From: a virus
IMG/VR virus record: IMGVR_UViG_3300037628_000643
Coordinates: 1-64,000 of that record
Length of the DNA stretch: 64,000 nucleotides
Strand: one strand, 5' to 3'
Positions 1 through 64,000 of this stretch are shown here, piece by piece. Positions within the stretch are counted from its first letter, which is position 1, and every line of letters starts with the position of its first letter. Both the position numbers and the translations under genes were made by a program. The notes under the pieces were generated by a model. That model was not told the DNA's origin, made no database searches, and was given only the letters and a program-made list of their open reading frames with translations.

Positions 1-5
1 ATATA

Positions 6-170
6 TTATTCATGCTTCCCCCGACACTCTTTTCCACAACTCTTTATCCGCCCTTCCTTAAACTTATCTATCCTGCCTTCGAACTCATTCCCACAGTCGC
101 AGAGAAAAAGCCATATTGTCCTATGTTGCTTTCCGACTCTGTCTGTTCGGAGTTTTTTTAGTGGTTTCAT
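6..170 (-). CDS. Small Cys4 zinc-repeat protein, 54 aa
   Basis: The gene encodes 54 residues starting MKPLKKLRT, with an AAGGTG ribosome site 8 bases upstream and a start that overlaps the stop of the 26-residue gene before it. Residues 24-49 hold LCDCGNEF, then FKEGRIKSCGKEC, giving four cysteines in C-x-C...C-x3-C spacing. The same pattern forms the N-terminal repeats of the GIY-YIG proteins at 28909 and 34204, so this looks like one free-standing copy of that repeat. A role in DNA or RNA binding is inferred from the repeat only. Confidence 0.65.
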   Translation of the reverse strand: MKPLKKLRTDRVGKQHRTIWLFLCDCGNEFEGRIDKFKEGRIKSCGKECRGKHE

Positions 171-247
171 TTATTTTTCACCTTCATGTATATATCAATC
201 GCCAATAATATTGCGATACCAAGTCCTATCCATTGTTCTGGTGTCAT
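167..247 (-). CDS. 26-residue predicted membrane microprotein
   Basis: This very short gene (MTPEQWIGLG, ending in KVKNK) has a GGAG ribosome site 5 bases before the ATG. It overlaps both neighbours by ATGA (start with the upstream stop, stop with the downstream start), which supports coupled translation. Residues 7-21 are hydrophobic and could span a membrane, with a short basic cytoplasmic tail. Function is unknown. Confidence 0.55.
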   Translation of the reverse strand: MTPEQWIGLGIAILLAIDIYMKVKNK

Positions 248-480
248 ATTTTCTCCAATGATTCTTTCCAGTCACCGAAGTCTTCTACATGCGCTATCTC
301 TTCATAGCTACCTTCATGAGCAACTACCCACTGATTACCTTCTTCTATCGGCTTATCAGCATAAGCGTTCAGAGCTCCATCCATATCAATCGCAATCCAG
401 AAAGAACCGTATTGGACACCGAATTCACACCCCTTATAGGTGATTACTTTTTTATTACTGGTATGTGATATTATTTTCAT
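244..480 (-). CDS. Early protein with W-A-x-D-x-DG domain, 78 aa
   Basis: Residues 28-44 read WIAIDMDGALNAYADKP and the protein ends DWKESLEKI. The layout Trp-x-Ala-x-Asp-x-Asp-Gly, a short strand, then a C-terminal D/NW-x-x-S/T motif recurs in the genes at 11525, 11904, 12293 and twice in 12849. This is therefore a single-domain member of a paralogous family; many phages carry similar small proteins (general knowledge). The start is set by a GAGGTATAAATG ribosome site. Function is unknown. Confidence 0.75.
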   Translation of the reverse strand: MKIISHTSNKKVITYKGCEFGVQYGSFWIAIDMDGALNAYADKPIEEGNQWVVAHEGSYEEIAHVEDFGDWKESLEKI

Positions 481-717
481 TTATACCTCAATCGTCTTTT
501 GCTCATAAAGCTTCTTCTCCTTCAACACAGTAATAGCGTACTCTGAAGACATCAACATCTCATATGAAAATGCTAAGTCATTAATCAATCCTTTCGCATC
601 TTCTGTATCCGTCATAGAATTCGACTCTTGCATGATGTCACTGATATTTCCTAGGTATATTTTAATGCTATCTTCTAGAATCTTTATTGCACCATTGTAT
701 TTGTCTGGGTTGTTCAT
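481..717 (-). CDS. Hypothetical helical early protein, 78 aa
   Basis: I chose the ATG at 717 (MNNPDKYNGA) because TAGGAG lies just upstream; a GTG 21 bases earlier would have no ribosome site. The sequence is polar and probably mostly helical, with no cysteine cluster or membrane segment. It lies in the leftward operon directly before the W-A-x-D-x-DG gene. I do not recognise the family. Confidence 0.65.
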   Translation of the reverse strand: MNNPDKYNGAIKILEDSIKIYLGNISDIMQESNSMTDTEDAKGLINDLAFSYEMLMSSEYAITVLKEKKLYEQKTIEV

Positions 718-738
718 GATTATTTCTCCTATTTTCAC

Positions 739-1029
739 CTAAAACATTTCATCTACCGTATAGCCCCATTCTTCAGCGATCCTAGCTTGAGCCTCATTTA
801 ACTCAGATAACTTATCACTTAGTTCTCTTTTTAGCTCAAATATCTCATCTGGAAGATAGTTAACAGTATTCCAATCGTCACCTTCCATATTCTCTGTTCC
901 AGTTAACTCTTCTCCATGCACTGCACAAAGTATTGCGTCATAACCATCATCTCTTAATTCATTTATTGTTTCACCTTTACTTTCAAATAACACTGAGCCA
1001 CAATCCGAACAAAAGCCTCTGTCGTTCAT
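739..1029 (-). CDS. Hypothetical protein with N-terminal zinc knuckle, 96 aa
   Basis: The N-terminus MNDRGFCSDCG contains a CxxC pair at residues 7 and 10, and LCAVHGEE follows about 25 residues later, which could complete a Cys3His zinc site. The C-terminal half is acidic and predicted helical. It sits two bases before the next gene in the operon. Function is unknown. Confidence 0.65.
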   Translation of the reverse strand: MNDRGFCSDCGSVLFESKGETINELRDDGYDAILCAVHGEELTGTENMEGDDWNTVNYLPDEIFELKRELSDKLSELNEAQARIAEEWGYTVDEMF

Positions 1030-1031
1030 AG

Positions 1032-1301
1032 TTACTCATCCCAATCCTCATTATCTTCATATTCAAACCAAGTACCCATGTACGGCTTCGGAGTTACCAT
1101 TTCTTCTTTTTTAATAAAATTTGCATCAACGAACTTCTTTGCCTTAACCAACTCTATTTCAATCAGCTCGTTCATGCTATCTGGAGTTAGGTCATGATTG
1201 AAAACACGCTCATAAAAATTGCATATAGCAATAATGTATTCACCTACTTCATCACACATCTCTTCAGCTTTATTGCTGAGTTCAACTGTATCAATGTTCA
1301 T
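1032..1301 (-). CDS. Hypothetical acidic helical protein, 89 aa
   Basis: The start (MNIDTVELSN) follows a perfect AAGGAGGTGAA ribosome site and overlaps the stop of the preceding 42-residue gene (ATGA). The protein is rich in Glu and Asp, probably helical for the first 70 residues, and ends in an aromatic acidic tail (FEYEDNEDWDE). No family recognised. Confidence 0.7.
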   Translation of the reverse strand: MNIDTVELSNKAEEMCDEVGEYIIAICNFYERVFNHDLTPDSMNELIEIELVKAKKFVDANFIKKEEMVTPKPYMGTWFEYEDNEDWDE

Positions 1302-1426
1302 TTCACCTCCTTCTTATTTTTCTGTTTTGATTTATTAGTACACTTTTGCAAATAATGATAAGTATTCTTAGTGAAGTGCTCACCATTGGTTAGCGGGTTT
1401 CCTCTTATGCATCCTAGGCAAGTCAT
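1298..1426 (-). CDS. 42-residue basic CxxC microprotein
   Basis: A short gene fills an otherwise empty gap. It starts MTCLGCIRGN after TAGGAGAAATA and stops by ATGA overlap with the next gene. It has CxxC at residues 3 and 6, another Cys near residue 29 and a Lys-rich C-terminus. Coupling on one side and a good ribosome site support expression; function is unknown. Confidence 0.55.
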   Translation of the reverse strand: MTCLGCIRGNPLTNGEHFTKNTYHYLQKCTNKSKQKNKKEVK

Positions 1427-1434
1427 TATTTCTC

Positions 1435-1626
1435 CTACATATCTATTGCCAACAACATATCAATAGAAGCCCAATATATGACGCCACTATCCTCATTGAT
1501 AAAAAGTGCATACAGAGTTCCGTTAACTTCAACATACCCATCAATGTATCCTGTATCTCCAGTGTCACAGCCATCAACTCCGTAGCCAATCACTTTCACT
1601 CTTGTCTTGCTGGATGGTATTTTCAT
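1435..1626 (-). CDS. Hypothetical SH3/KOW-like small protein, 63 aa
   Basis: Residues 8-33 alternate hydrophobic and polar residues around TRVKVIGYG and GDTGYIDGY, as in small beta barrels of KOW or SH3 type. That fold is a guess from pattern. The start follows GGAGAGAGAAAGA. It sits between two other microprotein genes. Confidence 0.65.
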   Translation of the reverse strand: MKIPSSKTRVKVIGYGVDGCDTGDTGYIDGYVEVNGTLYALFINEDSGVIYWASIDMLLAIDM

Positions 1627-1638
1627 TCTTTCTCTCTC

Positions 1639-1806
1639 CTACTTAGGATCATATTCAATTTGATAACCTATTTCTAATAAGTCTTCATCACTGAACGACA
1701 TTTTGTATCCTGGCAGCATCCATAGTCCAGTATCGCTCTCAGCTACAATCCATAGCCATTCGTCTTTGGTTTTCACCCAATAATACCCATCTTTTCGTAT
1801 AGTCAT
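1639..1806 (-). CDS. 55-residue Trp-rich early protein
   Basis: The gene begins MTIRKDGYYW after GGAGAAATAA and ends at TAG, filling the gap between its neighbours. Four tryptophans lie in the first 30 residues. The order hydrophobic strand, polar turn, Trp suggests a small beta fold. Family and function are unknown. Confidence 0.6.
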   Translation of the reverse strand: MTIRKDGYYWVKTKDEWLWIVAESDTGLWMLPGYKMSFSDEDLLEIGYQIEYDPK

Positions 1807-1816
1807 TTATTTCTCC

Positions 1817-2602
1817 TTAGTTATTCGCCTTCTCCCACTCATAAATATAATCCTCATGCCTTCCTGTTATACGGAATGCTATGATGTCTTTCTGATGATG
1901 ACAAAGACGCCAATAACCATGTTGTGGCTTTCCAGTATCACCATTCCTATACCTTGCCTCAACTATAAATCCTTCTGGAAGCGGACAATCTCCTCCTGAC
2001 CATGAATGCCAGTGATCCATACGAGGCTGACAATATGTAGTGCCATGAAGGTTAGTTGGCCTAAATACCAAGCCATCATCACTAATGGAAACAAGCTTGT
2101 CTATTTTGATGTTCTTTGAACCAAGATTCCAAAACTCACAATCGATAGAATTAATCAACACTGACAAATCAATGACTTTCTTTTTCTTCTTTAGCCAACC
2201 AAACTTAATTAACTGATCAACTTCCCAGCCAGTATCAATGAAGTCCCAATATAAATGACCGCTATCTTTAAATTGATCTGTGACTTCTAAATGATCTGGA
2301 ATAATACATGTCTCTTTTTTAGCCACGAACTTTAGCTGTTCGTTTTCATCTTTTAACTTCAAATTTTCTTCCGTCAATATATCGCTTCGATTTGACAGGT
2401 TATCAATCCTTACATTTAAGCTTTTGATGGTTTTTTCTGTTTCGCCATTCAAAGCCTCAAGAATCAACTTCACATCACTTTGCATAATATCTTTATTAGC
2501 TGAACATACCCTAATCGCATTCTCATGTACTTCACGGTGAATATAACCGATATGCACACCATGCTTATTGTATTTCTCTTTGCCTTTTTCGTAAGTATTC
2601 AT
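1817..2602 (-). CDS. Hypothetical coiled-coil protein, 261 aa
   Basis: At 261 residues this is one of the larger early proteins of the left operon. Residues about 45-95 carry heptad-like leucines (SLNVRIDNL, EENLKLKDENEQLK), so a coiled coil is likely. The C-terminal half is rich in Trp, Gly and His (HWHSWSGGDCPLPEGF), more like a compact enzyme or binding domain. The start overlaps the upstream stop and follows GGGGAGGAGAAAGT. The coiled coil suggests dimerisation; no function can be assigned. Confidence 0.75.
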   Translation of the reverse strand: MNTYEKGKEKYNKHGVHIGYIHREVHENAIRVCSANKDIMQSDVKLILEALNGETEKTIKSLNVRIDNLSNRSDILTEENLKLKDENEQLKFVAKKETCIIPDHLEVTDQFKDSGHLYWDFIDTGWEVDQLIKFGWLKKKKKVIDLSVLINSIDCEFWNLGSKNIKIDKLVSISDDGLVFRPTNLHGTTYCQPRMDHWHSWSGGDCPLPEGFIVEARYRNGDTGKPQHGYWRLCHHQKDIIAFRITGRHEDYIYEWEKANN

Positions 2603-2844
2603 ACTTTCTCCTCCCCTATAATAACTCTTCGAATAACAAAAGCTGGAACCTCTACAAAGCCTTTTTGTGCTGCAGTTTGGTATGCAACATTTCTTCTGTC
2701 AATTTTATTAAATACAGTAGCCTCACTAAGATTCATTGTCTCGTTAATATCATTATGCGATCTATCGTGATCAAATCCACTCTTACTGCAATAAGATACA
2801 GCAAAGTGCCCCATTGGGGATATTAGTACAAATGTGTCTGCCAT
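2599..2844 (-). CDS. Hypothetical protein, 81 aa
   Basis: Starts MADTFVLISP after AAGGAGAAAAAGT and overlaps the next gene by four bases. The middle (NLSEATVFNKIDRRN) looks like a helix followed by a basic turn. A DNA-binding role is possible but unsupported. Confidence 0.7.
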   Translation of the reverse strand: MADTFVLISPMGHFAVSYCSKSGFDHDRSHNDINETMNLSEATVFNKIDRRNVAYQTAAQKGFVEVPAFVIRRVIIGEEKV

Positions 2845-2863
2845 ACTTTTTCTCCTTAATTAA

Positions 2864-3208
2864 TTATAATTGACCAGACGGTAGCGGCTTAACACTGCTT
2901 TTGTCTAGCCAAGTATCACCCGCCCTAACCTTAGTAGGAAGGACATCCGTCAACTTCACGATAGAACCCCTAAATATTACTCGCTGACCAATTAGAAAAT
3001 CGTCTTTCGCATCTTCTTTTTCTACTATTTCGCCATTCAATAAATCAATAACCTTATCCTGAAACTCATTAGCCTCTTTCTTAGATTCAGCGAACAATAA
3101 AACCTTTCCTGTCCAGCCGTGCGTGTCTATCTGAGCTGTGAACATGTCATCTTCTTCGCCAATGAAAACTCTTCCTTTCTTATATTCTTTAGTGCAATTG
3201 TTACTCAT
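2864..3208 (-). CDS. Hypothetical protein with GQRVI...KPLPSGQL module, 114 aa
   Basis: The C-terminal 45 residues (FLIGQRVIFRG ... VKPLPSGQL) match the gene at 4878 in layout and in the exact ending KPLPSGQL, so the two are paralogs. The GQRVI strand and spacing resemble a small barrel. This copy has about 65 extra N-terminal residues. Translation is coupled to the upstream gene by a four-base overlap. Confidence 0.7.
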   Translation of the reverse strand: MSNNCTKEYKKGRVFIGEEDDMFTAQIDTHGWTGKVLLFAESKKEANEFQDKVIDLLNGEIVEKEDAKDDFLIGQRVIFRGSIVKLTDVLPTKVRAGDTWLDKSSVKPLPSGQL

Positions 3209-3672
3209 AAAATTTCTCGCCCCTTATTATTAAATACAAACTTAACTCTCTGCCAAAATGACATGCTCTTGAATTCTGATATTTGTTTTTCTTTTTCTCT
3301 AATCTGACATCTATTATCTTCTACCTTTCTTTGAAGAATATCAGCGGATTCCTTATAAAACGCAACCGAATTATTTATGCCATCAACCGTTAGCCCTAAT
3401 ACATCTTCAACCATAGGATGCATTGCAACCTGAACATATTTTGCTGGGAATTCTAGCCTACCTGTGTTATTGTTATATTCTCGTTTTTTACTTGTATCTG
3501 GATAACAATACTCTCTTGTATTAAACCTCTTATACTCTACTGTAAGATCTTCTCTCGTCACTGCAGAGGAAACACGAACCGATGGAGGCCTATACATCTC
3601 GACTCGACATAACTGATCTCTGTCCATTTCTACATAATTGATGTCTGTTATGACTGTTATTTTGCTGCTCAT
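3205..3672 (-). CDS. Hypothetical protein with C-terminal coiled coil, 155 aa
   Basis: The protein starts MSSKITVITD after GGAGAAGAT. Residues about 110-140 (ADILQRKVEDNRCQIREKEK) have a heptad pattern and are probably a coiled coil. The N-terminal part is beta-like. It overlaps both neighbours by four bases. No function assigned. Confidence 0.7.
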   Translation of the reverse strand: MSSKITVITDINYVEMDRDQLCRVEMYRPPSVRVSSAVTREDLTVEYKRFNTREYCYPDTSKKREYNNNTGRLEFPAKYVQVAMHPMVEDVLGLTVDGINNSVAFYKESADILQRKVEDNRCQIREKEKQISEFKSMSFWQRVKFVFNNKGREIL

Positions 3673-4091
3673 ATCTTCTCCTTCAACTTCGCTACTAGCT
3701 CATTAGCGCGATTAATCAGCTTTTGACTAGCGGTTATTGCTAGATGCTCTAGCTCACCAATCACAGCCTGAACTTGCTCATTCCATGCTATATTAGCCTC
3801 TTCTTCGACAGTAAAGACAAATAGCTGATTTCCGCACCTCCTTCGATATCCAGTATTATCCACTGGAGAAATAACTCTCTTAGTAGTCTCGCCTTTTGCA
3901 TTCAGCGGGGCAAAGTACATCTTAGAGTAATACACTCGCTTATCTGTTTCATCGATTGATCTAATGATGCATTTAGTTGGAGGTACACTTCGTAGTGCTT
4001 TCTTGTTTAAATCCGGTTGATTATAGTGAGTAACCCACACTATTTCACCTTCATGCTTTCCATCTTGAATTTCTTGTGTTTCAATTTCCAT
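3669..4091 (-). CDS. Hypothetical protein, 140 aa
   Basis: The first 85 residues are beta-like and basic (VPPTKCIIRSIDETDKRVYY), and the last 40 are helical (WNEQVQAVIGELEHLAITA). The mixed layout and the operon position do not identify it. The stop overlaps the next start. Confidence 0.7.
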   Translation of the reverse strand: MEIETQEIQDGKHEGEIVWVTHYNQPDLNKKALRSVPPTKCIIRSIDETDKRVYYSKMYFAPLNAKGETTKRVISPVDNTGYRRRCGNQLFVFTVEEEANIAWNEQVQAVIGELEHLAITASQKLINRANELVAKLKEKI

Positions 4092-4098
4092 AAAATAT

Positions 4099-4248
4099 TC
4101 ATCCTGTTATGTGTATTCTTTTAATGATTTTCTTGTAAAGCCATCCGTCTCTAACAATCTCACGGGTAACCAATCCGTCTTTATGTAGTTTTCGATATTT
4201 CTTTCTTAATTTCATGTGAGAATATTTATATCTATGTACGAATATCAT
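4099..4248 (-). CDS. 49-residue basic early protein
   Basis: The ATG at 4248 overlaps the stop of the membrane-protein gene upstream (ATGA), so I prefer it to an internal ATG 33 bases later. The product is strongly basic (MKLRKKYRKLHKDG from residue 12, then KKIIKRIH). A nucleic-acid-binding role is possible; nothing more can be said. Confidence 0.55.
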   Translation of the reverse strand: MIFVHRYKYSHMKLRKKYRKLHKDGLVTREIVRDGWLYKKIIKRIHITG

Positions 4249-4487
4249 TTATTTTTACCCAAAAATATTGGCATCCAATTGAAACACATTAATACCAAAA
4301 ACGCAAAGTCAATCAAGAAATTATCTGTAATAATTAACTTAAATGCTATATTGATAGCGACAATACCTAATCCTGAAAGTAGAATCAACATCAATGTAGA
4401 GAATAACCTTATACCCTGTAACATTTGATTATGCCAAGGTGTACCATCGTGGATCTTGATGTTGAAGTTTATGTTGAATGTTTTCAT
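4245..4487 (-). CDS. Predicted inner-membrane protein, two spans, 80 aa
   Basis: Two hydrophobic stretches, about residues 29-49 (LFSTLMLILLSGLGIVAIN) and 53-75 (FLIDFAFLVLMCFNW), predict a hairpin membrane protein with both ends on the same side. The basic C-terminus (FLGKNK) suggests it faces the cytoplasm. It lies among other membrane microproteins of the early operon and may alter the host envelope (inference). Confidence 0.7.
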   Translation of the reverse strand: MKTFNINFNIKIHDGTPWHNQMLQGIRLFSTLMLILLSGLGIVAINIAFKLIITDNFLIDFAFLVLMCFNWMPIFLGKNK

Positions 4488-4681
4488 TGTTTCTCTAACT
4501 CCTCTATACGTACAGTCAACTCTTCAACAACAGAAAGCAATTCAAGGACATACTCCTCAACAGATTTACTCGCGTGATACTGACGTCCACACTCAGGACA
4601 CAAAGGCCCATCTTCACTCAAATCCTCTTCTGGTGTAGGAGTATCAAGTCCGTACCCACAACTACAATATGCAAATGCCAT
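4484..4681 (-). CDS. Zinc-ribbon protein with helical tail, 65 aa
   Basis: YCSCG near residues 5-9 and LCPECG near 27-32 form a Cys4 zinc ribbon. The last 25 residues (LELLSVVEELTVRIEELEKQ) form a likely coiled coil. The start follows GAGGAGAAAAATA. Such small phage zinc ribbons often bind nucleic acid or host proteins (general knowledge); the partner is unknown. Confidence 0.7.
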   Translation of the reverse strand: MAFAYCSCGYGLDTPTPEEDLSEDGPLCPECGRQYHASKSVEEYVLELLSVVEELTVRIEELEKQ

Positions 4682-4881
4682 TATTTTTCTCCTCGCTGTT
4701 TATTTTCATCATAACAATCACCCATGAATTCTTCTATTTCCTCTTCAGTCCATCCCTGCTTTCTCATCTGCCAGTGAGTGGTTTCGTCAAGTTCAATGCT
4801 ACTTATTGGGTCACATTTATATCCAATGCTAGATATTACTAACACAAAAAATAAGAAAACAAATATTCCGATAATGATCAC
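4681..4881 (-). CDS. Single-span membrane protein, GTG start, 66 aa
   Basis: Residues 2-20 (IIIGIFVFLFFVLVISSIG) form one membrane span. The rest is acidic and soluble (WTEEEIEEFMGDCYDE). The GTG start overlaps the preceding TGA (GTGA), giving translational coupling without an obvious ribosome site of its own. Function unknown. Confidence 0.65.
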   Translation of the reverse strand: MIIIGIFVFLFFVLVISSIGYKCDPISSIELDETTHWQMRKQGWTEEEIEEFMGDCYDENKQRGEK

Positions 4882-5057
4882 AACTGCCCACTCGGTAATG
4901 GCTTAAGATTATGTTCCGCTGCACAGTGAGCGTAACCTCTCTCTGGATTAAATATCCAAATCCAATCGTCTCTCGTAGAGTCATTGTTTTCTGGTTTGCA
5001 TACTGTGCAAATAGTGTTCGAGTATATGACTCTTTGTCCGATCATAAAACCATTCAT
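4878..5057 (-). CDS. Hypothetical GQRVI...KPLPSGQL protein, 59 aa
   Basis: I place the start at 5057 (MNGFMIGQRV), where the ATG overlaps the preceding TGA and follows GGAGAAGAGATT; ten more upstream codons are open but lack a ribosome site. The protein is the short paralog of the one at 2864, sharing F-x-IGQRVI and the exact ending KPLPSGQL. Confidence 0.7.
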   Translation of the reverse strand: MNGFMIGQRVIYSNTICTVCKPENNDSTRDDWIWIFNPERGYAHCAAEHNLKPLPSGQL

Positions 5058-5269
5058 AATCTCTTCTCCATCTTCAGCTTCCCACATAACGTTATCTCAA
5101 TTGCCACAATACAGTTCCCGATAACAGATGGCATTGTAACAATATACTCCTTGTTGTCTTGAGTAATTACATACTCTGTTTTTGAAAGCTTGTTTATTTG
5201 TGAAAATAAAATATAAATAAGAACAACCATGCAAAATGCGAATATTTTTAACTTTTTACTTAAACTCAT
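5054..5269 (-). CDS. Signal-anchor membrane protein, 71 aa
   Basis: Starts MSLSKKLKIF within the last codons of the proteasome-like gene (14-base overlap). Residues 8-25 (KIFAFCMVVLIYILFSQI) form a membrane span after a basic N-terminus, so the remainder is probably periplasmic. A longer reading upstream would run inside the proteasome-like gene and has no ribosome site. Function unknown. Confidence 0.6.
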   Translation of the reverse strand: MSLSKKLKIFAFCMVVLIYILFSQINKLSKTEYVITQDNKEYIVTMPSVIGNCIVAIEITLCGKLKMEKRL

Positions 5270-5726
5270 ATTTATCCACCTCACAACCCGTATGCCTATC
5301 ATACTTGGAAGCCACTTGAATTGCAACCTCTCCGTCTCCGCATATTTCAAATGCACCGTGAGCATATTGACTACCTGATCCTGCAGTGATAAACGTGTCA
5401 CAGATAATCCTTTTGTGTAGATCCCACTTATACCAGAATAATGTTTTTTCTGACTTATACACAAAGATTTCTAATCCGTCAGTGTGGTTTTTGACAAGAA
5501 GCACTGTTGATTCAGAAGAGTTTGGACGTTTAATTTTGCCTTCTTCATAGCTGTTATAAAACGATAATATATCATTTCTATCGCCTGAACCTACAATAAT
5601 GCTGTCCTTATACGTCAGTATCTTTGGATAGATATCCTCCATAACTTCCACGCCATTAATGCATTTCGTTCCGCGCTTATCGGCATAAACAATTTTCTTT
5701 TTGCAATCGATTAGGATTGTTGTCAT
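5256..5726 (-). CDS. Proteasome-like Ntn hydrolase, 156 aa
   Basis: The N-terminus MTTILIDCKKKIVYADKRGT matches proteasome beta/HslV-like Ntn hydrolases. Thr2 would become the nucleophile after Met removal, Asp16 and Lys35 fall where the family has its active Asp17 and Lys33, and GSGSQYAHGAFE near residue 118 matches the conserved G-S-G loop. ASKYDRHTGCEV near the end is typical of phage members. At 156 residues it is slightly shorter than HslV. Such phage proteins are usually of unknown substrate. The start follows GAGGAGAGTTC and the gene overlaps both neighbours. Confidence 0.75.
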   Translation of the reverse strand: MTTILIDCKKKIVYADKRGTKCINGVEVMEDIYPKILTYKDSIIVGSGDRNDILSFYNSYEEGKIKRPNSSESTVLLVKNHTDGLEIFVYKSEKTLFWYKWDLHKRIICDTFITAGSGSQYAHGAFEICGDGEVAIQVASKYDRHTGCEVDKYEFK

Positions 5727-5953
5727 GAACTCTCCTCAACTTCAAAACGTTGAGCAGTAACACGCATTTCATACCCAGTTGAATGGTTACGACCTGTCCA
5801 CAACTCCTGTCTTTTAGGCTTGTCACCATCATGATAATTCCATTCATTGAAGATGAAGAACACCTCCGAAGCATCTAAACTAGAACATACAACTGCACTA
5901 TGTTTATCCAGCAACTCTGCTAACTCAATAAGAAAATTTGCTCTATTATCCAT
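5723..5953 (-). CDS. Hypothetical protein, 76 aa
   Basis: Starts MDNRANFLIE after GGAGGTAATT and ends by ATGA overlap with the proteasome-like gene. The first 25 residues form an amphipathic helix (ELAELLDKHSAVV). The C-terminal half is beta-like with a basic centre (KPKRQELWTGRNH). Tight coupling suggests co-expression with the Ntn hydrolase; function unknown. Confidence 0.65.
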   Translation of the reverse strand: MDNRANFLIELAELLDKHSAVVCSSLDASEVFFIFNEWNYHDGDKPKRQELWTGRNHSTGYEMRVTAQRFEVEESS

Positions 5954-5955
5954 AA

Positions 5956-6171
5956 TTACCTCCGAATAGTTACTAGCTTATATTTTTGACAAGACTCACC
6001 ATTATGTCTGTCATGCGTATGTTTTCCACAAGGACATAATTTGAAGCGAGGGAACTCGCACATAACTATCCTTTCTTCACACATATGACAGAAGCACCCT
6101 GAATTTGGTGGGCTTGCTCCACTAGTGCCACATTTAGGACATACATACCTGCTATACTCTTCTCTACTCAT
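5956..6171 (-). CDS. Double zinc-ribbon protein, 71 aa
   Basis: Nine Cys and several His are arranged as CPKCG, CFCHMCEE, then CEF and LCPCGKHTH, enough for two zinc sites. This layout is seen in rubredoxin-like or ZPR-type small proteins. The start follows AGGTAGGT. The substrate or partner is unknown. Confidence 0.65.
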   Translation of the reverse strand: MSREEYSRYVCPKCGTSGASPPNSGCFCHMCEERIVMCEFPRFKLCPCGKHTHDRHNGESCQKYKLVTIRR

Positions 6172-6210
6172 ACCTACCTTCCATGGTGTTGCTATACTGG
6201 ACTGGTAGCT

Positions 6211-6588
6211 TCATTCCCCAAACTCCCGTTTGTCTTCTGGTACGGGGCGAATGAATCTATAGGCACAGTCATCTTCTGCCTTATATGGATAGTTATCATC
6301 GTCATTAATGTGGCCCAAAAGAAAAACAAACGAGTGAGAAAAATCCTCATTATCACTAAGCTCATAAAGCTTCCCAACCTCTGGCTTATAAGCAGCCTTT
6401 ATGATTGTTCCTGCGTTCTCGATTACAGATATTTTATCTGCCACCCAATCTCGACCTTCCGAGTGAATTTTGAAAGGATATAATTGATTGACGCTAAGTC
6501 CGACTAATCTGCACTTCATGCCTTCTGAGTCAAGATATAATTTTCCTATTTCGTATATGTAGCCGTTTACTTCGATTGTTTTGTTCAT
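6211..6588 (-). CDS. Hypothetical VGKLY-family protein, 125 aa
   Basis: The protein starts MNKTIEVNGY, then EIGKLYLDSEG near residue 14 and PEVGKLYELSD near residue 70. The gene at 8730 has the same two-module layout (YEVGKLYQNKEG and PEVGKYYWFYD), so both are paralogs built from two copies of a small beta module. The start follows GAGGAAATAAATAAT. Function unknown. Confidence 0.7.
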   Translation of the reverse strand: MNKTIEVNGYIYEIGKLYLDSEGMKCRLVGLSVNQLYPFKIHSEGRDWVADKISVIENAGTIIKAAYKPEVGKLYELSDNEDFSHSFVFLLGHINDDDNYPYKAEDDCAYRFIRPVPEDKREFGE

Positions 6589-6589
6589 A

Positions 6590-7270
6590 TTATTTATTTC
6601 CTCTATGCCTAAATGATTGTTTCAAATCGAATCCAGCAGATAATATCTTGTTCTCATTTGGAATGCAACCTATTTCTTCATATTTTGCGAGAGTTGATTC
6701 AAGGTACATTTCGATTTCTTGATGAATCTCCGTGGCATTCATTATTGTTGAGAAGTTAATATCCTTCAGTACGGGGTATTTTGTAATATATGTATTTATA
6801 CGCCTAACCTCTACAAGCAATACTGCTGCATCATAACGCTTAAACAGACTGTGATCTGTAATATTTATTTTTTTATCGTACTGTTTTACAGATTTTGCCT
6901 TTCTCCTCGCCAAGCTTCTTTTTAGATACCTTGGATTGGAATGTACAGACTGGCGCTCATATTCATCAAAAACATCATTAAATAGAACCTTGTCATTATT
7001 AAATCCGCAATACAACCATGCATCCTCTTTTATCGTAGGGACAGCTCTATACCATTCTCCACAAACACCTACAAAGTATGAGACGTCTTTTTCAGTGAAC
7101 ATACTCTTGTTGTTGCTAGCATAATTTCCTACAAGGAAAAAAGTGTCAGATGATGTGTCGAGTATAAATTGCTCTTCTTTTCGAGTAAATACCTTCTTCG
7201 GATCAAACCCGTAAGCGTGAAACGCATAATCATAATAATCACGCTCTTTTGATATTAGTCTGTATGTCAT
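6590..7270 (-). CDS. Conserved phage protein of unknown function, 226 aa
   Basis: The N-terminus (ISKERDYYDYAFHAYGFDP) and the ending AGFDLKQSFRHR resemble a family I have seen often in phages of gammaproteobacteria, with no known function. The middle has VGVCGEWYRA, typical of that family, followed by a basic segment (RSLARRKAKS). No catalytic motif is visible. The start follows GGAAGGAATAATTC. Confidence 0.7.
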   Translation of the reverse strand: MTYRLISKERDYYDYAFHAYGFDPKKVFTRKEEQFILDTSSDTFFLVGNYASNNKSMFTEKDVSYFVGVCGEWYRAVPTIKEDAWLYCGFNNDKVLFNDVFDEYERQSVHSNPRYLKRSLARRKAKSVKQYDKKINITDHSLFKRYDAAVLLVEVRRINTYITKYPVLKDINFSTIMNATEIHQEIEMYLESTLAKYEEIGCIPNENKILSAGFDLKQSFRHRGNK

Positions 7271-7273
7271 GAA

Positions 7274-7507
7274 TTATTCCTTCCAGTTTATTACTGTACA
7301 TGACTCAGTTGGTAACGGTACACTAAACCCATATTGCTCCAACCATGAAATGATTTCTTTTCTTACAGAGTCATTTATCACAATGACAGCGAAAAAGTCA
7401 CCGTCATCCACCGCTTGTTTAATAGAATGCTCTACTCGATTTTTTTCAATCGAGAAAATATCATTGGATAGCTTACTTTGGACTCTCGCCTCTTGTGCAT
7501 TAATCAT
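7274..7507 (-). CDS. M-NA-EAR family protein, 77 aa
   Basis: I set the start at 7507 (MINAQEARVQ), where ATGA overlaps the preceding stop and a GAGGAAAAGTT site lies upstream. MINAxEAR, then a helix ending IEKNRVE, then strands with ISWLEQYGFSV match the gene at 8292 (MINAKEAREN ... IRDWLEGLGY). The C-terminal half of 7504 is related. Similar small proteins are common in phages; function unknown. Confidence 0.7.
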   Translation of the reverse strand: MINAQEARVQSKLSNDIFSIEKNRVEHSIKQAVDDGDFFAVIVINDSVRKEIISWLEQYGFSVPLPTESCTVINWKE

Positions 7508-8016
7508 AACTTTTCCTCGCAATCATCAGGCCACGTTATTTTAATGGCGTACCCTTCGTCTTGGTGGTGCATATAACTAAAGCACCTATTGCCAAACTCA
7601 CTAACTGAAACTCCGTACCCGTTCTTGACAAGCTCATCCGTGACCCGCTTGATAACCCATGAGATAGATTTTCTTGAGATAACTCTAGAAGGCTCAGCCC
7701 ATCCACGATACAAAGAATCATAAGTAAGAAATCTCACCTCAGCTATATTACCGCCATCTTTGATTTCTTTATTGATCTTATTGTATGCCTTGTCGATATA
7801 CTCCTTGCATTGCTCCCTTGTTAACTCCCAATCACTTCTAACCTTACACATAGACTTGTTAGCTTCAATCGCAGTTGGTTTTACTGGTAATGATATGATT
7901 GGGATTATTAGCTTCTTTTCTTCTTGCTGGATATTATTCTTATTGTCCTTTCTAAAAAGAAAATACAACCATACTACAGCAAAGGTATATCCCATAATGA
8001 AAGATAGCGTTTCCAT
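7504..8016 (-). CDS. Membrane-anchored M-NA-EAR-like protein, 170 aa
   Basis: Residues 3-21 (TLSFIMGYTFAVVWLYFLF) form an N-terminal anchor. After a basic linker, the C-terminal 105 residues repeat the helix-then-strand layout of the M-NA-EAR proteins beside it (TREQCKEYIDKAYNKI ... ELVKNGYGVSV ... IKITW). It may be a membrane-tethered version of the same domain. Start after AGGAGGAGTT. Confidence 0.6.
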   Translation of the reverse strand: METLSFIMGYTFAVVWLYFLFRKDNKNNIQQEEKKLIIPIISLPVKPTAIEANKSMCKVRSDWELTREQCKEYIDKAYNKINKEIKDGGNIAEVRFLTYDSLYRGWAEPSRVISRKSISWVIKRVTDELVKNGYGVSVSEFGNRCFSYMHHQDEGYAIKITWPDDCEEKL

Positions 8017-8037
8017 AACTCCTCCTAATTTATTAGT

Positions 8038-8280
8038 TTATTTATCAAATTCCATCAAGCCAATCGAAAACCACTCAGACCAATTCATAAAAACTACCCT
8101 GCCTGATCTAAATTGAATCAAGATTTCCGTACCGCTTGTTTCAAGCTCAACATCAGTACAAGTCATCACAGTGTCATTTTTTGGAATCCAAACATTTTTA
8201 ATACCAACGATATTAAGGTTAGTTTCTAGCCATTGCTTAATGCTATCGTCCTTTTTGTTAAATTTCTTTGAAATTGTCAT
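8038..8280 (-). CDS. Hypothetical protein, 80 aa
   Basis: The start at 8280 (MTISKKFNKK) follows GGAGGAAGATTT, which overlaps the preceding stop; six upstream codons are open but would lie before the ribosome site. The N-terminal helix is basic and the remainder alternates like a small beta sheet. No family recognised. Confidence 0.65.
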   Translation of the reverse strand: MTISKKFNKKDDSIKQWLETNLNIVGIKNVWIPKNDTVMTCTDVELETSGTEILIQFRSGRVVFMNWSEWFSIGLMEFDK

Positions 8281-8291
8281 AAATCTTCCTC

Positions 8292-8519
8292 CTACCAACT
8301 AACACTATGAATGCATGATAAGTCCATTATTCTATATCCCAATCCCTCTAGCCAATCTCTAATCTCGTACTCTACTATGTTGCCTGATTCAATCTCAATC
8401 GAACCTCTGCCTACAGAGATTGCCTCAGCGATTAAGTTCTCTATACGCTTCTTTTCAAGAATGAAAACTGAAGCCTTTAGCTTGTTTGTATTTTCTCTCG
8501 CCTCTTTTGCGTTAATCAT
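8292..8519 (-). CDS. M-NA-EAR family protein, 75 aa
   Basis: Paralog of 7274: MINAKEAREN, helix with LEKKRIENLIAEAI, then IRDWLEGLGYRI and a final S-W. It is the first gene after the 8545-8729 gap and its own sigma70-like promoter. The start follows GGAGAAAAATAGC. Function unknown. Confidence 0.7.
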   Translation of the reverse strand: MINAKEARENTNKLKASVFILEKKRIENLIAEAISVGRGSIEIESGNIVEYEIRDWLEGLGYRIMDLSCIHSVSW

Positions 8520-8552
8520 GCTATTTTTCTCCGTTTTTGATTGATTTTAGTG

Positions 8553-8581
8553 ATTATTGCAAAAGCACCCTGAGATGTCAA
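8553..8581 (-). promoter_or_regulatory. Sigma70-like promoter inside the left operon
   Basis: Read leftward, TTGACA (8576-8581) and AATAAT (8553-8558) are separated by exactly 17 bases, 34 bases before the ATG of the gene at 8292-8519. The -35 is perfect. It would restart transcription in the lower half of the left early operon. Confidence 0.65.
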
Positions 8582-8605
8582 GCGTAAATGTTTTATTTTG
8601 AGCGT

Positions 8606-8706
8606 AGAATGCGTTTTTTTAATAGTAGGTGTGCGTTTTTAGCACTTTCCTTGTGCTAATACGAACTAATTACTCAAATATAAACACGTATTAAAAAATG
8701 CATTCT
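8606..8706. repeat. Imperfect inverted repeat in intergenic gap
   Basis: AGAATGCGTTTTTTTAAT at 8606-8623 and the near-complement ATTAAAAAATGCATTCT at 8690-8706 face each other across 66 bases that also contain a small AGCAC/GTGCT hairpin (8641-8657). No T-run follows, so it is not a classical terminator. It could be an operator or a secondary structure feature. Confidence 0.4.
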
Positions 8707-8729
8707 ATCTGTAGTAGTGTTTTTGAGAG

Positions 8730-9122
8730 CTAACCTATGTCTTTTACATCTATTTTTTCAATATTTTCCCAATAATTACCATGAACATCAATATATCCTG
8801 TATAAATTGTTTTGGGCTTACCTGCGAAAGCCAACATAGCTCCATCTTCTTTGGCATTGTCATAAAACCAATAATATTTCCCAACCTCAGGCTCCCAAAT
8901 GTCTTCGATGGTTCCAAGCTCTCTTGGGCCCACTATGTATAGCTCGTTAGTATTAAGGAATCGAAATCCTCCATCTCCTGTGTAAGAACAATCTAGTGCT
9001 ACCTTGTGATCTGGACAAGCGATTATCTCCATACCATGTAAAAAAAGTATAACCCCTTCTTTGTTTTGATACAGCTTCCCAACTTCATATCGCTTGCCTT
9101 TGAAATCAATAGTATTATTCAT
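8730..9122 (-). CDS. Hypothetical VGKLY-family protein, 130 aa
   Basis: Paralog of 6211, with two modules centred on YEVGKLYQNKEG and PEVGKYYWFYD. I chose the start at 9122 (MNNTIDFKGK), overlapping the end of the upstream gene and 8 bases after GGAG; five upstream codons seem untranslated. Last gene before the 8545-8729 gap. Confidence 0.7.
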   Translation of the reverse strand: MNNTIDFKGKRYEVGKLYQNKEGVILFLHGMEIIACPDHKVALDCSYTGDGGFRFLNTNELYIVGPRELGTIEDIWEPEVGKYYWFYDNAKEDGAMLAFAGKPKTIYTGYIDVHGNYWENIEKIDVKDIG

Positions 9123-9375
9123 TTGTTTTTTCTCCATCTCTAAATTTTACATAAACATTATATTCTTCTCGAAATCCATTCATATCATTAATTTTATTGA
9201 GCTCAATTAAATCAATAGAAATACTTTCGACCAGCGGGAGTAACTTACTTCTGAATTCTTCTTCAACCTGTTTCATATGATCGCTAACAATATCTTCCGT
9301 CAACTGTGCCTTTACTTTTTGTTCAAGACCATACTTCATAAGCTCCATTGCATTTATATTATTAGTTAGTGCCAT
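9115..9375 (-). CDS. Hypothetical protein, 86 aa
   Basis: Starts MALTNNINAM after GAGGAGGAATAAAT. Mostly helical and acidic with a long polar helix (KVKAQLTEDIVSDHMKQVEE) and a C-terminal strand. No family recognised. Confidence 0.65.
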   Translation of the reverse strand: MALTNNINAMELMKYGLEQKVKAQLTEDIVSDHMKQVEEEFRSKLLPLVESISIDLIELNKINDMNGFREEYNVYVKFRDGEKTNE

Positions 9376-9377
9376 AT

Positions 9378-9569
9378 TTATTCCTCCTCATGCTTTTTCA
9401 AACAAGTAAACCCACGATCACCTACACACTTACCCTCATGATTTACATAAACAGGGCCACATCCTTCGCACAAAACTTCAACTATATAATCCTCCTGACA
9501 AAGACCCTTTAAATCGCCCATATCGGAATCGAAGTTCTCTATTGAGCATTGTTTGCAGAAATCTGCCAT
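9378..9569 (-). CDS. Conserved phage Cys-rich protein (MADFCKQC family), 63 aa
   Basis: The start at 9569 (MADFCKQCSI) follows GAGGAATAGAT; an upstream open stretch overlaps the previous gene and lacks a site. CKQC near residue 5, C near 25, VLCEGCGPVYVNHEG near 34-48 and two later Cys form probable zinc sites. I recognise this as a family widespread in phages of proteobacteria; its function is not known. Confidence 0.75.
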   Translation of the reverse strand: MADFCKQCSIENFDSDMGDLKGLCQEDYIVEVLCEGCGPVYVNHEGKCVGDRGFTCLKKHEEE

Positions 9570-9571
9570 AT

Positions 9572-9820
9572 CTATTCCTCCTCTGCAAAGAATACCATGC
9601 TCTTGTGCCAATCTTCAATCGTCATTGATCGCATATCTTCTTCAACATGTTCGTACACAATCCTCTCTCCGTTATCGATAACCATAACTACAGGACAAAG
9701 CCATAAGTCTTTATTGTCTGCCCAGATCTGCCCTTTTTCGACAATTAGTAAATTTGAGGTCTCTTTTTCGACATCTTCCATACAATCTATCCCTGTTCCA
9801 TTACAATTTGGACAAATCAT
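9572..9820 (-). CDS. Small protein with CPxCxGxG motif, 82 aa
   Basis: MICPNCNGTGID at the N-terminus is half of a DnaJ-type zinc motif (CxxCxGxG). The rest alternates strand and turn. Start after AAGGAGGAAAA. It precedes the MADFCKQC gene with a two-base gap and probably shares its ribosomes. Function unknown. Confidence 0.65.
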   Translation of the reverse strand: MICPNCNGTGIDCMEDVEKETSNLLIVEKGQIWADNKDLWLCPVVMVIDNGERIVYEHVEEDMRSMTIEDWHKSMVFFAEEE

Positions 9821-10002
9821 TTTTCCTCCTTCAACATCTTCTCAACCTCATAAATAGCTTTCGACAACCTATACTCCGCTGGACAAGCATAATCATATTC
9901 ATGAAAATCAGATTCCTTATGGTGCAAATTTTCACACTCACAATGTTTTGTAGCTGCTTCCAAAACTAATTTTATATAATGCGCTTTTTGTTTATGGTTC
10001 AT
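9817..10002 (-). CDS. Hypothetical His/Cys-rich helical protein, 61 aa
   Basis: The chosen start (MNHKQKAHYI) lies after GGGGCACCA; the upstream open stretch overlaps the previous gene. HCECENLHHKESDFHEYDYAC clusters potential metal ligands in a helical context. The C-terminal helix is acidic and basic mixed. No family recognised. Confidence 0.55.
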   Translation of the reverse strand: MNHKQKAHYIKLVLEAATKHCECENLHHKESDFHEYDYACPAEYRLSKAIYEVEKMLKEEK

Positions 10003-10012
10003 TGGTGCCCCA

Positions 10013-10276
10013 TCATTTGATATCCTCCATTTTCTTGTAAAACTCGACATACTTCACATATATCCACATCGATACAGGAATCACATAGGACATAGTAATC
10101 ATGAATCTTACCCAATTAGGGAAAATGAAGTCATCTAGCCAAATAGTGATAGGAAGAAAAAACAAACCTCCAGCTATGAGATATGAAAGTAACATAATGA
10201 ATAGCAGCATCTGACCAATGAAAATAAAAAATTCTTTTAGATTGATCAGGACAAATTTACCAAAATACTTCATCAT
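10013..10276 (-). CDS. Predicted membrane protein, two spans, 87 aa
   Basis: Hydrophobic segments at about residues 15-45 (FFIFIGQMLLFIMLLSYLIA and following) and 55-73 (FMITMSYVIPVSMWIYV) predict at least two spans. A charged end (EFYKKMEDIK) suggests the C-terminus is cytoplasmic. Start after GAGGTGGTTGA. Function unknown. Confidence 0.7.
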   Translation of the reverse strand: MMKYFGKFVLINLKEFFIFIGQMLLFIMLLSYLIAGGLFFLPITIWLDDFIFPNWVRFMITMSYVIPVSMWIYVKYVEFYKKMEDIK

Positions 10277-10494
10277 TCAACCACCTCTTCCATCAAATAC
10301 CAAACGCCACCAAGCTGATAACATCGCTCTTCTGTGAATTTTTTCCACGGAAGACCATAAAGGCTAACTCGCTGTCCAGTTGTTGCATCAATACCATAAC
10401 TCACAATCTTGTCGCCTCGCCTATTCATTATCTTGTGAGGATAATCACTGTCAAAGTCATCGTGTTCGAATGTATGGCTGAATAGTTCAATCAT
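10273..10494 (-). CDS. Hypothetical protein, 73 aa
   Basis: The ATG at 10494 (MIELFSHTFE) overlaps the end of the upstream gene; fifteen further upstream codons lie inside that gene. The sequence has DSDYPHKI and ATTGQRVSLYG strands. It overlaps the next gene by four bases. Function unknown. Confidence 0.6.
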   Translation of the reverse strand: MIELFSHTFEHDDFDSDYPHKIMNRRGDKIVSYGIDATTGQRVSLYGLPWKKFTEERCYQLGGVWYLMEEVVE

Positions 10495-10771
10495 TAGATT
10501 TCTCAACAACATCAATAAACTCAACCAGATAGTAATCATTAGCAGATAGCATCACTTGCAATACGATAACATCACAGTCGCTTTTAAAATATCCAGAATG
10601 GTCAAAATATCCTCTGCAAGGAGAGTCTTCATTAAAAAACGTCCCTGCATCACTAGAGTCTGCGTGAAATCTTGCAAATTTACTCTTCTCAGTTGATTTA
10701 ATTAATGTTCCTGAGATAGAGTTGAATGAAATATCGACTTTATTACCTGCGTGATTTATTGTATTGAACAT
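10487..10771 (-). CDS. Hypothetical protein, 94 aa
   Basis: Starts MFNTINHAGN after TAGGAGAAATAT. Beta-rich with acidic turns (DSSDAGTFFNEDS). No signal peptide or membrane span. Not recognised. Confidence 0.65.
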   Translation of the reverse strand: MFNTINHAGNKVDISFNSISGTLIKSTEKSKFARFHADSSDAGTFFNEDSPCRGYFDHSGYFKSDCDVIVLQVMLSANDYYLVEFIDVVEKSND

Positions 10772-10780
10772 ATATTTCTC

Positions 10781-10972
10781 CTATTGTTTACTTACAACTA
10801 CTCCAACCATCTCCACAGTACAGCTTTGATCTCTTGGGAGTGATTGTTGGCACAGCATTTTTGCCTTGTAATATCTATCATGAATACCATCATCTCTTTC
10901 AACAAGACCTGCTATGATAAAAAATGTAATAACAACTCCTGCTGCAAAGCTTTTGATATAATTTTTCATCAC
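10781..10972 (-). CDS. Signal-anchor protein with paired Cys, 63 aa
   Basis: Residues 8-24 (SFAAGVVITFFIIAGLV) anchor the protein. The exported part has AKMLCQQSLPRDQSCTVEMV, with two Cys that could pair in the periplasm. The gene just upstream (10969) has the same span plus A-x-x-x-C...PR-x-Q-x-C-x-V, so these two are tandem duplicates. The starts follow GAGGATATGTG here. Function unknown. Confidence 0.7.
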   Translation of the reverse strand: MMKNYIKSFAAGVVITFFIIAGLVERDDGIHDRYYKAKMLCQQSLPRDQSCTVEMVGVVVSKQ

Positions 10973-11160
10973 ATATCCTCGCTTTTCAATACAACAACCA
11001 AAACTTCACTAACGACACACTTCTGACTTCTAGGAATGTTTATCTCACAATTTTCGATGGCTTCTTTTGCCATAACGACTTCTGGCTGTGACTTCCATAC
11101 CGCTCCAGTCATTATTACTCCGAACATCATCCCGAAAACAACCATTACTACATCACTCAT
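10969..11160 (-). CDS. Signal-anchor protein with paired Cys, 63 aa
   Basis: Tandem paralog of 10781: an N-terminal span (VVMVVFGMMFGVIMTGAVW), then EAIENCEINIPRSQKCVVSE with the same Cys spacing. The stop overlaps the next start. Two adjacent copies suggest a dimer or a recent duplication. Confidence 0.7.
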   Translation of the reverse strand: MSDVVMVVFGMMFGVIMTGAVWKSQPEVVMAKEAIENCEINIPRSQKCVVSEVLVVVLKSEDM

Positions 11161-11528
11161 AAATTCCTCCTCAAATCCTTCATTGCTTTCATCGCTTTCA
11201 TTCGATCAGACAACTTCTTACGATTTTCTTCTGAAATTTGTTTTGGCTTCTTTGCGCCCAATATTAATGCAATACTAACTGCCTTGTCAATAGTCGTTTG
11301 ATAAATAGTTTCTCCATCGATGGGTGTGTTTAATAATATTGAGAGCTTCTTACACTTATTTGTCGTCAATGGTTTATTAACGCCATGTACTGCAACGCAA
11401 ATATGCGTATCAGATATTGGAGATATGGTTCCGTGCGGACAATCGATAGAGGTCATGCCCTCAGCCTCCATATCGAAAAAAAACCTTTGAGCAACGCCTT
11501 TGCCCTTGTGTATTAGTAATTGTTTCAT
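11157..11528 (-). CDS. Hypothetical basic protein, 123 aa
   Basis: Starts MKQLLIHKGK; the ribosome site is weak. The N-terminal 75 residues look like a small alpha/beta fold (FFDMEAEGMTSIDCPHG). The last 40 residues are very basic and helical (KKPKQISEENRKKLSDRMKA), a likely nucleic-acid-binding tail. It overlaps neighbours by four bases each side. Confidence 0.65.
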   Translation of the reverse strand: MKQLLIHKGKGVAQRFFFDMEAEGMTSIDCPHGTISPISDTHICVAVHGVNKPLTTNKCKKLSILLNTPIDGETIYQTTIDKAVSIALILGAKKPKQISEENRKKLSDRMKAMKAMKDLRRNL

Positions 11529-11890
11529 AGATCTTTAATCCATCGGTGAGAGAGTTTCCAGTTTATGTTGTCGATATTTCGTTCGTGTGGAACACATACA
11601 TGATCTCCGACAGGATCTTCAATAGATGAAATCCACTCGAACAAGTCAATAATTATTTTCGACTCACTATTGTATACAAAAATATCGCCGCATTCATCTA
11701 TCGCCACTTGATTATATTTGTCATCAAATTTCTTTACGCCAATTGAGCGATAATAATCGTCTAAAGATTCTGTATCCGTACTCGCTGCGTTACTTGTATT
11801 GTTTATTTCATTCGTAACAACATTATTCGTAACTGTTGTCTTAAACAATTCACTAAACTCATCCACCGTGCATTCGATTGTTACTTTCAT
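11525..11890 (-). CDS. Early protein with VAIDEcGD domain, 121 aa
   Basis: I place the start at 11890 (MKVTIECTVD) after GAGAGGATAATTTT. From DYYRSIGVKKF the C-terminal half matches 11904 closely, including QVAIDECGDIFVY and the ending HRWIKDL. It belongs to the same paralogous family as 244, 12293 and 12849. Function unknown. Confidence 0.7.
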   Translation of the reverse strand: MKVTIECTVDEFSELFKTTVTNNVVTNEINNTSNAASTDTESLDDYYRSIGVKKFDDKYNQVAIDECGDIFVYNSESKIIIDLFEWISSIEDPVGDHVCVPHERNIDNINWKLSHRWIKDL

Positions 11891-11903
11891 AAAATTATCC
11901 TCT

Positions 11904-12296
11904 CTACAAGTCTTTAATCCACATATGTGTTTCTGTCCAATCAACATTACTCATATCTTTTTTTGTATCAAGATAACGGTAGTTGCCATCTGTCAGCATC
12001 CATTCCTCATCGTCAAAGTATATTTCTTTGTTGTCACTTGTAAATATATTCACTGTACCATTTGGATCTATCGCCACTTGACCATGAGTGTCTTTGTGAT
12101 CCAGAACCCCTATCGAACGATAATAGTCAGCTAGGCTATCTTTGTCAAAATGATTTTCAAAAGCATCAGCTATATCCTTCCCCGTTAAAGTCACTCCACT
12201 AGAGATATTAATTGTATTTTTATGCAAATAACTTAGCATCATAGCAATCTCAAGCGGCTCACCTTCGAGCGTGAGATCTTTTGTTATGTATTTCAT
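11904..12296 (-). CDS. Early protein with VAIDpNGT domain, 130 aa
   Basis: Close paralog of 11525: DYYRSIGVLDH, QVAIDPNGTVNIF, then NVDWTETHMWIKDL. The N-terminal 60 residues differ (ITKDLTLEGEPLEIAMMLSY). The gene is probably a local duplication. Function unknown. Confidence 0.7.
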   Translation of the reverse strand: MKYITKDLTLEGEPLEIAMMLSYLHKNTINISSGVTLTGKDIADAFENHFDKDSLADYYRSIGVLDHKDTHGQVAIDPNGTVNIFTSDNKEIYFDDEEWMLTDGNYRYLDTKKDMSNVDWTETHMWIKDL

Positions 12297-12610
12297 GAGT
12301 TAATCTCTCTATTGATTTCTGTTAATGAATCTTCCCAGTGCATTGCTTTTGTTGTTGTTTTACCAATACAAAAACCACCCGTAGTCGTATTTCGCCATGT
12401 ATACACCCTGCGAGTTACGTCACCATTCACAAACAAAACTACGTCGTTATCCTCATTAAATGCAGCATACTTGTACTTTTCGCTAATATAGCTTATATCT
12501 ATACCGAAAACTTCTGTGGTCGCAATACTATATGCACATGTACCTCCTTGCTTAAATATAGCTATCCACTTCTGAACTTCTGAGATATCGGGCTCAATAG
12601 TTATCTTCAT
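12293..12610 (-). CDS. Early protein with YAAFNEDND domain, 105 aa
   Basis: KYAAFNEDNDVVLFVNGDV followed by TWRNTTTGGF and the end MHWEDSLTEI fit the W/Y-A-x-D-x-D...W-x-x-SL family. Residues 1-30 form a strand and helix (EVQKWIAIFKQ). Function unknown. Confidence 0.7.
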   Translation of the reverse strand: MKITIEPDISEVQKWIAIFKQGGTCAYSIATTEVFGIDISYISEKYKYAAFNEDNDVVLFVNGDVTRRVYTWRNTTTGGFCIGKTTTKAMHWEDSLTEINREINS

Positions 12611-12837
12611 TTAAAATACTCCTCTCTTGTGGCTGACTTAACTAACCTTGGGAGTATCGCAAACCCAAACAAGTTAAATGACTTAAGTGTAACAACATGA
12701 GTGTACTCATCGTACTCTTGAGCCAGACTAACTGGGTACAACGGAGCCCACTCATTATCGATAAAATTTGCAGCTACATCCTCTTCTATAAATCTCGGAA
12801 AGAAAGTCCAGAATAGCCATTTTATAAAATCAATCAT
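12607..12837 (-). CDS. Hypothetical protein, 76 aa
   Basis: Starts MIDFIKWLFW after AAGGAGAAAATAA. The first 15 residues are aromatic and hydrophobic (FIKWLFWTFFPRF), perhaps a membrane-associated helix. The rest is mixed with no motif. Second gene of the left operon. Confidence 0.6.
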   Translation of the reverse strand: MIDFIKWLFWTFFPRFIEEDVAANFIDNEWAPLYPVSLAQEYDEYTHVVTLKSFNLFGFAILPRLVKSATREEYFK

Positions 12838-12848
12838 TTATTTTCTCC

Positions 12849-13685
12849 TTAGTTCTTCCAATCAATTCTTGTTAGTGTTCTTGCATGGTTCTTACAGAGC
12901 ATGCTAGTCGATCCAATGTAATTACGATAATCGTCACAATTTCTTGAAAACCATTTCTTGTATCCTGCTCTTGGCTCAACTTGCCACAAATGTACACTTC
13001 CATCTTGATCTGCTGTAGCCCACTTATATCTTCGGTCTTCATTGCTGATATCAATTTCAAATACTTTTGTTTTTCGGACGATTTTTTCAGCTGATCTTCT
13101 CCATTGTGGCTCTCTATGTGGTAGCGTGTCTGATAGACACCTTTTCTTTCCAAAACACCAAAAAGCAGAATCGTTGCAGCTGTCAGGGACTGGCTGATGC
13201 GTGTATACCACAACAACTCCATCAGCGTTAGTTGCAACCCATGTATATTCCATCGGTATTAAATCAAAATCAAACCCGCTGTAGTCAAACTCTTTTGAGT
13301 ACTTCTGCATATCAGCATTACGGATAGCGTCAGCCACTATTCGCCTGCATGTAGCTTCGCCTCCTACAGGTATCTCTGGATAAAACCTCTTAGAATTTAC
13401 TTTTCGACGCTTGGCTGAATTAGTGTCCATTTTTATGCCAGAGTAAACCCGATGCCCTCTCGTGCCGTCATCGACATAAAGACACAAATTAACAATACAA
13501 GCACCTTCAACAGTAAACGGAACATTAACAACACAAGCCACTCCTTCGAAATTAAAAATCTGATACTCATTAACCAAAGACGGTTTATTTAAATTATCAA
13601 ACGCCTCTTCTATTTTCTGGACAATCACTTCCTTACTTAAATCACACCCATTGATATTGATTGTTACGTTATTCATTGTTGTCAT
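12849..13685 (-). CDS. First gene of left early operon, two W-A-x-D-x-DG domains, 278 aa
   Basis: An N-terminal domain of about 130 residues ends with the helix CRRIVADAIRNADMQ. It is followed by two copies of the family domain: YTWVATNADGVVVVYTHQP near residue 146 and YKWATADQDGSVHLWQVEP near residue 216, each ending in a W-x-x-S or IDW motif. It is the promoter-proximal gene, 36 bases after the -10 box, so it should be among the first proteins made. Function unknown; this is the largest member of the local family. Confidence 0.75.
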   Translation of the reverse strand: MTTMNNVTININGCDLSKEVIVQKIEEAFDNLNKPSLVNEYQIFNFEGVACVVNVPFTVEGACIVNLCLYVDDGTRGHRVYSGIKMDTNSAKRRKVNSKRFYPEIPVGGEATCRRIVADAIRNADMQKYSKEFDYSGFDFDLIPMEYTWVATNADGVVVVYTHQPVPDSCNDSAFWCFGKKRCLSDTLPHREPQWRRSAEKIVRKTKVFEIDISNEDRRYKWATADQDGSVHLWQVEPRAGYKKWFSRNCDDYRNYIGSTSMLCKNHARTLTRIDWKN

Positions 13686-13720
13686 AATATTTCCGTCTCC
13701 ACATTCATTTAAAAAAAGAG

Positions 13721-13749
13721 ACTATACACGCTTAAACCAGTGTTTGCAA
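13721..13749 (-). promoter_or_regulatory. Early promoter of the left operon
   Basis: Reading leftward: TTGCAA at 13744-13749, a 17-base spacer, TATAGT at 13721-13726, then the first gene. The identical boxes and spacer occur at 28747-28775 before the second minus-strand operon. It fits a strong host sigma70 promoter. Confidence 0.75.
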
Positions 13750-13768
13750 GGGCTACAAAGGATATTTT

Positions 13769-13880
13769 AATAAAAAAGAATAAAAAGGAATTAATTTAAT
13801 TTTAATTAAACGCTTGAAACCCGCATGCTAGAGCCTCAAAACACACAAAAATTAATAAAAAGAATAAAAAGAATAAAAAG
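13769..13880 (+). repeat. Direct AATAAAAAG repeats
   Basis: Exact copies lie at 13779-13787, 13854-13862, 13863-13871 and 13872-13880, the last three being perfectly tandem. A variant with one extra A lies at 13769-13778. Inverted copies occur downstream in the same gap. Confidence 0.75.
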
Positions 13881-13968
13881 TAGCCTAGGAGAGTATAGGG
13901 GGATATGGGGTAGGAAAACTATAGAGACAAGAAAAGACCGGAGAAAGTATCCTTTTTTTCTTTTTATT

Positions 13969-14012
13969 AGAAAGAGAGAGAAGAAGAAGAGAAGAGAGAG
14001 GAGGGAGGAAGG
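13969..14012 (+). repeat. 44-base pure-purine run
   Basis: Every base from 13969 to 14012 is A or G, mostly GA/GAA units, and the flanks remain purine-rich. Such tracts can form triplex or unwind easily. It is part of the origin candidate. Confidence 0.7.
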
Positions 14013-14118
14013 TAGAGAGAGATGCTCTGTAGGGTAGAGACTGTATACTATATACTACTATTATTACTATTACTATTACTATTATTACTATTACTTCTTC
14101 TACTGTCTAACACTGTTC

Positions 14119-14156
14119 GATAAAAAGTACAACTTATACTTTTTATTCTTTTTATT
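14119..14156. repeat. Inverted CTTTTTATT repeats with hairpin
   Basis: CTTTTTATT is present in tandem at 14139-14147 and 14148-14156, and once more at 13960-13968; these are complements of the AATAAAAAG units. ATAAAAAGTA near 14120-14129 pairs with TACTTTTTAT near 14137-14146 to make a 10-bp hairpin, which might also act as a weak terminator. Confidence 0.6.
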
Positions 14157-14248
14157 AACCATTTTGTATAAAAAACAACCAATTTAGCTAAAAAGCAGAT
14201 ATGTGCAAATATGTCAGATAAGCAACAATAAAACCCCTTAGTTAGATA

Positions 14249-14257
14249 TGATATACT
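14249..14257 (+). promoter_or_regulatory. Extended -10 promoter TGATATACT
   Basis: TGA-TATACT lies 52 bases before the ATG of the gene at 14309. There is no good -35, as in the extended -10 promoters of the structural module. It would drive the three rightward genes 14309-15851. Confidence 0.5.
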
Positions 14258-14308
14258 GTAAGCACACTTAGTTATTTTAAAGCACACCTTTATATATGAG
14301 AGATATTT

Positions 14309-15202
14309 ATGATATTTGACACGCAAAAGCAAGCAAACTCTTTTGTTAAAGATCAACTTCACTATTTTGATTCAAAAGAAGATGTTATCAATGAGTACAA
14401 CTTACACTCTTTTGTTTCTAATATCAACCTGTCAGATACAAATATAGAGTACCGACATTGTCATTTTGTGATAGATTTACTGGTGTCAAATCATGGCGTA
14501 GTTAAAGACCGTGACGGAAGTCCCATTATGCCGTTCACTAATGACGGATGCCAGTGGATTAAACTCAAAGATGATAATGGTACGTGGAAAAAAAGAAAAG
14601 TGTCAACATTAATGGTCGGGGCATTCTCCAGCGGAGAGGCGAAGAGATCATCGTATAGATCACCATATAAGGTGAATACTTTATCAAATATCAACTATAG
14701 TTTGACCTTCTCACCCAATACGGTGATAAAAAGATTCGAATTTGAAAGCCAAGATGAGCTTGATGGGCTTTTATTCTCACACGATATTGCAAGCATAGCT
14801 GATGTTATGGAACACTTCAAAATATCCTTTGACGGGTATAAAGCCATGACTGGGCATTATTCGTGCAAAACAGGAGGTAGCGACACAAGTATTGTAACAG
14901 CTGAACATTTATTTAATGGTGTTAGATATAAAGTAAACAATTATGGGCTCATAAAGCAGTATGTTGGTGGAAAATGGATTAAAATAAGAAAACCATTTAT
15001 TAAAAAGGGAAGGCTGATCTTTAGGGTCTTAACAGATAATAGTGTGCGTGAGGTCGGTGTTGCAGCATTAATAGCCAGAGCATTTGGATGTAAACATGGT
15101 CGAATTATAGCGACTTGTATCGACGGAAACCCCTATAACGTGTGTCTTCGTAATTTATATTGGAAAGGATGTGGACACAAGCGATATTTTGACGTAAAAT
15201 AA
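14309..15202 (+). CDS. Tandem degenerate HNH/NUMOD-like DNA-binding protein, 297 aa
   Basis: Two halves resemble phage HNH proteins. VSNHGVVKDRDGSPIMP at about 54-70 leads to KRKVSTLMVGAF; VNNYGLIKQYVGGKWIKI at about 209-226 leads to VAALIARAFGCKHGRIIA and then CIDGNPYNVCLRNLYW. In active HNH enzymes the last motif reads HIDGNxxNNxxxNLxW; here Cys replaces the His, so cleavage is doubtful. The protein may be a domesticated homing endonuclease now used as a DNA-binding regulator, which would fit its place beside the divergent control region. An active enzyme with an unusual site is not excluded. Confidence 0.6.
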   Translation: MIFDTQKQANSFVKDQLHYFDSKEDVINEYNLHSFVSNINLSDTNIEYRHCHFVIDLLVSNHGVVKDRDGSPIMPFTNDGCQWIKLKDDNGTWKKRKVSTLMVGAFSSGEAKRSSYRSPYKVNTLSNINYSLTFSPNTVIKRFEFESQDELDGLLFSHDIASIADVMEHFKISFDGYKAMTGHYSCKTGGSDTSIVTAEHLFNGVRYKVNNYGLIKQYVGGKWIKIRKPFIKKGRLIFRVLTDNSVREVGVAALIARAFGCKHGRIIATCIDGNPYNVCLRNLYWKGCGHKRYFDVK

Positions 15203-15224
15203 AAGTTTCCAATGGAGAAATAAT

Positions 15225-15569
15225 ATGATTGAAATTACAGAAGAGCACAATAAAGCATTTGAGAGCATGCTTAGATATACCTACTTGGCTTTAGGTCTCA
15301 AAGAGTGTAATCTTGAAAAGAATTATAAAGAGCATATAATTGGGCCTATTTTTGAAGAAATGAGCCATGTAGAAAAAAGAGCTAAAAATTTCGATGGCGA
15401 TATTATCTTGGAAACAATAACCCGTCTATGCGATTCTATAGCTGATGACCATACGAAGCGGAATGAACAATTTTCAAGGTTTGAGGTCGCAGCATCAATG
15501 ATAACAACCTATAATGGCGACAAGATGAAGGGGATTATATGGGGTGCAACAATATTTATTTCACAATAA
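15225..15569 (+). CDS. Hypothetical helical protein, 114 aa
   Basis: Starts MIEITEEHNK after AATGGAGAAATAAT. Predicted mostly helical (EHIIGPIFEEMSHVEKRAKN, ITRLCDSIADDHTKRNE). No catalytic motif or membrane span. It shares the rightward unit with its neighbours. A 14-base direct repeat GATATTTTGACGTA occurs just before (15183-15196) and just after it (15594-15607), hinting that the gene could have been inserted. Confidence 0.7.
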   Translation: MIEITEEHNKAFESMLRYTYLALGLKECNLEKNYKEHIIGPIFEEMSHVEKRAKNFDGDIILETITRLCDSIADDHTKRNEQFSRFEVAASMITTYNGDKMKGIIWGATIFISQ

Positions 15570-15635
15570 ACCTTGAAGTCACTGATATTTTGACGTATGA
15601 TTCATTCTCAATTCAACTAAAAAGGTAAATAAATT

Positions 15636-15851
15636 ATGTTTTCAATTAAATTCTTTAAAGATAATAACGAGAACACAGTGTCTGCGCCACATTACTCAAT
15701 CGAAAAATACGAGCATGGTGTCGGCATTACTGTGTATAAAAACTATTACGATGATGATGGTGTTGAAAGAATCGTTGGGGAGGATGATTACGATGTGTGT
15801 TTCATTGAAAATTCTGCTGGCAAGACTATAAATAGGATTAGTGCTAAGTAA
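15636..15851 (+). CDS. Hypothetical acidic protein, 71 aa
   Basis: Starts MFSIKFFKDN after AAAAGGTAAATAAATT. Alternating strands with acidic loops (YDDDGVERIVGEDDYD). Last gene of the short rightward unit, ending just before a strong hairpin. Confidence 0.65.
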   Translation: MFSIKFFKDNNENTVSAPHYSIEKYEHGVGITVYKNYYDDDGVERIVGEDDYDVCFIENSAGKTINRISAK

Positions 15852-15873
15852 AGCTAGTTAAAGTGAAAGAAAG

Positions 15874-15908
15874 TGCTCATTAACGGCGATATATGCCGTT
15901 AATGAGCA
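15874..15908. terminator. Hairpin between convergent operons
   Basis: A perfect 14-bp stem (TGCTCATTAACGGC against its complement) closes a 7-base loop. It lies between the converging genes ending at 15851 and 15921. On the minus strand a T-rich stretch follows (CTTTCTTTC); on the plus strand GAAAAG follows. It probably terminates both transcripts, more clearly leftward. Confidence 0.65.
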
Positions 15909-15920
15909 GAAAAGTGCACG

Positions 15921-16205
15921 CTATACCCACTCTTCTTTCGCGTATGTCTTTTCAATTGAGGATATACGCTCAGGTTCATCAGTAAGTAATTTGTGCCTAA
16001 AAACATTTATAACGCTTTGTGTACCGTACTCACTCATAGGCTCAAGATCCCTAAGTATATGTCCACCACTATCTATCTGTGCTCCTACCCATGAATTAAG
16101 GTTTGAATGGTGCTTAAGATTGTCTCTTTCTTTATCAGAAGTGAAAACAAGCTTGACACCGACTGACAACATCCATATGCCGAACTTTCTTTTGAGTTGT
16201 CTCAT
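15921..16205 (-). CDS. Hypothetical protein, 94 aa
   Basis: Starts MRQLKRKFGI. An N-terminal basic segment with IWMLSVGVKLVF could be a short membrane-associated helix. The rest is polar, with a helix SVINVFRHKLL. Last gene of the second minus-strand operon. Not recognised. Confidence 0.65.
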   Translation of the reverse strand: MRQLKRKFGIWMLSVGVKLVFTSDKERDNLKHHSNLNSWVGAQIDSGGHILRDLEPMSEYGTQSVINVFRHKLLTDEPERISSIEKTYAKEEWV

Positions 16206-16600
16206 GACTTAAACCCATAATTCAACACCCTTGCAGTCCGATGTAAATCTTCATCTACATAAGCAATGCCACCATTGCCTCTCACCAAATCACACACCGC
16301 CTGAAGACTCTTTAGTTGTGCAGCACCGAATCCGTCAGGGATAATATGCAGGATAGTTACTTTCCCTTTAGTGTTGCTCGACTGAACAGCTTCTGCAATA
16401 GAATAGGCGCCAATCATAGCTGATGTAATGACATAAAGATGAATATTGCACTTGTTTTCTTTTTCGTTATTCTCAATTGCAATACACTTACTCGTCCAAG
16501 CATAGACAACAGGATTGAAATAATCGACCTGAATGACTTTGATTAGTTCTTCGCGCCAAGTGGTTTCACAGCAGGTTCCCCCTAAAAATATTCTGTTCAT
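16202..16600 (-). CDS. Nucleoside 2-deoxyribosyltransferase-like protein, 132 aa
   Basis: The start IFLGGTCCETTWREELI and FNPVV at residues 30-34, then LYVITSAMIGAYSIAEAVQSS at about 55-74, match the Nuc_deoxyri_tr2-type family. In that family the Rossmann-like fold binds a nucleoside, and the conserved Glu of the S-I-A-E motif is the usual catalytic position. Related folds act on nucleosides or nucleotide cofactors; the substrate here is not known. Coupled by four-base overlaps to both neighbours. Confidence 0.7.
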   Translation of the reverse strand: MNRIFLGGTCCETTWREELIKVIQVDYFNPVVYAWTSKCIAIENNEKENKCNIHLYVITSAMIGAYSIAEAVQSSNTKGKVTILHIIPDGFGAAQLKSLQAVCDLVRGNGGIAYVDEDLHRTARVLNYGFKS

Positions 16601-16824
16601 AATTTTTCAACCCTTATCCTGTATTCTGGAGTTCCATCCGGCTTGGATATCAAAATATCTTCACCGTGTTTATTTTTAAAATGTTCTGCATGTTGAGCAA
16701 CAGCAACCAATGCTTCAATAGTTACATCTCTCTTCTTTGCTCCCCAAGTTCTCCCGTCTTTCAGTACATTTCCGCAAAATATTGCCCCAGTTAACGGGCT
16801 CATTGCTATGTGTAAATCGCTCAT
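16597..16824 (-). CDS. Conserved small phage protein, 75 aa
   Basis: IAMSPLTGAIFCGNVLKDG, WGAKKRDVTIEALVAVAQH and the ending PEYRIRVEKL match a small family common in phages (I believe DUF7446, name not verified). It lies next to the deoxyribosyltransferase-like gene. No function known. Confidence 0.7.
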   Translation of the reverse strand: MSDLHIAMSPLTGAIFCGNVLKDGRTWGAKKRDVTIEALVAVAQHAEHFKNKHGEDILISKPDGTPEYRIRVEKL

Positions 16825-16851
16825 AGTCTTTCTCCTGTTTTATTAATCGCA

Positions 16852-17229
16852 TTAATCATCCAAAGCATCCTCTCTGATAAATTCAATTGCAGTACTGACT
16901 CCACAATCTCCGTCCCATCCGAAGCTCCAGTTCTCTACAGTGGTAGCCATTTCGTTTATTGCTAATCTTAATTTATCGTTTTCATTTTTTAGTGATTCAT
17001 TTTGAGACTTGTTACGCAACACCTGACCAAACAAGTGGCAGTTCCACCCTTGAGATTCAGACTTTGCGAATATTTCTCTCGCTTGATCTTCGTCATTGAT
17101 AATTACATTCTCACGATCTTGATCCTCAAAGACCAAAATCCAATATCGATCTTGAGTCACTCCGTCGCTAACTGGAGCACATAGTTCGCCCTTACCAGTA
17201 TTGGCTGGATCTAAAGGCATGTCTTTCAT
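16852..17229 (-). CDS. Hypothetical protein, 125 aa
   Basis: Beta-like N-terminal half (RYWILVFEDQDRENVI), then a helix with heptads (NESLKNENDKLRLAINEMAT), then WSFGWDGDCG. This layout resembles phage early proteins that pair a coiled coil with small domains. It overlaps the upstream stop by four bases. Confidence 0.65.
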   Translation of the reverse strand: MKDMPLDPANTGKGELCAPVSDGVTQDRYWILVFEDQDRENVIINDEDQAREIFAKSESQGWNCHLFGQVLRNKSQNESLKNENDKLRLAINEMATTVENWSFGWDGDCGVSTAIEFIREDALDD

Positions 17230-17573
17230 GATATTCCCTCCGACTTTCTATATTTAGCATCATAAAATGCATCTGTTCTCTGTTCCAGCTTTTGCTTCCA
17301 TTGTTCTGCATCACCAAAGTTTCGTTCGTTTTCACTCTCAAAGAAGCCAGATGCACAATAGGCTATCTCTTCAAGTTTTTTATTTTGCTCGGTATGAAGC
17401 TCGTTAGCGACTATCAGAATAGCTTCACGGTTTTTTGCCATATTGGTAGCCTCTTCCCACGCCAAAAATGCAACCTTCTTCTTTGTGCCCCACGAGTTCT
17501 GGTCTCTGTCTAATTCAGCATACATAGGGTTTCCATAATTCACTCGCAGCCAGTATTCTTCAAAATCTTTCAT
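17226..17573 (-). CDS. Hypothetical protein, 115 aa
   Basis: Trp-rich start (MKDFEEYWLRVNYGNPMYAE), then VAFLAWEEATNMAKN and a helical C-terminus with FGDAEQWKQKLEQ. AFLAWEEA-like segments occur in many phage hypothetical proteins. Function unknown. Confidence 0.65.
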   Translation of the reverse strand: MKDFEEYWLRVNYGNPMYAELDRDQNSWGTKKKVAFLAWEEATNMAKNREAILIVANELHTEQNKKLEEIAYCASGFFESENERNFGDAEQWKQKLEQRTDAFYDAKYRKSEGIS

Positions 17574-17584
17574 AGTTTCTCCTA

Positions 17585-17740
17585 TTAATATTCTATTTCA
17601 ACCCAAAACTTCCATATATGAAGACAATAGTGATGTCCGTCATAATAGAAATAAGCAAAGTCAAATTGAGGCTTGCCTTCCCACTGTTCAAATCCACAAG
17701 ACCATTTACCGTAACGCATTGCTCGTATAAAAAATTTCAT
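17585..17740 (-). CDS. 51-residue aromatic-rich early protein
   Basis: Fills the gap between two genes; starts MKFFIRAMRY after AATAGGATC. Many Phe, Tyr and Trp and the segment FYYDGHHYCLHIW suggest a compact strand fold. Expression is inferred from position and ribosome site only. Confidence 0.6.
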   Translation of the reverse strand: MKFFIRAMRYGKWSCGFEQWEGKPQFDFAYFYYDGHHYCLHIWKFWVEIEY

Positions 17741-17763
17741 GATCCTATTCCGTTAATTGTTGA

Positions 17764-17985
17764 TTATTGATCTGTGTCAATTAATTCCTGTTCCTTCGAT
17801 TCAAGAATGTAGTCAACGAAGATCATTTTTAATTCAGCTATTTCCATTTTTACTTCTGCGTAGGCTTCTTTACTTATTTCCTTTTGCCCATACTGGTATT
17901 TCATATCAACTCTTTCAAGTCGATCATTAATCATCTTCATAACTAATGAAGCTTTAACTTTGTGATCCATTAAATTGCTGCTCAT
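17764..17985 (-). CDS. Hypothetical helical protein, 73 aa
   Basis: I prefer the ATG at 17985 (MSSNLMDHKV) since AGGAGAGATGAAT gives better spacing than for the ATG six bases earlier. Helical throughout with charged heptads (MKMINDRLERVDMKYQYGQK). Not recognised. Confidence 0.6.
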   Translation of the reverse strand: MSSNLMDHKVKASLVMKMINDRLERVDMKYQYGQKEISKEAYAEVKMEIAELKMIFVDYILESKEQELIDTDQ

Positions 17986-17987
17986 AT

Positions 17988-18227
17988 TCATCTCTCCTGT
18001 AGCTCAGAATTAAGGGCTTTTTTCATCTTTTTAATCCGTTCAAGATACGGATCAAGTTCTTCAATTGATATTAATTCATCAATTGGAATCGCATCAATTT
18101 CGTCATGGTTCTTTGCGTAGTTTTTGGCATATTTTTTAGTGTAAATTTCAGCCATTAAAACCCTATTCACATACCCACAATTATCATGCGCGTAATACAT
18201 TCCATTCTTTTTTAATACATACAACAT
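17988..18227 (-). CDS. Hypothetical protein, 79 aa
   Basis: Starts MLYVLKKNGMYYAHDNCGYV after AGGAGAAAACG: a beta start, then helices with many Lys and Glu. Similar small phage proteins begin with the same beta-hairpin and Y-Y-A-x-D. Function unknown. Confidence 0.65.
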   Translation of the reverse strand: MLYVLKKNGMYYAHDNCGYVNRVLMAEIYTKKYAKNYAKNHDEIDAIPIDELISIEELDPYLERIKKMKKALNSELQER

Positions 18228-18266
18228 CGTTTTCTCCTATAATTAAGAAGCCCACGAAGGGCAATG

Positions 18267-18458
18267 CTATTGATTTTTAGGCCATATAAGCGCGTCAGCT
18301 TTTCCGGTGAATACCATCCACGCACACTTGATTCTGTGCTTAAATGAGAAGTATCCAAAAGGTCTTGCTATTACCCATTCGCCGCCTAGTCTAACTTGCG
18401 TTTCTTTAGCTGTGCTAATTAATTCACATGCTCCGAAAATGCTTGGTGCTTTTTTCAT
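18267..18458 (-). CDS. Conserved small phage protein, 63 aa
   Basis: GGEWVIARPFGYFSFKHRIK and AWMVFTGKADALIWP match a family frequent in phages (pattern G-G-x-W-V-x-ARP ... VF-x-GKADA). Probably a small beta-plus-alpha fold. Function unknown. Confidence 0.7.
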   Translation of the reverse strand: MKKAPSIFGACELISTAKETQVRLGGEWVIARPFGYFSFKHRIKCAWMVFTGKADALIWPKNQ

Positions 18459-18478
18459 TGCTATCTGCCTCTCTGTTA

Positions 18479-18712
18479 TTATGATATCTCATTAACCTGC
18501 TTTAACTGATCTAATGTCGCTCCACCAGAGACACAAACACATCCTTGGATATACCCAAGCCATCTATGGGCTTTTTCTCCTGATACCTCATCGGTAATGA
18601 TCTTATCTACCATATCGTACATATGATTTTTGCCGAAAGACTGGTTCATATCCGGTAAATCTGAGTTATCTATGTGTTTGACCATGTTCATTGCTGCTAT
18701 TTTGATGTTCAT
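18479..18712 (-). CDS. Hypothetical protein, 77 aa
   Basis: Starts MNIKIAAMNM after GAGGGAGAAAAC. Helical; ends with a small residue stretch (QGCVCVSGGATLDQLKQV). Overlaps the upstream stop by four bases. Not recognised. Confidence 0.65.
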   Translation of the reverse strand: MNIKIAAMNMVKHIDNSDLPDMNQSFGKNHMYDMVDKIITDEVSGEKAHRWLGYIQGCVCVSGGATLDQLKQVNEIS

Positions 18713-18900
18713 GTTTTCTCCCTCTCAAGCTTCCGAAACTCTTTTATCTTGTCATCTCTATCACTTTCTTTATCGAAAAGACAGGGTTCACCATTCTCTG
18801 CTACGTGGTGCCACACACCAGTAATCCCATGCCTAGCCTGTATTCCGAATTTTTGTACATATTTTTCTTTATCGAACCATTCGTGTTTTCTGAATTTCAT
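18709..18900 (-). CDS. Hypothetical basic protein, 63 aa
   Basis: Starts MKFRKHEWFD after TAGGAGAAAATC. The centre GITGVWHHVAENGEPCLFD looks like a beta-hairpin; the last 20 residues are a charged helix. Function unknown. Confidence 0.65.
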   Translation of the reverse strand: MKFRKHEWFDKEKYVQKFGIQARHGITGVWHHVAENGEPCLFDKESDRDDKIKEFRKLEREKT

Positions 18901-18914
18901 GATTTTCTCCTAAA

Positions 18915-19187
18915 TTATTCATAATCACCAACTTTCCTTGCATCCATATCAACTTCAACATTGATTTCGACTTTTATATCGAACTCAAACTCTTTATCGC
19001 AGTGGTCACACTCTCGATACTCAGACTCCTTCTTATTTATAGTTGGATAGCTTAAGTATTGGCTTTCGAAGTCAATTGGATTGACCTTGCCGCAATGCGG
19101 ACATTGAATATCAAACTTAGTAGGCAAGTAAAACCGCTTTATTTCAAGTTCGAATTTACCTTTTGCTTTAATTTTTTTAACAGTCAT
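18915..19187 (-). CDS. Zinc-ribbon protein, 90 aa
   Basis: CPHCGKVNP near residue 29 and CDHCDKEFEF near residue 59 form a Cys4 zinc ribbon. A basic N-terminus (MTVKKIKAKGKFELEIKRF) precedes it. The start follows AAGAGGAGTGAGAA. Coupled by four bases to the Lar-like gene upstream, suggesting joint function. Confidence 0.7.
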   Translation of the reverse strand: MTVKKIKAKGKFELEIKRFYLPTKFDIQCPHCGKVNPIDFESQYLSYPTINKKESEYRECDHCDKEFEFDIKVEINVEVDMDARKVGDYE

Positions 19188-19477
19188 TTCTCACTCCTCT
19201 TATCCCACAAATTAACAATATCTTTTCTCAAAGAATTCTCATGTGCCGCATATATCTCTTCTTCTTTAGCTCTTAAATCTGGATCGAGCCTAAAGTCATA
19301 TGCGGCATAATTACTAAATTCAGAAAACGTATCTACACGAATCTTTTTTGTAGAAGCACCACAAGAAGTGCACTCAACACTCAGATGCCTTGACCTCCAT
19401 ATGTGAGTACCGTCTGTCGTGAAATCAAACTCTTCACGAAGTACGGCTTTCGAGCTGCAGTGCGGACATTTTTTCAT
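19184..19477 (-). CDS. Lar-like zinc protein, 97 aa
   Basis: KKCPHCSSKAVLREEF at the N-terminus and VECTSCGASTKKIRV at about 34-48 give two CxxC knuckles, and the end reads KDIVNLWDKRSEK. Lar-type restriction-alleviation proteins share this plan (CPFCG ... C-x-x-CGA-x-T ... I-x-x-WN-x-R). Anti-restriction is therefore a fair hypothesis, but Lar-like zinc proteins are diverse and this one is longer, so the function is unproven. Confidence 0.5.
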   Translation of the reverse strand: MKKCPHCSSKAVLREEFDFTTDGTHIWRSRHLSVECTSCGASTKKIRVDTFSEFSNYAAYDFRLDPDLRAKEEEIYAAHENSLRKDIVNLWDKRSEK

Positions 19478-19507
19478 TTTTTCTCTCCTTGTGTTAGTTT
19501 GAATCAG

Positions 19508-19909
19508 TTATGTATCGACATCTTCTCCAAGGAAAACCATTGGCGCACCGTCTTTGTTGTATTCTACTGTGCACTCATTCATGATCCCGTTTTCACTTAT
19601 ATGTGTATAATTTCCATTGACAAATTCAAGTCCTTTTTCTGGGAGTAATGTATCGCCATATTCATCAATATCCTTTTCTTTAACCCTCATGATTTTTATT
19701 GTCACTTCCTTCGTTAGTCGCTCAACACCTCCTGAAGATGCAGTATACCAAGCGCAGCCTTTAACACCCTTACGACCAACTGAAATCTCATAGGCTCCAT
19801 CTCTCATGCAAACACCCAGTTGCTCCCCTTCAGCAGTCTCAAACAAAACACCGCTGAATGCCTCCTCTATAACTAGTTCGCATTTTTCGTTTGCTACGAT
19901 CTTCATCAT
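19508..19909 (-). CDS. Hypothetical protein, 133 aa
   Basis: Starts MMKIVANEKC after GAGTGAGGATTA. Long strands such as GVLFETAEGEQLGVCMRDG and ISVGRKGVKGCAWYT suggest a beta-sandwich. The C-terminus is acidic. Not recognised. Confidence 0.65.
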   Translation of the reverse strand: MMKIVANEKCELVIEEAFSGVLFETAEGEQLGVCMRDGAYEISVGRKGVKGCAWYTASSGGVERLTKEVTIKIMRVKEKDIDEYGDTLLPEKGLEFVNGNYTHISENGIMNECTVEYNKDGAPMVFLGEDVDT

Positions 19910-19919
19910 TAATCCTCAC

Positions 19920-20006
19920 TCAAAACAAAGCCCAGCCCAGAAGAATTCCGAGCACAAAGCAGAAAAAACAGACCAAACAAATTAGCCCGATTATAATTTT
20001 ACCCAT
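19920..20006 (-). CDS. 28-residue membrane microprotein
   Basis: MGKIIIGLICLVCFF and following residues form a single span with three Cys and the ending LLGWALF. The ATG overlaps the stop of the MazG-like gene (TAATG), so it is probably translationally coupled. Too short for routine gene calling; expression is inferred from the coupling. Confidence 0.5.
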   Translation of the reverse strand: MGKIIIGLICLVCFFCFVLGILLGWALF

Positions 20007-20458
20007 TACGTCTTTTTGCCACCGTCTTTTCTTCGGTTTTCAACCTTGTGGTCTTGTCTCTGTTTGTTGTATGCCATTTTCTCAACCAAGGCACCAGCGA
20101 CATCAAGATCATGTCCTCCACAATAATCAAAGATTCGAATTAGTGCGTCAGCCATTTCGACTTCTTCAGCTTTTCTGTGGGGTAGATGATCATCCATTGC
20201 GTTTTTTCTGACGCCCTCATACGCCTCAGATATCTCTGAGTGTATCAAAGTCATCATTTCACCCTTATTTCTATCCAATCTTTCTCCCGTATCAATATCA
20301 TGCCACCACTTAGCCTCTTCTGATGCCTTGAAACAAGTGTCTGATAATAACTGTACTGCATTTCTTACGTCTGTCATTGGTGTTTTATTGATTGGAAAGT
20401 TTTTAGCACTATCTGCTTTCTCTTTTGCGGTTCTACTGCAATCGTACATATTGATCAT
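20006..20458 (-). CDS. MazG-like nucleotide pyrophosphohydrolase, 150 aa
   Basis: Metal-binding Glu and Asp of the all-alpha NTP-pyrophosphohydrolase fold are visible: HSEISEAYEGVR at about 72-83, then KAEEVEMADALIRIFDYC at about 95-112. A conserved tail KMAYNKQRQDH follows. These enzymes hydrolyse dNTPs or (p)ppGpp-like nucleotides to the monophosphate. In phages, roles in dNTP pool control or starvation signalling are proposed; the substrate here cannot be read from the sequence. Confidence 0.8.
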   Translation of the reverse strand: MINMYDCSRTAKEKADSAKNFPINKTPMTDVRNAVQLLSDTCFKASEEAKWWHDIDTGERLDRNKGEMMTLIHSEISEAYEGVRKNAMDDHLPHRKAEEVEMADALIRIFDYCGGHDLDVAGALVEKMAYNKQRQDHKVENRRKDGGKKT

Positions 20459-20462
20459 AGTT

Positions 20463-20663
20463 CTATTCCTCTTTTTCCTTTACTGTTTCTGATAAATCAT
20501 GAATTGTTGAGCAATTTCTGCATGTTATGTATACTGCTGGCAATTGATAATCTCCATAATCATGCCCTTTTTCATGAATCTGAAAAAATAAGTCATCTGG
20601 CCTTTCATTAGTTGCTAAGCATCCGCAGTTGCCACAAATTACATGTAGTCTTGCGTTAACCAT
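20463..20663 (-). CDS. Zinc-ribbon protein, 66 aa
   Basis: I place the start at 20663 (MVNARLHVIC) after GAGGTAATA, overlapping the upstream stop. CGNCGC near residue 10 and CRNCSTIHD near residue 48 form the zinc site. Directly precedes the MazG-like gene. Function unknown. Confidence 0.65.
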   Translation of the reverse strand: MVNARLHVICGNCGCLATNERPDDLFFQIHEKGHDYGDYQLPAVYITCRNCSTIHDLSETVKEKEE

Positions 20664-20904
20664 TATTACCTCGCGCATCGTATCCATGTGTAAAAATTAA
20701 GAAGTACTCGCGTATGCTAATGTAGTCATACATTAGATTGTTATCCGAAAGAACTTCATCTTCAGCCATGCTAAACCATTCATCTATAAATGCTTGTGCA
20801 GCCTCAGTAGATGCGTCTGAGTTACTTATCCATGGGAAAGATATCTCTCGGATATCATCTTTAGTCAGGATTGAACCATCTTTTGCTATTACAGCTTCTA
20901 TCAT
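20656..20904 (-). CDS. Hypothetical protein, 82 aa
   Basis: Starts MIEAVIAKDG by TAATG overlap with the gene before it. Helical acidic middle (EAAQAFIDEWFSMAEDEVL) then IREYFLIFTHGYD. No family recognised. Confidence 0.65.
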   Translation of the reverse strand: MIEAVIAKDGSILTKDDIREISFPWISNSDASTEAAQAFIDEWFSMAEDEVLSDNNLMYDYISIREYFLIFTHGYDARGNNG

Positions 20905-21257
20905 TATTCGCTATCCTTCGGTTTAGATTCTCGTAGAAGCGGCCCTAAGCCTATAGCACCCTCATCCCAGTATTCTGAACAGTAGACCATATGATTATAG
21001 TGCATGATCGTTTCACCGTCGTCATCAAGCAGCCCTTGATCGCCATACAAACCCTTAATTGTCCATTCGCAATCCTCTGCTTCATCTCCAAGGATTTCTT
21101 CGTCTTGTTTTTCAGAAAGACAAATTCCTGCGAATTCTGCTAGCTCAGCTATTTGTTTTGATGTTAAAATCACCTCTTGCTTTGCTTCTAGACGCTTTAT
21201 CTCTGCCTCTAGACCAGAGACCGTTCCAATAGGATGCACCTCAAAATCGTCACTCAT
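20904..21257 (-). CDS. Hypothetical acidic protein, 117 aa
   Basis: Starts MSDDFEVHPI, eight bases after GGAG and overlapping the upstream stop; an ATG six bases earlier is possible. Contains a helix with EIKRLEAKQEVI and LAEFAGICLSEKQDEEIL. Very acidic. Function unknown. Confidence 0.65.
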   Translation of the reverse strand: MSDDFEVHPIGTVSGLEAEIKRLEAKQEVILTSKQIAELAEFAGICLSEKQDEEILGDEAEDCEWTIKGLYGDQGLLDDDGETIMHYNHMVYCSEYWDEGAIGLGPLLRESKPKDSE

Positions 21258-21550
21258 TTCCATTTCTCCATCTCAGTTCGAACATAAATCATACCAGCAA
21301 AATTCAGAATGTCAACCCAGTCTCCTTTGTCGAGATGATCTATGAGCATTTGCTTAAGATCTTCAATGGAGCATTGATCAGGGTCGTGCCAGCCTCCGTA
21401 GCCTTCTGCTCTTTTTTGTGCCAGTTTCTGGCTCATAACCATATAAACACGATTTAGCATTTCATCATCTGCTGCTTTATCTTGATTAACGCGCTCTCCT
21501 ACGTGTTTTTCAAACATTCGTAACCAATAAGGTTTCTCATTTTTTGTCAA
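21254..21550 (-). CDS. Hypothetical protein, TTG start, 98 aa
   Basis: The only start in frame with a ribosome site is TTG at 21550, after AGGAGAATAAT. Segments RMFEKHVGERVNQDKAADDE, GYGGWHDPDQC and GDWVDILNFAGMI are visible; the last resembles a family common in phages (W-x-D-I-x-N-F-x-M/A). Function unknown. Confidence 0.65.
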   Translation of the reverse strand: MTKNEKPYWLRMFEKHVGERVNQDKAADDEMLNRVYMVMSQKLAQKRAEGYGGWHDPDQCSIEDLKQMLIDHLDKGDWVDILNFAGMIYVRTEMEKWK

Positions 21551-21560
21551 AATTATTCTC

Positions 21561-21761
21561 CTATAAATATTTGTCGATATATCCTTGATATTTATCTATC
21601 ATCACTTGAATATCATAGATTTTATCGCTAATAACTTTATTTACATCTCTTTCATACTCAAGACCAACAAGTTCAACTTCGAGCAAATCTACAAGCAATA
21701 AGAGCTCGGAACCCTCGAAAACATGTGCAATATGTACGGGATCTTTCCATAAAGATCGCAT
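21561..21761 (-). CDS. Hypothetical helical protein, 66 aa
   Basis: The start is either GTG at 21767 (overlapping the previous TGA) or ATG at 21761; I prefer the ATG because GGAGGAGT is better spaced. Residues form one long charged helix with leucines (LLLLVDLLEVELVGLEYERD). Not recognised. Confidence 0.55.
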   Translation of the reverse strand: MRSLWKDPVHIAHVFEGSELLLLVDLLEVELVGLEYERDVNKVISDKIYDIQVMIDKYQGYIDKYL

Positions 21762-21763
21762 AC

Positions 21764-21994
21764 TCACACTCCTCCAAACTCTGTTGAAAAACCCTTTAGC
21801 GCATCCAATACAGTAAAGTTATAATAACTACCAAAATATTTAGACTTCACGCCTTGAACGCTTGCGTCTTTGAGATACATCTTTGCAGTACTAATGGCTT
21901 TTTGTGCGGAATGGCAATGAATACCTAAGCAATCAATATTGTAATACTCCGAAGAATCAAAGTCAGTCACTGCGATGAAAACTTTATGTGTCAT
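21764..21994 (-). CDS. Hypothetical protein, 76 aa
   Basis: Starts MTHKVFIAVT within the end of the upstream gene. Beta start (HKVFIAVTDF), helix AQKAISTAKMYLKDA, then strands. A ferredoxin-like arrangement is possible. Function unknown. Confidence 0.6.
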   Translation of the reverse strand: MTHKVFIAVTDFDSSEYYNIDCLGIHCHSAQKAISTAKMYLKDASVQGVKSKYFGSYYNFTVLDALKGFSTEFGGV

Positions 21995-22235
21995 TGTCTA
22001 CTTCCTTATAGAATACTTGATTGGGATTGTAAATTGTTTGATAGCTGCCGTCTTCGAAAATAACTGAGTAAATATCGCCACCAATGAATCCTTCGGGCAT
22101 ATCCTCTAGAATAATATTAGTTACGCTACCTTTCCCAACTTCATAGACATCATAGTCTTCACCCCACATATCATTAGCTTCGCCACATTGACGCCAATTG
22201 TAATGGAGCTTTACGCATACAGATTTTGTGTTCAT
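21984..22235 (-). CDS. Hypothetical protein, 83 aa
   Basis: Starts MNTKSVCVKL after GAGGACGAACA. Mostly strands, with DVYEVGKGSVTNIILEDM and SVIFEDGSYQTIYNP. Overlaps the upstream stop by four bases. Not recognised. Confidence 0.65.
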   Translation of the reverse strand: MNTKSVCVKLHYNWRQCGEANDMWGEDYDVYEVGKGSVTNIILEDMPEGFIGGDIYSVIFEDGSYQTIYNPNQVFYKEVDNDT

Positions 22236-22573
22236 TGTTCGTCCTCCTCAAAAATATAGCTCTTATCCATCACCTTCTCAAATTGCTCTATTGAATAAAA
22301 TATTTCATTAGCCTCAACAACCTTAACGTCTTTATTATTGAGAATAAATCCTCCACCAGTCCCGAAGCAATGCGAATGGTATGGCGATGAATTAATCGCT
22401 TCGTAGTCGTCAGGAGCTTCGTCATATTCAGCAAATAACTTCATATGCAAGTCATGTCTAACTGACCATTCAATTAACTTGACTTTAACCTCTTCGGCTA
22501 GCTCCTTTGTTGCAAAAGGGCCAAATGTGTCGTGATCTTCATAGCTTGAGATTATTACTTTGTATGTTTTCAT
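22232..22573 (-). CDS. Hypothetical protein, 113 aa
   Basis: The start at 22573 (MKTYKVIISS) overlaps the upstream stop as TAATG; sixteen further open codons lie inside that gene. Strand-helix pattern with FGPFATKELAEEVKVKLIEW resembles sporulation-related-like or ferredoxin-like folds. Function unknown. Confidence 0.65.
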   Translation of the reverse strand: MKTYKVIISSYEDHDTFGPFATKELAEEVKVKLIEWSVRHDLHMKLFAEYDEAPDDYEAINSSPYHSHCFGTGGGFILNNKDVKVVEANEIFYSIEQFEKVMDKSYIFEEDEQ

Positions 22574-22794
22574 TAAGTGAAGCTGCATTTTGGACAAGGG
22601 CATGATATCCCATGAATACAAGCTCCTCCGCCATTAACCTTCATTCCAGATCCATGGCACTCTGGACAGGCATCATGAAGGCACTGTTCTTGTCGGTCAT
22701 TATTTAGCATGCATGGACATTTATCTGCGCCATTTTGAGACCCAATACAGAAGCATGGGTTTGCAGCCTTGGTATTATTTGATGTGTAGTGCAT
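22573..22794 (-). CDS. Cys-rich zinc protein, 73 aa
   Basis: Ten Cys in patterns CFCIG, KCPCML, CPECHGSG and CPCPKCSFT, the third being DnaJ-like. Start after AAGGAGGGTTA. Probably binds at least two zinc ions. Partner unknown. Confidence 0.65.
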   Translation of the reverse strand: MHYTSNNTKAANPCFCIGSQNGADKCPCMLNNDRQEQCLHDACPECHGSGMKVNGGGACIHGISCPCPKCSFT

Positions 22795-23168
22795 TAACCC
22801 TCCTTAATCGTCATATCCGAAGTCTCCATAGAGAATGTTTCGCAGCGTGTAATTTTAAATCCTGCAGAACCATCCATCTTGGGCCATCCTTCCGTATCAC
22901 AATTATTGTACTTATCATCATAATCAAATGCACTAACAACACCAAATGTATTGTAGTCATTGCAATATGCGATATAAAAAGCTTCTCGTGCTAGCATTTT
23001 TAAGACTGCATTCAGAACTGAGCCCTCCTTTGTTACGCGATATTTATCATTACCCCAGAAGCTATTAATCTCGTGAAGCATTTCTCCTGTAGCGATGTCA
23101 TGATCAATTTCGATATGAATTTCAGCTTTCCAATCCCAGTCAATTTTGTATTTTTTAATGTTGCTCAT
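22794..23168 (-). CDS. Hypothetical protein, 124 aa
   Basis: Starts MSNIKKYKID after AAGGAGAAAAATAA, just downstream (in the leftward direction) of two palindromic elements. Contains EIHIEIDHDIATGEMLHEIN and YNTFGVVSAFDYDDKYN. The first part resembles a family of phage proteins with strand-helix units. Function unknown. Confidence 0.65.
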   Translation of the reverse strand: MSNIKKYKIDWDWKAEIHIEIDHDIATGEMLHEINSFWGNDKYRVTKEGSVLNAVLKMLAREAFYIAYCNDYNTFGVVSAFDYDDKYNNCDTEGWPKMDGSAGFKITRCETFSMETSDMTIKEG

Positions 23169-23189
23169 TTATTTTTCTCCTTGAATCAG

Positions 23190-23256
23190 TTAACATGCTT
23201 TATATGTCACATTAACTATGTTTTTGGCACTTAATATGCCTTATATGGCATATTAA
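23190..23256. repeat. Tandem 26-bp palindrome-like operator elements
   Basis: TTAATATGCC-TTATAT-GGCATATTAA at 23231-23256 is a perfect 10-bp inverted repeat. A degenerate copy with four substitutions lies at 23190-23215. The two start points are 41 bases apart, close to four helix turns. The perfect copy overlaps the stop of the RlaP-like gene. They lie upstream of 22794-23168 in its transcription direction and look like binding sites for a dimeric protein. Confidence 0.55.
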
Positions 23257-24308
23257 CCCCACATAATCTCTTGACAATCCATTAGCACTTTTGTAGCTAG
23301 ATTGACATTTGGCTTCTTTCGAAGATCAGTCTTTTTGTATAAGACTTCACGAATGTATTTATCTTTACTTTCTGCATACTTGATTAGCTCATTATAAGTC
23401 CATGCGCCATTTCTGATGCTTAATAACTCTTCTGCATCTGGTCGCTTGACAATGACTCCATCTCCTTTAAGGATTTCTTCCCCCATTTTTAAAAGGCGAA
23501 CTAAGTGCATTCCGTGCTTGAAATCGACGCCGAACTTTTCTTCAAGCTCTGCTCGCACTGGATTTCGATTTTTCTTCCACTCCCAGTAGCCACGATGACG
23601 CTCTTTGGCAAATTTCCATTCTTCTTCGTTGTATTTGATAATAAACTGAAGCTCGCCTTTTGGCTCCTCATTCTTTAGTTGCTTTATAGAAATATTAAAA
23701 TCCCCATCAACTGTAAGCGCATTTGGATCACCGCCACTAAAGTATGCGCCGAAGATATTTCCTCCAAAATGAACCAGCCTAGTGTTTGATAGATATGACA
23801 TATTGAAGTTGCTATTGAAAGATTTCGCTCCTGTAAAGTTCTGCACAAGCTTAATGTAATTACTTCTTAGTGGAGCCTCAACTGGTTCAGGAGAATTAAT
23901 CCATTTTTTATGTCCCTTAATCCGTTTCAGTTGTGATGATGCATATCCACTAAACGTAAATGCTACCTTTGACGACAGTAAGTCTTCACGATGACTAAGA
24001 AGATAATTAAACGCCTCGTCATTCGTCTGTATCAGAGAGCTATCATCAACCCATAATGACTCAAGGATATTCGGATTGGCGCCAAGATACAAATCCATAA
24101 AATGCGTCAGCTCAAGAACCTTTCCATCCTCTTCATCTGGTAGCGTTATTTCTCGAACATTGTGCCAAGGTGTTAATGCGTACTTTTTTGGCGCACAAAA
24201 GATCCCTCGAATATCAACATCGGATGTCGGAAGGTTGGTTCCATACGCCAATGATCCAGCATAGTGTTTAACTATAATGTTGTTGTCGTTCAATTCATGA
24301 GCTTGCAT
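23253..24308 (-). CDS. RlaP-type nucleotidyltransferase, 351 aa
   Basis: The N-terminus holds the nucleotidyltransferase active site: A-GSLAYGT at 17-24, then SDVDIRGIF at 29-37, where Asp30 and Asp32 would bind metal. This matches the RlaP family (DNA polymerase beta superfamily) known from phages and proposed to act in RNA repair. The rest is helical with several charged segments. The ATG follows GAGAGGGTAGCAAA and overlaps the PTH2-like gene by 19 bases, so both are made together. The RNA substrate is unknown; a tRNA-end function is inferred from the neighbours. Confidence 0.8.
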   Translation of the reverse strand: MQAHELNDNNIIVKHYAGSLAYGTNLPTSDVDIRGIFCAPKKYALTPWHNVREITLPDEEDGKVLELTHFMDLYLGANPNILESLWVDDSSLIQTNDEAFNYLLSHREDLLSSKVAFTFSGYASSQLKRIKGHKKWINSPEPVEAPLRSNYIKLVQNFTGAKSFNSNFNMSYLSNTRLVHFGGNIFGAYFSGGDPNALTVDGDFNISIKQLKNEEPKGELQFIIKYNEEEWKFAKERHRGYWEWKKNRNPVRAELEEKFGVDFKHGMHLVRLLKMGEEILKGDGVIVKRPDAEELLSIRNGAWTYNELIKYAESKDKYIREVLYKKTDLRKKPNVNLATKVLMDCQEIMWG

Positions 24309-24835
24309 TTTGCTACCCTCTCTGCTAGTTCGATTTCGTATTCATTAAGATCGTGAGTGAATGCCGTTCCGCAATAATCTGGATTATCTTTACTGTGCTT
24401 CGCGTGAGCGCTTCTCTCCTTAACAAAATTAAATATCTCCTCTGGAAGAATGACGCCAACATTAGTCAGTGCTCCATTTAGAGCGTCTTCAGTTTCTTTG
24501 AAGCATGCAAAGGGATATTCTCCTCCATAAACCTCAACTCTTTGAAGAAGATCTAAAGTATCATTTAGATCTGAAGAGTATCCGCCATTAACAATAATAG
24601 TAGTCTTATGATTTTTAGCCCAATCGAAAAGCATTTCTTGTTGCGGACTTCTGTTCTGTGTAATCTTATATCCCATACTCTCAATACTTTCAATAGCAAC
24701 GAAATCTGCATATGTCGGCTGGTATTTCAAAAACATTTCAACCGTCGTATGCTGGCTCTGTATCCCTGCTCCTATCCCGCTTATGTACATGTTCTGAAAA
24801 AAATATGCTCTTAATTCACTATTAGTTGAACTCAT
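24290..24835 (-). CDS. Peptidyl-tRNA hydrolase 2-like protein, 181 aa
   Basis: The segment YISGIGAGIQSQHTTVEMF near 17-35 resembles the GKIAAQ-x-x-HA region of PTH2, FDWAKNHKTTIIVNGGYSS near 69-87 is in the place of its central strand and helix, and GALTNVGVILPEEIF near 115-129 resembles its final strand. PTH2 frees tRNA from peptidyl-tRNA. Similar proteins are widespread in phages without assigned function. The match is by pattern, so the family call is moderate. It overlaps the CCA enzyme by 14 bases. Confidence 0.5.
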   Translation of the reverse strand: MSSTNSELRAYFFQNMYISGIGAGIQSQHTTVEMFLKYQPTYADFVAIESIESMGYKITQNRSPQQEMLFDWAKNHKTTIIVNGGYSSDLNDTLDLLQRVEVYGGEYPFACFKETEDALNGALTNVGVILPEEIFNFVKERSAHAKHSKDNPDYCGTAFTHDLNEYEIELAERVAKCKLMN

Positions 24836-26045
24836 TTTCTTTAAACCTCCTTACCTTTTTAATTCGTTCTTGGCGCAATAACTCGCCAAACAATTTGCCG
24901 GAAATCAACCTTGCACCCAAGTTATCGATTGTCTCTTCTTCATTTTCGATTGATGCTAAATACGCACCGCGTAAAAAATTCCTTTGAGGATAACTTTCAA
25001 CCCTTGGCAATCTGCCCATAGCATCACAATGGCAGCAATCAATGAAATCTTGAAGCAACGATTTGTTTGAGTATGCACCTACTCTCTGTAGTAAGTCAAC
25101 TATTTTTTTAGCGCGCATATCCATAATTGCATGCATGCGTGTGTGCTGCTCGCAAACAAGCATTGCTAGTTCACGATAGCTTTTTGGCACAGATAGTCTG
25201 TCACAGAAATCTTTTACAGCAGATAACCCCGCTTGGTCATGACCATAGAGATTTCCTCTTTCGTTGTGACAAATTGGTTTACCAGTATCATGTAGAAGGG
25301 CAGCCCACTTAACCATTGGCGATAATCCGTAATAAGAACATCTCTCCAGAACCATCAATGTATGCGTAAGAACATCTTTTTCGGCATGATGCTCTTTGGG
25401 TTGAGGAATGTTATCGCAAGCCCATAATTCTTTAAACCAAATATGCTCACCTGCTTTGTGTAAAAACTTAAAAAACAAATGAGAATAAGGCTCGCTTAAT
25501 GCCTTCTCGGTCTCTGCCCACACCCTTTCTTTAGTTAGGTATTCCCAGTCACTAGAGTCGATAATCTGACGGCATAAAGACATTGTTTCGGGCGCTACAG
25601 TCCATTCAGGGCCAAAGCGAGCCAAGAACCTTGCTACGCGCAAAACTCTAACTGGGTCTTCTAAAAATGCATCGCTAGTGTGTCTCAGTATTTTATTTTC
25701 GATATCTACCTGACCGTCAAACGGATCAATGATAGTGCCTTCAAAATCCATGGCGATACTGTTGATGGTTAAATCTCTACGCTGTAAATCTTCAATGAGA
25801 GTGACACCTTTTGTCTCTACGGAAAAGCCACCATAGCCATCTCCTGTTTTTCTCTCAACGCGAGCCAAAGCATACTCATCTCCAGTCTGCGGATGAAGGA
25901 AAACCGGAAACTCAGATCCAACCAGCTTGTAGTCCATAAACTCCATCAATTCAACTGAGGAATCTACCACAACATAATCAATGTCTTTTGGCTCGATCCC
26001 CATAATGGAGTCTCTGACATAGCCACCGACTTTGTATTCTTCCAT
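24822..26045 (-). CDS. cca: tRNA nucleotidyltransferase (CCA-adding) with HD domain, 407 aa
   Basis: GGYVRD at 7-12 with DIDYVV (Asp21, Asp23), RRDLTINSIAMD at 89-100 and the following EDPVRVLRVARF region are the class II tRNA nucleotidyltransferase signature. Metal-binding LLHDTGK sits at about 250-256 in an HD domain, as in the E. coli enzyme, whose length (412) is nearly the same. It adds or repairs the 3' CCA of tRNA; the HD domain has phosphatase or phosphodiesterase activity in the E. coli protein. Start after GGAGGAGGATTAGTC. Confidence 0.9.
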   Translation of the reverse strand: MEEYKVGGYVRDSIMGIEPKDIDYVVVDSSVELMEFMDYKLVGSEFPVFLHPQTGDEYALARVERKTGDGYGGFSVETKGVTLIEDLQRRDLTINSIAMDFEGTIIDPFDGQVDIENKILRHTSDAFLEDPVRVLRVARFLARFGPEWTVAPETMSLCRQIIDSSDWEYLTKERVWAETEKALSEPYSHLFFKFLHKAGEHIWFKELWACDNIPQPKEHHAEKDVLTHTLMVLERCSYYGLSPMVKWAALLHDTGKPICHNERGNLYGHDQAGLSAVKDFCDRLSVPKSYRELAMLVCEQHTRMHAIMDMRAKKIVDLLQRVGAYSNKSLLQDFIDCCHCDAMGRLPRVESYPQRNFLRGAYLASIENEEETIDNLGARLISGKLFGELLRQERIKKVRRFKENEFN

Positions 26046-26047
26046 GA

Positions 26048-26215
26048 CTAATCCTCCTCCTTTTCAACCAAGTACGCAGGAACGCTGCAGCAAAGCACGC
26101 AAGCATGGTTGTTTGTAATGTGATTTTTAAATGTTAGCTCACAATCATCCTTGCAGTCGATACACAAATAATCTGCATTAAAAATAATCTCTGATAGTTT
26201 TTCTTGATGATTCAT
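26048..26215 (-). CDS. 55-residue Cys/His microprotein
   Basis: Starts MNHQEKLSEI by ATGA overlap with the gene before it and ends two bases before the CCA-adding enzyme. CIDCKDDC and NNHACVLCC supply zinc ligands in a treble-clef-like arrangement. Coupling links it to the tRNA operon; function unknown. Confidence 0.6.
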   Translation of the reverse strand: MNHQEKLSEIIFNADYLCIDCKDDCELTFKNHITNNHACVLCCSVPAYLVEKEED

Positions 26216-26373
26216 TCCAACACCCCTGTATCCCTAAGAAGACTTACCACACCCATCATGTTTGCTCCTAGTGTCCACCCGTTTACTGCAGCTAAAGCGC
26301 TTTTTTTATTCTGCACACAAATAACCATTAACACTCCAAATACAACGCACATAATTATTCTAAATATAAGCAT
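26212..26373 (-). CDS. Small membrane protein, 53 aa
   Basis: Starts MLIFRIIMCVVFGVLMVICV, a single span, at the second of two ATGs (best spacing after AGGAGGTGA). The remainder is amphipathic. The stop overlaps the next start. Function unknown. Confidence 0.6.
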   Translation of the reverse strand: MLIFRIIMCVVFGVLMVICVQNKKSALAAVNGWTLGANMMGVVSLLRDTGVLE

Positions 26374-26406
26374 CATTCACCTCCTATTTATTGATTATTT
26401 TAAATG

Positions 26407-26607
26407 TTATGCAATTCTATAACCCGTATGCCCACAACCTTCACAATGAATTCTCTTTTGTGGAGGGTACGACATTAATGTTTGGTCTGGATTCGTATCG
26501 AACAGCTCATTACTACAATTCGGGCATCCAAGTCCATTTGGTTTTGGGTCGCTAGGATTTTTGTACATTTTCGCTCTTTCTTCATTGTGCTCGACTAATG
26601 ATTTCAT
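26407..26607 (-). CDS. Zinc-ribbon protein, 66 aa
   Basis: CPNCSNEL near residue 29 and CEGCGHTGYRIA at the end form a Cys4 ribbon. Starts by ATGA overlap with the transglycosylase gene upstream. Function unknown. Confidence 0.65.
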   Translation of the reverse strand: MKSLVEHNEERAKMYKNPSDPKPNGLGCPNCSNELFDTNPDQTLMSYPPQKRIHCEGCGHTGYRIA

Positions 26608-27143
26608 TGAAAATGCAACCTCTCATTGTTGTTAGTTTCACCCAAAGTACCACAATCCCTTAAGACAATCAAGCGTTTTCTTATGTCTTCGCTATAATTT
26701 AATCCTTTTTCACTTAGCCAGTCATTCCCTTCATTGTAACTAGATCTTACGAACTTCCAATTACCTTTGTGGCGCTTATACCAGTACTTAAGCTCAAGAA
26801 TAGCTAGGTGCAGAGATAGGTTGTCATTATCAACTAGTTGCTGAGCAAGCACATTCCGATTGAAAGAAGTATCTTTTCGCTCAAGCCTAGTTAAGCTGTA
26901 CTTCAAGTGGTTTTGCGCTATTCCAGCCGCTGGGTCACGGATGTTTATCTTCCATAACCCAGCGTTAGACTCCTTCCACACAATAGCTGCTAGCGTGTAA
27001 CCCATATCATGCGGCTCCCCATAATGGTAAGACCAGCGCAGAGTATCAATCTGTGCCGTGGAGAGTTTATCGACATCTTTGCATGTATATGCAGAAGAAA
27101 ATGAGCTTATTGTTATTGTTATTAGTGCAATAAAGAATTTCAA
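26604..27143 (-). CDS. Secreted lytic transglycosylase-like protein, TTG start, 179 aa
   Basis: A signal peptide at residues 1-18 ends near SSA-YT. The mature part has AAIVWKESNAGLW with Glu58 as expected catalytic acid of SLT/goose-lysozyme-like folds, then DPAAGIAQNHLKYSL, a family hallmark, and KGNWKFVRSSYNEG near the end. It would cleave peptidoglycan from the periplasmic side. Translation starts at TTG after AGGAGGGTAGCAG. Its place in the early operon, far from the lysis genes, suggests a role other than final lysis. Confidence 0.7.
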   Translation of the reverse strand: MKFFIALITITISSFSSAYTCKDVDKLSTAQIDTLRWSYHYGEPHDMGYTLAAIVWKESNAGLWKINIRDPAAGIAQNHLKYSLTRLERKDTSFNRNVLAQQLVDNDNLSLHLAILELKYWYKRHKGNWKFVRSSYNEGNDWLSEKGLNYSEDIRKRLIVLRDCGTLGETNNNERLHFQ

Positions 27144-27146
27144 CTG

Positions 27147-27440
27147 CTACCCTCCTAACTTATTGGATATTTCTTTGATTTGTCGGTATCGACATTTTTC
27201 ATGATGACAATCTATATCAGGTGTTTTTGTGCAGCAAGTACAACTACCAGTCTGCAGCTTCAGTAGCGACCATTTAGCATTTTTAGCGCCTTCCTTCAAG
27301 GATTCGATCTCATGAATCATAGAAAGAATAAAGCTATCGCCAGTTTCATTGCGCCATAACTCTCCATGGCGTAAAACGGAAATAGTTCCTCCATCAACTT
27401 CGACTTCGTACTTTCCGTTTTCTAGAGAGATGGCGATCAC
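27147..27440 (-). CDS. Hypothetical protein with Cys cluster, 97 aa
   Basis: I prefer the GTG at 27440 (MIAISLENGK), which overlaps the preceding TGA; a GTG 12 bases upstream is possible. Beta-hairpin start, then a helix and a Cys/His cluster (CTCCTKTPDIDCHHEKC) that may bind metal. Function unknown. Confidence 0.55.
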   Translation of the reverse strand: MIAISLENGKYEVEVDGGTISVLRHGELWRNETGDSFILSMIHEIESLKEGAKNAKWSLLKLQTGSCTCCTKTPDIDCHHEKCRYRQIKEISNKLGG

Positions 27441-27721
27441 TTTCCCGCACACTGCTTGAAACCAGACAAGACGTAAAGAGCAACGTTAAGATCAAGAGTA
27501 TCAACAGAAGTCTCATCAGGAGCCCATGGGAGTGATGCAGTAACTTTATAAACAACGCCACCAGAGGTTGCAACAGACTCAATGTAATAACATTCTGGTT
27601 TATGATCGCTAGCTAAGGCTGTAATTAAAAGAATACCAAGTGATGATACTACACAAAAAAATACAAATCCGATCCACTGATCTGTTTTTGCATTTACAAT
27701 TCCTTCAAAAAACTTTTTCAT
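27437..27721 (-). CDS. Membrane-anchored protein, 94 aa
   Basis: Residues 17-36 (IGFVFFCVVSSLGILLITAL) form a membrane span after a positively charged N-terminus, so the C-terminal 55 residues face the periplasm. Three Cys in this part could pair. Start after AGGAGAACAATT. Function unknown. Confidence 0.65.
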   Translation of the reverse strand: MKKFFEGIVNAKTDQWIGFVFFCVVSSLGILLITALASDHKPECYYIESVATSGGVVYKVTASLPWAPDETSVDTLDLNVALYVLSGFKQCAGK

Positions 27722-27736
27722 AATTGTTCTCCTGTA

Positions 27737-28108
27737 TTATTGAATTCCGAACTCTTCTGCTATTTCAGAGAAGATTACTTTGTTTGACTTACCATTATCC
27801 GTTGATAGTGACTGAATTCCGCTCGGCTGAAAACAAAGGCCATCTCCCTCACCCAGAACCCATATATGCAAACCCTTCATTTCAGAAAAATCATTCACCT
27901 GTAATTCCAATAATAGTCTCCGAATAACTTCACAACCGTAAGCTGTTCCTACTCTTCGTTCTGATTTCTTATCGTATGTATCCAAGGCGATTCCGCCAAC
28001 ACCTTGACAGCCTCCATCTTCATGTTCAACATTTATCCAAAAATTCAATATTCCACGTTCCCGAATCTCAAGGGTCGCACTGCGTATTTTGGCTAGTTGT
28101 TTGTTCAT
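27737..28108 (-). CDS. Conserved phage protein of unknown function, 123 aa
   Basis: RERGILNFWINVEHEDGGCQ, GGIALDTYDKKS and RVGTAYGCEVIRRLLLELQV, followed by MKGLHIWVLGEG, match a family found in many phages with the pattern GGI/Y-x-LD ... GTA-x-G-x-x-I. Its function is unknown. Likely a single alpha/beta domain. Confidence 0.7.
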   Translation of the reverse strand: MNKQLAKIRSATLEIRERGILNFWINVEHEDGGCQGVGGIALDTYDKKSERRVGTAYGCEVIRRLLLELQVNDFSEMKGLHIWVLGEGDGLCFQPSGIQSLSTDNGKSNKVIFSEIAEEFGIQ

Positions 28109-28281
28109 AAGCTATTCCAATACACAACGCGCTCTTCAGCAAAAGTAATTGCCTCTTCTATTTTTGATTTGTCACCATCCGCAGGGAGCATTTCTAATGC
28201 CGTATTTAGAGACTCAAGCCAAACTTCTGCGCCCGCTTTCGCCGTATCGAATTCAAGCTCATTCATTTTTACATTGATCAT
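28105..28281 (-). CDS. 58-residue helical early protein
   Basis: Fills the gap between the two flanking genes: starts MINVKMNELE after TAGGAGAAACAA and stops by ATGA overlap with the next gene. The acidic helical sequence (KIEEAITFAEERVVYW) is typical of small early phage proteins. Function unknown. Confidence 0.6.
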   Translation of the reverse strand: MINVKMNELEFDTAKAGAEVWLESLNTALEMLPADGDKSKIEEAITFAEERVVYWNSL

Positions 28282-28290
28282 TTGTTTCTC

Positions 28291-28716
28291 CTATTTAAAA
28301 TCACTGGTTATATTAAACGATTTAAAATCGTCATTGTCAAATACTAATTCAACTTCGCACTCTTGCACTTTATCAATTCGAAAGAAAGCTGGTTGCTTGC
28401 TGTATTTATTCGCCCAAGTATCAATTGCAACTGACAGCAAAGTATCGAGCATAGCCGTCTCTTCTTTGCTTATTTTAGTTAGAAAATCATTTGACAACTC
28501 GCCGAATTCTTCCCACGCTTCATCTTCTATGGAGTCAATAATGCTCTCGGCATCGATAAACTCAGATGCAAATACTTCTCCCTTGACTCCGCGATAGATG
28601 GTTAGTGTATTTCCTTTGTAGCCATTATCTATGCAATCACTAATCTCTTGCCACATATCAGCGTTGGCATGAGCAAAGCTATATTCATCATAGGAATAAA
28701 TAAAATCTTCTTCCAT
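28291..28716 (-). CDS. First gene of second early operon, 141 aa
   Basis: Starts MEEDFIYSYD; ribosome site AAAGGAGAAAAAT. LTIYRGVKGEVFASEF at about 38-53 and a helical region with SIEDEAWEEFGE, then TWANKYSKQPAFFRIDKV, match a phage family whose function I do not know. Very acidic. The promoter is 31 bases upstream of the start. Confidence 0.7.
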   Translation of the reverse strand: MEEDFIYSYDEYSFAHANADMWQEISDCIDNGYKGNTLTIYRGVKGEVFASEFIDAESIIDSIEDEAWEEFGELSNDFLTKISKEETAMLDTLLSVAIDTWANKYSKQPAFFRIDKVQECEVELVFDNDDFKSFNITSDFK

Positions 28717-28746
28717 ATTTTTCTCCTTTATTAATTTATGAGTGGC

Positions 28747-28775
28747 ACTATAAATTAAAATATCTTCATTTGCAA
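28747..28775 (-). promoter_or_regulatory. Early promoter of the second operon
   Basis: TTGCAA (28770-28775), 17-base spacer, TATAGT (28747-28752), read leftward. Boxes and spacer length are identical to those at 13721-13749 although the surrounding sequence differs, so both operons are likely switched together. Confidence 0.75.
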
Positions 28776-28794
28776 GTGTATTTTGATATTAATG

Positions 28795-28803
28795 TGCTAT
28801 TAT
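28795..28803 (+). promoter_or_regulatory. Extended -10 promoter TGCTATTAT
   Basis: Located back-to-back with the early promoter; would start a transcript near 28810 with a leader of about 100 bases before the GIY-YIG gene. The leader holds a short hairpin but no tRNA. Confidence 0.45.
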
Positions 28804-28908
28804 CATTTGGTGCGCTAGGTTTAGCGGCTGAATCCTCTATAACTCCTCAGAATTAGGGTTGCGCATTCCATCTTTAATTTAACTTACATCTGAGGCTGAG
28901 GAAATACA

Positions 28909-29841
28909 ATGAAAGCAAAAGATATAAAAGTAGGCGATAGATTTAGTAAGTGGCTCGTAACATCTGGGCCAAATGTAGTGAAATCTATAGACCCTAATGG
29001 AAAAAAAAGAAATAGAACGAACTGGGATTGCTTTTGTACCTCATGTGGTACAACAAACAAGAAGGTCGTAGCCACCGACCTAGTCGCTGGAAAATCAACA
29101 AAGTGCTTGGGCTGTATGAAAAAACACAACAATATCCACGAAGGATTTGTTAGTAACGATTGGATCGTCAAAAGAAGAAGTGCTCCTCCTAAGAGCAGAT
29201 CTCATTGGCTTTGCAGATGCAAGTGCGGAAAAGAAGTTGATGTATATGCCTCTGACTTGAATAATGGCAAATCTAAAAGATGCCTAGAGTGTGGCTTTAA
29301 GTCGAACATGAAGCATCCGGCTGTAGTGGTAGGTAAAAGGTACAACAAGTGGACTGCAATAAAGAGATGTACAAGAGATAGGCAGGAAGCCTATGAGTGC
29401 GAATGCGTGTGCGGATACAGAAAAAAGATACTTGGTAGTGTACTTAGATCTGGAAAATCAAGGCAGTGCAGGCGTTGTGCGAGTATTCATATCCATGGGT
29501 TTAGACGTAGCGATTTTATATTAGCTGCAAAGCGAAAAAATATAAAAGATAAGTGCATGCTATACATAATTGAGTGCTCGTCTGGAGACGAACTATTTTA
29601 TAAGATAGGAATAACAACTAATACTATAGAAAAAAGATATCCAACACACAATACAATGCCATACAAATACACTATTAAGTACAGTTTTTTTTCGTCAGCG
29701 TCCATTATATGGGATCTAGAAAAAGAGCTTCATAAGAATCATAAGGAATCTGGATTTCATTATGTCCCTATAATTGTATTCGGAGGTATGTATGAATGCT
29801 TCTCATCTTTACTTCCCGATATCGAGAGTATGCTAAAATAG
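28909..29841 (+). CDS. GIY-YIG-type endonuclease with three zinc repeats, 310 aa
   Basis: Three N-terminal repeats of about 60 residues each contain a strand, a W-x-C-x-C-x-CG-like Cys cluster, an L-x-x-GK-S-x-x-C block and a closing Cys pair (CFCTSCG, CRCKCG, CECVCG). The C-terminal 90 residues form a GIY-YIG nuclease of the T5orf172 kind: LYIIECSSG, YKIGITTNTIEKRY with the catalytic Arg, and IWDLEKELHKN with the catalytic Glu. The repeats probably recognise DNA. It sits just before the terminase gene, as a free-standing homing endonuclease would. Confidence 0.75.
   Translation: MKAKDIKVGDRFSKWLVTSGPNVVKSIDPNGKKRNRTNWDCFCTSCGTTNKKVVATDLVAGKSTKCLGCMKKHNNIHEGFVSNDWIVKRRSAPPKSRSHWLCRCKCGKEVDVYASDLNNGKSKRCLECGFKSNMKHPAVVVGKRYNKWTAIKRCTRDRQEAYECECVCGYRKKILGSVLRSGKSRQCRRCASIHIHGFRRSDFILAAKRKNIKDKCMLYIIECSSGDELFYKIGITTNTIEKRYPTHNTMPYKYTIKYSFFSSASIIWDLEKELHKNHKESGFHYVPIIVFGGMYECFSSLLPDIESMLK
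29831..29839 (+). promoter_or_regulatory. Extended -10 promoter TGCTAAAAT
   Basis: Overlaps the last codons of the GIY-YIG gene; its transcript would start just before the terminase ATG. A GGCTC-TTTAG-GAGCC hairpin at 29841-29855 overlaps the ribosome site. Confidence 0.5.
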
Positions 29842-29858
29842 GCTCTTTAGGAGCCCCT

Positions 29859-31358
29859 ATGATTGAACAATCCCCATTACTACGTCAACTTACAATTGAA
29901 GAAATAGAAGCTCAAGAAGTTGAGTTGGCCGAAACAGTCTTCAAAGATAAAAGTGAAGCATTTCTTAAGACTAGAATGTGGATACATACGCATCCTATGG
30001 ATTCAATGAATCAGCTGAAGGTATTATCGAAAGAACACCCAAAGTTTCTTGATATTCTACACGACCCTGAGTTATGGTTGCGCAAAGATCAGATGTTTGA
30101 CTTTGAGGACGGAAAAGATATTCTTCTCTATCTTGCAGGCAGATCAATAGGTAAATCAAAAAAAGCTTCTTTCACAGTAATAAAAGAAGCAATGAGAGAG
30201 AAGCAAAGAATATCTTTGTGGAGTCCAACTTACAAAATGTGCAAGGGCATCAGCTTTGAAGGGGACTCAGGAATACTGGAGACCATGCACCCAGATCTTC
30301 TTAAAAAATGCGAATACAACAAGACATTGCTTCAACTTCGATTTCCTAATGGCAGTCTACTGGAATCGTTCTCAGCTTCTGAGTTTGATAACAGCCGTGG
30401 TAGCCAGAGTAGCCTTGGCCTAGCAGAAGAATTAGCTCAATGGCCTGAAGAAGCATGGAATGCCATGAAAATGACCATTCGTCTCGGCAAAAACCCAAGG
30501 ATCTTAGTTCTTACTACTCCAAGGCCCACAAAATTAATTAAAACTCTTGCGGCAGCGGATAATGTTAAGGTTGTTAAAGGAACTACTTATCAAAATTATT
30601 TCATTACTCCCCAATATGTAAAGCAATTAACAATAGACTTACCAGAAAGAATGATGCGCCAGGAATTACTGGCAGAAGTATTATCTGACAACGTATACGC
30701 GCTGTTCAAAATGTCAGATATTATTGCTAATGACATTAAGCTAGAAGATGTGCCATTCGAGTCAATGATCAGATTCGTCATTGGAGTTGACCCTGCGGTT
30801 TCAACTAACGAAAATTCAGACTTAACTGGTATAGTTGTTGCAGGGCAGGACAAAAACGGAGTTATGTACATTATTGATGACAAGACAATGAAGGGAACCC
30901 CTGAGCAATGGTCTGCAGAAGTAATTCGTCTTTACACCAAATATAATTCATACTCAGCTGATTGCAGGATAGTGGTGGAGAAAAACCAAGGCGGAGATCT
31001 ATTGAAGTCAGTCCTATATACTGCATCAAGATCTATGCTTGACGGCGCTATACCTTCTGTACAATTAGTCCACAGCTATAAAGGCAAAGCACTAAGAGCA
31101 GAGGCTCCAGCAGCAGCAGTGGAACGTGGTGAAGTTAAGTTTGTCTCTGAGAATCTAAAGGAGCTTATCTTCGAAATGACCGAGTGGAACCCAACAGATA
31201 CTAAGCAAGCCTCGCCGAATAGACTTGATTCCGCGATCTTCGCAACTACGGGAATGCTCAAAAGTCCAGCGACAATTATCACATCCTCATACGGTGGGAT
31301 TGATAAAAAAGAATTTGGGACAAAAGATAAAGTCAATAAATACTGCGGCTACAGATAA
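29859..31358 (+). CDS. Terminase large subunit, 499 aa
   Basis: The start at 29859 (MIEQSPLLRQ) follows TTAGGAGCCCCT; 21 open codons upstream lie inside the GIY-YIG gene. Walker A GRSIGKS is at 94-100 and a Walker B-like GLAEELAQW at about 187-195. The RuvC-like nuclease has IGVDPAVS (Asp near 311), IVVEKNQGG near 371 and RLDSAIF near 466. It cuts and pumps DNA into proheads. No small-subunit gene is recognisable nearby. Confidence 0.9.
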   Translation: MIEQSPLLRQLTIEEIEAQEVELAETVFKDKSEAFLKTRMWIHTHPMDSMNQLKVLSKEHPKFLDILHDPELWLRKDQMFDFEDGKDILLYLAGRSIGKSKKASFTVIKEAMREKQRISLWSPTYKMCKGISFEGDSGILETMHPDLLKKCEYNKTLLQLRFPNGSLLESFSASEFDNSRGSQSSLGLAEELAQWPEEAWNAMKMTIRLGKNPRILVLTTPRPTKLIKTLAAADNVKVVKGTTYQNYFITPQYVKQLTIDLPERMMRQELLAEVLSDNVYALFKMSDIIANDIKLEDVPFESMIRFVIGVDPAVSTNENSDLTGIVVAGQDKNGVMYIIDDKTMKGTPEQWSAEVIRLYTKYNSYSADCRIVVEKNQGGDLLKSVLYTASRSMLDGAIPSVQLVHSYKGKALRAEAPAAAVERGEVKFVSENLKELIFEMTEWNPTDTKQASPNRLDSAIFATTGMLKSPATIITSSYGGIDKKEFGTKDKVNKYCGYR

Positions 31359-31359
31359 G

Positions 31360-31368
31360 TGATATAAT
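31360..31368 (+). promoter_or_regulatory. Extended -10 promoter TGATATAAT
   Basis: Perfect TGN-TATAAT one base after the terminase stop codon; the ATG of the next gene is 18 bases downstream. Confidence 0.6.
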
Positions 31369-31386
31369 CCACAAAAGGAGATTATT

Positions 31387-31722
31387 ATGCTAACACTTAG
31401 AAGATTGCCTATCAGTGACGGTCATCCTATGGATTCGGCAGCTATTGATATTTTTTATAATAACGAAGAGATCACACTTGTTTTGGATCAGGTTCAAGAC
31501 AATCTATCTGTGTGGAGAGTCTTTTCTACTGATTGGGGTGACGAGAAATATTATCCCCAAACTATAGCGCTAACATTCAACCAGCCACTTAAGGTGAATA
31601 ACTGGTTAAAAATCTATGGCGCAAGATCAGCTATGAGCGGTGAGGCAGCGATTCACCTTGGCGCACCAAAAGACGCGATTATAAATCGTCGGGATAGAGC
31701 GGATAGGACAAATCGTAAATGA
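31387..31722 (+). CDS. Hypothetical protein between terminase and portal, 111 aa
   Basis: Starts MLTLRRLPIS after AAAAGGAGATTATT. The first 75 residues are beta-like (IDIFYNNEEITLVLDQVQDN), and the tail is basic (INRRDRADRTNRK). It overlaps the portal gene by four bases. Possibly a packaging or portal accessory factor (from position only). Confidence 0.65.
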   Translation: MLTLRRLPISDGHPMDSAAIDIFYNNEEITLVLDQVQDNLSVWRVFSTDWGDEKYYPQTIALTFNQPLKVNNWLKIYGARSAMSGEAAIHLGAPKDAIINRRDRADRTNRK

Positions 31723-33242
31723 CAATTAATACTGGTGGACTGAGTAAATCCATACGATCTCAATACTTTGCCAATCAATTTGAGCAGAATAGAATTATCC
31801 GTGATCTTGATGTTGGACTAGCAGCACTGCGCGGCGGTGGAGCAGACATCATGAGCTCAGGAACTGCAGACACAGCTTATTTGCCAAGGTTTGAAAACGA
31901 ACCCGATGAATTTTACTTTATACGCATCCGAAGAACATATTTAACCAATTACTTTAAGCGCGCAATCGTATCTGATAGCGGAAAGATTCTTGCTAATAAT
32001 GTCATGGTTTCTATTGATAAGAAAACAAATGACGACATACCTTCACCCTTCAGGGAATGGGTAGCGAACATGAATCTTGATGGCGACAATTTAACCATGA
32101 TGATTCAAAATCAGCTTAAGAGTGGTATGGCCAAAGGCATTTCGCTCATAATGACAGATTATGATTCTGAAGCAAAGAGACCATACACTCGTGAAATAGA
32201 TATTGACTCGGTATTATCTTTCAAGTCAAATCCAAAAACTGGTCGTTTAAAGCAGATTAAATTCTTGTTTAATGTTGTTTCAGATAGCGAAGAGGACTTT
32301 CAATTAGTTCCTTCTATCTTTGAGGTAAACCCAACAACATGGAAAATATACGATAACGACACTGACGACGTAATTGACGAAGGCGAGATAATAAGATATA
32401 GGAATAATGGCAAAGATCGTATAACTGACGAGATACCAGTTGATGTTTTTTATACCAACAAGACAGGACAAATGCTTGCTCAAAGCCCATACCAAGGCTT
32501 AGCAGAGCTAACTATTGAACACTATCAAGTCTACTCTGACATCAAAAATATGATGTTTTACGCACTAACACCGATACTAACAGCAATCAACGCGCCTACA
32601 GATTTCGAGATAACAATGCTTGCATCATATATGTTCGTTAAGATGCCTGCTACAGGCGACGTTTCACCAGAATTAAAGTGGACTCAAGTTGATACTGGCG
32701 CACTAGAGCAGGGACAGAAACAGCTTGAAGGCATTGAAAGGCGAATCTCGACATACTCAATTGATTCAAATTCTCTGCGTCCTGGCACCATTACCGCAAC
32801 ACAAGCGTCAATGGAAGGTGCAGGCACTAATGCTGCGTTAAAATCATTTGCAGTAGCATTATCAGAGCATGTCCAAAACATACTAACAACAATGGTTAGC
32901 TACACATTCGAGAACGTTAAAGAGATAAAGGGTTATATTGCCCCTGAGTTTAATTCTCTTGAAACAGACAAAGAAATGCGCGTACTACTTGAGATGCGTA
33001 GAAATGGCGACCTGTCTCCAGAGTCAATAGTTGATGCAGCTATCCAGCGTAAGTTGTTACCGCCTGATTTTGATAAGACTAAGAACACTGAAGGAATTAT
33101 GAAAGAGCTTGATGAAATGATTGAACTGGGAGAAGCAAAAGCCAAGTTCGAATCAAGAATGAATAAATCACAGCAAGCATCAGATGGATTGATGTCCAAA
33201 GATGGAAAAGAAGAAATTAGTGGTAAACCACGCGACGCATAG
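31719..33242 (+). CDS. Portal protein, 507 aa
   Basis: Features of siphophage portals of the DUF4055-like type: Y-L-x-x-YFKRAIVSDSGKIL near 85-100, an N-rich wing, a long helical region AELTIEHYQVYSDIKNMMFY, and SLRPGTITATQASMEGAGTN near 350. The length is usual. It forms the dodecameric ring at the head vertex through which DNA passes. A Met-rich, charged C-terminus ends the protein. Confidence 0.85.
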   Translation: MTINTGGLSKSIRSQYFANQFEQNRIIRDLDVGLAALRGGGADIMSSGTADTAYLPRFENEPDEFYFIRIRRTYLTNYFKRAIVSDSGKILANNVMVSIDKKTNDDIPSPFREWVANMNLDGDNLTMMIQNQLKSGMAKGISLIMTDYDSEAKRPYTREIDIDSVLSFKSNPKTGRLKQIKFLFNVVSDSEEDFQLVPSIFEVNPTTWKIYDNDTDDVIDEGEIIRYRNNGKDRITDEIPVDVFYTNKTGQMLAQSPYQGLAELTIEHYQVYSDIKNMMFYALTPILTAINAPTDFEITMLASYMFVKMPATGDVSPELKWTQVDTGALEQGQKQLEGIERRISTYSIDSNSLRPGTITATQASMEGAGTNAALKSFAVALSEHVQNILTTMVSYTFENVKEIKGYIAPEFNSLETDKEMRVLLEMRRNGDLSPESIVDAAIQRKLLPPDFDKTKNTEGIMKELDEMIELGEAKAKFESRMNKSQQASDGLMSKDGKEEISGKPRDA

Positions 33243-33247
33243 TCTTG

Positions 33248-33256
33248 TGGTATAAT
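33248..33256 (+). promoter_or_regulatory. Extended -10 promoter TGGTATAAT
   Basis: Lies 5 bases after the portal stop. The leader to the scaffold ATG is about 60 bases and contains a tiny reading frame (MEVFFMR, from 33273) after GGAGGT. Confidence 0.6.
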
Positions 33257-33323
33257 CGCTGTTCACGGAGGTATGGAGGTTTTCTTCATGCGCTAGGCGT
33301 AAATAAGAGAAAAGGTAAATAAA

Positions 33324-34127
33324 ATGCCAGATATAGACTTAAATGACGAAGCAGTTAAAGCAGCAATTACGGCAGAAGCTACAAAGATCGCAAACCAAAC
33401 GATTGAAGATAACTATGTACCTGTAAGTGACATCGAAGGGTTAAAGAATAAAAACACTGAGCTATTAACATCTCTTGCCAAAAACAAAGAAAAGTTTGCA
33501 GGGCTTGAAGAGGGTGACGTAGTAGAGCTTTTGCGAATCAAGGAAGCGCGAGAAAAAGACAAGTTCATCGACCTGATTATGACGGGCAAGACCGAAGAAG
33601 CAAGAACCTTGGCTGCTGAAGGTGCCGTGGCACCATGGAAAGAGCAGGCGACTGATCTAAGAAGTCAGTTCGAAACCGCACAAGGAAAAATCTCTGAATT
33701 TGAGCATGAAATAAAGACACGAGATTCTCGCATTGCAGACATGCAGAAGCGTCAATATCTTCGAGAGCTAGTTGCTGGAGATGACTCATTCAAAGATGAT
33801 TACTTCGATGATTACTATACGTTAAATGCCAAGTTTATTGATATCAACTCTGAGAATGGCGATGTCAATGCCATTGATTCAGTAGGTAAGCCGATCCTTA
33901 ATACTAACGGAGAGCGTGTTTCGTTTGCTGAGCACTACGACAAGCAAAAAGCCAAGAACGGATTGTTCTGGACTCCAGGCGCTGGATCTACTGCGAAAGG
34001 CGTTTCAGGCGATGGTAGTCATTTAGGTAGTGACCCAAGTAAATGGGCACGACAGGACAAACTTGATTACATTGGCAAACATGGGCCAGCGGCTTACGGA
34101 GCGCTTCTGCAGGAAGCTAAGAAATAA
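33324..34127 (+). CDS. Scaffolding protein, 267 aa
   Basis: The position between portal and capsid, an acidic helical sequence with heptads (FETAQGKISEFEHEIKTRDS), and a C-terminal segment with DPSKWARQDKLDYIGKHGP fit scaffolds of siphophages. No protease motif is visible here, so removal of the scaffold may need a gene not seen. Start after AAAAGGTAAATAAA. Confidence 0.75.
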   Translation: MPDIDLNDEAVKAAITAEATKIANQTIEDNYVPVSDIEGLKNKNTELLTSLAKNKEKFAGLEEGDVVELLRIKEAREKDKFIDLIMTGKTEEARTLAAEGAVAPWKEQATDLRSQFETAQGKISEFEHEIKTRDSRIADMQKRQYLRELVAGDDSFKDDYFDDYYTLNAKFIDINSENGDVNAIDSVGKPILNTNGERVSFAEHYDKQKAKNGLFWTPGAGSTAKGVSGDGSHLGSDPSKWARQDKLDYIGKHGPAAYGALLQEAKK

Positions 34128-34155
34128 AAAAGCTTTACAGATAAAAAATAATATG

Positions 34156-34182
34156 ATACCCTCTAAATGAGGGTATTTTTTT
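34156..34182 (+). terminator. Intrinsic terminator after scaffold gene
   Basis: ATACCCTC-TAAAT-GAGGGTAT, an 8-bp stem, followed by seven T. Directly downstream of the scaffold stop, before the GIY-YIG gene. Confidence 0.85.
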
Positions 34183-34203
34183 GTGTAAAATAAGGAGAAT
34201 TGA

Positions 34204-35238
34204 GTGGCAGGATATATAGTAAATGTAGGAGATGTTTTTAGCGAACTAACCGTAATAAGCGGGCCAATAAAAACACCAAAAGGAAAGCGATGGAAGGTGA
34301 GGTGTAGTTGCGATAATGAGTTTGAGGTAACTAACTCATCATTGGGCGCTGGACGTATTACTAAGTGTAGGTATTGCGCTAACGGAAAGACACCTCCAGT
34401 AAAAACAGGTGATATCTATGGTGATCTTGAAATACTTGAAAAATCTGAAAGAAATGGACGCAAGTACTTTATTGTCAAATGCCTTAGATGTAACGAGACA
34501 ACATTTGAAATTAGAGAAGATTCAATCAAAAGATCTAAGAGGCAGTCTTGTGCGCCTTGTGCAAGAACCAAAGGAGAGCCAACTAAAGTAGGCGACATAT
34601 TCGGAGTTCTTACCGTGACTGCTTTTTTGGGGCTTAGTGGGCTTGGTAAAAAGATGTGGTCTTGCGTTTGCGACTGCGGAAAAACCAAAGATTATATTGA
34701 TAATAATTTAAGGTCTAGAGCTGCTGACGCTGAGTGTAGCTGCAAAACATCACTTGGCGACCCAACAAGGGTAGGGGATGTTTACGGAAATTTAACCGTC
34801 CTTAATATATTTAATAACGAAAAAAGATGGCGCAAAGCTACATGCAAATGCACTTGCGGTAGCGTGAGCGACAGAGATCTTATAAGCCTAAGAAATGGAG
34901 CTGCAAAAAGCTGCGGATGCCTAGGCAACACCTATAGCCGAAGTGATTTTATTAAGCTTTCCTCTAAAGGTATCGCCACGCTATATACGATAAAGTGTGA
35001 GGGTAACAATGAAAAGTTTTTCAAGATAGGAATAACAACAAGAACGGTAAAGAAGAGATTCAGTGCGAAGGAATTGATGCCTTATAAGTACAAAATAGTG
35101 AAAGAAACAAAAGGAGAGGCCGGTTACATATGGGATCTAGAAAGAGAGCTTCATAAGAAGCATAGTAATCATAGCTATTCTCCTAAAATAAAGTTCAATG
35201 GCTATACTGAATGCTTTAGTGAAATCATAGACATATAA
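34204..35238 (+). CDS. GIY-YIG-type endonuclease with four zinc repeats, GTG start, 344 aa
   Basis: Four repeats open with VGD-x-F/Y-x-x-L-T/E-V and carry Cys clusters (CSCDNEF, CLRCNET, CVCDCGK, CKCTCGS), each closed by a later Cys pair. The C-terminal nuclease shows LYTIKCEGN, FKIGITTRTVKKRF with catalytic Arg, and IWDLERELHKK with catalytic Glu. It is the closest relative of 28909, with one more repeat. The GTG start follows AAGGAGAATTGA. Inserted between scaffold and capsid. Confidence 0.75.
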   Translation: MAGYIVNVGDVFSELTVISGPIKTPKGKRWKVRCSCDNEFEVTNSSLGAGRITKCRYCANGKTPPVKTGDIYGDLEILEKSERNGRKYFIVKCLRCNETTFEIREDSIKRSKRQSCAPCARTKGEPTKVGDIFGVLTVTAFLGLSGLGKKMWSCVCDCGKTKDYIDNNLRSRAADAECSCKTSLGDPTRVGDVYGNLTVLNIFNNEKRWRKATCKCTCGSVSDRDLISLRNGAAKSCGCLGNTYSRSDFIKLSSKGIATLYTIKCEGNNEKFFKIGITTRTVKKRFSAKELMPYKYKIVKETKGEAGYIWDLERELHKKHSNHSYSPKIKFNGYTECFSEIIDI

Positions 35239-35269
35239 AAAGAACATAAAAAACACCTTTTAAAGGATG

Positions 35270-35278
35270 TGTTATAAT
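35270..35278 (+). promoter_or_regulatory. Extended -10 promoter TGTTATAAT for the capsid gene
   Basis: Perfect consensus, about 70 bases upstream of the major capsid ATG. The leader contains two alternative stems (35291-35305 and 35293-35327). Confidence 0.65.
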
Positions 35279-35290
35279 GCGTACATTAGT

Positions 35291-35327
35291 AGTTGCTAGG
35301 CAACTCAAAACAACGTTTTTCTAGCAA
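35291..35327 (+). promoter_or_regulatory. Capsid mRNA leader with two mutually exclusive stems
   Basis: AGTTGC-TAG-GCAACT forms a 6-bp hairpin (35291-35305). Alternatively TTGCTAG (35293-35299) can pair with CTAGCAA (35321-35327). Such leaders can stabilise abundant mRNAs or gate translation; here this is only a structural observation. Confidence 0.35.
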
Positions 35328-35347
35328 TTATTTAAAAGGTAAAAATC

Positions 35348-36319
35348 ATGGCTCTCTTAGAATTATATCAAACCGAGTTCTACGCCGGATGGATTGAAGC
35401 ATTAGCCCAAGAAGTAGACTTATTTAACGAAAAATCCAACATGACTATCATGTTGGGCAGCGAAGCGTACATCGGATCTTATTTTAAGGAAGCTGGTTAC
35501 GACCGTATCGCAAACCTAATTACCCGTCGAGACGTAACAGACGATAGTGTTGTTGCTCCAGGACGTATGGCTCTGGAAGAGTTGGTTGGCGTTGATTTAG
35601 CGCAGAAAATTGGCCCTATCTTTGAGACTGACGAGAACTTCAAGCGTCGAGGTCGATCTGTAGGCGAAATGGCTACCATTATCGGTCGTCAAGCAGCTGG
35701 CGATTTCCTGAAGCGTGCTCTAGATCAAATCGTTGCATCCCTTATCGGATCTGTTGGCGTTGATACTGTTCTTGTGGACGAGACTGACAAATCATCTGCA
35801 ACAAACCATAAGCACTTAACCAAAACCATGCGTTTGTTCGGCGACAAAGGTCGTGAGATTTCAGCTTTCTTGATGAACTCTGAAGCATTTTATGACTTGG
35901 TTGACGACAAGCTAGATAACTATGTTATCGACTCGGTTGCAGGCGCAACAATTGTAACTGGCGTTATGCAGGGTGCTTTAGGTAAGCCAATTATCGTTTC
36001 TGATATTGGTGCTCTGAATTATGACGAGGGTGCTGGCGAACTTAAGAACCGTGTATTCGGTCTCATGCAGGGTGCGGCAAGCGCATTGCAGCGCGGAGCA
36101 ACAGAAATTGTTGTTGATCGTACCGTTGGTCAAGAGAACTTGGGCTTCACTTACCAAGGCGAGTATAACTACTTAATGAAGATCCTTGGTTATGCATGGA
36201 ATACAGGCTCCGGTATTAACCCTACTGAAGCTGCTCTTGCTACTCCTGCAAACTGGACTCGGATCTTTGATCCTAAGTTGTGCGCAGCTAGCATGGTTAT
36301 TTCAGACGCAGCTAACTAA
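35348..36319 (+). CDS. Major capsid protein, 323 aa
   Basis: Follows scaffold and an inserted endonuclease. The sequence starts MALLELYQTEFYAGWIEALA, has long helix-strand alternation, and ends with an Ala-rich tail. Its own strong promoter and terminator fit high expression. Probably the HK97 fold, with scaffolding supplied in trans. Start after AAAAGGTAAAAATC. Confidence 0.85.
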   Translation: MALLELYQTEFYAGWIEALAQEVDLFNEKSNMTIMLGSEAYIGSYFKEAGYDRIANLITRRDVTDDSVVAPGRMALEELVGVDLAQKIGPIFETDENFKRRGRSVGEMATIIGRQAAGDFLKRALDQIVASLIGSVGVDTVLVDETDKSSATNHKHLTKTMRLFGDKGREISAFLMNSEAFYDLVDDKLDNYVIDSVAGATIVTGVMQGALGKPIIVSDIGALNYDEGAGELKNRVFGLMQGAASALQRGATEIVVDRTVGQENLGFTYQGEYNYLMKILGYAWNTGSGINPTEAALATPANWTRIFDPKLCAASMVISDAAN

Positions 36320-36342
36320 GTTAGCGTTTAAATAAAATATTA

Positions 36343-36367
36343 AAGGACGCACGTTGCGTCCTTTTTT
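36343..36367 (+). terminator. Intrinsic terminator after capsid gene
   Basis: AAGGACGCA-CGT-TGCGTCCTT with a T-run. A similar sequence follows the next gene (36742-36767), suggesting duplication of the decoration gene together with its terminator. Confidence 0.85.
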
Positions 36368-36395
36368 CTTAGAATTAGGTTAAAAGGCACTGAAT

Positions 36396-36722
36396 ATGAA
36401 AGAATATAAAGTAAGATCGGCGGATGCGACTACTGAGATCGACATTCCCGTAAGTACTAGATACAACCAATGGATGGTGAATATCACTTATTACGTTGAC
36501 AACACTTTCGCAGCAACTGCAACTCCGTCTGCAGGAACCGTGGCTGTTACTGGACGCACTGCACCACAAGAATGGATAACTACATTTAATGCTAGCGCGT
36601 TAGATGCCACTGTTCCTCTGGAGGCTGTCTCTGTAAGCGGAAAGTTAGACCAAGTGACCGTGACTCCATCTGGTATTACAGGTGCAGGTGCATTCGAAGT
36701 TACCATTATTGGTACTGACTAA
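36396..36722 (+). CDS. Putative head decoration protein, 108 aa
   Basis: Beta-rich protein immediately after the capsid gene. It is a paralog of 37452: both are 108 residues with a Y-x-x-W strand, TYY-x-D, a TPSAGT motif and a G-ITG-A-x-x-F/Y-x-x-T-I-x-GT ending. A capsid decoration or cement role is inferred from position and fold-like pattern. Confidence 0.6.
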   Translation: MKEYKVRSADATTEIDIPVSTRYNQWMVNITYYVDNTFAATATPSAGTVAVTGRTAPQEWITTFNASALDATVPLEAVSVSGKLDQVTVTPSGITGAGAFEVTIIGTD

Positions 36723-36741
36723 TCATTTTGGACAAAATATC

Positions 36742-36767
36742 AAAGGACGCACTCCGTCCTTTTTTTT
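36742..36767 (+). terminator. Intrinsic terminator after first decoration gene
   Basis: AAAGGACG-CACTC-CGTCCTTT followed by T's. The arms are nearly the same as those of the capsid terminator at 36343. Confidence 0.8.
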
Positions 36768-36768
36768 A

Positions 36769-36777
36769 TGTTAAAAT
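36769..36777 (+). promoter_or_regulatory. Extended -10 promoter TGTTAAAAT
   Basis: Directly follows the T-run of the previous terminator; start of the next gene is 30 bases downstream. Confidence 0.55.
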
Positions 36778-36807
36778 GATCACTCTATGAATTAATAGGA
36801 GTTACCT

Positions 36808-37365
36808 ATGAAAATTTTATTTTTTGTACCACAAGGCAAGGTTCTTCCAAAGCACACTGATTATCAGTACGAACAAAACAAAGTGTCTAATAAGGTTATT
36901 TTTGGCAACGGCTCTTTTAATCATGGGTTCGAAGATTCCTGCGATAAAGTTGTTTTGGATTGCGATAACGATCAGATTGTCGCGTGGACTAAAAAGAACG
37001 GAATCTTGCTTGAAAGGTTCGGTGTTGACAATAAAGAGCTTAACATAAAGTCTGTAGCAGGCTATACGTTTGAAGATGAGAGCGTAGATTCTTTGGCTGC
37101 TCTACAGGTTGAGAAAGCCGAGGCTGAATCTGAAGATGAGAGCCCTTATTCTTTGGCAGTCCAGCAAGCTAAAAAAGCCGAGGCTGATATTGTTAACGAA
37201 ACTGTAAACGAAATTCCTGCTGTATCTGATATCGCAGTTGGTGATTATACCGATCCCGATGGTAATGTTTATTCGCGCAAAAAAGGCCCAAAGCTTAAGG
37301 GCGACTTAGCAGAAGCTATTAAGAAGTACGGATTCGAAAATCTAACATATTCTGCTTCAGACTAA
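36808..37365 (+). CDS. Hypothetical acidic virion protein with internal repeat, 185 aa
   Basis: The N-terminal 95 residues look like a folded domain. Two tandem copies of about 22 residues follow (FEDESVDSLAALQVEKAEAE and EDESPYSLAVQQAKKAEAD), making an acidic, probably helical stalk. A C-terminal motif YSRKKGPKLKGDLAEAIKKY may bind DNA or another protein. Located in the head module; function unknown. Confidence 0.6.
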   Translation: MKILFFVPQGKVLPKHTDYQYEQNKVSNKVIFGNGSFNHGFEDSCDKVVLDCDNDQIVAWTKKNGILLERFGVDNKELNIKSVAGYTFEDESVDSLAALQVEKAEAESEDESPYSLAVQQAKKAEADIVNETVNEIPAVSDIAVGDYTDPDGNVYSRKKGPKLKGDLAEAIKKYGFENLTYSASD

Positions 37366-37383
37366 AAGTCTGTAACTAATAAG

Positions 37384-37409
37384 AACCCAGACTTAGTTCT
37401 GGGTTTTTT
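37384..37409 (+). terminator. Intrinsic terminator
   Basis: AACCCAGA-CTTAGT-TCTGGGTT and six T. It follows the 185-residue gene and directly precedes the next extended -10 promoter. Confidence 0.85.
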
Positions 37410-37415
37410 GCGTTG

Positions 37416-37424
37416 TGTTATAAT
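37416..37424 (+). promoter_or_regulatory. Extended -10 promoter TGTTATAAT
   Basis: Exact consensus 7 bases after the preceding terminator; serves 37452 and the long fiber gene. Confidence 0.65.
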
Positions 37425-37451
37425 AAATGAATTAAATTTTGAGGTGTTACC

Positions 37452-37778
37452 ATGTCCCGTTCTTACATAATTCCTGGATTAGTTTCAGAGGGAAAAACTA
37501 TCATCGTTGATAGTAGATTCTACAACTGGATCGCTACAGCAACGTATTATTCTGATGAGTATATCACTCCTGTCACTCCTTCTGCTGGCACAATGGGCGT
37601 ATTAGGCACAGTTGTAGGTGCTGGAGGTGCAGGTCTCTTCGCAGACTCACCGCTAGACTGCACAGATGTAACTGACTTTGCCTCCGCTGGTTTTCCATTA
37701 GAATCAATAACTTCTGCGCCTGTTGGTATCACTGGTGCAACACATTATAGGCTTACGATTACTGGGACTGAGGGGTAA
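37452..37778 (+). CDS. Putative head decoration protein (paralog), 108 aa
   Basis: Paralog of 36396, with extra Gly-rich turns (GTVVGAGGAGLF). Same size, TPSAGT-like motif and ending. Two copies in the head module could form a mixed capsid decoration. Not identified by family. Confidence 0.6.
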   Translation: MSRSYIIPGLVSEGKTIIVDSRFYNWIATATYYSDEYITPVTPSAGTMGVLGTVVGAGGAGLFADSPLDCTDVTDFASAGFPLESITSAPVGITGATHYRLTITGTEG

Positions 37779-37781
37779 TGC

Positions 37782-40706
37782 ATGAAAAACCTTCGCCCAG
37801 CATACAGCGGAGGGGTTAGTACTGCTATATTGGAGACAGTAGAACATTTTCAATATAATGCAAATAAGGAAATGCTGGTAGCAACGCGCCCTATTGAAAC
37901 AACACTTAATAGTTTTTATCTTGGTGGACAGCATAAGATAAGCTCAGGTGGCGAGAATGTATTCTTTGAAAACTTGGGCTCTGATGTTAATTGGTATCCA
38001 ATGTGGGGCGGCATCAAAGATCAGTCTGTCGCAGCCAATAAAGATTCTACCGGAATTATAGCGCCTTCTTCCAGAGTGTATTCTGATGCACTTATTGAAG
38101 TTGAGCCTGATGGTGCAGCCGATACATCTGGTGCTGTTGAATATCATACACATACCACCCTTACTGGTAATTTCTCTGTACACACAAAGGAAATAATTGT
38201 AGAGCAAGATATAGCACCTACTGACTATGTATTTTATTCAGTTCATGAAGGTGATCATACCGATGAGATGTACACCCAGACTATTACAGGGCTTACCCTA
38301 TCTGCTGGCGATACTTTTGTTTGGAATTTCAACCATCCTTTAGAAAACCATTCTGGACAAGAAATTCATGGAGTCATAGAAGTATCAACTAGCGGACGTG
38401 ATGGCCCACGAACACCATTGCAGGCTCGTAGATCTGCTTCGGCGCCTACAGAACCTTATTTTAAGTTACACCTTCGGACGTTTACTGATGAGGCAATCCA
38501 GCACTCAGGTAATAGCCCTTGGAGTAGAGTAGGAACAACTATTAGCCCCGCAAATGCTGGAGATGGTGTTGGTGTTGGTACCTCAGATATGAGTACAAGT
38601 CTAGGTAATTCTAGACTAAAGGTTAAATCTAAAGAGCCTTCGTTTAATGCCTTTGCTGTAGAGAGTAGTCTGAACCAAGACCTTTTATGGGTAAGACAAA
38701 GCACTGACGGGGATAGTTCGATCCACCTGTTTGACAAGACCGAAACGCAGACTGTGTTGTTTACTACAGATACGGCAGTTTCATATGACAATAGTGGTGG
38801 TAATTTTGGGATTGGAACTGATGACCCTATACGTAGACTAGACGTAAGATATGGACTAAAAACAATAGATGGTGTTGTTGCTACATTCGGTTCAACTGAC
38901 GGTGATCCGATAGCATTGAATATAGGAAAAACTGGAAGTGCTACTGCCGCAGAACGAGGTATGTGGATAGACGCTACTGAATCCGGTGTAAGTGACGACA
39001 GACCATTAACCCTTCAAAGATATGGCGGTGATGTTGGTATCGGGACGGACAGTCCTCAGGTGAAGTTGGATGTTTATAAGAACGATGCGTTAGTTACTCC
39101 TATGTTTAGTTTGGAGCAGGATGGCGGCGGTGATGCATCAATGAGATTTATATTAACAGGGGAGAGAGCCTTCACAATGGGGGTTGATAACTCTGATAAT
39201 AACTTTAAAATAGGTATTGATGCGAATGATGTTGGAGTTAATCCGTTTTTTACAATTGAGGATCTTACTGGTAATGTAGGGGTTGGGATAGTCCCAACCA
39301 GTAAGTTTCATGTTGAAGTTCCTTACAATACCTCAAACGACTTTAATCTTGGTGTAAAACATAGCTGGTCAGGCGGCGACAGGTATGTAACACACGGTAT
39401 ACTTGACGGTAATCTTCGTTATGGCATGTTCGGCAGGGGATCTTCCCTTGTTGACCACAGAATATGGACTATTGATACATGGAATGGAGGTGGCGGTTCA
39501 TTAGATTTAGACTTCCACCGATGGTATTGTTCAGGCGAACTTGGAATGATACTAAGGAACGGTATGGTCAAGATAGGTTCTAACTTATCAGATATGATTG
39601 GCCCTACTCATACACTAGAAGTTGTTGGTGATGGGATGATTCATGGTTATCTTAAATTAGATAGCACGTTAATAATGCCTGACAGTAATCCAATCCTTTG
39701 GGGTGATGGGTCAGTATCTATTCTGGCTAATAGTGATATAGCTGATGAGTATTGGAAAGTTCAAATTGGTGGTACAACTCGATTGCTCCTTGATAGCGGT
39801 GGGGCAGAGATTGCTGGAGATGCTATCATATCTGGAAATGTGCAAGCGAATGGTAATGGCACGGACTTCAGTAATTTTTGTGCGGGTGGTGGAGCTGGGG
39901 ATAGTTTAACAATTGGTGGAAATAACATATTAATTGGTAGAAACTCAGGTTACTTGTTAACAAATGACCAACAAAATATATTAATAGGTTCATATGCTGG
40001 ATATGATACTACAGCTATGTCTTATTCGGTGGGCATAGGACATAACGTTTTGCGGGATGCATCAGGCGCTATCAGAACAACAGCAGTAGGTTATGGAGCT
40101 GGTGAAAGCGCTGCTTGCAGAGATGGAGTATATTTAGGATACTTAGCAGGACAATATGAGACCCAGAACAATAAACTTTGGATTTCAAACGATACAAATA
40201 ATTTGATAGAAGGTGATTTTTTTAGTCAATGGGTGAAAGTACACGGTGATTTAGAAGTGACCGATAAAATTGGTATTGGAATACCTGAACCTTCTCAAAA
40301 AGTACATATTTGGGAGAACTCTGTTAATCCTGTAGGTATGGCAATTCAGAACTCTGGTACTGGAGACCCAATTCTTCAATTCAAAACTTCTACCTCTACT
40401 TATGTTATGGGTATAGATAATGATAATGGAGACATCTTTAAGATAGATGTTGGTAGCGATATAGGAGTTGTGCCTGCTTTATCAATTGACTTAAATAGGA
40501 ATGTCGGTATTGGGGTAGATCTTCCAGATGAAAAATTAGAAGTTAATGGTACAATAAAGGCTGCTCAGAATGTTTTGTGTGGCACCTACTTTTATTTAGG
40601 TGATCCCGATACTGATGGTTCAGGACGTATATTTATGAGCGGAGGGACTATGATGTTTGAGCATAGATCAGCAGGGCTTTGGGCGGCTATTGGCGGCTTT
40701 GGTTAA
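37782..40706 (+). CDS. Large fiber protein of the head module, 974 aa
   Basis: At least five copies of a motif like VGIGTDSPQVKLDVY are spread through the protein (around residues 340, 420, 500, 825 and 905). This motif occurs in trimeric fibers and tailspikes. A segment NILIGSYAGYDTT ... VGIGHNVL ... TAVGYGAG near 735-780 resembles the left-handed roll of trimeric autotransporter heads. Lying between capsid and connectors, it may be a head fiber, but a tail fiber cannot be excluded. The sequence after its stop codon continues as plausible protein in the -1 frame (see findings). Confidence 0.6.
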   Translation: MKNLRPAYSGGVSTAILETVEHFQYNANKEMLVATRPIETTLNSFYLGGQHKISSGGENVFFENLGSDVNWYPMWGGIKDQSVAANKDSTGIIAPSSRVYSDALIEVEPDGAADTSGAVEYHTHTTLTGNFSVHTKEIIVEQDIAPTDYVFYSVHEGDHTDEMYTQTITGLTLSAGDTFVWNFNHPLENHSGQEIHGVIEVSTSGRDGPRTPLQARRSASAPTEPYFKLHLRTFTDEAIQHSGNSPWSRVGTTISPANAGDGVGVGTSDMSTSLGNSRLKVKSKEPSFNAFAVESSLNQDLLWVRQSTDGDSSIHLFDKTETQTVLFTTDTAVSYDNSGGNFGIGTDDPIRRLDVRYGLKTIDGVVATFGSTDGDPIALNIGKTGSATAAERGMWIDATESGVSDDRPLTLQRYGGDVGIGTDSPQVKLDVYKNDALVTPMFSLEQDGGGDASMRFILTGERAFTMGVDNSDNNFKIGIDANDVGVNPFFTIEDLTGNVGVGIVPTSKFHVEVPYNTSNDFNLGVKHSWSGGDRYVTHGILDGNLRYGMFGRGSSLVDHRIWTIDTWNGGGGSLDLDFHRWYCSGELGMILRNGMVKIGSNLSDMIGPTHTLEVVGDGMIHGYLKLDSTLIMPDSNPILWGDGSVSILANSDIADEYWKVQIGGTTRLLLDSGGAEIAGDAIISGNVQANGNGTDFSNFCAGGGAGDSLTIGGNNILIGRNSGYLLTNDQQNILIGSYAGYDTTAMSYSVGIGHNVLRDASGAIRTTAVGYGAGESAACRDGVYLGYLAGQYETQNNKLWISNDTNNLIEGDFFSQWVKVHGDLEVTDKIGIGIPEPSQKVHIWENSVNPVGMAIQNSGTGDPILQFKTSTSTYVMGIDNDNGDIFKIDVGSDIGVVPALSIDLNRNVGIGVDLPDEKLEVNGTIKAAQNVLCGTYFYLGDPDTDGSGRIFMSGGTMMFEHRSAGLWAAIGGFG

Positions 40707-40835
40707 GAAGTACAGGTATTGAATACACAATCAACAGCGGCTCGAACTGGATTAGCCTAATATAATAAATATGAAGCATTCTGTCCTGAAGGCCATATTC
40801 AGAACATTCAAATGGAATGAGCGCAAGAAATTTAA

Positions 40836-40844
40836 TGGTATAAT
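40836..40844 (+). promoter_or_regulatory. Extended -10 promoter TGGTATAAT
   Basis: In the 178-base gap after the fiber gene; 40 bases before the next ATG. The rest of this gap shows no gene or terminator. Confidence 0.55.
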
Positions 40845-40884
40845 TACAATAATTAAAATACTCTATTAATATTAAGGGATACAC

Positions 40885-41673
40885 ATGAAAAGATTCAGGC
40901 CTGCACATACACCAATAGAAGTTGGCCCTACAGGAACGATGGGGGTTCCAACTTTCATTCAAGATCAGACGACATTTCCTCTTGACTTATGGTTTTTGGA
41001 GAGATTAAACGATGCAACAATTGCAGTTGACACTGTTCTGGGAGCAGCTTCATTCACTGCAACTGCAGGACATGGAATTGTTGATGGAAATGTGATAGAG
41101 ATAAATAACACTACTACGTTTATTCAAGCGATTGTAACGAATGTCGCTACTAATGTAATTACCATTGATCAGCCAATCAATCATGTGTACTTGGCAGCTA
41201 GCCAATTAATTGTCAGCAATAAAAATATGAATGTACTTGGCACTCAAGGGTCTCCTAGGATATTCACTATAGCTCCCGAAGTCGGACAGAAAGGAGATTT
41301 TACTCGTATCATCTCTACGCTAAGTGATGCGTCAGCTATGGATTTCACTACGTTTGGCGGACAGTCTGCTCTTGCTAATGGATGCGTCTTGAGACTTAAA
41401 CTTGCCGGAGGAGACTTTTTTAATTTATTTAACTGGAAGACTAACGGTGAGTTCATTGTACGAGCTTTTGACCATAGCTTCCAGACAAAAATAGGAGGCG
41501 GTGAGCATAGCTTCACAGCAAGAAGCACATGGGGTGGTCAAAGCAAAAGAGGCGTGGTTTTAAGGGTAGAAGGAACCCGACTGGAAGAGTTGCAAATACT
41601 AGTCCAAGATAATTTAACTGGCTTGACAGACTTTAATATGGTTGCTCAAGGCCATGCACTACAAGAAGATTAA
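40885..41673 (+). CDS. Hypothetical virion protein, 262 aa
   Basis: Starts MKRFRPAHTP, similar in its first residues to the fiber protein (MKNLRPAYSG). Middle: ASFTATAGHGIVDGNVIEI, a beta module; later GGEHSFTARSTWGGQSKRGV. Proteins of this layout occur in head modules of several siphophages without known role. Probably structural. Confidence 0.6.
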   Translation: MKRFRPAHTPIEVGPTGTMGVPTFIQDQTTFPLDLWFLERLNDATIAVDTVLGAASFTATAGHGIVDGNVIEINNTTTFIQAIVTNVATNVITIDQPINHVYLAASQLIVSNKNMNVLGTQGSPRIFTIAPEVGQKGDFTRIISTLSDASAMDFTTFGGQSALANGCVLRLKLAGGDFFNLFNWKTNGEFIVRAFDHSFQTKIGGGEHSFTARSTWGGQSKRGVVLRVEGTRLEELQILVQDNLTGLTDFNMVAQGHALQED

Positions 41674-41686
41674 AGGATAACAAATT

Positions 41687-42217
41687 ATGGCAGTCACGGC
41701 AGATAATGTTCCATCAGCAACTGCGAACTCATACGCCAGCTTAGTTGACACAAAAGCTATCTGGGATAATGATCCGTATAAAAATGATTATACTGCTTTC
41801 CCAGATGATGATATTAGTCGTGCATTAATTTCGGCTACATCGCAACTTGACGGTGAGTATGGTCATAGATATAAAGGACTGCTATTTGATGATACCTTTG
41901 CGTTATTTTATCCAAGAACAAATATCGTTGACTCTCGTGGCGTATCAATAACTGACTTTACTATATTCCCACCAGAGGTTGCTTTAGCGGCATCTACTCA
42001 GGCTTGGTATATACTACAGTCTGATAGGGAGGCAGAGGTAAGCGTGTCAGGAACAAAAAAGCAAAAAATGGATGGTTTAGGGGAACTCGTCTTCTTCTCT
42101 CCTTCAGAGCAACAATCTGTCAAGGTAGCATTAATTCATAGTGAAACAAGAGCAATTATTAATCCATACGTTACTGGTGGAACAAGTCAATATGTAACTT
42201 TGGTAGGTAGAGGCTGA
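41687..42217 (+). CDS. Head-tail adaptor protein (Ad1-like), 176 aa
   Basis: NSYASLVDTKAIWDNDP and helical repeats with DDDISRALISATSQLDGEYG resemble the DnaT-like/gp6-like head-tail adaptors. A C-terminal beta part ends the protein. It would bind the portal bottom. The order adaptor, stopper, neck and terminator supports the call. Confidence 0.7.
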   Translation: MAVTADNVPSATANSYASLVDTKAIWDNDPYKNDYTAFPDDDISRALISATSQLDGEYGHRYKGLLFDDTFALFYPRTNIVDSRGVSITDFTIFPPEVALAASTQAWYILQSDREAEVSVSGTKKQKMDGLGELVFFSPSEQQSVKVALIHSETRAIINPYVTGGTSQYVTLVGRG

Positions 42218-42218
42218 T

Positions 42219-42599
42219 ATGGCTGGCGCAAATGAAATCTTTAATAATCTGTTTGATACTTTTCAGGCTACAGAATTCTTCCAAGATGCCATCTACCCGT
42301 TCTCGTGGACAGAATCCGTATCTGGTGGAATAAATAGGGATACAGGTGCACAAGTAATTACAGATACAATTTATTCGTCTGATGCTTTTTTATTGAACCC
42401 ATCAAAAAGTGAACGTCCAAGCCAGTCTATATTCAAAGATATTCAAGCAGGTGACGTTGTTGCTATGGTACAGACAAATGAGCTAATAAAGAAACCACCA
42501 ATAGACACTACTGTGACATTCAATGGCGAAGATCATGTATGCAAAGAAATCGTCAGCGACCCTGTCGGTGTATCTTGGAAGTTCTTACTTAGGAGATGA
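42219..42599 (+). CDS. Head closure (stopper) protein, 126 aa
   Basis: Beta-rich with FQAGDVVAMVQTN-like strands and the ending SDPVGVSWKFLLRR, as in small head-closure proteins. The location just after the adaptor gene is typical. Moderate confidence because the sequence is divergent. Confidence 0.55.
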   Translation: MAGANEIFNNLFDTFQATEFFQDAIYPFSWTESVSGGINRDTGAQVITDTIYSSDAFLLNPSKSERPSQSIFKDIQAGDVVAMVQTNELIKKPPIDTTVTFNGEDHVCKEIVSDPVGVSWKFLLRR

Positions 42600-42600
42600 T

Positions 42601-43005
42601 ATGTTCAATATTGATGCAAGAGACTTATTGAATATCCCTGATGATATAATCAAAGAAATTGATCCTGCGATTCGCAAAGGTGCTATTATGGGTTCAAAAT
42701 CAGTGGTCGCTAATAGTCCCGTATTAACAGGCTTATTCAAGGGAAACTGGAATGTTTCTCTAAACGAAACTTTTGATGGATCATTCTCAACTGAAGATCC
42801 ATCAGGAAAATCAACACTTTCAAAAATGATTCAAAAAATAAATTCTTTCTCTATAAAGAAAGACAAGATGCTTTTTATACAAAATAATGTTTTAAATTCT
42901 GAAGAGCATGAATTTTATGCAGAGACAGTGGGCTACGACTTTAGCAAAAGCACTGCACTTAATATCGTAAAAAGCGCAGTCGTATCAGTGGATGCAATTA
43001 GATGA
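42601..43005 (+). CDS. HK97 gp10-like neck/tail completion protein, 134 aa
   Basis: The start at 42601 (MFNIDARDLL) follows TTAGGAGATGAT. A helix with PAIRKGAIMGSKSVV then NSPVLTGLFKGNWNVSLNE is the family hallmark (P-V-x-TG-x-L-x-x-x-W). It joins head and tail. Overlaps the next gene by four bases. Confidence 0.7.
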   Translation: MFNIDARDLLNIPDDIIKEIDPAIRKGAIMGSKSVVANSPVLTGLFKGNWNVSLNETFDGSFSTEDPSGKSTLSKMIQKINSFSIKKDKMLFIQNNVLNSEEHEFYAETVGYDFSKSTALNIVKSAVVSVDAIR

Positions 43006-43499
43006 ATTCATTTAAAAAAGACCTTACAGCAATTTTCGTAGAGAATTTCAGTGAAGATATAATTGCTTATTTTGCTGATGGCTATCACAACGGGCCAACC
43101 GATTTCGGTAGTAGCTTTATTGATATGTCGGACTTCACCCCAACAACTCCAAATGAACAGCCTACGGAAGGCTCGTGGATGCGCATATCGATTGATGAAG
43201 GAGTGGTCGCCAATGACGCAATTACGAATGGGGTAATAAAAGCAAAGCGAATGATTGGATTCGTTCAGTTCGACCTACTTTGGCATGAAGATGTTTCAAG
43301 CAAAGTTATTGATGAAACAATAGAACCAGCGTTAGACCTGCTGTACCTAAATACAAGCTTTCGAGGTAGTGATGGAGATTCAGAAATATTTAATCAGCAG
43401 GATGTTCCCAAAGATACCATAATAACAAGGGCCACAGGTAATAATGTCTGGAGTAAAAAGGAGCTCATATACCCATTTGTTTTGAGATATCTAGCTTGA
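43002..43499 (+). CDS. Tail terminator protein, 165 aa
   Basis: Positioned directly before the tail tube region. Helix FKKDLTAIFVENF at the start and the strand KRMIGFVQFDLLWHEDVSSK near the middle resemble tail terminators of siphophages. It would cap the tail tube at the head end. Confidence 0.55.
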   Translation: MNSFKKDLTAIFVENFSEDIIAYFADGYHNGPTDFGSSFIDMSDFTPTTPNEQPTEGSWMRISIDEGVVANDAITNGVIKAKRMIGFVQFDLLWHEDVSSKVIDETIEPALDLLYLNTSFRGSDGDSEIFNQQDVPKDTIITRATGNNVWSKKELIYPFVLRYLA

Positions 43500-43523
43500 C
43501 ATGAAATAGCTTTGTGGCATAAT
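43496..43523 (+). promoter_or_regulatory. Consensus promoter TTGACA-N16-CATAAT with TGG extension
   Basis: The only structural-module promoter with a perfect -35: TTGACA (43496-43501), 16-base spacer, CATAAT (43518-43523) with TG at 43515. Serves the GIY-YIG gene at 43553. Confidence 0.7.
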
Positions 43524-43552
43524 TAATTATTATTTATGATTAGGAGTCATTA

Positions 43553-44641
43553 ATGCCAAAAAAACTTTCACAAGATGAAGTTATTGAAAAATTCAAGGAA
43601 GCCCATGGAGATGGTACTTATGACTACTCTCTTGTGGAATATAAATCAAGTAAACTAAAGGTAAAAATAATATGCAAAAAACACAAAGGGGTTTTTGAGC
43701 AAGCTCCAGTGGCTCATTATAATGGGCACAGGTGTGTGGTATGCTATGGGACACTGCTAAAAAACACAGAGTCATTTGTAGTTTCAGCGAGAAAAGTTCA
43801 CGGTTATGAATTTGACTACGGCGAATCGAATTACAAGGGAAGTACCGAAAAAGTCATAATTACATGCAGCAAGGGACACAGGTTCAGTCAAACAGCGGCT
43901 GTGCACCTTTCTGGTAGTGGCTGCAAGGTATGTAACTTTGCTGGTAACTCACCTCCGATGATGACTCAGGAAGAATTTATCTCAAGATCTAAAAAAATAC
44001 ACAAAGGGAAGTATAATTACTCATCGGTAGTGTATCTTGGTTCAGCGTTAAACGTGGAAATACTATGTGATTGTGGGCATACATTTCACCAATCAGCAAC
44101 CAACCATTTACAGGGGGCAGGTTGCGTCAAATGTAGAGATAAAAAAACTAGCGAAACAAGCAGGTTGACACAAAAAGAGTTCATAGATAGGTGCACCAGT
44201 GTTCATGGGGATAAATATAAATACAACAAAACGAAATATAGACTATCTACAGAAAAGGTGACAATAACTTGTCGAGAGCATGGTGATTTCCGCCAAAATG
44301 CAAAAAACCATTATTCCAGCGGGGCAGGGTGTCCATCTTGTGCCAGCCATGGTTTTGATGGAAATAAAGACGGATACTTATACTTGATTCACTCTTTATG
44401 CGGTAAATATATGAAGATAGGAATTACAAGAGATATAGGTAGCAGACAAAAATCTATTACTAGAGACACTCCATTCGGAATTGTTCTTGTGGATAGCATA
44501 AAGATGGGCGGGTACGAAGCAATGGATCTAGAGAAAACATTACACAAGCTATTTACGCCAGCGGGCTTCTCTGGATTTGACGGGTACACAGAATGGTTTA
44601 AACGAGACCTTGATGATCTCAAGGCATTATTCGTGTTATAA
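43553..44641 (+). CDS. GIY-YIG-type endonuclease with DUF723-like repeats, 362 aa
   Basis: About four repeats of the form F-x-x-x-A-x-x-HG-x-x-YDYS-x-V-x-Y, V-x-I-x-C-x-x-HG, H-x-x-G-x-GC-x-x-C cover residues 5-270 (for example KVIITCSKGHRF, NVEILCDCGHTF). They differ in kind from the repeats of 28909 and 34204. The C-terminal nuclease has LYLIHSLCG, MKIGITRDIGSRQ and AMDLEKTLHKL with Arg and Glu in place. Inserted between tail terminator and tail tube. Likely an intron-less homing endonuclease. Confidence 0.75.
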   Translation: MPKKLSQDEVIEKFKEAHGDGTYDYSLVEYKSSKLKVKIICKKHKGVFEQAPVAHYNGHRCVVCYGTLLKNTESFVVSARKVHGYEFDYGESNYKGSTEKVIITCSKGHRFSQTAAVHLSGSGCKVCNFAGNSPPMMTQEEFISRSKKIHKGKYNYSSVVYLGSALNVEILCDCGHTFHQSATNHLQGAGCVKCRDKKTSETSRLTQKEFIDRCTSVHGDKYKYNKTKYRLSTEKVTITCREHGDFRQNAKNHYSSGAGCPSCASHGFDGNKDGYLYLIHSLCGKYMKIGITRDIGSRQKSITRDTPFGIVLVDSIKMGGYEAMDLEKTLHKLFTPAGFSGFDGYTEWFKRDLDDLKALFVL

Positions 44642-44642
44642 T
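44634..44642 (+). promoter_or_regulatory. Extended -10 promoter TGTTATAAT for the tail tube gene
   Basis: Overlaps the stop codon of the endonuclease gene; tail tube ATG is 38 bases downstream. Confidence 0.6.
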
Positions 44643-44679
44643 CACACGATACATTAATTTTTTTCAAAAGGTGACTTAA

Positions 44680-45867
44680 ATGGCAGGCTCTTCTATCCAA
44701 GGAAACTCGATTGTCCACGCTATGGTACTTCAAGCAAGTGCAGTTTCTGGGAGTCCTTTAACGCCTACGTTCGACATCCTTCCAAGGACGAGCGGTGACA
44801 TTGATATCGCCAAATCGTTCACTCAAAGTGAACTGGTAGATCCGACCAGACAGCCTTCGTTCAATGTGACCACAGGTTCTGAAATTGCAGGCTCCATCGA
44901 GAGTGAACTTGCGGTAGATACTCCCGTGCTTCAGACGATAGTGCAAGGCACCATGCAGAATACATACGTTACTGCTATATCATTCAATGGTTCGGCGACA
45001 TTTACCAACGGAACGTCAAGTATTCTTGCAATCGGAGCATTTACTAACGCAGTCGTTGGTCAGTTTATCGGCGTCTTTGGAACTGTAAGCAATGACGGGG
45101 TATTCAAAATTACTACGGTTACGGACAACGACAACGTGGTGGTGAGCGGAGCACCAACAGATGAAACAATCTCTTGTGATATAGTCTCAAAGGCAATCAG
45201 AAACTCCAATGTACAGCAAGGTTTAACGGTACAGAAACGAATTCCTACTGACTCTGGTATCATTTACAAGACTTTCGAAAACTGTCAAATAGGTACTTTA
45301 AATCTATCTATTACTACTGGCTCAATTGTTACTCTTAATTATGATCTTATCGGACTGGACAAAATCGCTGGCGATGCCATCGTCTCTGGCCAAACAGATA
45401 ATCCCCTTGATGCATCTCGTGTAGCTGGTTCTGTTAATGATGTTGTTGAGTTCTGGATTGATGGAATCGCACAAACCACTGATTCAGTTTGCTTTACAGA
45501 TTTTACGATTTCCGTCGACAATTCAGCTCAGTCAAATCCAGCGATTGGCAAGGAAGGTGCTTGTTCTATCAGTTTCTCGCAAGCAGTAGTAACCGGAACT
45601 TTAGTATCTTATGTAGACGGAACTGACACAACTACAGCAAATAGCGAAGTAGCAAAGCGTGATGCTGAAACACTCTTTAGTCTTGCAGTCGTAATGAAAG
45701 ATGTTGATGGAAACATTCTTGTTATCTCAATGCCTTCTATCCAGTACACTGAACTTACTCAGTCTGATACAGCCAACGGCGATGTGCTGAAAAACAACGG
45801 AACCTTCTCTGGAAACGGAAAAGCTTCTGGGTACGCAATCGAGTTTGACTTTATCGCTGCACCATAA
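44680..45867 (+). CDS. Major tail tube protein, 395 aa
   Basis: Has the large beta-barrel pattern of siphophage tube proteins: GSIESELAVDTPVLQTIVQG, FTNAVVGQFIGVFGT, then TLNLSITTGSIVTLNYDLIG. The length is larger than the minimal tube fold, consistent with an added surface domain near residues 100-175. It follows the terminator and precedes the chaperones, as usual. Start after AAAAGGTGACTTAA. Confidence 0.8.
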   Translation: MAGSSIQGNSIVHAMVLQASAVSGSPLTPTFDILPRTSGDIDIAKSFTQSELVDPTRQPSFNVTTGSEIAGSIESELAVDTPVLQTIVQGTMQNTYVTAISFNGSATFTNGTSSILAIGAFTNAVVGQFIGVFGTVSNDGVFKITTVTDNDNVVVSGAPTDETISCDIVSKAIRNSNVQQGLTVQKRIPTDSGIIYKTFENCQIGTLNLSITTGSIVTLNYDLIGLDKIAGDAIVSGQTDNPLDASRVAGSVNDVVEFWIDGIAQTTDSVCFTDFTISVDNSAQSNPAIGKEGACSISFSQAVVTGTLVSYVDGTDTTTANSEVAKRDAETLFSLAVVMKDVDGNILVISMPSIQYTELTQSDTANGDVLKNNGTFSGNGKASGYAIEFDFIAAP

Positions 45868-45889
45868 ACATAACTGTAGTATACTGCTT

Positions 45890-45917
45890 TGGCGTACATA
45901 TGTGCGCCATTTTTTTT
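45890..45917 (+). terminator. Intrinsic terminator after tail tube gene
   Basis: TGGCGTACA and TGTGCGCCA pair through about nine bases, followed by eight T. It separates the abundant tube mRNA from the chaperone genes. Confidence 0.75.
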
Positions 45918-45938
45918 ACCAAAACTAGGAGTTATAAT

Positions 45939-46277
45939 ATGAAAATTGCCATAACATCTCATACTGGTTTTTATGATGCACAAGATGAGCATGATTTCAC
46001 TGGCGAAGGGTTTGTTATTAAACCAATCGATAATACATCAGAGGAATGGGCTGAAGGCTGCATAACTGGAGTCTCTGAGTTAATGACCATATTATCTAGC
46101 GAACTAATGTTTATTGCAATTGACGATAACGAAATCGATGACTTCGTTGGGATTTCAGAAGAACTAGCAACAACTTTAACAGGGACTGCTTTTAGTGATA
46201 TAGAAATCATTGATTGCAGGAATAAAAATGCAAAAGAAACCGTTTCAATTTTACTTGCACAGGAAAAAACACAATGA
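45939..46277 (+). CDS. Hypothetical tail-module protein, 112 aa
   Basis: The start at 45939 (MKIAITSHTG) follows AGGAGTTATAAT; thirteen open codons upstream cover the terminator. Acidic, with FTGEGFVIKPIDNTSEEWAE. It lies between tube and chaperone genes and overlaps the latter by four bases. Possibly a chaperone-associated factor; not identified. Confidence 0.65.
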   Translation: MKIAITSHTGFYDAQDEHDFTGEGFVIKPIDNTSEEWAEGCITGVSELMTILSSELMFIAIDDNEIDDFVGISEELATTLTGTAFSDIEIIDCRNKNAKETVSILLAQEKTQ

Positions 46278-46645
46278 AGAAAAAGTTAAAAATCGGCTTT
46301 AAAGATCGGAGTCCAAAAGAAGTAATAATCGATAAAGTTACTTTCATGGTCAAGCCAATGGCTCAAGAAACCATGACAGGACTGGCTCTTTATAGTCAAG
46401 GCATCAAAGACACTCTATTGTCATTAGGTATGAAAAAAGAGTTCGTAAAGACTCATATTACCGGATGGTCTGACCTTTACGATGAAGACGGAGACGAGGT
46501 TGAGTACACACAGGAGCTTGCTGTAGAATATCTAACAGACGATGATTATGACGATCTTCTTATGATGCTTTACTGGAAATCAATCGAGTCTGCAAACATT
46601 GATGCAGAGGAAAAAGAGAAAAATAAAGACAAAGCAAAAAAGTAA
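46274..46645 (+). CDS. Tail assembly chaperone (gpG analog), 123 aa
   Basis: Small acidic protein just before the tape measure gene, ending with a Lys/Glu-rich tail. DEYTQELAVEYLTDDDYDDL-like segments fit tail chaperones. Immediately before its stop lies A AAA AAG (46636-46642), and the -1 frame is open into the next gene. The 0-frame product is the short chaperone. Confidence 0.75.
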   Translation: MKKKLKIGFKDRSPKEVIIDKVTFMVKPMAQETMTGLALYSQGIKDTLLSLGMKKEFVKTHITGWSDLYDEDGDEVEYTQELAVEYLTDDDYDDLLMMLYWKSIESANIDAEEKEKNKDKAKK

Positions 46646-46956
46646 TTTCCCAGCAGCTTTTTGAGGCAAATGTGAAACCGCATGAGCTTGCAATGCTAAA
46701 GTCTCGCGGAATGATAAAAGCCCCAGAAAGTAATGATGATGTTGACGAAGCTATAAGATGGTATTACTCAACAATCTCTGCCAGAGGCCACGATTATGCT
46801 GCTGGGCTTATTATGAAGCTAACATGGGATCATGTAAAATCTCTGGTTGGATATGAACCTACATTCCTGTCAACAAGAGATTTGGCTTTTTATTGCTTTG
46901 TACTTGATTCTGTATACCTAGAATTCTTGGTTGAGAACAAAGAGAAGCCTAAATGA
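46274..46956 (+). CDS. Tail assembly chaperone fusion (gpGT analog), -1 frameshift, 227 aa
   Basis: A slip by -1 at A AAA AAG (46636-46642) moves ribosomes past the TAA at 46643 into the downstream frame, which reads VISQQLFEANVKPHELAMLK with no stop. The downstream part alone (from 46672, GTG) lacks a ribosome site, so the fusion is the likely product. Its C-terminus has RWYYSTISARGHDYAAGL and SRDLAFYCFVLD-like helices. As in lambda gpG/gpGT, both forms would bind the tape measure protein and recruit tube subunits. Confidence 0.75.
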
Positions 46957-46962
46957 TATAAT
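46954..46962 (+). promoter_or_regulatory. Extended -10 promoter TGATATAAT for the tape measure gene
   Basis: Overlaps the stop of the GT frame; tape measure ATG is 30 bases downstream. Confidence 0.6.
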
Positions 46963-46991
46963 AGGAATACCATTAACTGTGAGCATCTATA

Positions 46992-49688
46992 ATGTCTATC
47001 GAAAGAAAAATAAAAATAACTTTAGATGCCTCATCCGCTAAAGCGAGTATTGACGAGCTCGCAAAAAAGCTAAATACACTGACAGGATCAACTGGAAACT
47101 TAACTTCTGCTCAAAGAAGGCAAGCTAGATCTCAAACTAATTTAAATAAAAAAATAGTTGACACCAATAGATCTTTAAATGCCATGAATGGCCTATTAAG
47201 GAAAGTTGCTACTGCAGCTACAATTTTTACTGGCATACGTTTAGCTGACGACTTTAACGAGTTACAAAACAGATTAAGAATCACGCTGCAAGAAGGTGAG
47301 AAATTAGTCGATGTCCAAGAATCAATCATTGATGTATCGCTGAGAACAAGATCTGCACTTGCAGAAAATGCTCTGTTATATTTGCGATTATCTAACTCTG
47401 TTGACAGAACTGTAACGTCTCAAGCAGAGTTACTTAAGATAACTGAAACAGTTAACAAAGCCGTACAATTGGGTGGATCATCTGCGCAAGAAGCAGCTGG
47501 TGCTGTTCGACAGTTTACCCAAATTATCTCAGCTGGATTTTCTAGTGGATTCTCTCAAGAAATTAACTCCATATCTGAGCAGACTCCAGGCTTATTCAAA
47601 TTAATAGAAAATGGATTAAGAGAGACATCTAAAGAATTTAGAGAGCTTGAAGAGTCTGGGCTTGGCGCTGTTAAAATATTGAAAACATTCTCGGAGGAAG
47701 GTATCGGTGACCTAGATACATTGCTTGAAGCCATCAACTCTCAATTTGAAGTAACTAATGAAGAGTTCAAAAAGATTGATGTAACAGTATCAAAAGCTTT
47801 AGGAAACCTGAAGACAGGAATAGAAGCTTACATTGGTAGAGCTGATGACGCATTAAACATAACACCAAAGCTGGCTCAAAAAATAAACGATCTAGCCATA
47901 AATTTTGACGATTTTGCATTCGAAGTAACGGTATTGACCGCAGCCATGGGAGCAGCACTTGCGGCAACAATATTAATCACTGCAGCAATGGGAGCATTTA
48001 ATGCCGTATTGCTTGTTACGAAAAGAAACCTAGTTGGCGTATCCAAGATAGGATTATTATTCGTTAAGTTTGTTCGCATACTAACGCCTATCGGTGTTGC
48101 TTTCACCGTTATATCGTTAGCTGTTGTAGCATTAATAAAAGACATTGGTGTATTTGAAGATGGACTTATAACTGTTGGTGATAAATTCACCGATATAAGT
48201 GGTTTGGCAAAAGCCATATTCAAAACAATTGGAGATAGATTCAAGAATTTTGCATCAAATATAATTGGAACACTATCAGCCGTAGCCAACAACATAAGAA
48301 TGCTATTGACTGGCTTTTATGAGCGGTGGTTTAAAAGAGATGTTGATTTAGTAATCGATGCATTCAATTTCCTTGGAAATAAAGTATCAGAGATATTCGG
48401 GTTTATATTGGACATAATTCCTTTTAAGGCTATGGCAGAAGCTGCCAGAGATAACATTAATACCGTAATAGGTTTTTTTGTATTGCTGGGACGATCAGTA
48501 AGTATCGTCTTTGAAGGATTAAAGCAAGGATTTAAAGATATATTCAACAATGGAATAAACCTAATAAAAGCATTGGGCCCAGCGCTTATTGCCGCAGGGA
48601 AGCTGAACTTTAAAGAAGCAGGAGAAATCTTGTCTACAGCATTTGCTGATAGTTTTTCTGGAAGTCTAATAGGTGATTTCGAAACGCTATTCTCCGAGGC
48701 AAAAGGTATTTTAGGTGACACTGATTTTCTTGGTGAAATAATATCTCAAAGTGAAGTGTCTGTAGAAAAGTTTAAGCAATTTGTTTCTGCGATACCAGAG
48801 GCTGTAAGAGATAGCTTTGAAAGCTCTTTAGATTTCATAACCTTCGCATGGACTGAATTTAAAGAAGATGTAGAAAAAAATATAGACTCTCTGAATAAAA
48901 AAATAACAGGGACGCCTTTAAGTTTAGAGCTTGAAATTGATCCAGAGAAAATAAATCTTTTTGAACAAATTGAACTGAGACTACAACTTCTTGGCGAAAA
49001 CCTAGCATTCCTTGGCAAGAACATAGTGAAAAATTTAGGCAGCTTATTTTCAAAAGAATCTGCTGTTACTGCATTCGGAGGTTTCGCTGACGCGATTGAA
49101 GATATATTTAGTAAGATTGGTAAGTCATTAAACCTTGAATCTATAAAAGATAATTTTGCAGAAATAAGAGATGCTATGGCAGAATCAATCATATCTTTTA
49201 CAGATCTTTTTTCCACGCTATCCAGTATCAGGCAAGACAAGCTTGATGAAGAACTAAGGACATCTGTCAATTTGTCAGACGAGGAAAGAGCTGCTAAAGA
49301 AAAGAATGCCAAGGCATCTTTTGATAACAGCAAGAGACTGACGCTAGCTGGAATAGCATTACAAACTGGCTTAGCGATAATGAATGCTTTAGCCCAGACA
49401 ACACCGAATTTTTTAATCAATCTAGCAAACGCAGCTGGTGCAGCAGCTATGGGCGCAGCTCAATATGCAAAAGCTAATGCACAGCAATATAAAGCTCCAA
49501 GTGCTCCATCGGGCGGAGGAATTAGTGCTGGATCTTCAAGCATATCCAACAACACTCAGAACGTTACTACCACAGTAAACATCACTGGCGGCGTAGGATT
49601 TTCTATAGAAGACCTGCAAAAGATTTTTGATGACGATGTTGTTATAATAAATAAAGACTCAGCGCAAGGTAGGCAGCTCCGTGGCTAA
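46992..49688 (+). CDS. Tail tape measure protein, 898 aa
   Basis: N-terminal coiled-coil with DDFNELQNRLRITLQEGEK and YLRLSNSVDRTVTSQAELL (tape measure N-terminal domain), two hydrophobic regions near 315-345 and 350-395 (LTAAMGAALAATILITAAMG, GVAFTVISLAVVALI), and long helices to the end. The region AAGAAAMGAAQYAKANAQQY precedes a Gly/Ser-rich C-terminus. Length sets tail length; by the usual rule of about 1.5 angstrom per residue the tail would be near 135 nm. Confidence 0.9.
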   Translation: MSIERKIKITLDASSAKASIDELAKKLNTLTGSTGNLTSAQRRQARSQTNLNKKIVDTNRSLNAMNGLLRKVATAATIFTGIRLADDFNELQNRLRITLQEGEKLVDVQESIIDVSLRTRSALAENALLYLRLSNSVDRTVTSQAELLKITETVNKAVQLGGSSAQEAAGAVRQFTQIISAGFSSGFSQEINSISEQTPGLFKLIENGLRETSKEFRELEESGLGAVKILKTFSEEGIGDLDTLLEAINSQFEVTNEEFKKIDVTVSKALGNLKTGIEAYIGRADDALNITPKLAQKINDLAINFDDFAFEVTVLTAAMGAALAATILITAAMGAFNAVLLVTKRNLVGVSKIGLLFVKFVRILTPIGVAFTVISLAVVALIKDIGVFEDGLITVGDKFTDISGLAKAIFKTIGDRFKNFASNIIGTLSAVANNIRMLLTGFYERWFKRDVDLVIDAFNFLGNKVSEIFGFILDIIPFKAMAEAARDNINTVIGFFVLLGRSVSIVFEGLKQGFKDIFNNGINLIKALGPALIAAGKLNFKEAGEILSTAFADSFSGSLIGDFETLFSEAKGILGDTDFLGEIISQSEVSVEKFKQFVSAIPEAVRDSFESSLDFITFAWTEFKEDVEKNIDSLNKKITGTPLSLELEIDPEKINLFEQIELRLQLLGENLAFLGKNIVKNLGSLFSKESAVTAFGGFADAIEDIFSKIGKSLNLESIKDNFAEIRDAMAESIISFTDLFSTLSSIRQDKLDEELRTSVNLSDEERAAKEKNAKASFDNSKRLTLAGIALQTGLAIMNALAQTTPNFLINLANAAGAAAMGAAQYAKANAQQYKAPSAPSGGGISAGSSSISNNTQNVTTTVNITGGVGFSIEDLQKIFDDDVVIINKDSAQGRQLRG

Positions 49689-50118
49689 TGCAAGAATAGA
49701 ATTTTTACCAAAAAGAAACCTTATTTCTCCAGCCCCTGACTTGGAGACCTTATATCCTATAGATGTTACACTAGCTACATATGGTCATGGAATAGACATT
49801 AATGTAAAAGAATCAAAAACCTTGAGTGGTATTGTGTCAAAGTCTCTTTACAGTATTAATGAGACAACCACTTATGAGATCATTCCTATAGCTGGAGAAG
49901 CAACTACCGAAGAAATTCAGATGTTTCTATACTCTGTTGTCGCTGGTGAGGAATTTACAGCTACAGATATTGATGATCCAGCATTTGATATTGATGATCT
50001 GGCAAACAGCCCTACACTAACATTACAACTAACAGACAGATGGTCAAGAGACAGGAGAAGTAAAGTGGAAGTTGGTCAGTTTATTTATAGCTTTAATGGT
50101 CGAGAGGTTAATGCGTAG
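49681..50118 (+). CDS. Distal tail or minor tail protein, 145 aa
   Basis: Beta-rich protein between the tape measure and the tip protein: SGIVSKSLYSINETTTYEII, then LTLQLTDRWSRDRRSKVEVG. The layout resembles small distal tail proteins of lambda-like siphophages (gpM/gpL region). Overlaps both neighbours. Confidence 0.55.
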   Translation: MANARIEFLPKRNLISPAPDLETLYPIDVTLATYGHGIDINVKESKTLSGIVSKSLYSINETTTYEIIPIAGEATTEEIQMFLYSVVAGEEFTATDIDDPAFDIDDLANSPTLTLQLTDRWSRDRRSKVEVGQFIYSFNGREVNA

Positions 50119-53100
50119 TGAGACAGCTTTCTGATGCGTACAGACAGGCTAACACCGCTTATTCACGCGAGCCTAGGTTTTATGCAAAAATACTAAATGA
50201 CACCAAAACAATATACATTACATCGCATAGTGACATAACTATTGTTGATGTTGGTTCAGAAATATTTAGTGGTGTATTAACATCGTCTGTCGGTAATTCA
50301 CAAAAAATAACTCCTGAACGCGGATACTCTACTATTGGCGGAGCATCTTTATCACTTAAGGATCTTGGTTTTACAGAACTGTTGCGCGATCTTAAAGATA
50401 ACTTTAATGATACGCTGAACAATAACAAGGTAGAACTGTACACTGGGTTCAAGGATTTAGACACTGCAGACTATACACTGATCATTCCAATGTACGTCAC
50501 TGGCATTGACAACAATGAACTTGACTACATCTTAAAATTAAGCGACACACAAAGATTTGTAAAAAAATCAATATTCAAGAACTTAGCATTAACAAAAGTC
50601 GTAACATCTCTCGGTTATGATACAGGTTCTATAGAGGTTGTATCTTCTGATGAATTTAATCGGGTAGAGCATGACTCAGGATGGACTGATGCCCCAAGCG
50701 CTACTGTTGGCTATTTTTCTATCAGCGGAACGAATGAATACGGCGAAGACATAGAAGAGATAGCAAGATGGACTTCTGCTCCTGACTCTACACACTTTAT
50801 TGTTGACGCAAGAGGGCTTTTTGGCACAAGACCTGTTGACATAGTAGGATCTATTGATGAGGGCAGTAGTGAGTTAAAAGAGCTTGTTTACCTTGATTTA
50901 CCTGTACCTAAAATGATACTTGCTTTAATGACTGGAGACCTGCTTAATCAGGTTGGAGCTACACTACCAGATAGTTGGCATGCAGCTGTAGAGGCGTCAC
51001 TAATAAGTTTATCTTCATTTGTAAATATAGGCGATGACCTTTCGAACTTTAATCTCCAATTCATTGGTGAATCTGATCAAGAGGCAAAAGGGTTTATAGC
51101 TAACCAATGCATGGCGCCAATGAATTTGTTTACATTCATCAATCAAAACGGTGAGCTTAATTTAAAGCGTTTTTCTGCGCAATCATTAGTATCTCCAGGA
51201 AACTTAATATTAGATTACGATAAATTAACAGCCATATCTCCAATCGAAAGAGACGCTAAATCGATAAGAAACATATTTTCTATAAACTGGGAGTGGCAGT
51301 TTAGCGGAGAATATTTCGCTAGAAGAGATATTTATATTGATGGAGATAGCATAGCCAGAAACAATCAGACATCTGTTGATTATCAGCTGGACTTGCGCGG
51401 CATAAGAAATTCTGGAAGAGAAGCAAAAACATCACTAGATAGTTTGGCAGAAGGAATTCGAGCCAGATTCAGCGAGCCAAGAGTTATCCCTACTGCATCA
51501 TGCTTAATCAGGGATACTATTGAGCTTGAGGTTGGAGACGTTGTTCTTCTTGACCTTCCAAATCAACCTGACTTCGCGTCTCCAGATACGCTATTCTCTT
51601 CATTTGAAGTGCAAGGGATAACATGGGATTTTCTAGCTGGAACATCTGTATTAAGTTTATTCGGATCTAGCGGTTCTGCTACACCAATAGGCTTGACTTC
51701 TGGAGAAGACATACCACTTCTTACTCATGATGGTTCATGGACTGATATAACCGGAGTTTTGACGGGAACAGACTCTGGAGGAACATTTACCGTAACTGCA
51801 AATGGAAACCTTCCTAGTGGAAAGTATTTCTATGATGGCAATATAGTTATTAATACTGGAATAACCGTTACGTTTAATGGCTCTACATGGATAGATTGTT
51901 TGGATTTCAGTATTATCGGCACAGGGAAAATGGACGGCGCTGGTCGATCAGGTGTTCTTACGGCTGGGTTTTTTGGCGGAAATGATTCAGCACAAGAAGG
52001 CATGAAAAGAACTTTTGATGGCTCACTTTTTCCAGACTCGTACTATGTGAGACAAACACCTGGAAAAAATTCAGATAAAATAGCTGCATCTAATACAGTA
52101 GTACCGAGTGGTACTCTAGCGACAATTGACGAAGCAAATAACTTAACCGGAATAGATTTCTCGGCTGCGCTGTACGGCAATGCTGGAGGGACAGGAGGCA
52201 CGCTTGTATTCAGATCTCAAGTGCTTGATAGCGAAGATGATCATCTCGGCGGTGACAAGGTTTCTGGAGGTGCAGGTCTGGGTCTTATCTGTACAAATTT
52301 ATTCGCTACCAATAAATCAATAATAACGAATGGAAGCGACAATGACTTTACAGTAGGTAATGCAACTGCCGCTGGAGGAGGTAGCGGTGACTTCTATGCA
52401 GGAGCCGGTGGATTCGGTTGGCCTGGGGCTGTATTATGCTATCTAAAAGATAGAACCTCAGTTGTTCCGTCTATAAGAAATATCGTTGAAGCACGAACAG
52501 GCTCATGGGATGAAGCCGATGGATTCACTGTGGGATTTAGGCCGAAAACTAATGGGGCAAGAACAAGACAAAACAGATCCTCTGGCGACAAAATTGCACC
52601 TATATTCCCTAGCCAAGCTGCACTAGCTGATAATGATTTCTCATCAGATGCATCAATTGTTTATCGAATAGCAAAAGCATCTGATCATGTTCCAGTCCCA
52701 GGTACGGACATAACACCAACGGCAAAACTTCCTACATTATCGACTATAGAAGAAGTTAACTTACCAAAGACACCACTTGGAAATCAAACAACAGTAACTA
52801 TAACGGCAGTCGCAGCAATTGGAGATGATGCATATTCATATACACAATTCGCCTATAGATTAAAAGGGCAGCTACAGTGGGTTCCTATTTCTTATGGTAT
52901 CAGAAATGAGTCTACCGTAACTGTTGTCGCTGACGGTTCAACCTATGAATTTAGTGGTCAACCTGTAAATAATCAAGGGGTAGCATCCACTGGTCGATCA
53001 ATTATTGAGCATACAGTAAAATTAGTATCGAAAGATTCTGATGTCGGTGATGCTACGCCATCAATACCTCCAATACAACGCCTAGAGCTGGTTAATAGTG

Positions 53101-54746
53101 TTACAGGGCAAGGTGGTGATGGATGGGATCAATGGAAAGGCCCAGATGCTATTTTCAGATGGGCTAAATTATCTATAACAAATAGCGGAAATATTGTTAC
53201 TCCAAACGGAATACTTGATCTTCATTTGGATGGATATCGTATTAGTATTTATGATTCTAGCGATAATTTATTGCGCGAAGAAATAGTAAGGGACAGTACC
53301 TTTACTTATACTTTAGAAAAAAATAGAAGAGACACAAATTTAAATCCAGTTCGTAATCTTAAATTTCAAATTCAAGCTGTTACTGTCAGTGGCTTCGAAG
53401 GTGAAGTGTCTGAACTGATTGTTTCTAATCCAGCACCTAGTGTTCCGGCTAATGTTACTTATAATCCTGGGTTTAGCTCTATTGCCATAAATTTTGACTT
53501 TCCAAACGATCTTGATTTCGTTGGTGTCAATCTTTATATAGCTGAAAGCCCTACAGACCCACTTACTATTGATCCTATATTGCTTACTGGCAATAACACA
53601 ATTCGTGACGCGCTAGATTCTGGCACAACATACGGAATAGTGCTTGAATCGGTTGACCAATTTGGTATTGGTGCACAGACCACCCAAGCAAATATAGTTA
53701 CAGACCTAATTAATGCCCAAAACATTGGCGACCTAACCGGAACCATTACGCTAGATGAGAATGGCGGTCAGATAATAACTAATAACGATAACTTTATCTC
53801 TGTTATGGGAGCAGTTGATCGAGCTGGATTCGGTAATGGTACGCTAGTATTTCATACGTGGGATGGCAACACTGCTCCGTTTTGGGTGGACAGCGCTGGT
53901 GACGCTGCCTTTAGTGGAACTGTTACTGCCTCTACTTTTGTTGGCGGACTGGTGTCTAATGTGGAGGGAGCTTCCTTTGGAGATGACGGATATCAGCTTG
54001 GCGTGTTTGGTGGGATTCCTAAGTTTCATGTGGGTAATGGTAATAAATTTGTTCAGTTTGACGGCACTAATATTGTAACTGGAAAGGAGTCTGTTTTAAG
54101 GGGTGTTCGGTCATTCAATACAGATCAGCTTATTTGGTATGACAATATGGTTGGGGTAGACGTAATTCAAAAATCAGCTGGTGCAACATTTTCTTTCAAT
54201 CAGCAGCAGGGACTTATAATCACCGTTCCTAGTAGCGCTCTTGATGAGTGGACTCACACTGTAGTCGGTCGAACAGGAGTATCCCTTACTGGGCAAAAAA
54301 TAAACATGGAAAAGAATGGAAGACTTAAAGTTGGAATGACTGGTTCTGCAAGCACCAACGGTACTGTGTATGTATTAGCTGGCAGTAAAAATATATTAAT
54401 AGACACTACTGGGTCATTTGACAGAAATTGGGGCTTCAAGCTTGAAGGGAACGTTGCTTTTGCATACTACCAAGAGGGTAACACTAGGCGAATAGCTACA
54501 ACTGGAATTACTGTTACAACAAATAAGTCAATTTTTGAGGTTGAGTACTTTGGCCTTGAAGGGCGGTGCTTAGTTACAGTTATAGATGAGTTTGGCGTTA
54601 TTGTTGGTACATCACAAGTAATCTCAACTCCTGCCACAGGTAGCGTCTTTGAGATATGGACTCATCAGATACATAGAAGTATCGCGCAAGGAGTTGTCTC
54701 AAGATCCACTATACTGTCCGATATATTTATAGAACAAGATGCATGA
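50118..54746 (+). CDS. Tail tip/central fiber protein (gpJ-like), GTG start, 1542 aa
   Basis: The longest protein. The first 500 residues resemble baseplate-hub and tip proteins (IELEVGDVVLLDLP, TWDFLAGTSVLSLFGSSG). A Gly-rich central region (GGTGGTLVFRS, AGGGSGDFYAGAGGFG) follows, then two fibronectin-like segments (SVPANVTYNPGFSSIAIN ... VLESVDQFG) and a C-terminal DUF1983-like domain with FISVMGAVDRAGFGNG and a final beta domain. It probably contacts the receptor. The GTG overlaps the preceding TAG. Confidence 0.8.
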   Translation: MRQLSDAYRQANTAYSREPRFYAKILNDTKTIYITSHSDITIVDVGSEIFSGVLTSSVGNSQKITPERGYSTIGGASLSLKDLGFTELLRDLKDNFNDTLNNNKVELYTGFKDLDTADYTLIIPMYVTGIDNNELDYILKLSDTQRFVKKSIFKNLALTKVVTSLGYDTGSIEVVSSDEFNRVEHDSGWTDAPSATVGYFSISGTNEYGEDIEEIARWTSAPDSTHFIVDARGLFGTRPVDIVGSIDEGSSELKELVYLDLPVPKMILALMTGDLLNQVGATLPDSWHAAVEASLISLSSFVNIGDDLSNFNLQFIGESDQEAKGFIANQCMAPMNLFTFINQNGELNLKRFSAQSLVSPGNLILDYDKLTAISPIERDAKSIRNIFSINWEWQFSGEYFARRDIYIDGDSIARNNQTSVDYQLDLRGIRNSGREAKTSLDSLAEGIRARFSEPRVIPTASCLIRDTIELEVGDVVLLDLPNQPDFASPDTLFSSFEVQGITWDFLAGTSVLSLFGSSGSATPIGLTSGEDIPLLTHDGSWTDITGVLTGTDSGGTFTVTANGNLPSGKYFYDGNIVINTGITVTFNGSTWIDCLDFSIIGTGKMDGAGRSGVLTAGFFGGNDSAQEGMKRTFDGSLFPDSYYVRQTPGKNSDKIAASNTVVPSGTLATIDEANNLTGIDFSAALYGNAGGTGGTLVFRSQVLDSEDDHLGGDKVSGGAGLGLICTNLFATNKSIITNGSDNDFTVGNATAAGGGSGDFYAGAGGFGWPGAVLCYLKDRTSVVPSIRNIVEARTGSWDEADGFTVGFRPKTNGARTRQNRSSGDKIAPIFPSQAALADNDFSSDASIVYRIAKASDHVPVPGTDITPTAKLPTLSTIEEVNLPKTPLGNQTTVTITAVAAIGDDAYSYTQFAYRLKGQLQWVPISYGIRNESTVTVVADGSTYEFSGQPVNNQGVASTGRSIIEHTVKLVSKDSDVGDATPSIPPIQRLELVNSVTGQGGDGWDQWKGPDAIFRWAKLSITNSGNIVTPNGILDLHLDGYRISIYDSSDNLLREEIVRDSTFTYTLEKNRRDTNLNPVRNLKFQIQAVTVSGFEGEVSELIVSNPAPSVPANVTYNPGFSSIAINFDFPNDLDFVGVNLYIAESPTDPLTIDPILLTGNNTIRDALDSGTTYGIVLESVDQFGIGAQTTQANIVTDLINAQNIGDLTGTITLDENGGQIITNNDNFISVMGAVDRAGFGNGTLVFHTWDGNTAPFWVDSAGDAAFSGTVTASTFVGGLVSNVEGASFGDDGYQLGVFGGIPKFHVGNGNKFVQFDGTNIVTGKESVLRGVRSFNTDQLIWYDNMVGVDVIQKSAGATFSFNQQQGLIITVPSSALDEWTHTVVGRTGVSLTGQKINMEKNGRLKVGMTGSASTNGTVYVLAGSKNILIDTTGSFDRNWGFKLEGNVAFAYYQEGNTRRIATTGITVTTNKSIFEVEYFGLEGRCLVTVIDEFGVIVGTSQVISTPATGSVFEIWTHQIHRSIAQGVVSRSTILSDIFIEQDA

Positions 54747-54754
54747 AAACATTT

Positions 54755-54788
54755 GACTACAATGCTTTATTATGCTAGCATTGTAGTC
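54755..54788. repeat. 12-bp inverted repeat upstream of exported protein gene
   Basis: GACTACAATGCT and AGCATTGTAGTC face each other across TTATTATGCT. No T-run follows. TTGACT at 54753 and TATTAT in the loop may form a weak promoter inside the palindrome, so this could be an operator. Confidence 0.5.
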
Positions 54789-54808
54789 AGCTAATCAAGG
54801 AGAAACAT

Positions 54809-55291
54809 ATGAAATCAATCATTTTTTTAATGTTACTAAGCTTTAACTTAAATGCTGCAGAACTAAATCTAGGGTTTTATAGCTTTCACTTGTTTTCTTC
54901 TGGGCTAAATGAAAGTAACTATCTTATAGGTATATCAACCAAACACGCTGAATTCGGAACCTATCAGAACAGCTATGACGTTAGATCATATTATGTTGCA
55001 AGAAAGTTTTCCTATAATGACAAAATAAGCTTTATGGGTGGAGTGGTGTCTGGTTATAGCTCTGAATGCATTTTTGCATCTAATAAATCATCGCCAGTCC
55101 GAATTGATAAGAACAAAACACCTCCAACACTGACAGGCGTCAGCGCCCCCGAATTACCCCCTGAAATCAATACATGCAATGAATCAGATTTATCCCCTCT
55201 TATAGCCATGGACATAACCCTAACAGACAATGTACATGTAATAGTTATGGGCGATGCATTCATGCTGGTACTAAAACTACCGATAAAATAA
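54809..55291 (+). CDS. Exported protein of unknown function, 160 aa
   Basis: A signal peptide (MKSIIFLMLLSFNLNA) is followed by short amphipathic strands (LGFYSFHLFSSG, FGTYQNSYDVRSYYVAR, ISFMGGVVSGYS). This pattern suggests a small outer-membrane barrel or periplasmic beta protein. Similar small exported proteins occur in other phages near the tail genes. Placed between tail tip and fiber genes with its own inverted repeat. A role in surface exclusion is possible but only a guess. Confidence 0.6.
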   Translation: MKSIIFLMLLSFNLNAAELNLGFYSFHLFSSGLNESNYLIGISTKHAEFGTYQNSYDVRSYYVARKFSYNDKISFMGGVVSGYSSECIFASNKSSPVRIDKNKTPPTLTGVSAPELPPEINTCNESDLSPLIAMDITLTDNVHVIVMGDAFMLVLKLPIK

Positions 55292-55295
55292 TTTG

Positions 55296-55304
55296 TGATA
55301 CAAT
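55296..55304 (+). promoter_or_regulatory. Extended -10 promoter TGATACAAT
   Basis: Just after the exported-protein gene; 32 bases before the fiber ATG. Likely drives the fiber and lysis genes. Confidence 0.5.
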
Positions 55305-55335
55305 AGAGAACACTTTATTTTTCTCAGGTCTCTCC

Positions 55336-56868
55336 ATGTCACAAACGAAAACGGGTTTGTCTTCCCCAACAAATGCCTCTGCTACTGTTCTTGGTAATGG
55401 AACTTTGTGGCTCACTGAAGTCTCTATAGGCGACTTCTATATAAAAGCAGGTAACGCACTACCTATTGTCTACACTGTCGGAGGCATTGTATCCGATACA
55501 GAATTGACCTTAACAGCACCATATGGCGATGCAACAGAAGTAGATATAGCATACGTCATTCATCGAGATTTTTTCCCAAATGGTAACGGACAATTATTTA
55601 GTACTGATGTAGAGACCGCTGGTATTTATAATGAGACGGCGAAGAGTGAAATTGTCCAAGGTGATCTGGGAACTGCTTCACTTGCAAGCGCAGAACGCTT
55701 ATCAAACACACCTTATTGCACAGATTCAGGTATTGCAGATGCTTACGTCCTAACGGTCGACTATACAAATGCAGCTGTTACCGCATACAATGACGGCGAC
55801 CAATTTCGGTTTATGGTAACCAATACACCAACTGGTGGATCGACTATAAAAGTTGGTTCTGGAGCTGTCGTAGCATTAGTCAAAAAAGATGGCACAGCAA
55901 TTACAGCGAGTTATTTTGCTGGTGGAGATGAACTTGAGATTCAATACGACCTTGCGAATAATCGGTTTTTTATTACAAGTGGAACATTGGCTCAACTTGA
56001 TGGACAAATAACTCCAGCTGTTTCTGGAAACACAGTTGGTGATTTAACAAAAGTTGGCGATGACATTTCAAACTTTACTGGTATTGGTCGAAAGAATTTA
56101 TTAATCAATGCAGGCTTTAGGATTAATCAGGAAGAGTATGTATCGAGTGCAACTTTAGCTGCTGGTGAATACGGTCATGATATGAACAAGGCTGGTTCAT
56201 CAGGTGGAGACTATACATTCACACAATTAGCCAGCACTACTGAAATAACTATTTTGGCCGGCAAGTCTTTAATCAATGAAATTGAGTCCAAAGAAGTAGA
56301 GGGCGGCACTTATGTTTTGTCATGGGAAGGAACCGCAAAGGCGCGAGCCGGTGTTGATTCATTAATTCCATTAGGAACATTTGTGGTTAGCCCATTAGTA
56401 ATAAATGCTCAAACAGCATCCACTGTAATGTCAGTTGAATTTGATGAAGGCACATTAAAGAAAAAGAAATTGGAAAGAGCGTCAGTACCAACAGAATATA
56501 GAGAGGTAAGTATTGGTAATGATGAGTATGAATGTTTCCGTCATTTTGAAAGGATAAGGGCTGATGCTGCTGGATATCGTTTTTCTGTAGGGTATCAGGA
56601 TACTACTATAGCTTTAAATTCAATATTATTTTACCGAGAAAAAAGAATTGATTCGGTAGTAATAAGCAGCAGTGCTGTATCTAATTTTACGATGATAACC
56701 GCTGGCGCAATTGCAAACATAACCAGTTTAACCACCTCGAACGCATCACGAAGTCGAGCAAATCTAGCAGGCGGACACAATCCGTTTGGTGTAGCCGGAA
56801 ACGGGTGTATGGTTCGAGCCATAAGCGCTAGTGCATTTATTGACATAGACGCGAGGTTAATAACATGA
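55336..56868 (+). CDS. Tail fiber / receptor-binding protein, 510 aa
   Basis: N-terminal beta modules with DTELTLTAPYGDATEVDIAY, then a collar-like region, then KNLLINAGFRINQEEYVSS near residue 255, a motif that starts many phage receptor-binding C-terminal domains. The last part has long strands. The next gene resembles a fiber assembly protein, supporting the call. Confidence 0.7.
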   Translation: MSQTKTGLSSPTNASATVLGNGTLWLTEVSIGDFYIKAGNALPIVYTVGGIVSDTELTLTAPYGDATEVDIAYVIHRDFFPNGNGQLFSTDVETAGIYNETAKSEIVQGDLGTASLASAERLSNTPYCTDSGIADAYVLTVDYTNAAVTAYNDGDQFRFMVTNTPTGGSTIKVGSGAVVALVKKDGTAITASYFAGGDELEIQYDLANNRFFITSGTLAQLDGQITPAVSGNTVGDLTKVGDDISNFTGIGRKNLLINAGFRINQEEYVSSATLAAGEYGHDMNKAGSSGGDYTFTQLASTTEITILAGKSLINEIESKEVEGGTYVLSWEGTAKARAGVDSLIPLGTFVVSPLVINAQTASTVMSVEFDEGTLKKKKLERASVPTEYREVSIGNDEYECFRHFERIRADAAGYRFSVGYQDTTIALNSILFYREKRIDSVVISSSAVSNFTMITAGAIANITSLTTSNASRSRANLAGGHNPFGVAGNGCMVRAISASAFIDIDARLIT

Positions 56869-57176
56869 TTATTAACAGCGTAAAAATTAGAGGTGATGAT
56901 TTCTCCGCTGTTATTTGTGGTCGAGAACACTTTGGTATAAAGAAAGGATCTAGCTTTTATCCAGAAGTAAAAGAATGGATTGAAGCAGGAAATACACCTG
57001 AACCAGAATTCACTAAAGATGAACTTGACCAGCAAGCGCAAGAGAAAGTAAATGCTGACGCAAAGAAGTATTTAGACGATACTGATTGGTATATAACCAG
57101 ACGAACAGAAGCTAGCAAGCCAATTCCTAATGATATATTAGAAAAGAGACAACAAGCAAGAGACGCAATCGTATGA
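56865..57176 (+). CDS. Tail fiber assembly-like protein, 103 aa
   Basis: The C-terminal segment DDTDWYITRRTEASKPIPND matches the hallmark of caudovirus fiber assembly proteins (D-x-x-WY-x-x-R-x-x-E-x-G/S-x-PIP). Overlaps the fiber stop by four bases. It likely acts as a fiber chaperone or a cap. Confidence 0.65.
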   Translation: MIINSVKIRGDDFSAVICGREHFGIKKGSSFYPEVKEWIEAGNTPEPEFTKDELDQQAQEKVNADAKKYLDDTDWYITRRTEASKPIPNDILEKRQQARDAIV

Positions 57177-57706
57177 CTAATTTTAGAGACAACACAATAA
57201 AAGAAATCATCCGCATAGAAGGCGGATACAGTAACGACAAAAATGACAGTGGAGGCGAAACCAAATACGGTATAGCAAAAAAATCACACCCGAACATTGA
57301 CATTAAGAATTTAACAAAGTCAGATGCAACAAAAATCTATATTGATATGTATTGGAACTCTATAAGAGGTGATGACTTAACAGCTATCTCCACCCTTATT
57401 GCTAATGAAGTTTTCGATACAGCAGTGAACCTTGGCGTCAACCGTGCATCAAAAATATTGCAAAGAAACTTAAATGTATTCAATAACAGACAAGAGTATT
57501 ATAACGATATACTTGTAGATGGAGACATCGGCAATGCGACAATAGTAACGCTACAATCTTATGCTAGAAAACGCTTCAACGATGGAGGCGAAGAAGTATT
57601 GCACAAGATGCTTAATTGCCTTCAAGGTGCGTTTTATGTCGATCTATGTGAGCGCAGAGAGAAAGACGAAAAATATATGTTCGGCTGGGCGAAGAACAGA
57701 ACATGA
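57173..57706 (+). CDS. Endolysin, GH108-type muramidase, 177 aa
   Basis: EGGYSND at 16-22 with Glu16, then DSGGETKYGIAKK and a helix with EVFDTAVNLGVNRASKIL are the GH108 plan. A C-terminal peptidoglycan-binding part (DGDIGNATIVTLQSYARK) follows. It cleaves cell-wall glycan at lysis. No signal peptide, so a holin is needed for release. Overlaps the holin-like gene by four bases. Confidence 0.85.
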   Translation: MTNFRDNTIKEIIRIEGGYSNDKNDSGGETKYGIAKKSHPNIDIKNLTKSDATKIYIDMYWNSIRGDDLTAISTLIANEVFDTAVNLGVNRASKILQRNLNVFNNRQEYYNDILVDGDIGNATIVTLQSYARKRFNDGGEEVLHKMLNCLQGAFYVDLCERREKDEKYMFGWAKNRT

Positions 57707-57924
57707 GTCTTCCAACCAGAAAAAATAGAAGATTAATAGCTATTTGGACTATGGTACTAATTTCAATGGTAGTGCTTAGGACATTATTTTTACCTGATCT
57801 TCCACCACAGGCATCAGGCCTTCTTATGGTCATTGTGCCATCATTGATCACTATTATTGCTGTATTTATCTCAGGTGAGACATATAGTGATCATTCTGCT
57901 AGAAAGCATAAAGAGGATGCGTAA
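57703..57924 (+). CDS. Holin-like membrane protein, 73 aa
   Basis: Two predicted spans at about residues 11-28 (IWTMVLISMVVLRTLFL) and 38-56 (LLMVIVPSLITIIAVFIS), charged ends, and position directly after the endolysin fit a small holin or pinholin. Overlaps the spanin start by one base. Confidence 0.65.
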   Translation: MSLPTRKNRRLIAIWTMVLISMVVLRTLFLPDLPPQASGLLMVIVPSLITIIAVFISGETYSDHSARKHKEDA

Positions 57925-58325
57925 TGGAAATCATACTGTCAATAACAATCATCCTCTCATTGCTTGGAAACTTTTTTCAGCATAATAAAATACAAAATGT
58001 AAAAGAAGACAACAAAATAATAACAATTGCCGCAGAAAAAAATTACAACGCATACATTATCGCTATAAAGGCAAATGAAGAATATGAATATATTATTACT
58101 GATATGGAAAGTGCTAGCGAGTCCTGCAACAAAGATCTTGAGTTCGCTATTAACAAGTTCGACAGGTGGCAAGATTCTGAACGTCTCCAAGAGAGCATTA
58201 TCAAAGATCTCGAAGAAAGACTTAGCCATATTGATTATAGCGATAGCTGTGTCGTTCCCGCTTGGGTGGATTTTGAAGCCGGAGAAGCAAGTATTAGTAG
58301 TGTCGGAACCGGAGATGATCAGTAG
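57924..58325 (+). CDS. Rz-like inner-membrane spanin, 133 aa
   Basis: N-terminal span MEIILSITIILSLLGNFFQ, then a periplasmic coiled coil (KEDNKIITIAAEKN ... ESIIKDLEERLS), as in Rz i-spanins. It would bridge to an outer-membrane partner and fuse membranes at lysis. The alternate-frame gene inside it may be the partner. Confidence 0.65.
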   Translation: MEIILSITIILSLLGNFFQHNKIQNVKEDNKIITIAAEKNYNAYIIAIKANEEYEYIITDMESASESCNKDLEFAINKFDRWQDSERLQESIIKDLEERLSHIDYSDSCVVPAWVDFEAGEASISSVGTGDDQ

Positions 58326-58518
58326 GCCCGTATATGTAACTAAGATACAATATGAGATGCCACTTCTTTTGTGTCCAAAGCCAACAATTAATGGCAAAGT
58401 TGGTGGCATGACAATGGTCGAATTTCAATTATGGGGACAGAAATCATGGAACTGGATTTCAACTTGTTATAATTCTATTATCACAGAAAGTGATATAATA
58501 CGCATAAATAACTCTTAA
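58075..58518 (+). CDS. Overlapping alternate-frame ORF, possible spanin partner
   Basis: A second frame is open through the spanin gene and ends 193 bases beyond it, reaching YVTKIQYEMPLLLCPKPTIN and GQKSWNWISTCYNS, which resembles the exported half of small spanin partners. A hydrophobic stretch (LAILIIAIAVSFPLGWIL) precedes it, but no classical lipobox is visible. The true start is unclear; an internal start near 58200-58320 is likely. Rz1-type genes often overlap Rz this way. Confidence 0.4.
   Translation: MKNMNILLLIWKVLASPATKILSSLLTSSTGGKILNVSKRALSKISKKDLAILIIAIAVSFPLGWILKPEKQVLVVSEPEMISRPVYVTKIQYEMPLLLCPKPTINGKVGGMTMVEFQLWGQKSWNWISTCYNSIITESDIIRINNS
58465..58499 (+). promoter_or_regulatory. 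Two extended -10 promoters (TGTTATAAT and TGATATAAT)
   Basis: TGTTATAAT at 58465-58473 and TGATATAAT at 58491-58499 lie in the end of the overlapping frame, before the gene at 58536. Two copies in a row suggest strong late expression. Confidence 0.55.
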
Positions 58519-58535
58519 CATTCAAGGAAATAAAC

Positions 58536-58958
58536 ATGCAGTCTTTAACAGCCTTTTTTCAAGGTATTTTTCAGCATAAAGCAACTACTCCAGCCAGTAT
58601 TATTTTTGCAGTAATTGTTTATTGGTCTGGATTTCAAACCACACAAGAAACAGCAGAAACAAATGCAATTGAGGTGTCACAGCTTGTTATCCAAGTATCT
58701 AGTCTTACCGATCAGATTGGCGAAATAAGCGATCAATTGTATGAAATGAAATATGAACCCGCGTATAAAATTATTAAACTCGGTCTCGCAGGAAAAAGCC
58801 ATGACGAAGCAATTGAAAGGATCAAATTTTGGGTCGATGAAGATTGGGTTGCAAAAATAGTAAATCTAACAGAACTATGCGAAGAGCCTAGTCGAAAATA
58901 TCTAATGAAGATTGGCGGGCCACAAGGCGCTGTAGATTATTGTAGGGCACTTTCTTAA
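58536..58958 (+). CDS. Membrane-anchored coiled-coil protein, 140 aa
   Basis: Span at about 21-36 (ASIIFAVIVYWSGFQT), then a coiled coil (VSQLVIQVSSLTDQIGEISDQL). The C-terminal half is helical with two Cys. Separate promoters and the position after the spanin suggest a lysis-timing or superinfection factor (inference). Confidence 0.65.
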   Translation: MQSLTAFFQGIFQHKATTPASIIFAVIVYWSGFQTTQETAETNAIEVSQLVIQVSSLTDQIGEISDQLYEMKYEPAYKIIKLGLAGKSHDEAIERIKFWVDEDWVAKIVNLTELCEEPSRKYLMKIGGPQGAVDYCRALS

Positions 58959-58964
58959 AAAATT

Positions 58965-58992
58965 ATGCCCACTATTATGTGGGCATTTTTTT
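58965..58992. terminator. Bidirectional terminator between converging operons
   Basis: ATGCCCAC-TATTAT-GTGGGCAT, T-run on the plus strand and AATTTTTT on the minus strand. It ends both the structural module and the replication operon. Confidence 0.85.
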
Positions 58993-58993
58993 G

Positions 58994-59227
58994 TCAATAC
59001 TTAAATGTATCTATCGTTTTCCCAGACTCATTCATGATATAGACTTTTTCATCTTTGAATACAGTGTGATCTATTCTTCTCTGCATGCCTTCGCCATGAT
59101 GCTCATACTGAACTATCGCCTGAACATCATCGTGCGCACTAATATTAAGTGCTTCAGCTAGTGGCTTAAAATCAATATGACCCTTTGCGGTAATATTTAT
59201 ACCTCCGTCTTTAACCTCGTCAATCAT
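58994..59227 (-). CDS. Hypothetical protein, 77 aa
   Basis: The start at 59227 (MIDEVKDGGI) follows AGAGAGGAATA. Small beta module: GGINITAKGHIDFKPLAEAL. It has its own promoter, unlike most of this operon. Not recognised. Confidence 0.6.
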   Translation of the reverse strand: MIDEVKDGGINITAKGHIDFKPLAEALNISAHDDVQAIVQYEHHGEGMQRRIDHTVFKDEKVYIMNESGKTIDTFKY

Positions 59228-59302
59228 TATTCCTCTCTTTCTTTCTATCTTTATAACAAACATATCTACTTCCTTCTTCTATGTGCGTTATTGCACGGTA
59301 AT

Positions 59303-59331
59303 ATTTAATCACAAACAAAAACACTTGTCAA
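59303..59331 (-). promoter_or_regulatory. Sigma70-like extended promoter
   Basis: TTGACA (59326-59331), 17-base spacer, TTAAAT (59303-59308) with TGA upstream of the -10, reading leftward. It overlaps the stop codon of the helicase gene and drives 58994-59227. Confidence 0.65.
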
Positions 59332-60956
59332 TACTCTCTTGTCAACACCTTATGCCCCATGTAATTCCCTCCGCTCGTTATCTTTACTCCAGTGTAATCA
59401 ACCGTCAAAGATGTAGCTTTCTTATACCCATGAGCTTTAAGTTCTGCTATCGCTGTCAATAACGACTTAGGGCAATGATCAATAAGATCATCCGATGATA
59501 CTTCAGCCCACCATCTGCACGCATCTGATCTTCTATGAGGATTTCCTTCAAAATGAAAGTACTCATGAATCTTCTCTATGCCACAATGATAAGTGACACG
59601 TAGAGAGTTCTTTTTGCTCACTCTTGAATGGTGATTATCAACGGTGACGTTGAGCACCTTGATATCTTTTATCGGTGATGCGCCTTCAATAATATCATCT
59701 GTTGATGCTTCAACACCGTGATTTGGCGCTATATCTCCTCCGAATTTAGTAAAGCAAAACGGACACTCGGATGCGAGGTATTTTACTAGCTTGTCACAAC
59801 ATCCACACTTCTTAAATGGCGTTCTCTTTGCTTGCTTTTGAGCCTCTTTTGTTGGAGGTGGGCCCAATTTTGTAATATCTCTGAACCTAGAAATATTTTC
59901 TCCATAATCAAGCACCATGGCGTTTATTTTTGAAAAATGAGTACGAAGAAGTCTTCCAATTATCTGAAGCCATAAAGCCGATGACTGAGTTGCGCGAAGC
60001 ACAATCCCACAGTCAATTGACTTCACATCGAAGCCAGTTGTTAAAGTATTAATACTTATCAACCATCTTAATGAAAAATCTTCGAAGCGCTCTATAAATC
60101 CAGTTCTATCATCTAGCTCCGTATCACCTGTAATTACTTCTGAAATCTCACCCCTCTCAGCAAGAGCTGCCTTAATCTTGTATGCATGCTCAACTCCACA
60201 AGCAAAAACAAGAATGCTTTTTCGGTCAGAAGCATACTTCATTGCATCATCAAGTGCAGCTTCAATGAGGTAATCATCGTCCATTACCTGCTGCATTGCT
60301 TCGTCATTAAACTCTCCATTAGCGTTCAGCTTTATAGATGACGTATTTGCAGATAAACTAACCTCTGGAGTAATTAATGGACAAAGGAAGCCTTCATCAA
60401 ATAAAGTTGTCATTGATATTTCGTAAACAATATCATCAACAAGCCAACTCCCTTCCAATGTTCCGCTTTCCATCTTCCAAGGACTAGCGCTTAAAGTTAC
60501 AATTCGAACATGAGGATTTTTTTTCTTTAAATTCTCGAAAAATATGTAATACATCGAATCTTTTTTTAAGGAAACCCTATGGGCCTCATCAACATAAACC
60601 ACTGATACATTTTCGAATAAACTTGCTTTCCTGTATACCGATTGTATGCCAGCGAAGACAATATCTCCTGTGTGGTCTTTTGATTTATATGACGCAGAAA
60701 ATACTGTAGTCTTAGCGCTTGGCCACTGTTCTAGCATAGCTAAATTGTTTTGTAAAATTAATTTGGTAATATCTGTCAAGACAATCTGCTGAAATCCAGA
60801 AGATATGTCATGTATCCTTTTTGCAAGCTCAGCTATAATTAAGCTCTTGCCACTTCCTGTCGGAGCTTTAATTAACGGGTTTTTATCCGTGGAAAATAGA
60901 TAGTCAATCGTAGCGTCAACTGCTTCTTGTTGATAATAATGTGGCTTGTATGCCAT
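59328..60956 (-). CDS. UvsW-like superfamily 2 helicase, 542 aa
   Basis: Helicase motifs: APTGSGKS at 31-38 (I), DEAH at 121-124 (II), TLSASPW near 153-159 (III), TTGFDVKSIDCG and ALWLQIIGRLLRT near 310-345 (V, VI). A Cys4 zinc insertion follows (CGCCDKL ... CPFCF). An added C-terminal domain (HYFHF-like LRVTYHCG ... CRWWAE) distinguishes it from UvsW. Such helicases remodel forks and help recombination. Overlaps the upstream gene by one base. Confidence 0.8.
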   Translation of the reverse strand: MAYKPHYYQQEAVDATIDYLFSTDKNPLIKAPTGSGKSLIIAELAKRIHDISSGFQQIVLTDITKLILQNNLAMLEQWPSAKTTVFSASYKSKDHTGDIVFAGIQSVYRKASLFENVSVVYVDEAHRVSLKKDSMYYIFFENLKKKNPHVRIVTLSASPWKMESGTLEGSWLVDDIVYEISMTTLFDEGFLCPLITPEVSLSANTSSIKLNANGEFNDEAMQQVMDDDYLIEAALDDAMKYASDRKSILVFACGVEHAYKIKAALAERGEISEVITGDTELDDRTGFIERFEDFSLRWLISINTLTTGFDVKSIDCGIVLRATQSSALWLQIIGRLLRTHFSKINAMVLDYGENISRFRDITKLGPPPTKEAQKQAKRTPFKKCGCCDKLVKYLASECPFCFTKFGGDIAPNHGVEASTDDIIEGASPIKDIKVLNVTVDNHHSRVSKKNSLRVTYHCGIEKIHEYFHFEGNPHRRSDACRWWAEVSSDDLIDHCPKSLLTAIAELKAHGYKKATSLTVDYTGVKITSGGNYMGHKVLTREY

Positions 60957-61279
60957 TATTCCTCCATTCCCTCAAGCTTATCGCCAATAACTTCAGCTAA
61001 ACTACCTCCGCCATTATAGTGATATGTGAAAAAAGAAATAGACCCATCATTATTTTTATCTACAATAGCAAAGCCGAACTCGTCTCCGTTAAATTCCTCT
61101 ATTTCAATTGTGTATGCGATACCGTTGATGACTTCGATATTATCAATCTCATCTCTCGCCCAACTAGTGTATGTCTTATGCCATGAAGGTAGTCTTGATC
61201 CCTCGAACTTCTTTTCGAAATATTCTTCCGCATCTTTGATAGGTATTAACGTGCCTTTATTTAATTCCATGTCGCTCAT
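60956..61279 (-). CDS. Hypothetical protein, 107 aa
   Basis: Starts MSDMELNKGT. The central part (VINGIAYTIEIEEFNGDEFG) looks like a beta sheet and the C-terminus is an acidic helix. Overlaps the helicase start by one base, so both are coupled. Not recognised. Confidence 0.65.
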   Translation of the reverse strand: MSDMELNKGTLIPIKDAEEYFEKKFEGSRLPSWHKTYTSWARDEIDNIEVINGIAYTIEIEEFNGDEFGFAIVDKNNDGSISFFTYHYNGGGSLAEVIGDKLEGMEE

Positions 61280-61293
61280 ATATTTTTCCTAAT

Positions 61294-61746
61294 TCACTTC
61301 GACAAATAATGAAGATTTGTAAATGTGTGGAATAACCCATTACTCTTTCCTTCCCACTCTATGACAATGTCTCCGCATGATGTATATATCTCATATACTG
61401 TATTATTAATCTGACGAACTTTTTTATGTGATCCAAATTGCTCACAGCTTGATTTATTGCTGTCCCAATAAAAATATTCGTCATCGTCATCGTCATCGCT
61501 CCAATCGGCATCTCCTTCAAGGTGTTTAAAGTTAATACCAGTTATGATATTTCCATCTTCAAATACCTCACTACAGTTAAAATCTTTTACTAGAGATGTT
61601 TCGCAACAATGCTGATGATGAAAAATAATATACTCCGAACCATTCTTCATAAAAATAGCTACTCTGTCTGATCCTATGAACAGCCCATCTATTCTTTCTA
61701 TCTCTGCACCGAGGATACAGGTTAAATTGACTCTTTCTTCGCTCAT
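61294..61746 (-). CDS. Hypothetical acidic protein, 150 aa
   Basis: An acidic patch (DWSDDDDDDEYFYWDS) near residues 75-95 divides two strand-rich parts. An anionic protein of this kind may mimic DNA (guess). It lies between nuclease and helicase genes. Starts one base before the nuclease stop. Confidence 0.6.
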   Translation of the reverse strand: MSEERVNLTCILGAEIERIDGLFIGSDRVAIFMKNGSEYIIFHHQHCCETSLVKDFNCSEVFEDGNIITGINFKHLEGDADWSDDDDDDEYFYWDSNKSSCEQFGSHKKVRQINNTVYEIYTSCGDIVIEWEGKSNGLFHTFTNLHYLSK

Positions 61747-62766
61747 TTATTTCTCCTGTTGATTATTCTTGAGTATAAATTCTTTTCTAAAGTCACGAGA
61801 ATCACAATTAGTAATTTCTTCTCCATTATCCTTTCTATACAATACACTACCATCTTCATTCTGGCAAATCAAGTCATAACCTACGATTAAGCTGGGATGA
61901 TATTTATGACAAGGTTTGAATCCTTGCATGTCATATGGTTTAATTTCTTTTTTGCTCAAAAAACAATGACCCATTCCTGTTTCAAGAAAAGTTATATAAC
62001 TACAATTAAAACAATCAGGCTCAGATATATCTTTACCAGTACAGAACTTGTATGCTTCACAGCTTTGATAGGATTCACTTCCCCAAATGCAAAGCGGCTT
62101 CGAAACGGCGAGTGCCCAAGATGCTTCTGGCATTTTGTCTGTAGCGATAATGTTTTTTGCTTTTTCTTGGAGTTCCTTGAATTTAACCTCATCGAACAGT
62201 GTTTCAACGACAATGGTTCTATAGTCACCTTTAGAGTTTTTCCTTTCGCGCCCTCCATGAGCTGAAGCGAATAGTATATGCTTATGAATGCCACTATAGC
62301 CCATGTAGAACTGTGATTGATTGTAATATAAAGGAGACCACTTCTCAAGTGCTGAATGCTCGTCTTTCGCAATTAACTTTTCAAGCTTGTCTCTTTTTTG
62401 CTTGTCTGTTGATTTCATTTCCCAGACGTACTTTTCACCATCCCACACAAACTCGCCGTCTGAGTGTCCGCGAGTGAAACCATCAATAAACGTAAACTGA
62501 TTACCGTCCTCATCTACTGGCTTGAAATCAAAACCAGCCGCCAAAAATCTGTCACCTATGGTTTTTTCTGTTTTATGGCCGTCAAAAAAATGACTAGCTG
62601 ACTGATAGTTAATAAATGGCGTATATGCGTGCCTAAAGGATAGCCACTGTTTGCGATCACATCCCCCGAAAGATGACATACCTAAATAAGTTCTTTGGGT
62701 ATTATCCTTATTAGCTTCCTCTTCCATAGATTTAAATAATCTATCTAATATTTTTTGATGCTTCAT
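61747..62766 (-). CDS. Cas4/RecB-like PD-(D/E)XK nuclease, 339 aa
   Basis: GHSDGEF has Asp103, and VWEMKS supplies Glu116 and Lys118; QSQFYMGY with Gln150 and Tyr154 follows. Cys36 in GGCDRKQW plus Cys near the C-terminus (CFNC and others) are placed as in Cas4/AddB nucleases with an iron-sulfur cluster. It probably acts as a 5' exonuclease in phage recombination next to the helicase and SSB. Starts MKHQKILDRL after TAGGAAAAAACA. Confidence 0.85.
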   Translation of the reverse strand: MKHQKILDRLFKSMEEEANKDNTQRTYLGMSSFGGCDRKQWLSFRHAYTPFINYQSASHFFDGHKTEKTIGDRFLAAGFDFKPVDEDGNQFTFIDGFTRGHSDGEFVWDGEKYVWEMKSTDKQKRDKLEKLIAKDEHSALEKWSPLYYNQSQFYMGYSGIHKHILFASAHGGRERKNSKGDYRTIVVETLFDEVKFKELQEKAKNIIATDKMPEASWALAVSKPLCIWGSESYQSCEAYKFCTGKDISEPDCFNCSYITFLETGMGHCFLSKKEIKPYDMQGFKPCHKYHPSLIVGYDLICQNEDGSVLYRKDNGEEITNCDSRDFRKEFILKNNQQEK

Positions 62767-62776
62767 TTGTTTTTTC

Positions 62777-63073
62777 CTAAGATTTTGAAAGCCTACCCAT
62801 TAAAGCTTCAGATATATTTACAAGTATTCTTCCTTTTGCATGAATAACCTTTACTCTTTGAGTCGTTTCAATTAAGCCCATTCTAAATGCAAGAATACCA
62901 AAAAGCTCATCAGCGAAACCTGAGGACATACTCATTACGTTAGAAAAGTCTAACCCAACAGTGCTTAAATCAGATATCTGCAAATCCACCTGATCTCTGT
63001 ATTTTATGGCTAGAACTCTTGTGCATGGGTCTGTTTCTGTGATAACAATTATGTTGTGAATTGTAGGATTCAT
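62777..63073 (-). CDS. STAS-like (DUF4325) protein, 98 aa
   Basis: The start at 63073 (MNPTIHNIIV) follows GGAGAAACTGT and overlaps the HNH stop; fourteen open codons upstream lie in the HNH gene. VGLDFSNVMSMSSGFADELF is the hallmark of DUF4325 STAS-like proteins (DFSGV ... SFADEL). STAS domains act as regulatory switches. In a replication operon this is unusual. Confidence 0.7.
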   Translation of the reverse strand: MNPTIHNIIVITETDPCTRVLAIKYRDQVDLQISDLSTVGLDFSNVMSMSSGFADELFGILAFRMGLIETTQRVKVIHAKGRILVNISEALMGRLSKS

Positions 63074-63507
63074 ACAGTTTCTCCATTTAGTCCTTCTCCG
63101 TTTTTGGAGTGCCACTCTATATGGTGTTTGCTACATAACCATCGCACAGAAAGTGGATCTGAATAGTCATCATGGTGGGCATTAGTTCTATGGGTATTTC
63201 CGCAAATTTCACATGGTTTTTTCTCTAACTTACCGTCTCTCACTGCATTACCCACTATTATTTGAGCATTTCTTTTTAATGGATTATTTTTAATCCATTT
63301 TTGCTTGCACTTAGCGCCAGACGCCTTTCCTTCTTTTGTCTTGCTGTATTCCTTCCTAGCAACAACCCTTTTCGGATTCATTGCCCTTGACTTGTCATAT
63401 GTACTCTGGCACTCTTTGCATTTTGGAGAAAGACCATCTGGACTAGCTGATCTCTTGCCAAACATTAATGATTCTTTTTCTTTGTTGCATGTCCTGCATA
63501 ACTTCAT
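63070..63507 (-). CDS. HNH endonuclease, 145 aa
   Basis: The start at 63507 (MKLCRTCNKE) follows TAGGAGAATAT. A zinc knuckle at the N-terminus (CRTCNKE ... CKECQ) precedes a complete HNH motif, CEICGNTHRTNAHHDDYSDP, then LCSKHHIEWH. A free-standing HNH homing endonuclease; the gene starts just after the terminator of the SSB gene, which fits an insertion. Confidence 0.8.
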   Translation of the reverse strand: MKLCRTCNKEKESLMFGKRSASPDGLSPKCKECQSTYDKSRAMNPKRVVARKEYSKTKEGKASGAKCKQKWIKNNPLKRNAQIIVGNAVRDGKLEKKPCEICGNTHRTNAHHDDYSDPLSVRWLCSKHHIEWHSKNGEGLNGETV

Positions 63508-63519
63508 ATATTCTCCTAG

Positions 63520-63546
63520 AAAAAAAGGCCTCACTTAGAGGCCTTT
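63520..63546 (-). terminator. Intrinsic terminator after the SSB gene
   Basis: Leftward: AAAGGCCTC-TAAGT-GAGGCCTTT with T's. It is only 13 bases before the start of the HNH gene. Confidence 0.85.
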
Positions 63547-63556
63547 ATATTACCCA

Positions 63557-64000
63557 TCAGAAGGGAATTTCGTCCGAATCGAAATCATCAAAATCGTTAC
63601 CAGTTAGCTAACTTTTATTTTGAAACGGATTAGCGCCCTGTTGAGCAGGAGAATTCCCCACCGCACCTTGAGCAGGAGCTGCAGTACCACCAATCGCCTT
63701 GGGGTTTTTAACCTCGTTTTTGTCTTCGTAGCCTTGACTCTTAACTACCTTGACCGTACCGGAGATCATTTTGCTAAGCAGATTTTTTGGGTCTAGCATC
63801 GCTTTTGGATCTGTTACGCCACATGCGTTGCATAGACGTCCATATTCTGAGCGAGCAACCTTATTCTCTGTTCCGTCTTTTTTGACAAGGTAGTAGTTCA
63901 TCCAGATCTTGCGACCATTGTATTTTTCGCCTACAACGTCGAGTACAACCTCAACATAAATAGAACTTTCATTTCCCTGCTTCGACTCAGAGCTTGCAAC
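63557..64000 (-). pseudogene. DUF669-type ssDNA-binding protein, amber-interrupted tail, partial at window edge
   Basis: The frame enters from beyond 64000 (VASSESKQGN...), has the family signature GEKYNGRKIWMNYYLVKKDG and NEVKNPKAIG, then a Gln/Ala/Gly linker ending NPFQNKS and TAG at 63608-63610. The next 16 codons, in the same frame, read LTGNDFDDFDSDEIPF and end at TGA (63557-63559). DEIPF-type tails recruit partner proteins in SSBs. A C-to-T change (CAG to TAG) would explain the stop. Either the tail is lost or it is made by readthrough. Confidence 0.8.
63602..63613. repeat. 12-bp palindrome over the amber codon
   Basis: AGTTAGCTAACT is perfectly self-complementary and contains the TAG codon of the SSB gene. 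May be chance, but it is the only such palindrome in this gene. Confidence 0.5.

Follow-up and report, generated by a model that had tools for sequence, protein, structure and literature searches.

The window, i.e., the whole stretch of DNA analyzed here, comprises 64,000 nucleotides, positions 1-64,000 of the virus record IMGVR_UViG_3300037628_000643; the complete phage record (G000) has 104,021 bp. In this window a gene-free region, element A, separates two divergently oriented genes (Table 1). The most conspicuous component of A is the word AATAAAAAG, which is present in exact form on the plus strand at 13779, 13854, 13863, and 13872 and on the minus strand at 13960, 14139, and 14148. These are 7 exact copies in 623 bp; in 2000 dinucleotide shuffles of the region the mean is 0.07 and the maximum is 2. 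The original prediction of four direct copies, three of them tandem, one variant and three inverted copies is thus confirmed far beyond what shuffling generates. The same holds for the 44-base pure-purine run and the TAT/TAC repeats which it had listed. The longest purine run in 2000 shuffles of the region was 33 nt, and within the 104-kb record no other purine or pyrimidine run of at least 20 nt exists. The TAT/TAC tract proper extends over 14046-14103; on the minus strand it contains a 13-unit TA[AG] run (14055-14093) compared to a shuffled maximum of 7.

Table 1. Features of element A and of its immediate surroundings (positions in the window).
Feature	Position	Strand	Remark
Flanking leftward gene, 278 aa	12849..13685	-	Partial match to PHROG 1972 (unknown function)
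Element A, gene-free, between divergent genes	13686..14308	.	
Leftward sigma-70-like promoter candidate TTGCAA-17-TATAGT	13721..13749	-	9/12
Outer left repeat pair: AATAAAAAAG variant (at 13769) and AATAAAAAG	13769..13787	+	
Inner left array: three tandem iteron-like AATAAAAAG repeats	13854..13880	+	0/2000 shuffles reach the observed count
G-rich/purine-rich stretch (GGAGAGTATAGGGGGATATGGGG...)	13881..13947	+	Match in copy B, likeness in H40/1 and C7
Inverted AATAAAAAG copy within T-rich tract (13953-13969)	13960..13968	-	
44-nt pure-purine run	13969..14012	+	Strongest strand-asymmetric tract of the record
TA-rich core, TAC/TAT trinucleotides	14041..14103	+	Proposed unwinding region
AACACTGTTCGATAAAAAG	14109..14127	+	TGTTCGATAAAAAG in the 104-kb record: here and in copy B only
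Perfect 10-bp inverted repeat, hairpin-capable, then T-rich tract	14120..14146	+	z -2.75
Right array: two inverted AATAAAAAG copies	14139..14156	-	
Flanking rightward gene, HNH endonuclease	14309..15202	+	PHROG 959

Two ORFs inside A (13825-14037, plus strand; 14048-14362, minus strand) have no PHROG match, and an Rfam search with the region returned nothing significant. The hairpin and the T-run at the right edge of A suggested a small RNA with a terminator; this reading was rejected as the hairpin sequence is not conserved and internal promoter hits are not above chance. Outward promoters had been predicted at both ends of the region. A candidate leftward site is at hand (Table 1), yet overall the promoter-like matches around A, 15 in number, are no more than expected by chance (15.7). 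A had also been described as the only large gene-free region. It is the largest gap of the window, but 28598-28908 (311 bp) is gene-free as well. This second gap is also divergent, is located between the early and late operons and coincides with the global minimum of the cumulative GC-skew (28726). Elsewhere in the window genes for an RlaP-like nucleotidyltransferase and a tRNA nucleotidyltransferase are present (23253-26045); tRNA genes were not detected in the window.

The presumed uniqueness of A did not hold. A second copy of the element, B, is located outside the window at genome positions 69309-69640, in the same orientation as A and with 66-68% identity (blastn E=2e-16). Of the 11 occurrences of AATAAAAAG in the record 10 are inside A or B, TGTTCGATAAAAAG exists only at 14114 and 69522, and the two TA[AG] runs of at least five units which the record contains are distributed one each to A and B, on the same strand. 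B is positioned upstream of the gene for the DNA primase-polymerase (Prim-Pol). Of the two operons that diverge from it, the leftward one encodes a Prim-Pol/PriCT-2/DUF3987 protein, and the rightward one contains a clamp-loader-like gene and a gene for a Holliday-junction resolvase. B is flanked by outward sigma-70 sites, TTGACT-16-TATAAT (11/12) and TTGACT-16-TATTAT (10/12), and A/T-rich arrays immediately precede the -35 region of either site. A comparison of the Prim-Pol sequence with the PDB yielded no match.

HNH endonuclease genes directly follow three elements on the right: the gene at 14309-15202 follows A, the gene at genome positions 69853-70347 follows B, and the gene at 30825-31394 of the related contig G009 follows X', an element of this contig; in phage H188 an annotated HNH gene adjoins the element. 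Homing endonucleases seem to settle beside it. Elsewhere in the record the large subunit of ribonucleotide reductase appears to be split into two ORFs (314 and 535 aa) with about 190 bp between them (L003 2259-5005, i.e., genome 86259-89005), possibly by an intron or intein-like interruption. A NUMOD3-containing homing endonuclease ORF (89488-90135, minus strand) follows shortly downstream.

No close relatives were found with the genes flanking A (P0001, P0002) and the terminase as queries, a direct search of phage DNA with this region as query gave no match, and a scan of genome contigs returned none. The doubled 9-mer in IMG/VR (107 stretches) reflected merely low-complexity coincidences, and KASIA was discarded as a relative, sharing single genes and not gene order. 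Related contigs were identified via capsid and Prim-Pol. Several of them possess a gap orthologous to B that is bordered by orthologous genes and lacks the HNH gene found after B in this phage; in this gap the sequence has diverged and the layout is kept. In G009 two elements are present, X at 7311-7664 and X' at 29847-30283, the latter upstream of an HNH gene resembling the neighbor of A, and all 5 occurrences of AAAAAAGGAG in this contig are within X or X'. Further, element Y (G010) and element Y' (G006) are 72% identical (E=4e-25); they are on separate contigs, and we infer that they belong to one virus. Copies at both positions thus are found in two related phage lineages. G009 joins the ortholog of the last gene of the record (103749-103988) to the early region; therefore, positions 1 and 104021, at which the record ends, probably lie within the genome and are not genome ends.

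Cultured marine phages extend this picture. C7, H40/1, H188, 1.005.O, and VnaS-L3, all Prim-Pol phages, have one element each, in a divergent gap beside Prim-Pol. In the Pseudoalteromonas phages C7 and H40/1 this gap upstream of Prim-Pol comprises 508 and 614 bp, respectively; the features are arranged in the same order, and the sequence is similar in part (Z=9.9 over shuffles for C7 versus Y). The corresponding gap is present in H188, 1.005.O, VnaS-L3, and Vibrio phage pYD21-A. The latter has two copies (71.7% identity, E=4e-53); the second one, at 1283-1649, holds the strongest purine tract of this phage and its skew minimum. The 6 exact copies of ACTTATGATCA that pYD21-A contains (1297, 1310, 1610, 1651, 39349, and 39373) are all located within or at the edge of the two elements. 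The papers on H40/1 and VnaS-L3 do not mention an origin.

The layout which recurs consists of inward-facing repeats, a purine tract and then a TA-rich core. With all 13 elements placed in a common orientation, the TA core comes after the strongest purine tract in 12; in B the score chose the promoter -10 region, not the TA-rich middle. In 9 of the 13 elements the repeat array surpasses every one of 60 shuffles (pYD21-A copy 2 taken in reverse-complement orientation); H40/1 is a marginal case, and Y', H188, and 1.005.O show no significant enrichment. TA[AG] runs of five or more units are absent in the relatives. The repeat word differs among genomes, yet is common to both copies within one record (G000, G009, and pYD21-A), as expected for the binding sites of a phage-specific protein. 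The predicted conservation of the repeats in related phages applies to the layout; the literal 9-mer is phage-specific.

Cumulative GC-skew had been suggested as a check of A, and it does not point to A. The minimum for the whole record is at 28.7 kb. In C7, H40/1, H188, VnaS-L3, pYD21-A, G009, and G010 the cumulative minimum is in or beside the element. Skew minima are also places at which gene direction changes; to disentangle the two, a regression of third-position skew was run with strand and position of the genes as predictors. For G000 the best fit is a switch at 67.7-69 kb, next to B (t about 7.5); at A, i.e., at 13.7 kb, there is none. The plus-strand GC3 skew is -0.087 for the late genes left of B and +0.116 for the genes right of B (permutation p 2e-4). 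The peak of the scan extends broadly over about 57-84 kb, the contrast is one of late versus early/metabolic genes, and the relatives show it weakly or not at all (right arm of G009 -0.032, of G010 +0.018); for these reasons the skew supports B and is not a proof. In the small phages the regression gave no usable signal, with a peak at 29 kb in pYD21-A.

How can these observations be explained? A and B both are located between divergent genes, and B has good outward sigma-70 sites. The region could accordingly be a hub of divergent transcription in which the arrays act either as AT-rich elements upstream of promoters or as operators of a phage regulator that switches the flanking operons, the purine and TA tracts being spacer. 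We consider this unlikely: it leaves unexplained the order of purine tract and TA core in all elements but one as well as the recurrent position beside Prim-Pol, and around A promoter matches are no more frequent than by chance. The simple-sequence character of the region and the HNH genes that follow A, B, and X' on the right might suggest a functionless product of low-complexity slippage or a passenger of the downstream homing endonuclease. This is highly improbable, as relatives retain the element at the position of B without an HNH gene, and layout and position are kept in distant cultured phages. A centromere-like partition site, named in the original prediction along with a replication origin, would fit inverted repeat arrays in a gene-free region. 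It is extremely improbable because neither ParA nor ParB was found: the record has no match to ParB_N or AAA_31 while the controls were positive, and the element is associated with replication genes. The other half of that prediction, an origin-type element, is well supported by the comparisons.

A different division of labor is conceivable, in which A is a control site for titration of the initiator or for handcuffing, as in iteron plasmids or in P4 crr, paired with B as the true origin. The repeats shared by A and B in the same orientation and the missing skew switch at A agree with this, and it is compatible with an origin element as such. On the other hand, A retains the full core and not binding sites alone, and the cumulative skew of pYD21-A reaches its minimum in the copy that is not next to Prim-Pol. 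We regard such a control function as a real possibility, short of being probable.

Taken together, the region probably is one copy of an iteron-type phage replication-origin element. An enriched array of short sites, an adjacent A+T-rich region that melts easily, and a replicon-specific word in all copies (G000, G009, and pYD21-A) were found, as is characteristic of iteron origins. Judged from sequence, the element most likely is a site where copying of the phage DNA starts or is controlled. We favor B as the better candidate for the main bidirectional origin because the third-position GC skew switches at B and not at A; A then would serve as a second origin or as a control site to which the initiator binds. 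That A itself fires appears somewhat doubtful. The original reading identified the type of element correctly and erred in part on its role and on its uniqueness, as there are two copies and the skew points to the other one. We infer the following course of initiator binding, unwinding and firing, and of the choice of the firing copy. The AATAAAAAG arrays, which face inward, would be bound by a phage-specific initiator; the most plausible candidate is the Prim-Pol/PriCT-2/DUF3987 protein whose gene is beside B, or a partner of this protein. Binding would cause unwinding of the adjacent strand-asymmetric purine tract and the TA-rich core, at which Prim-Pol would prime. Tentatively, we propose for marine Prim-Pol phages a two-site origin, i.e., same-oriented coupled elements tens of kb apart which are served by one phage-specific initiator and evolve in step; as part of the same tentative proposal, the two-site arrangement would be that of this phage's lineage and of pYD21-A, with other phages keeping a single element.

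To our knowledge, the origins of most environmental phages are unknown. A phage-specific repeat word, a purine tract and a TA core beside Prim-Pol would constitute a recognizable signature of Prim-Pol phages. pYD21-A with two copies and H40/1 and C7 with one copy each are direct experimental systems, and the coupling of two sites within a genome bears on the sharing of an initiator between them.

Several known origins invite comparison. In the bacterial DnaA-trio unwinding element 5'-TA[AG] triplets are repeated beside an AT-rich stretch, and A and B likewise contain such triplet runs beside an AT-rich stretch. The phage element differs in that it contains no DnaA box (TTATNCACA), the mark of a DnaA-dependent origin, and in that runs of five or more units do not extend to the relatives. 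In phage P4, ori and crr are separated cis elements which share sites for one primase/helicase initiator, the alpha protein with its Toprim-type primase. Two separated cis elements with shared candidate binding sites are what we describe here, with a Prim-Pol instead of a Toprim-type primase. The lambda origin combines repeated initiator sites with an adjacent A+T-rich stretch that has almost all purines on one strand (PMC5043065). Repeated sites, a purine-asymmetric A+T-rich stretch and the proximity of replication genes are common to both. However, the element described here is intergenic, has arrays on both sides of the core, uses words of 9-10 nt rather than 19-bp iterons and occurs in two copies per genome in a Prim-Pol phage; an initiator of the lambda O family (PF04492), as expected for a lambdoid origin, was not found. 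The plasmid pRN1 shares with this phage a Prim-Pol-type replication protein. In the model derived from pRN1, a stem-loop 3' of its gene serves such a protein, and the authors extended this model to bacteriophages (PMC4234260). A stem-loop of this type was rejected for the present phage because the next ORF (65169-65450) overlaps the Prim-Pol stop codon and leaves no room. The pRN1 stem-loop is downstream of the gene and without iterons, whereas the candidate origin in this phage is upstream and equipped with repeat arrays, which predicts iteron-like rather than stem-loop origins for Prim-Pol phages.

What the first reader, a model, noticed from the sequence alone, without database searches (positions are those of the whole stretch)
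23253..26045. Three-gene tRNA maintenance operon: CCA-adding enzyme, PTH2-like, RlaP-type nucleotidyltransferase
The three genes overlap (14 and 19 bases) so their products are made together. Each points at tRNA: restoring the 3' CCA, releasing peptidyl-tRNA, and nucleotide transfer in an RNA-repair family. Host defences that cut or trim tRNA (anticodon nucleases, toxins) are common, so this could be a phage counter-measure. Two coupled microproteins (26048, 26212) precede it. I know of each family in phages, but not of this combination as a described system.
Basis: partly seen in the sequence, partly recalled or inferred. Interest (0 to 1): 0.75.

Follow-up and report, generated by a model that had tools for sequence, protein, structure and literature searches.

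The report
Phage three-gene tRNA-end repair operon
A phage carries three overlapping genes that probably rebuild damaged ends of transfer RNAs; the same trio recurs in distant phages, and its middle protein, shaped like a known tRNA-cleaning enzyme but lacking that enzyme's usual catalytic residues, also sits beside other tRNA-repair genes elsewhere.

Summary
In detail: three minus-strand genes overlap by 14 and 19 bases and encode an E. coli-type CCA-adding enzyme (HD motif intact), a Pth2-fold protein ("MID", phrog_3668), and an RlaP-family nucleotidyltransferase, in a 104-kb phage record. The trio is conserved in the same order and strand in phages of other types: Vibrio 495E54-1, Rheinheimera Barba19A, Vequintavirinae, one IMG/VR contig and one contig binned in a Spirochaetia MAG. 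Identities co-vary (r 0.91-0.94 without Barba). Barba carries a different RlaP subfamily in the third slot.

In other phages MID adjoins Thg1, Pnk plus an RNA ligase, or a calcineurin-type phosphatase; a known tRNA/RNA-repair partner lies near it in 19 of 34 lineages.

Best reading: a tRNA-end repair cassette, probably for host tRNAs damaged by defence toxins (inferred). Both phage tRNAs already encode CCA, so tRNA maturation is unlikely. A phage repair set of RlaP, CCA enzyme and PTH2 was already predicted (Iyer 2021); the operon and the divergent MID family appear new.

The parts
24822..26045 (-). CCA-adding enzyme (class II tRNA nucleotidyltransferase, E. coli Cca type with HD domain), 407 aa
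   Evidence: PF01743 8e-19, PF01966 HD 2.5e-8; phrog_2244 4e-129; NCBIfam PRK10885 'multifunctional CCA addition/repair' full length 415.5 bits, cut-off 451; DxD D21/D23, RRDLTINSIA, EDPxR and HD residues H228, H252, D253, H301, H305, D341 invariant in 4 phage homologs; PDB CCA enzymes 4.6e-18
24290..24835 (-). MID: Pth2-fold protein of family phrog_3668, 181 aa; overlaps the CCA gene by 14 bases
   Evidence: phrog_3668 1.5e-35; AlphaFold2 pLDDT 83.4, pTM 0.79; Foldseek top 5 PDB matches all Pth2, prob 1.00, TMt 0.61-0.65; Pfam PTH2 sub-threshold hits fall on MID in 7 relatives; G24, Q26, H29, G85, E114, T124 invariant in 52
23253..24308 (-). RlaP-family Pol-beta nucleotidyltransferase, 351 aa; overlaps MID by 19 bases
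   Evidence: PF10127 6.3e-12 over cut-off; phrog_388 3.5e-68; catalytic pattern G18 S19...D30, D32...E66 invariant in 16; model pLDDT 84.5 matches only the Pol-beta NTase core in PDB
26048..26215 (-). 55-aa ORF just upstream of the CCA gene; membership doubtful
   Evidence: Position; no match in phages at E 1
26212..26376 (-). 54-aa ORF with one hydrophobic segment; membership doubtful
   Evidence: Position, 4-base overlap with the next ORF; no Pfam or PHROG family

Best explanation
The trio is a phage tRNA-end repair cassette. The CCA enzyme re-adds lost C, C or A residues to the acceptor end, and its HD domain probably clears 2',3'-cyclic or 2'-phosphate ends. MID, a Pth2-fold protein, binds the acceptor end and most likely removes or handles the acyl or peptidyl group on damaged or blocked tRNA so the end can be rebuilt. 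RlaP adds nucleotides to a second kind of trimmed end, which in this phage could then be sealed by its own Rnl2-type ligase, helped by a calcineurin-type phosphatase, both near the right end of the genome. Shown: the genes, their coupling, folds and conserved active-site residues, conservation of order, co-inheritance, and swapping of partners. Inferred: the substrates, the direction of each reaction, and the purpose, which is most likely to keep translation going when host toxins cut or cap host tRNAs.
For: Same order and strand, mostly overlapping, in Vibrio 495E54-1, Barba19A, an IMG/VR contig and a Spirochaetia-MAG contig; same order with small inserted ORFs in Vequintavirinae. Of 20 phages tested only the window's has the Gp13-like capsid, so the trio is shared across different backbones. 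Mirror-tree r 0.91-0.94 without Barba. Third slot filled by another RlaP subfamily in Barba, 24% identical (PF10127 hit). KLEP7 lacks MID but has a Pth2 with the canonical residues three genes upstream of its CCA-RlaP pair. MID adjoins or precedes Thg1 in six loci, Pnk + ligase in one, a NinI-like phosphatase in jumbo phages. 19 of 34 MID lineages have such a partner within 4 kb. Thg1-linked phages tested lack RlaP and trio phages lack Thg1. Own genome: Rnl2-type ligase and phosphatase adjacent. Its two tRNAs encode CCA.
Against: MID lacks Pth2's Lys18 and Asp86 equivalents in all 52 members, and the window member alone has Gly where others have His or Gln, so hydrolase activity may be lost or different. 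Profile-profile comparison of MID with phage Pth2 was weak. No RNA ligase of three families in Barba19A, 495E54-1 or G013, so RlaP cannot always work with a phage ligase. RlaP's substrate cannot be read from structure: PDB matches stop at the NTase core. 15 of 34 MID lineages show no known partner nearby. No experiment links the trio to defence.
Confidence: 0.62

Rival explanations
1. General translation support: the phage keeps the host tRNA pool charged and intact late in infection, with no specific defence system as opponent.
For: Many relatives carry 18-54 tRNA genes; CCA turnover and peptidyl-tRNA release are ordinary housekeeping.
Against: The host already has a CCA enzyme and Pth. Barba19A (trio) and G013 (CCA-RlaP pair) have no tRNA genes. 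Partners such as Thg1, Pnk and ligase point to repair of damage rather than turnover.
Confidence: 0.25
2. Maturation of phage-encoded tRNAs: the CCA enzyme finishes tRNA transcripts that lack encoded CCA.
For: Most trio phages carry tRNA genes, PVP-SE1 24.
Against: Both tRNAs of this phage encode CCA; Barba19A has the trio and no tRNA gene, 495E54-1 has one. Does not explain MID or RlaP.
Confidence: 0.06
3. Toxin neutralisation on proteins: the RlaP-like enzyme nucleotidylates a host toxin, as MNT antitoxins do, and MID is its adaptor.
For: Pol-beta NTases with that role exist; Foldseek lists MNT antitoxin structures weakly.
Against: RlaP is a separate Pfam family with RNA-repair linkages; linkage of the trio and of MID to CCA enzyme, Thg1, Pnk and ligase favours RNA ends.
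Confidence: 0.07

Closest known systems
Jumbo-phage RNA repair / ribosome rescue set (RlaP, CCA enzyme, PTH2, Thg1, Rnl ligases, Pnk; Iyer et al. 2021, PMC7824862)
   Same: Same enzyme classes proposed to act together against tRNA-cutting defences; calcineurin- and HD-type phosphatases also mentioned.
   Different: Described as presence/absence in jumbo-phage genomes; not, in its text, as a coupled three-gene operon in a 104-kb phage. Its PTH2 probably corresponds to the canonical Pth2 found elsewhere in such genomes, not to MID (inference).
Peptidyl-tRNA hydrolase 2 (Pth2: S. solfataricus 1xty, human Bit1 1q7s)
   Same: Fold and topology; Gln and His of the first helix and a conserved Thr retained.
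   Different: GKGK-type lysine absent, catalytic Asp replaced by invariant Glu, longer C-terminal part; found almost only in phages.
RlaP nucleotidyltransferase (PF10127; T4 NrdC.11-like per the KLEP7 annotation)
   Same: Family score over cut-off, catalytic GS/DxD/E intact.
   Different: Operon partner is CCA enzyme + MID rather than an RNA ligase; the ligase lies about 77 kb away and was not found in some trio phages.
E. coli Cca (PRK10885, multifunctional CCA addition/repair)
   Same: Full-length match including the HD domain.
   Different: Phage branch, 38-50% identical to other phage Cca; 415.5 bits, just below the equivalog cut-off of 451.
T4 Pnkp-Rnl1 tRNA repair
   Same: Presumed goal of reversing host tRNA damage (established knowledge).
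   Different: Here end rebuilding rather than simple healing and sealing; Pnk directly beside MID was seen only in L104/L027.

Membership tests
CCA-adding enzyme, E. coli Cca type | Class II NTase motifs (GG..RD...DxD, RRDxTIN, EDPxR) | tested here: met
   Invariant in alignment; PF01743
CCA-adding enzyme, E. coli Cca type | C-terminal HD domain with metal residues | tested here: met
   PF01966 34.7 bits over 22; H228, H252, D253, H301, H305, D341 invariant
CCA-adding enzyme, E. coli Cca type | NCBIfam equivalog cut-off | tested here: not met
   415.5 of 451 bits; so a close relative, not the equivalog
CCA-adding enzyme, E. coli Cca type | CCA addition to tRNA | not testable with these tools
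   Needs enzyme assay
Pth2 peptidyl-tRNA hydrolase | Pth2 fold | tested here: met
   Model pLDDT 83.4; PDB top five all Pth2
Pth2 peptidyl-tRNA hydrolase | Pfam PTH2 gathering score | tested here: not met
   No hit for the window protein; relatives 13-19 bits against 23
Pth2 peptidyl-tRNA hydrolase | Catalytic Lys (K18) and Asp (D86) of S. solfataricus Pth2 (own knowledge) | tested here: not met
   Position 22 is H, Q or G in 52 members; the Asp position is invariant Glu114; phage Pth2s keep both. Residue equivalence by my own sequence and secondary-structure register
Pth2 peptidyl-tRNA hydrolase | Hydrolysis of peptidyl-tRNA | not testable with these tools
   Needs assay
RlaP | PF10127 score and GS/DxD/E catalytic residues | tested here: met
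   46.1 bits over 23; invariant residues
RlaP | Linkage to an RNA ligase | tested here: inconclusive
   Rnl2-type ligase in the same genome but about 77 kb away; none found in Barba19A, 495E54-1, G013
RlaP | Nucleotide addition to cleaved tRNA | not testable with these tools
   Predicted only, also in the literature

The most novel reading that the evidence does not exclude
MID founds a phage protein family that has left Pth2 chemistry and become the shared hub of tRNA-end repair: a tRNA acceptor-end handler with a new active site (Gln, His, Glu, Thr) that partners interchangeably with 3'-end polymerases (CCA enzyme + RlaP), the 5'-end polymerase Thg1, or Pnk and ligase, giving phages a modular system against toxins that damage or cap tRNA ends.
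Probability: 0.35. Interest if true: 0.72.

Novelty: new variant of a known kind. Interest (0 to 1): 0.52.

Why it matters
Recent defence systems attack the tRNA acceptor end itself: toxSAS toxins pyrophosphorylate the CCA end and are implicated in antiphage immunity (PMC11559606), and TacT acetylates charged tRNA, undone by Pth (PMC9241777). A phage operon with a CCA rebuilder, a Pth2-like protein and an RlaP enzyme is a natural candidate answer. It gives a small, concrete set of genes, in phages that grow on E. coli K-12, with which to test whether phages repair tRNA ends and what the unassigned family phrog_3668 does.

Tried and rejected
Profile-profile link of MID to phage Pth2 with shallow alignments was not convincing; fold comparison carried the case. 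PDB sequence searches with MID and RlaP gave nothing. RtcB as the missing ligase: absent in all 20 records. An intron in the split RlaP gene of L009: no Rfam match. Microprotein conservation: none found. The genome-contig scan found one locus only, on a 17-kb MAG contig, so the MID family looks phage-restricted. The founding RlaP paper (Burroughs and Aravind 2016) is not in the library.

Full report
Observation. The record is a 104,021-bp virus contig. The first protein is a class II CCA enzyme of the E. coli Cca type with an HD domain; the NTase motifs and the HD metal residues are invariant among phage homologs. The third is an RlaP-family Pol-beta nucleotidyltransferase, above Pfam's cut-off, with its catalytic GS, DxD and Glu invariant in 16 relatives. 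The second has no Pfam or NCBIfam match and only an uninformative PHROG 'hydrolase' label. I call it MID.

Conservation. CCA, MID, RlaP occur in this order on one strand in Vibrio phage 495E54-1 (L002; its RlaP gene looks truncated), Rheinheimera phage Barba19A (L005), IMG/VR contig 3300038548 (L009/L061), a 17-kb contig binned with a Spirochaetia MAG (L108), and, with small ORFs inserted, in Vequintavirinae such as PVP-SE1, 4MG, Ro1 and Av-05. One contig has the order MID, CCA, RlaP (L066). Overlaps: window 14 and 19; L009 16 and 19; L108 13 and 19 if its RlaP starts at the in-frame ATG 7414. These three are also the closest to each other in CCA and RlaP. Pairwise identities of the three proteins correlate at 0.91-0.94 without Barba, as expected for co-inheritance. 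The comparisons are not phylogenetically independent, so these values are descriptive.

Not one phage lineage. The window phage has a Gp13-like major capsid protein found in none of the other 19 records examined; its terminase and capsid point to other phages than the trio does. Barba19A and PVP-SE1 carry different taxonomy lines.

Substitutions. In Barba19A the third slot holds a different RlaP subfamily, 24% identical to the window's but still matching PF10127. In Pseudaeromonas phage KLEP7 the CCA-RlaP pair lacks MID, and a small Pth2 (over the Pfam cut-off, keeping the Lys, Gln, His and Asp) lies three genes upstream. L036 has the pair with neither. These are single cases, but they suggest that position and function are under selection.

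MID. The AlphaFold2 model (24 rows, pLDDT 83.4, pTM 0.79) has Pth2 topology. The five best PDB matches are all Pth2 chains (E 7.7e-5 to 3.8e-3, prob 1.00, TM by target length 0.61-0.65), and the next match has prob 0.08. Pfam's PTH2 model gives sub-threshold matches that fall on MID in seven relatives. But over 52 members the position I align with Pth2 Lys18 is His (35), Gln (16) or Gly (the window only), never Lys, and the Asp86 position is an invariant Glu114; Gln26, His29 and Thr124 are invariant too. That Lys18 and Asp86 are catalytic in S. solfataricus Pth2 is from my own knowledge; the residue register rests on sequence and secondary structure. So MID has the Pth2 fold but fails the residue test for Pth2 membership.

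MID's other partners. Beyond the trio, MID is directly or closely followed by Thg1 in L069, L074 and L077, with Thg1 further downstream in L063, L072 and L064. In L104/L027 it is followed by a polynucleotide kinase and the start of an RNA ligase. In jumbo phages its start overlaps the end of a NinI-like calcineurin phosphatase gene, in several cases with a DUF7275/DUF7277 protein, NTase-like by my own reading, further up. At 60% identity the 52 MIDs form 34 lineages; ten have CCA within 4 kb, two the phosphatase, six Thg1, one Pnk-ligase: 19 of 34. The other 15 have no partner I recognised. Thg1-linked phages G019-G022 lack RlaP and the trio phages tested lack Thg1, which fits alternative polymerases serving one MID function. 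I did not run a random-gene control, so the strength of this linkage is a judgement.

Genome context. The window phage has two tRNA genes, Met(CAT) and Arg(TCT), both with encoded CCA, so the CCA enzyme is not needed to mature them. Barba19A has the trio and no tRNA gene. The phage also encodes a calcineurin-type phosphatase next to an Rnl2-type RNA ligase (L007 18079-19752, i.e. 102079-103752 of the record), so a heal-extend-seal route is available in principle. Ligases of three families were not found in Barba19A, 495E54-1 and G013, so the cassette can also work without a phage ligase. No promoter or terminator signal sets the trio apart; it is inside a long leftward array.

Mechanism and prior art. 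I favour tRNA-end repair: CCA enzyme for the acceptor end, MID for handling its acyl group, RlaP for a second trimmed end. Iyer et al. 2021 (PMC7824862) already propose that phages use RlaP, CCA enzyme, Thg1, ligases and PTH2 to reverse host attacks on tRNA; they describe genome-wide presence in jumbo phages. I found no paper describing this operon or the MID family in the library. Acceptor-end attack is a documented host strategy: toxSAS toxins cap the CCA end (PMC11559606) and TacT acetylation is reversed by Pth (PMC9241777). The link to any one defence is untested.

Verdict. A real, conserved cassette; new variant of a known kind. The most interesting part is the MID family, not the trio as such.

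Noticed in passing
L069 7528-8262, L074 7775-8701, L077 7528-8283 (also L063, L072, L064): Thg1 (tRNAHis guanylyltransferase, a 3'-5' polymerase) gene directly or closely after MID; these MIDs carry SSIQQGIQ instead of GIHAGIQ.
   Followed up: partly
L009 6423-8250 (L061): RlaP gene split by an ORF that looks like a GIY-YIG endonuclease (6941-7576) at the conserved KWI..P motif; no Rfam intron match.
   Followed up: partly
window 28909-29841 and 34204-35238: Two paralogous T5orf172/GIY-YIG-like proteins (35.7% identical over 207 aa), one overlapping the start of the terminase ORF, one between capsid genes.
   Followed up: partly
L007 18079-19752 (record 102079-103752): Calcineurin-type phosphatase (PrpA/PrpB- and weakly Pnkp-like) directly before an Rnl2-type RNA ligase, downstream of the two tRNA genes.
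   Followed up: partly
window 22794-23168: DUF2528 / lambda Ea10-like gene directly downstream of the trio, about 67% identical in DNA to lambdoid phages.
   Followed up: no
window 26604-27143: Lytic-transglycosylase-like protein (SLT just below cut-off, phrog_600) upstream of the trio.
   Followed up: no
L003 6001-7245 (KLEP7): CCA enzyme gene annotated as two pieces in one reading frame separated by a stop codon.
   Followed up: no
L016 4028-4936: DUF7275/DUF7277 protein with a Pol-beta-like start (GSTAYKEY..ESDLDL) upstream of the phosphatase-MID pair in jumbo phages; possibly another uncharacterised nucleotidyltransferase family.
   Followed up: no
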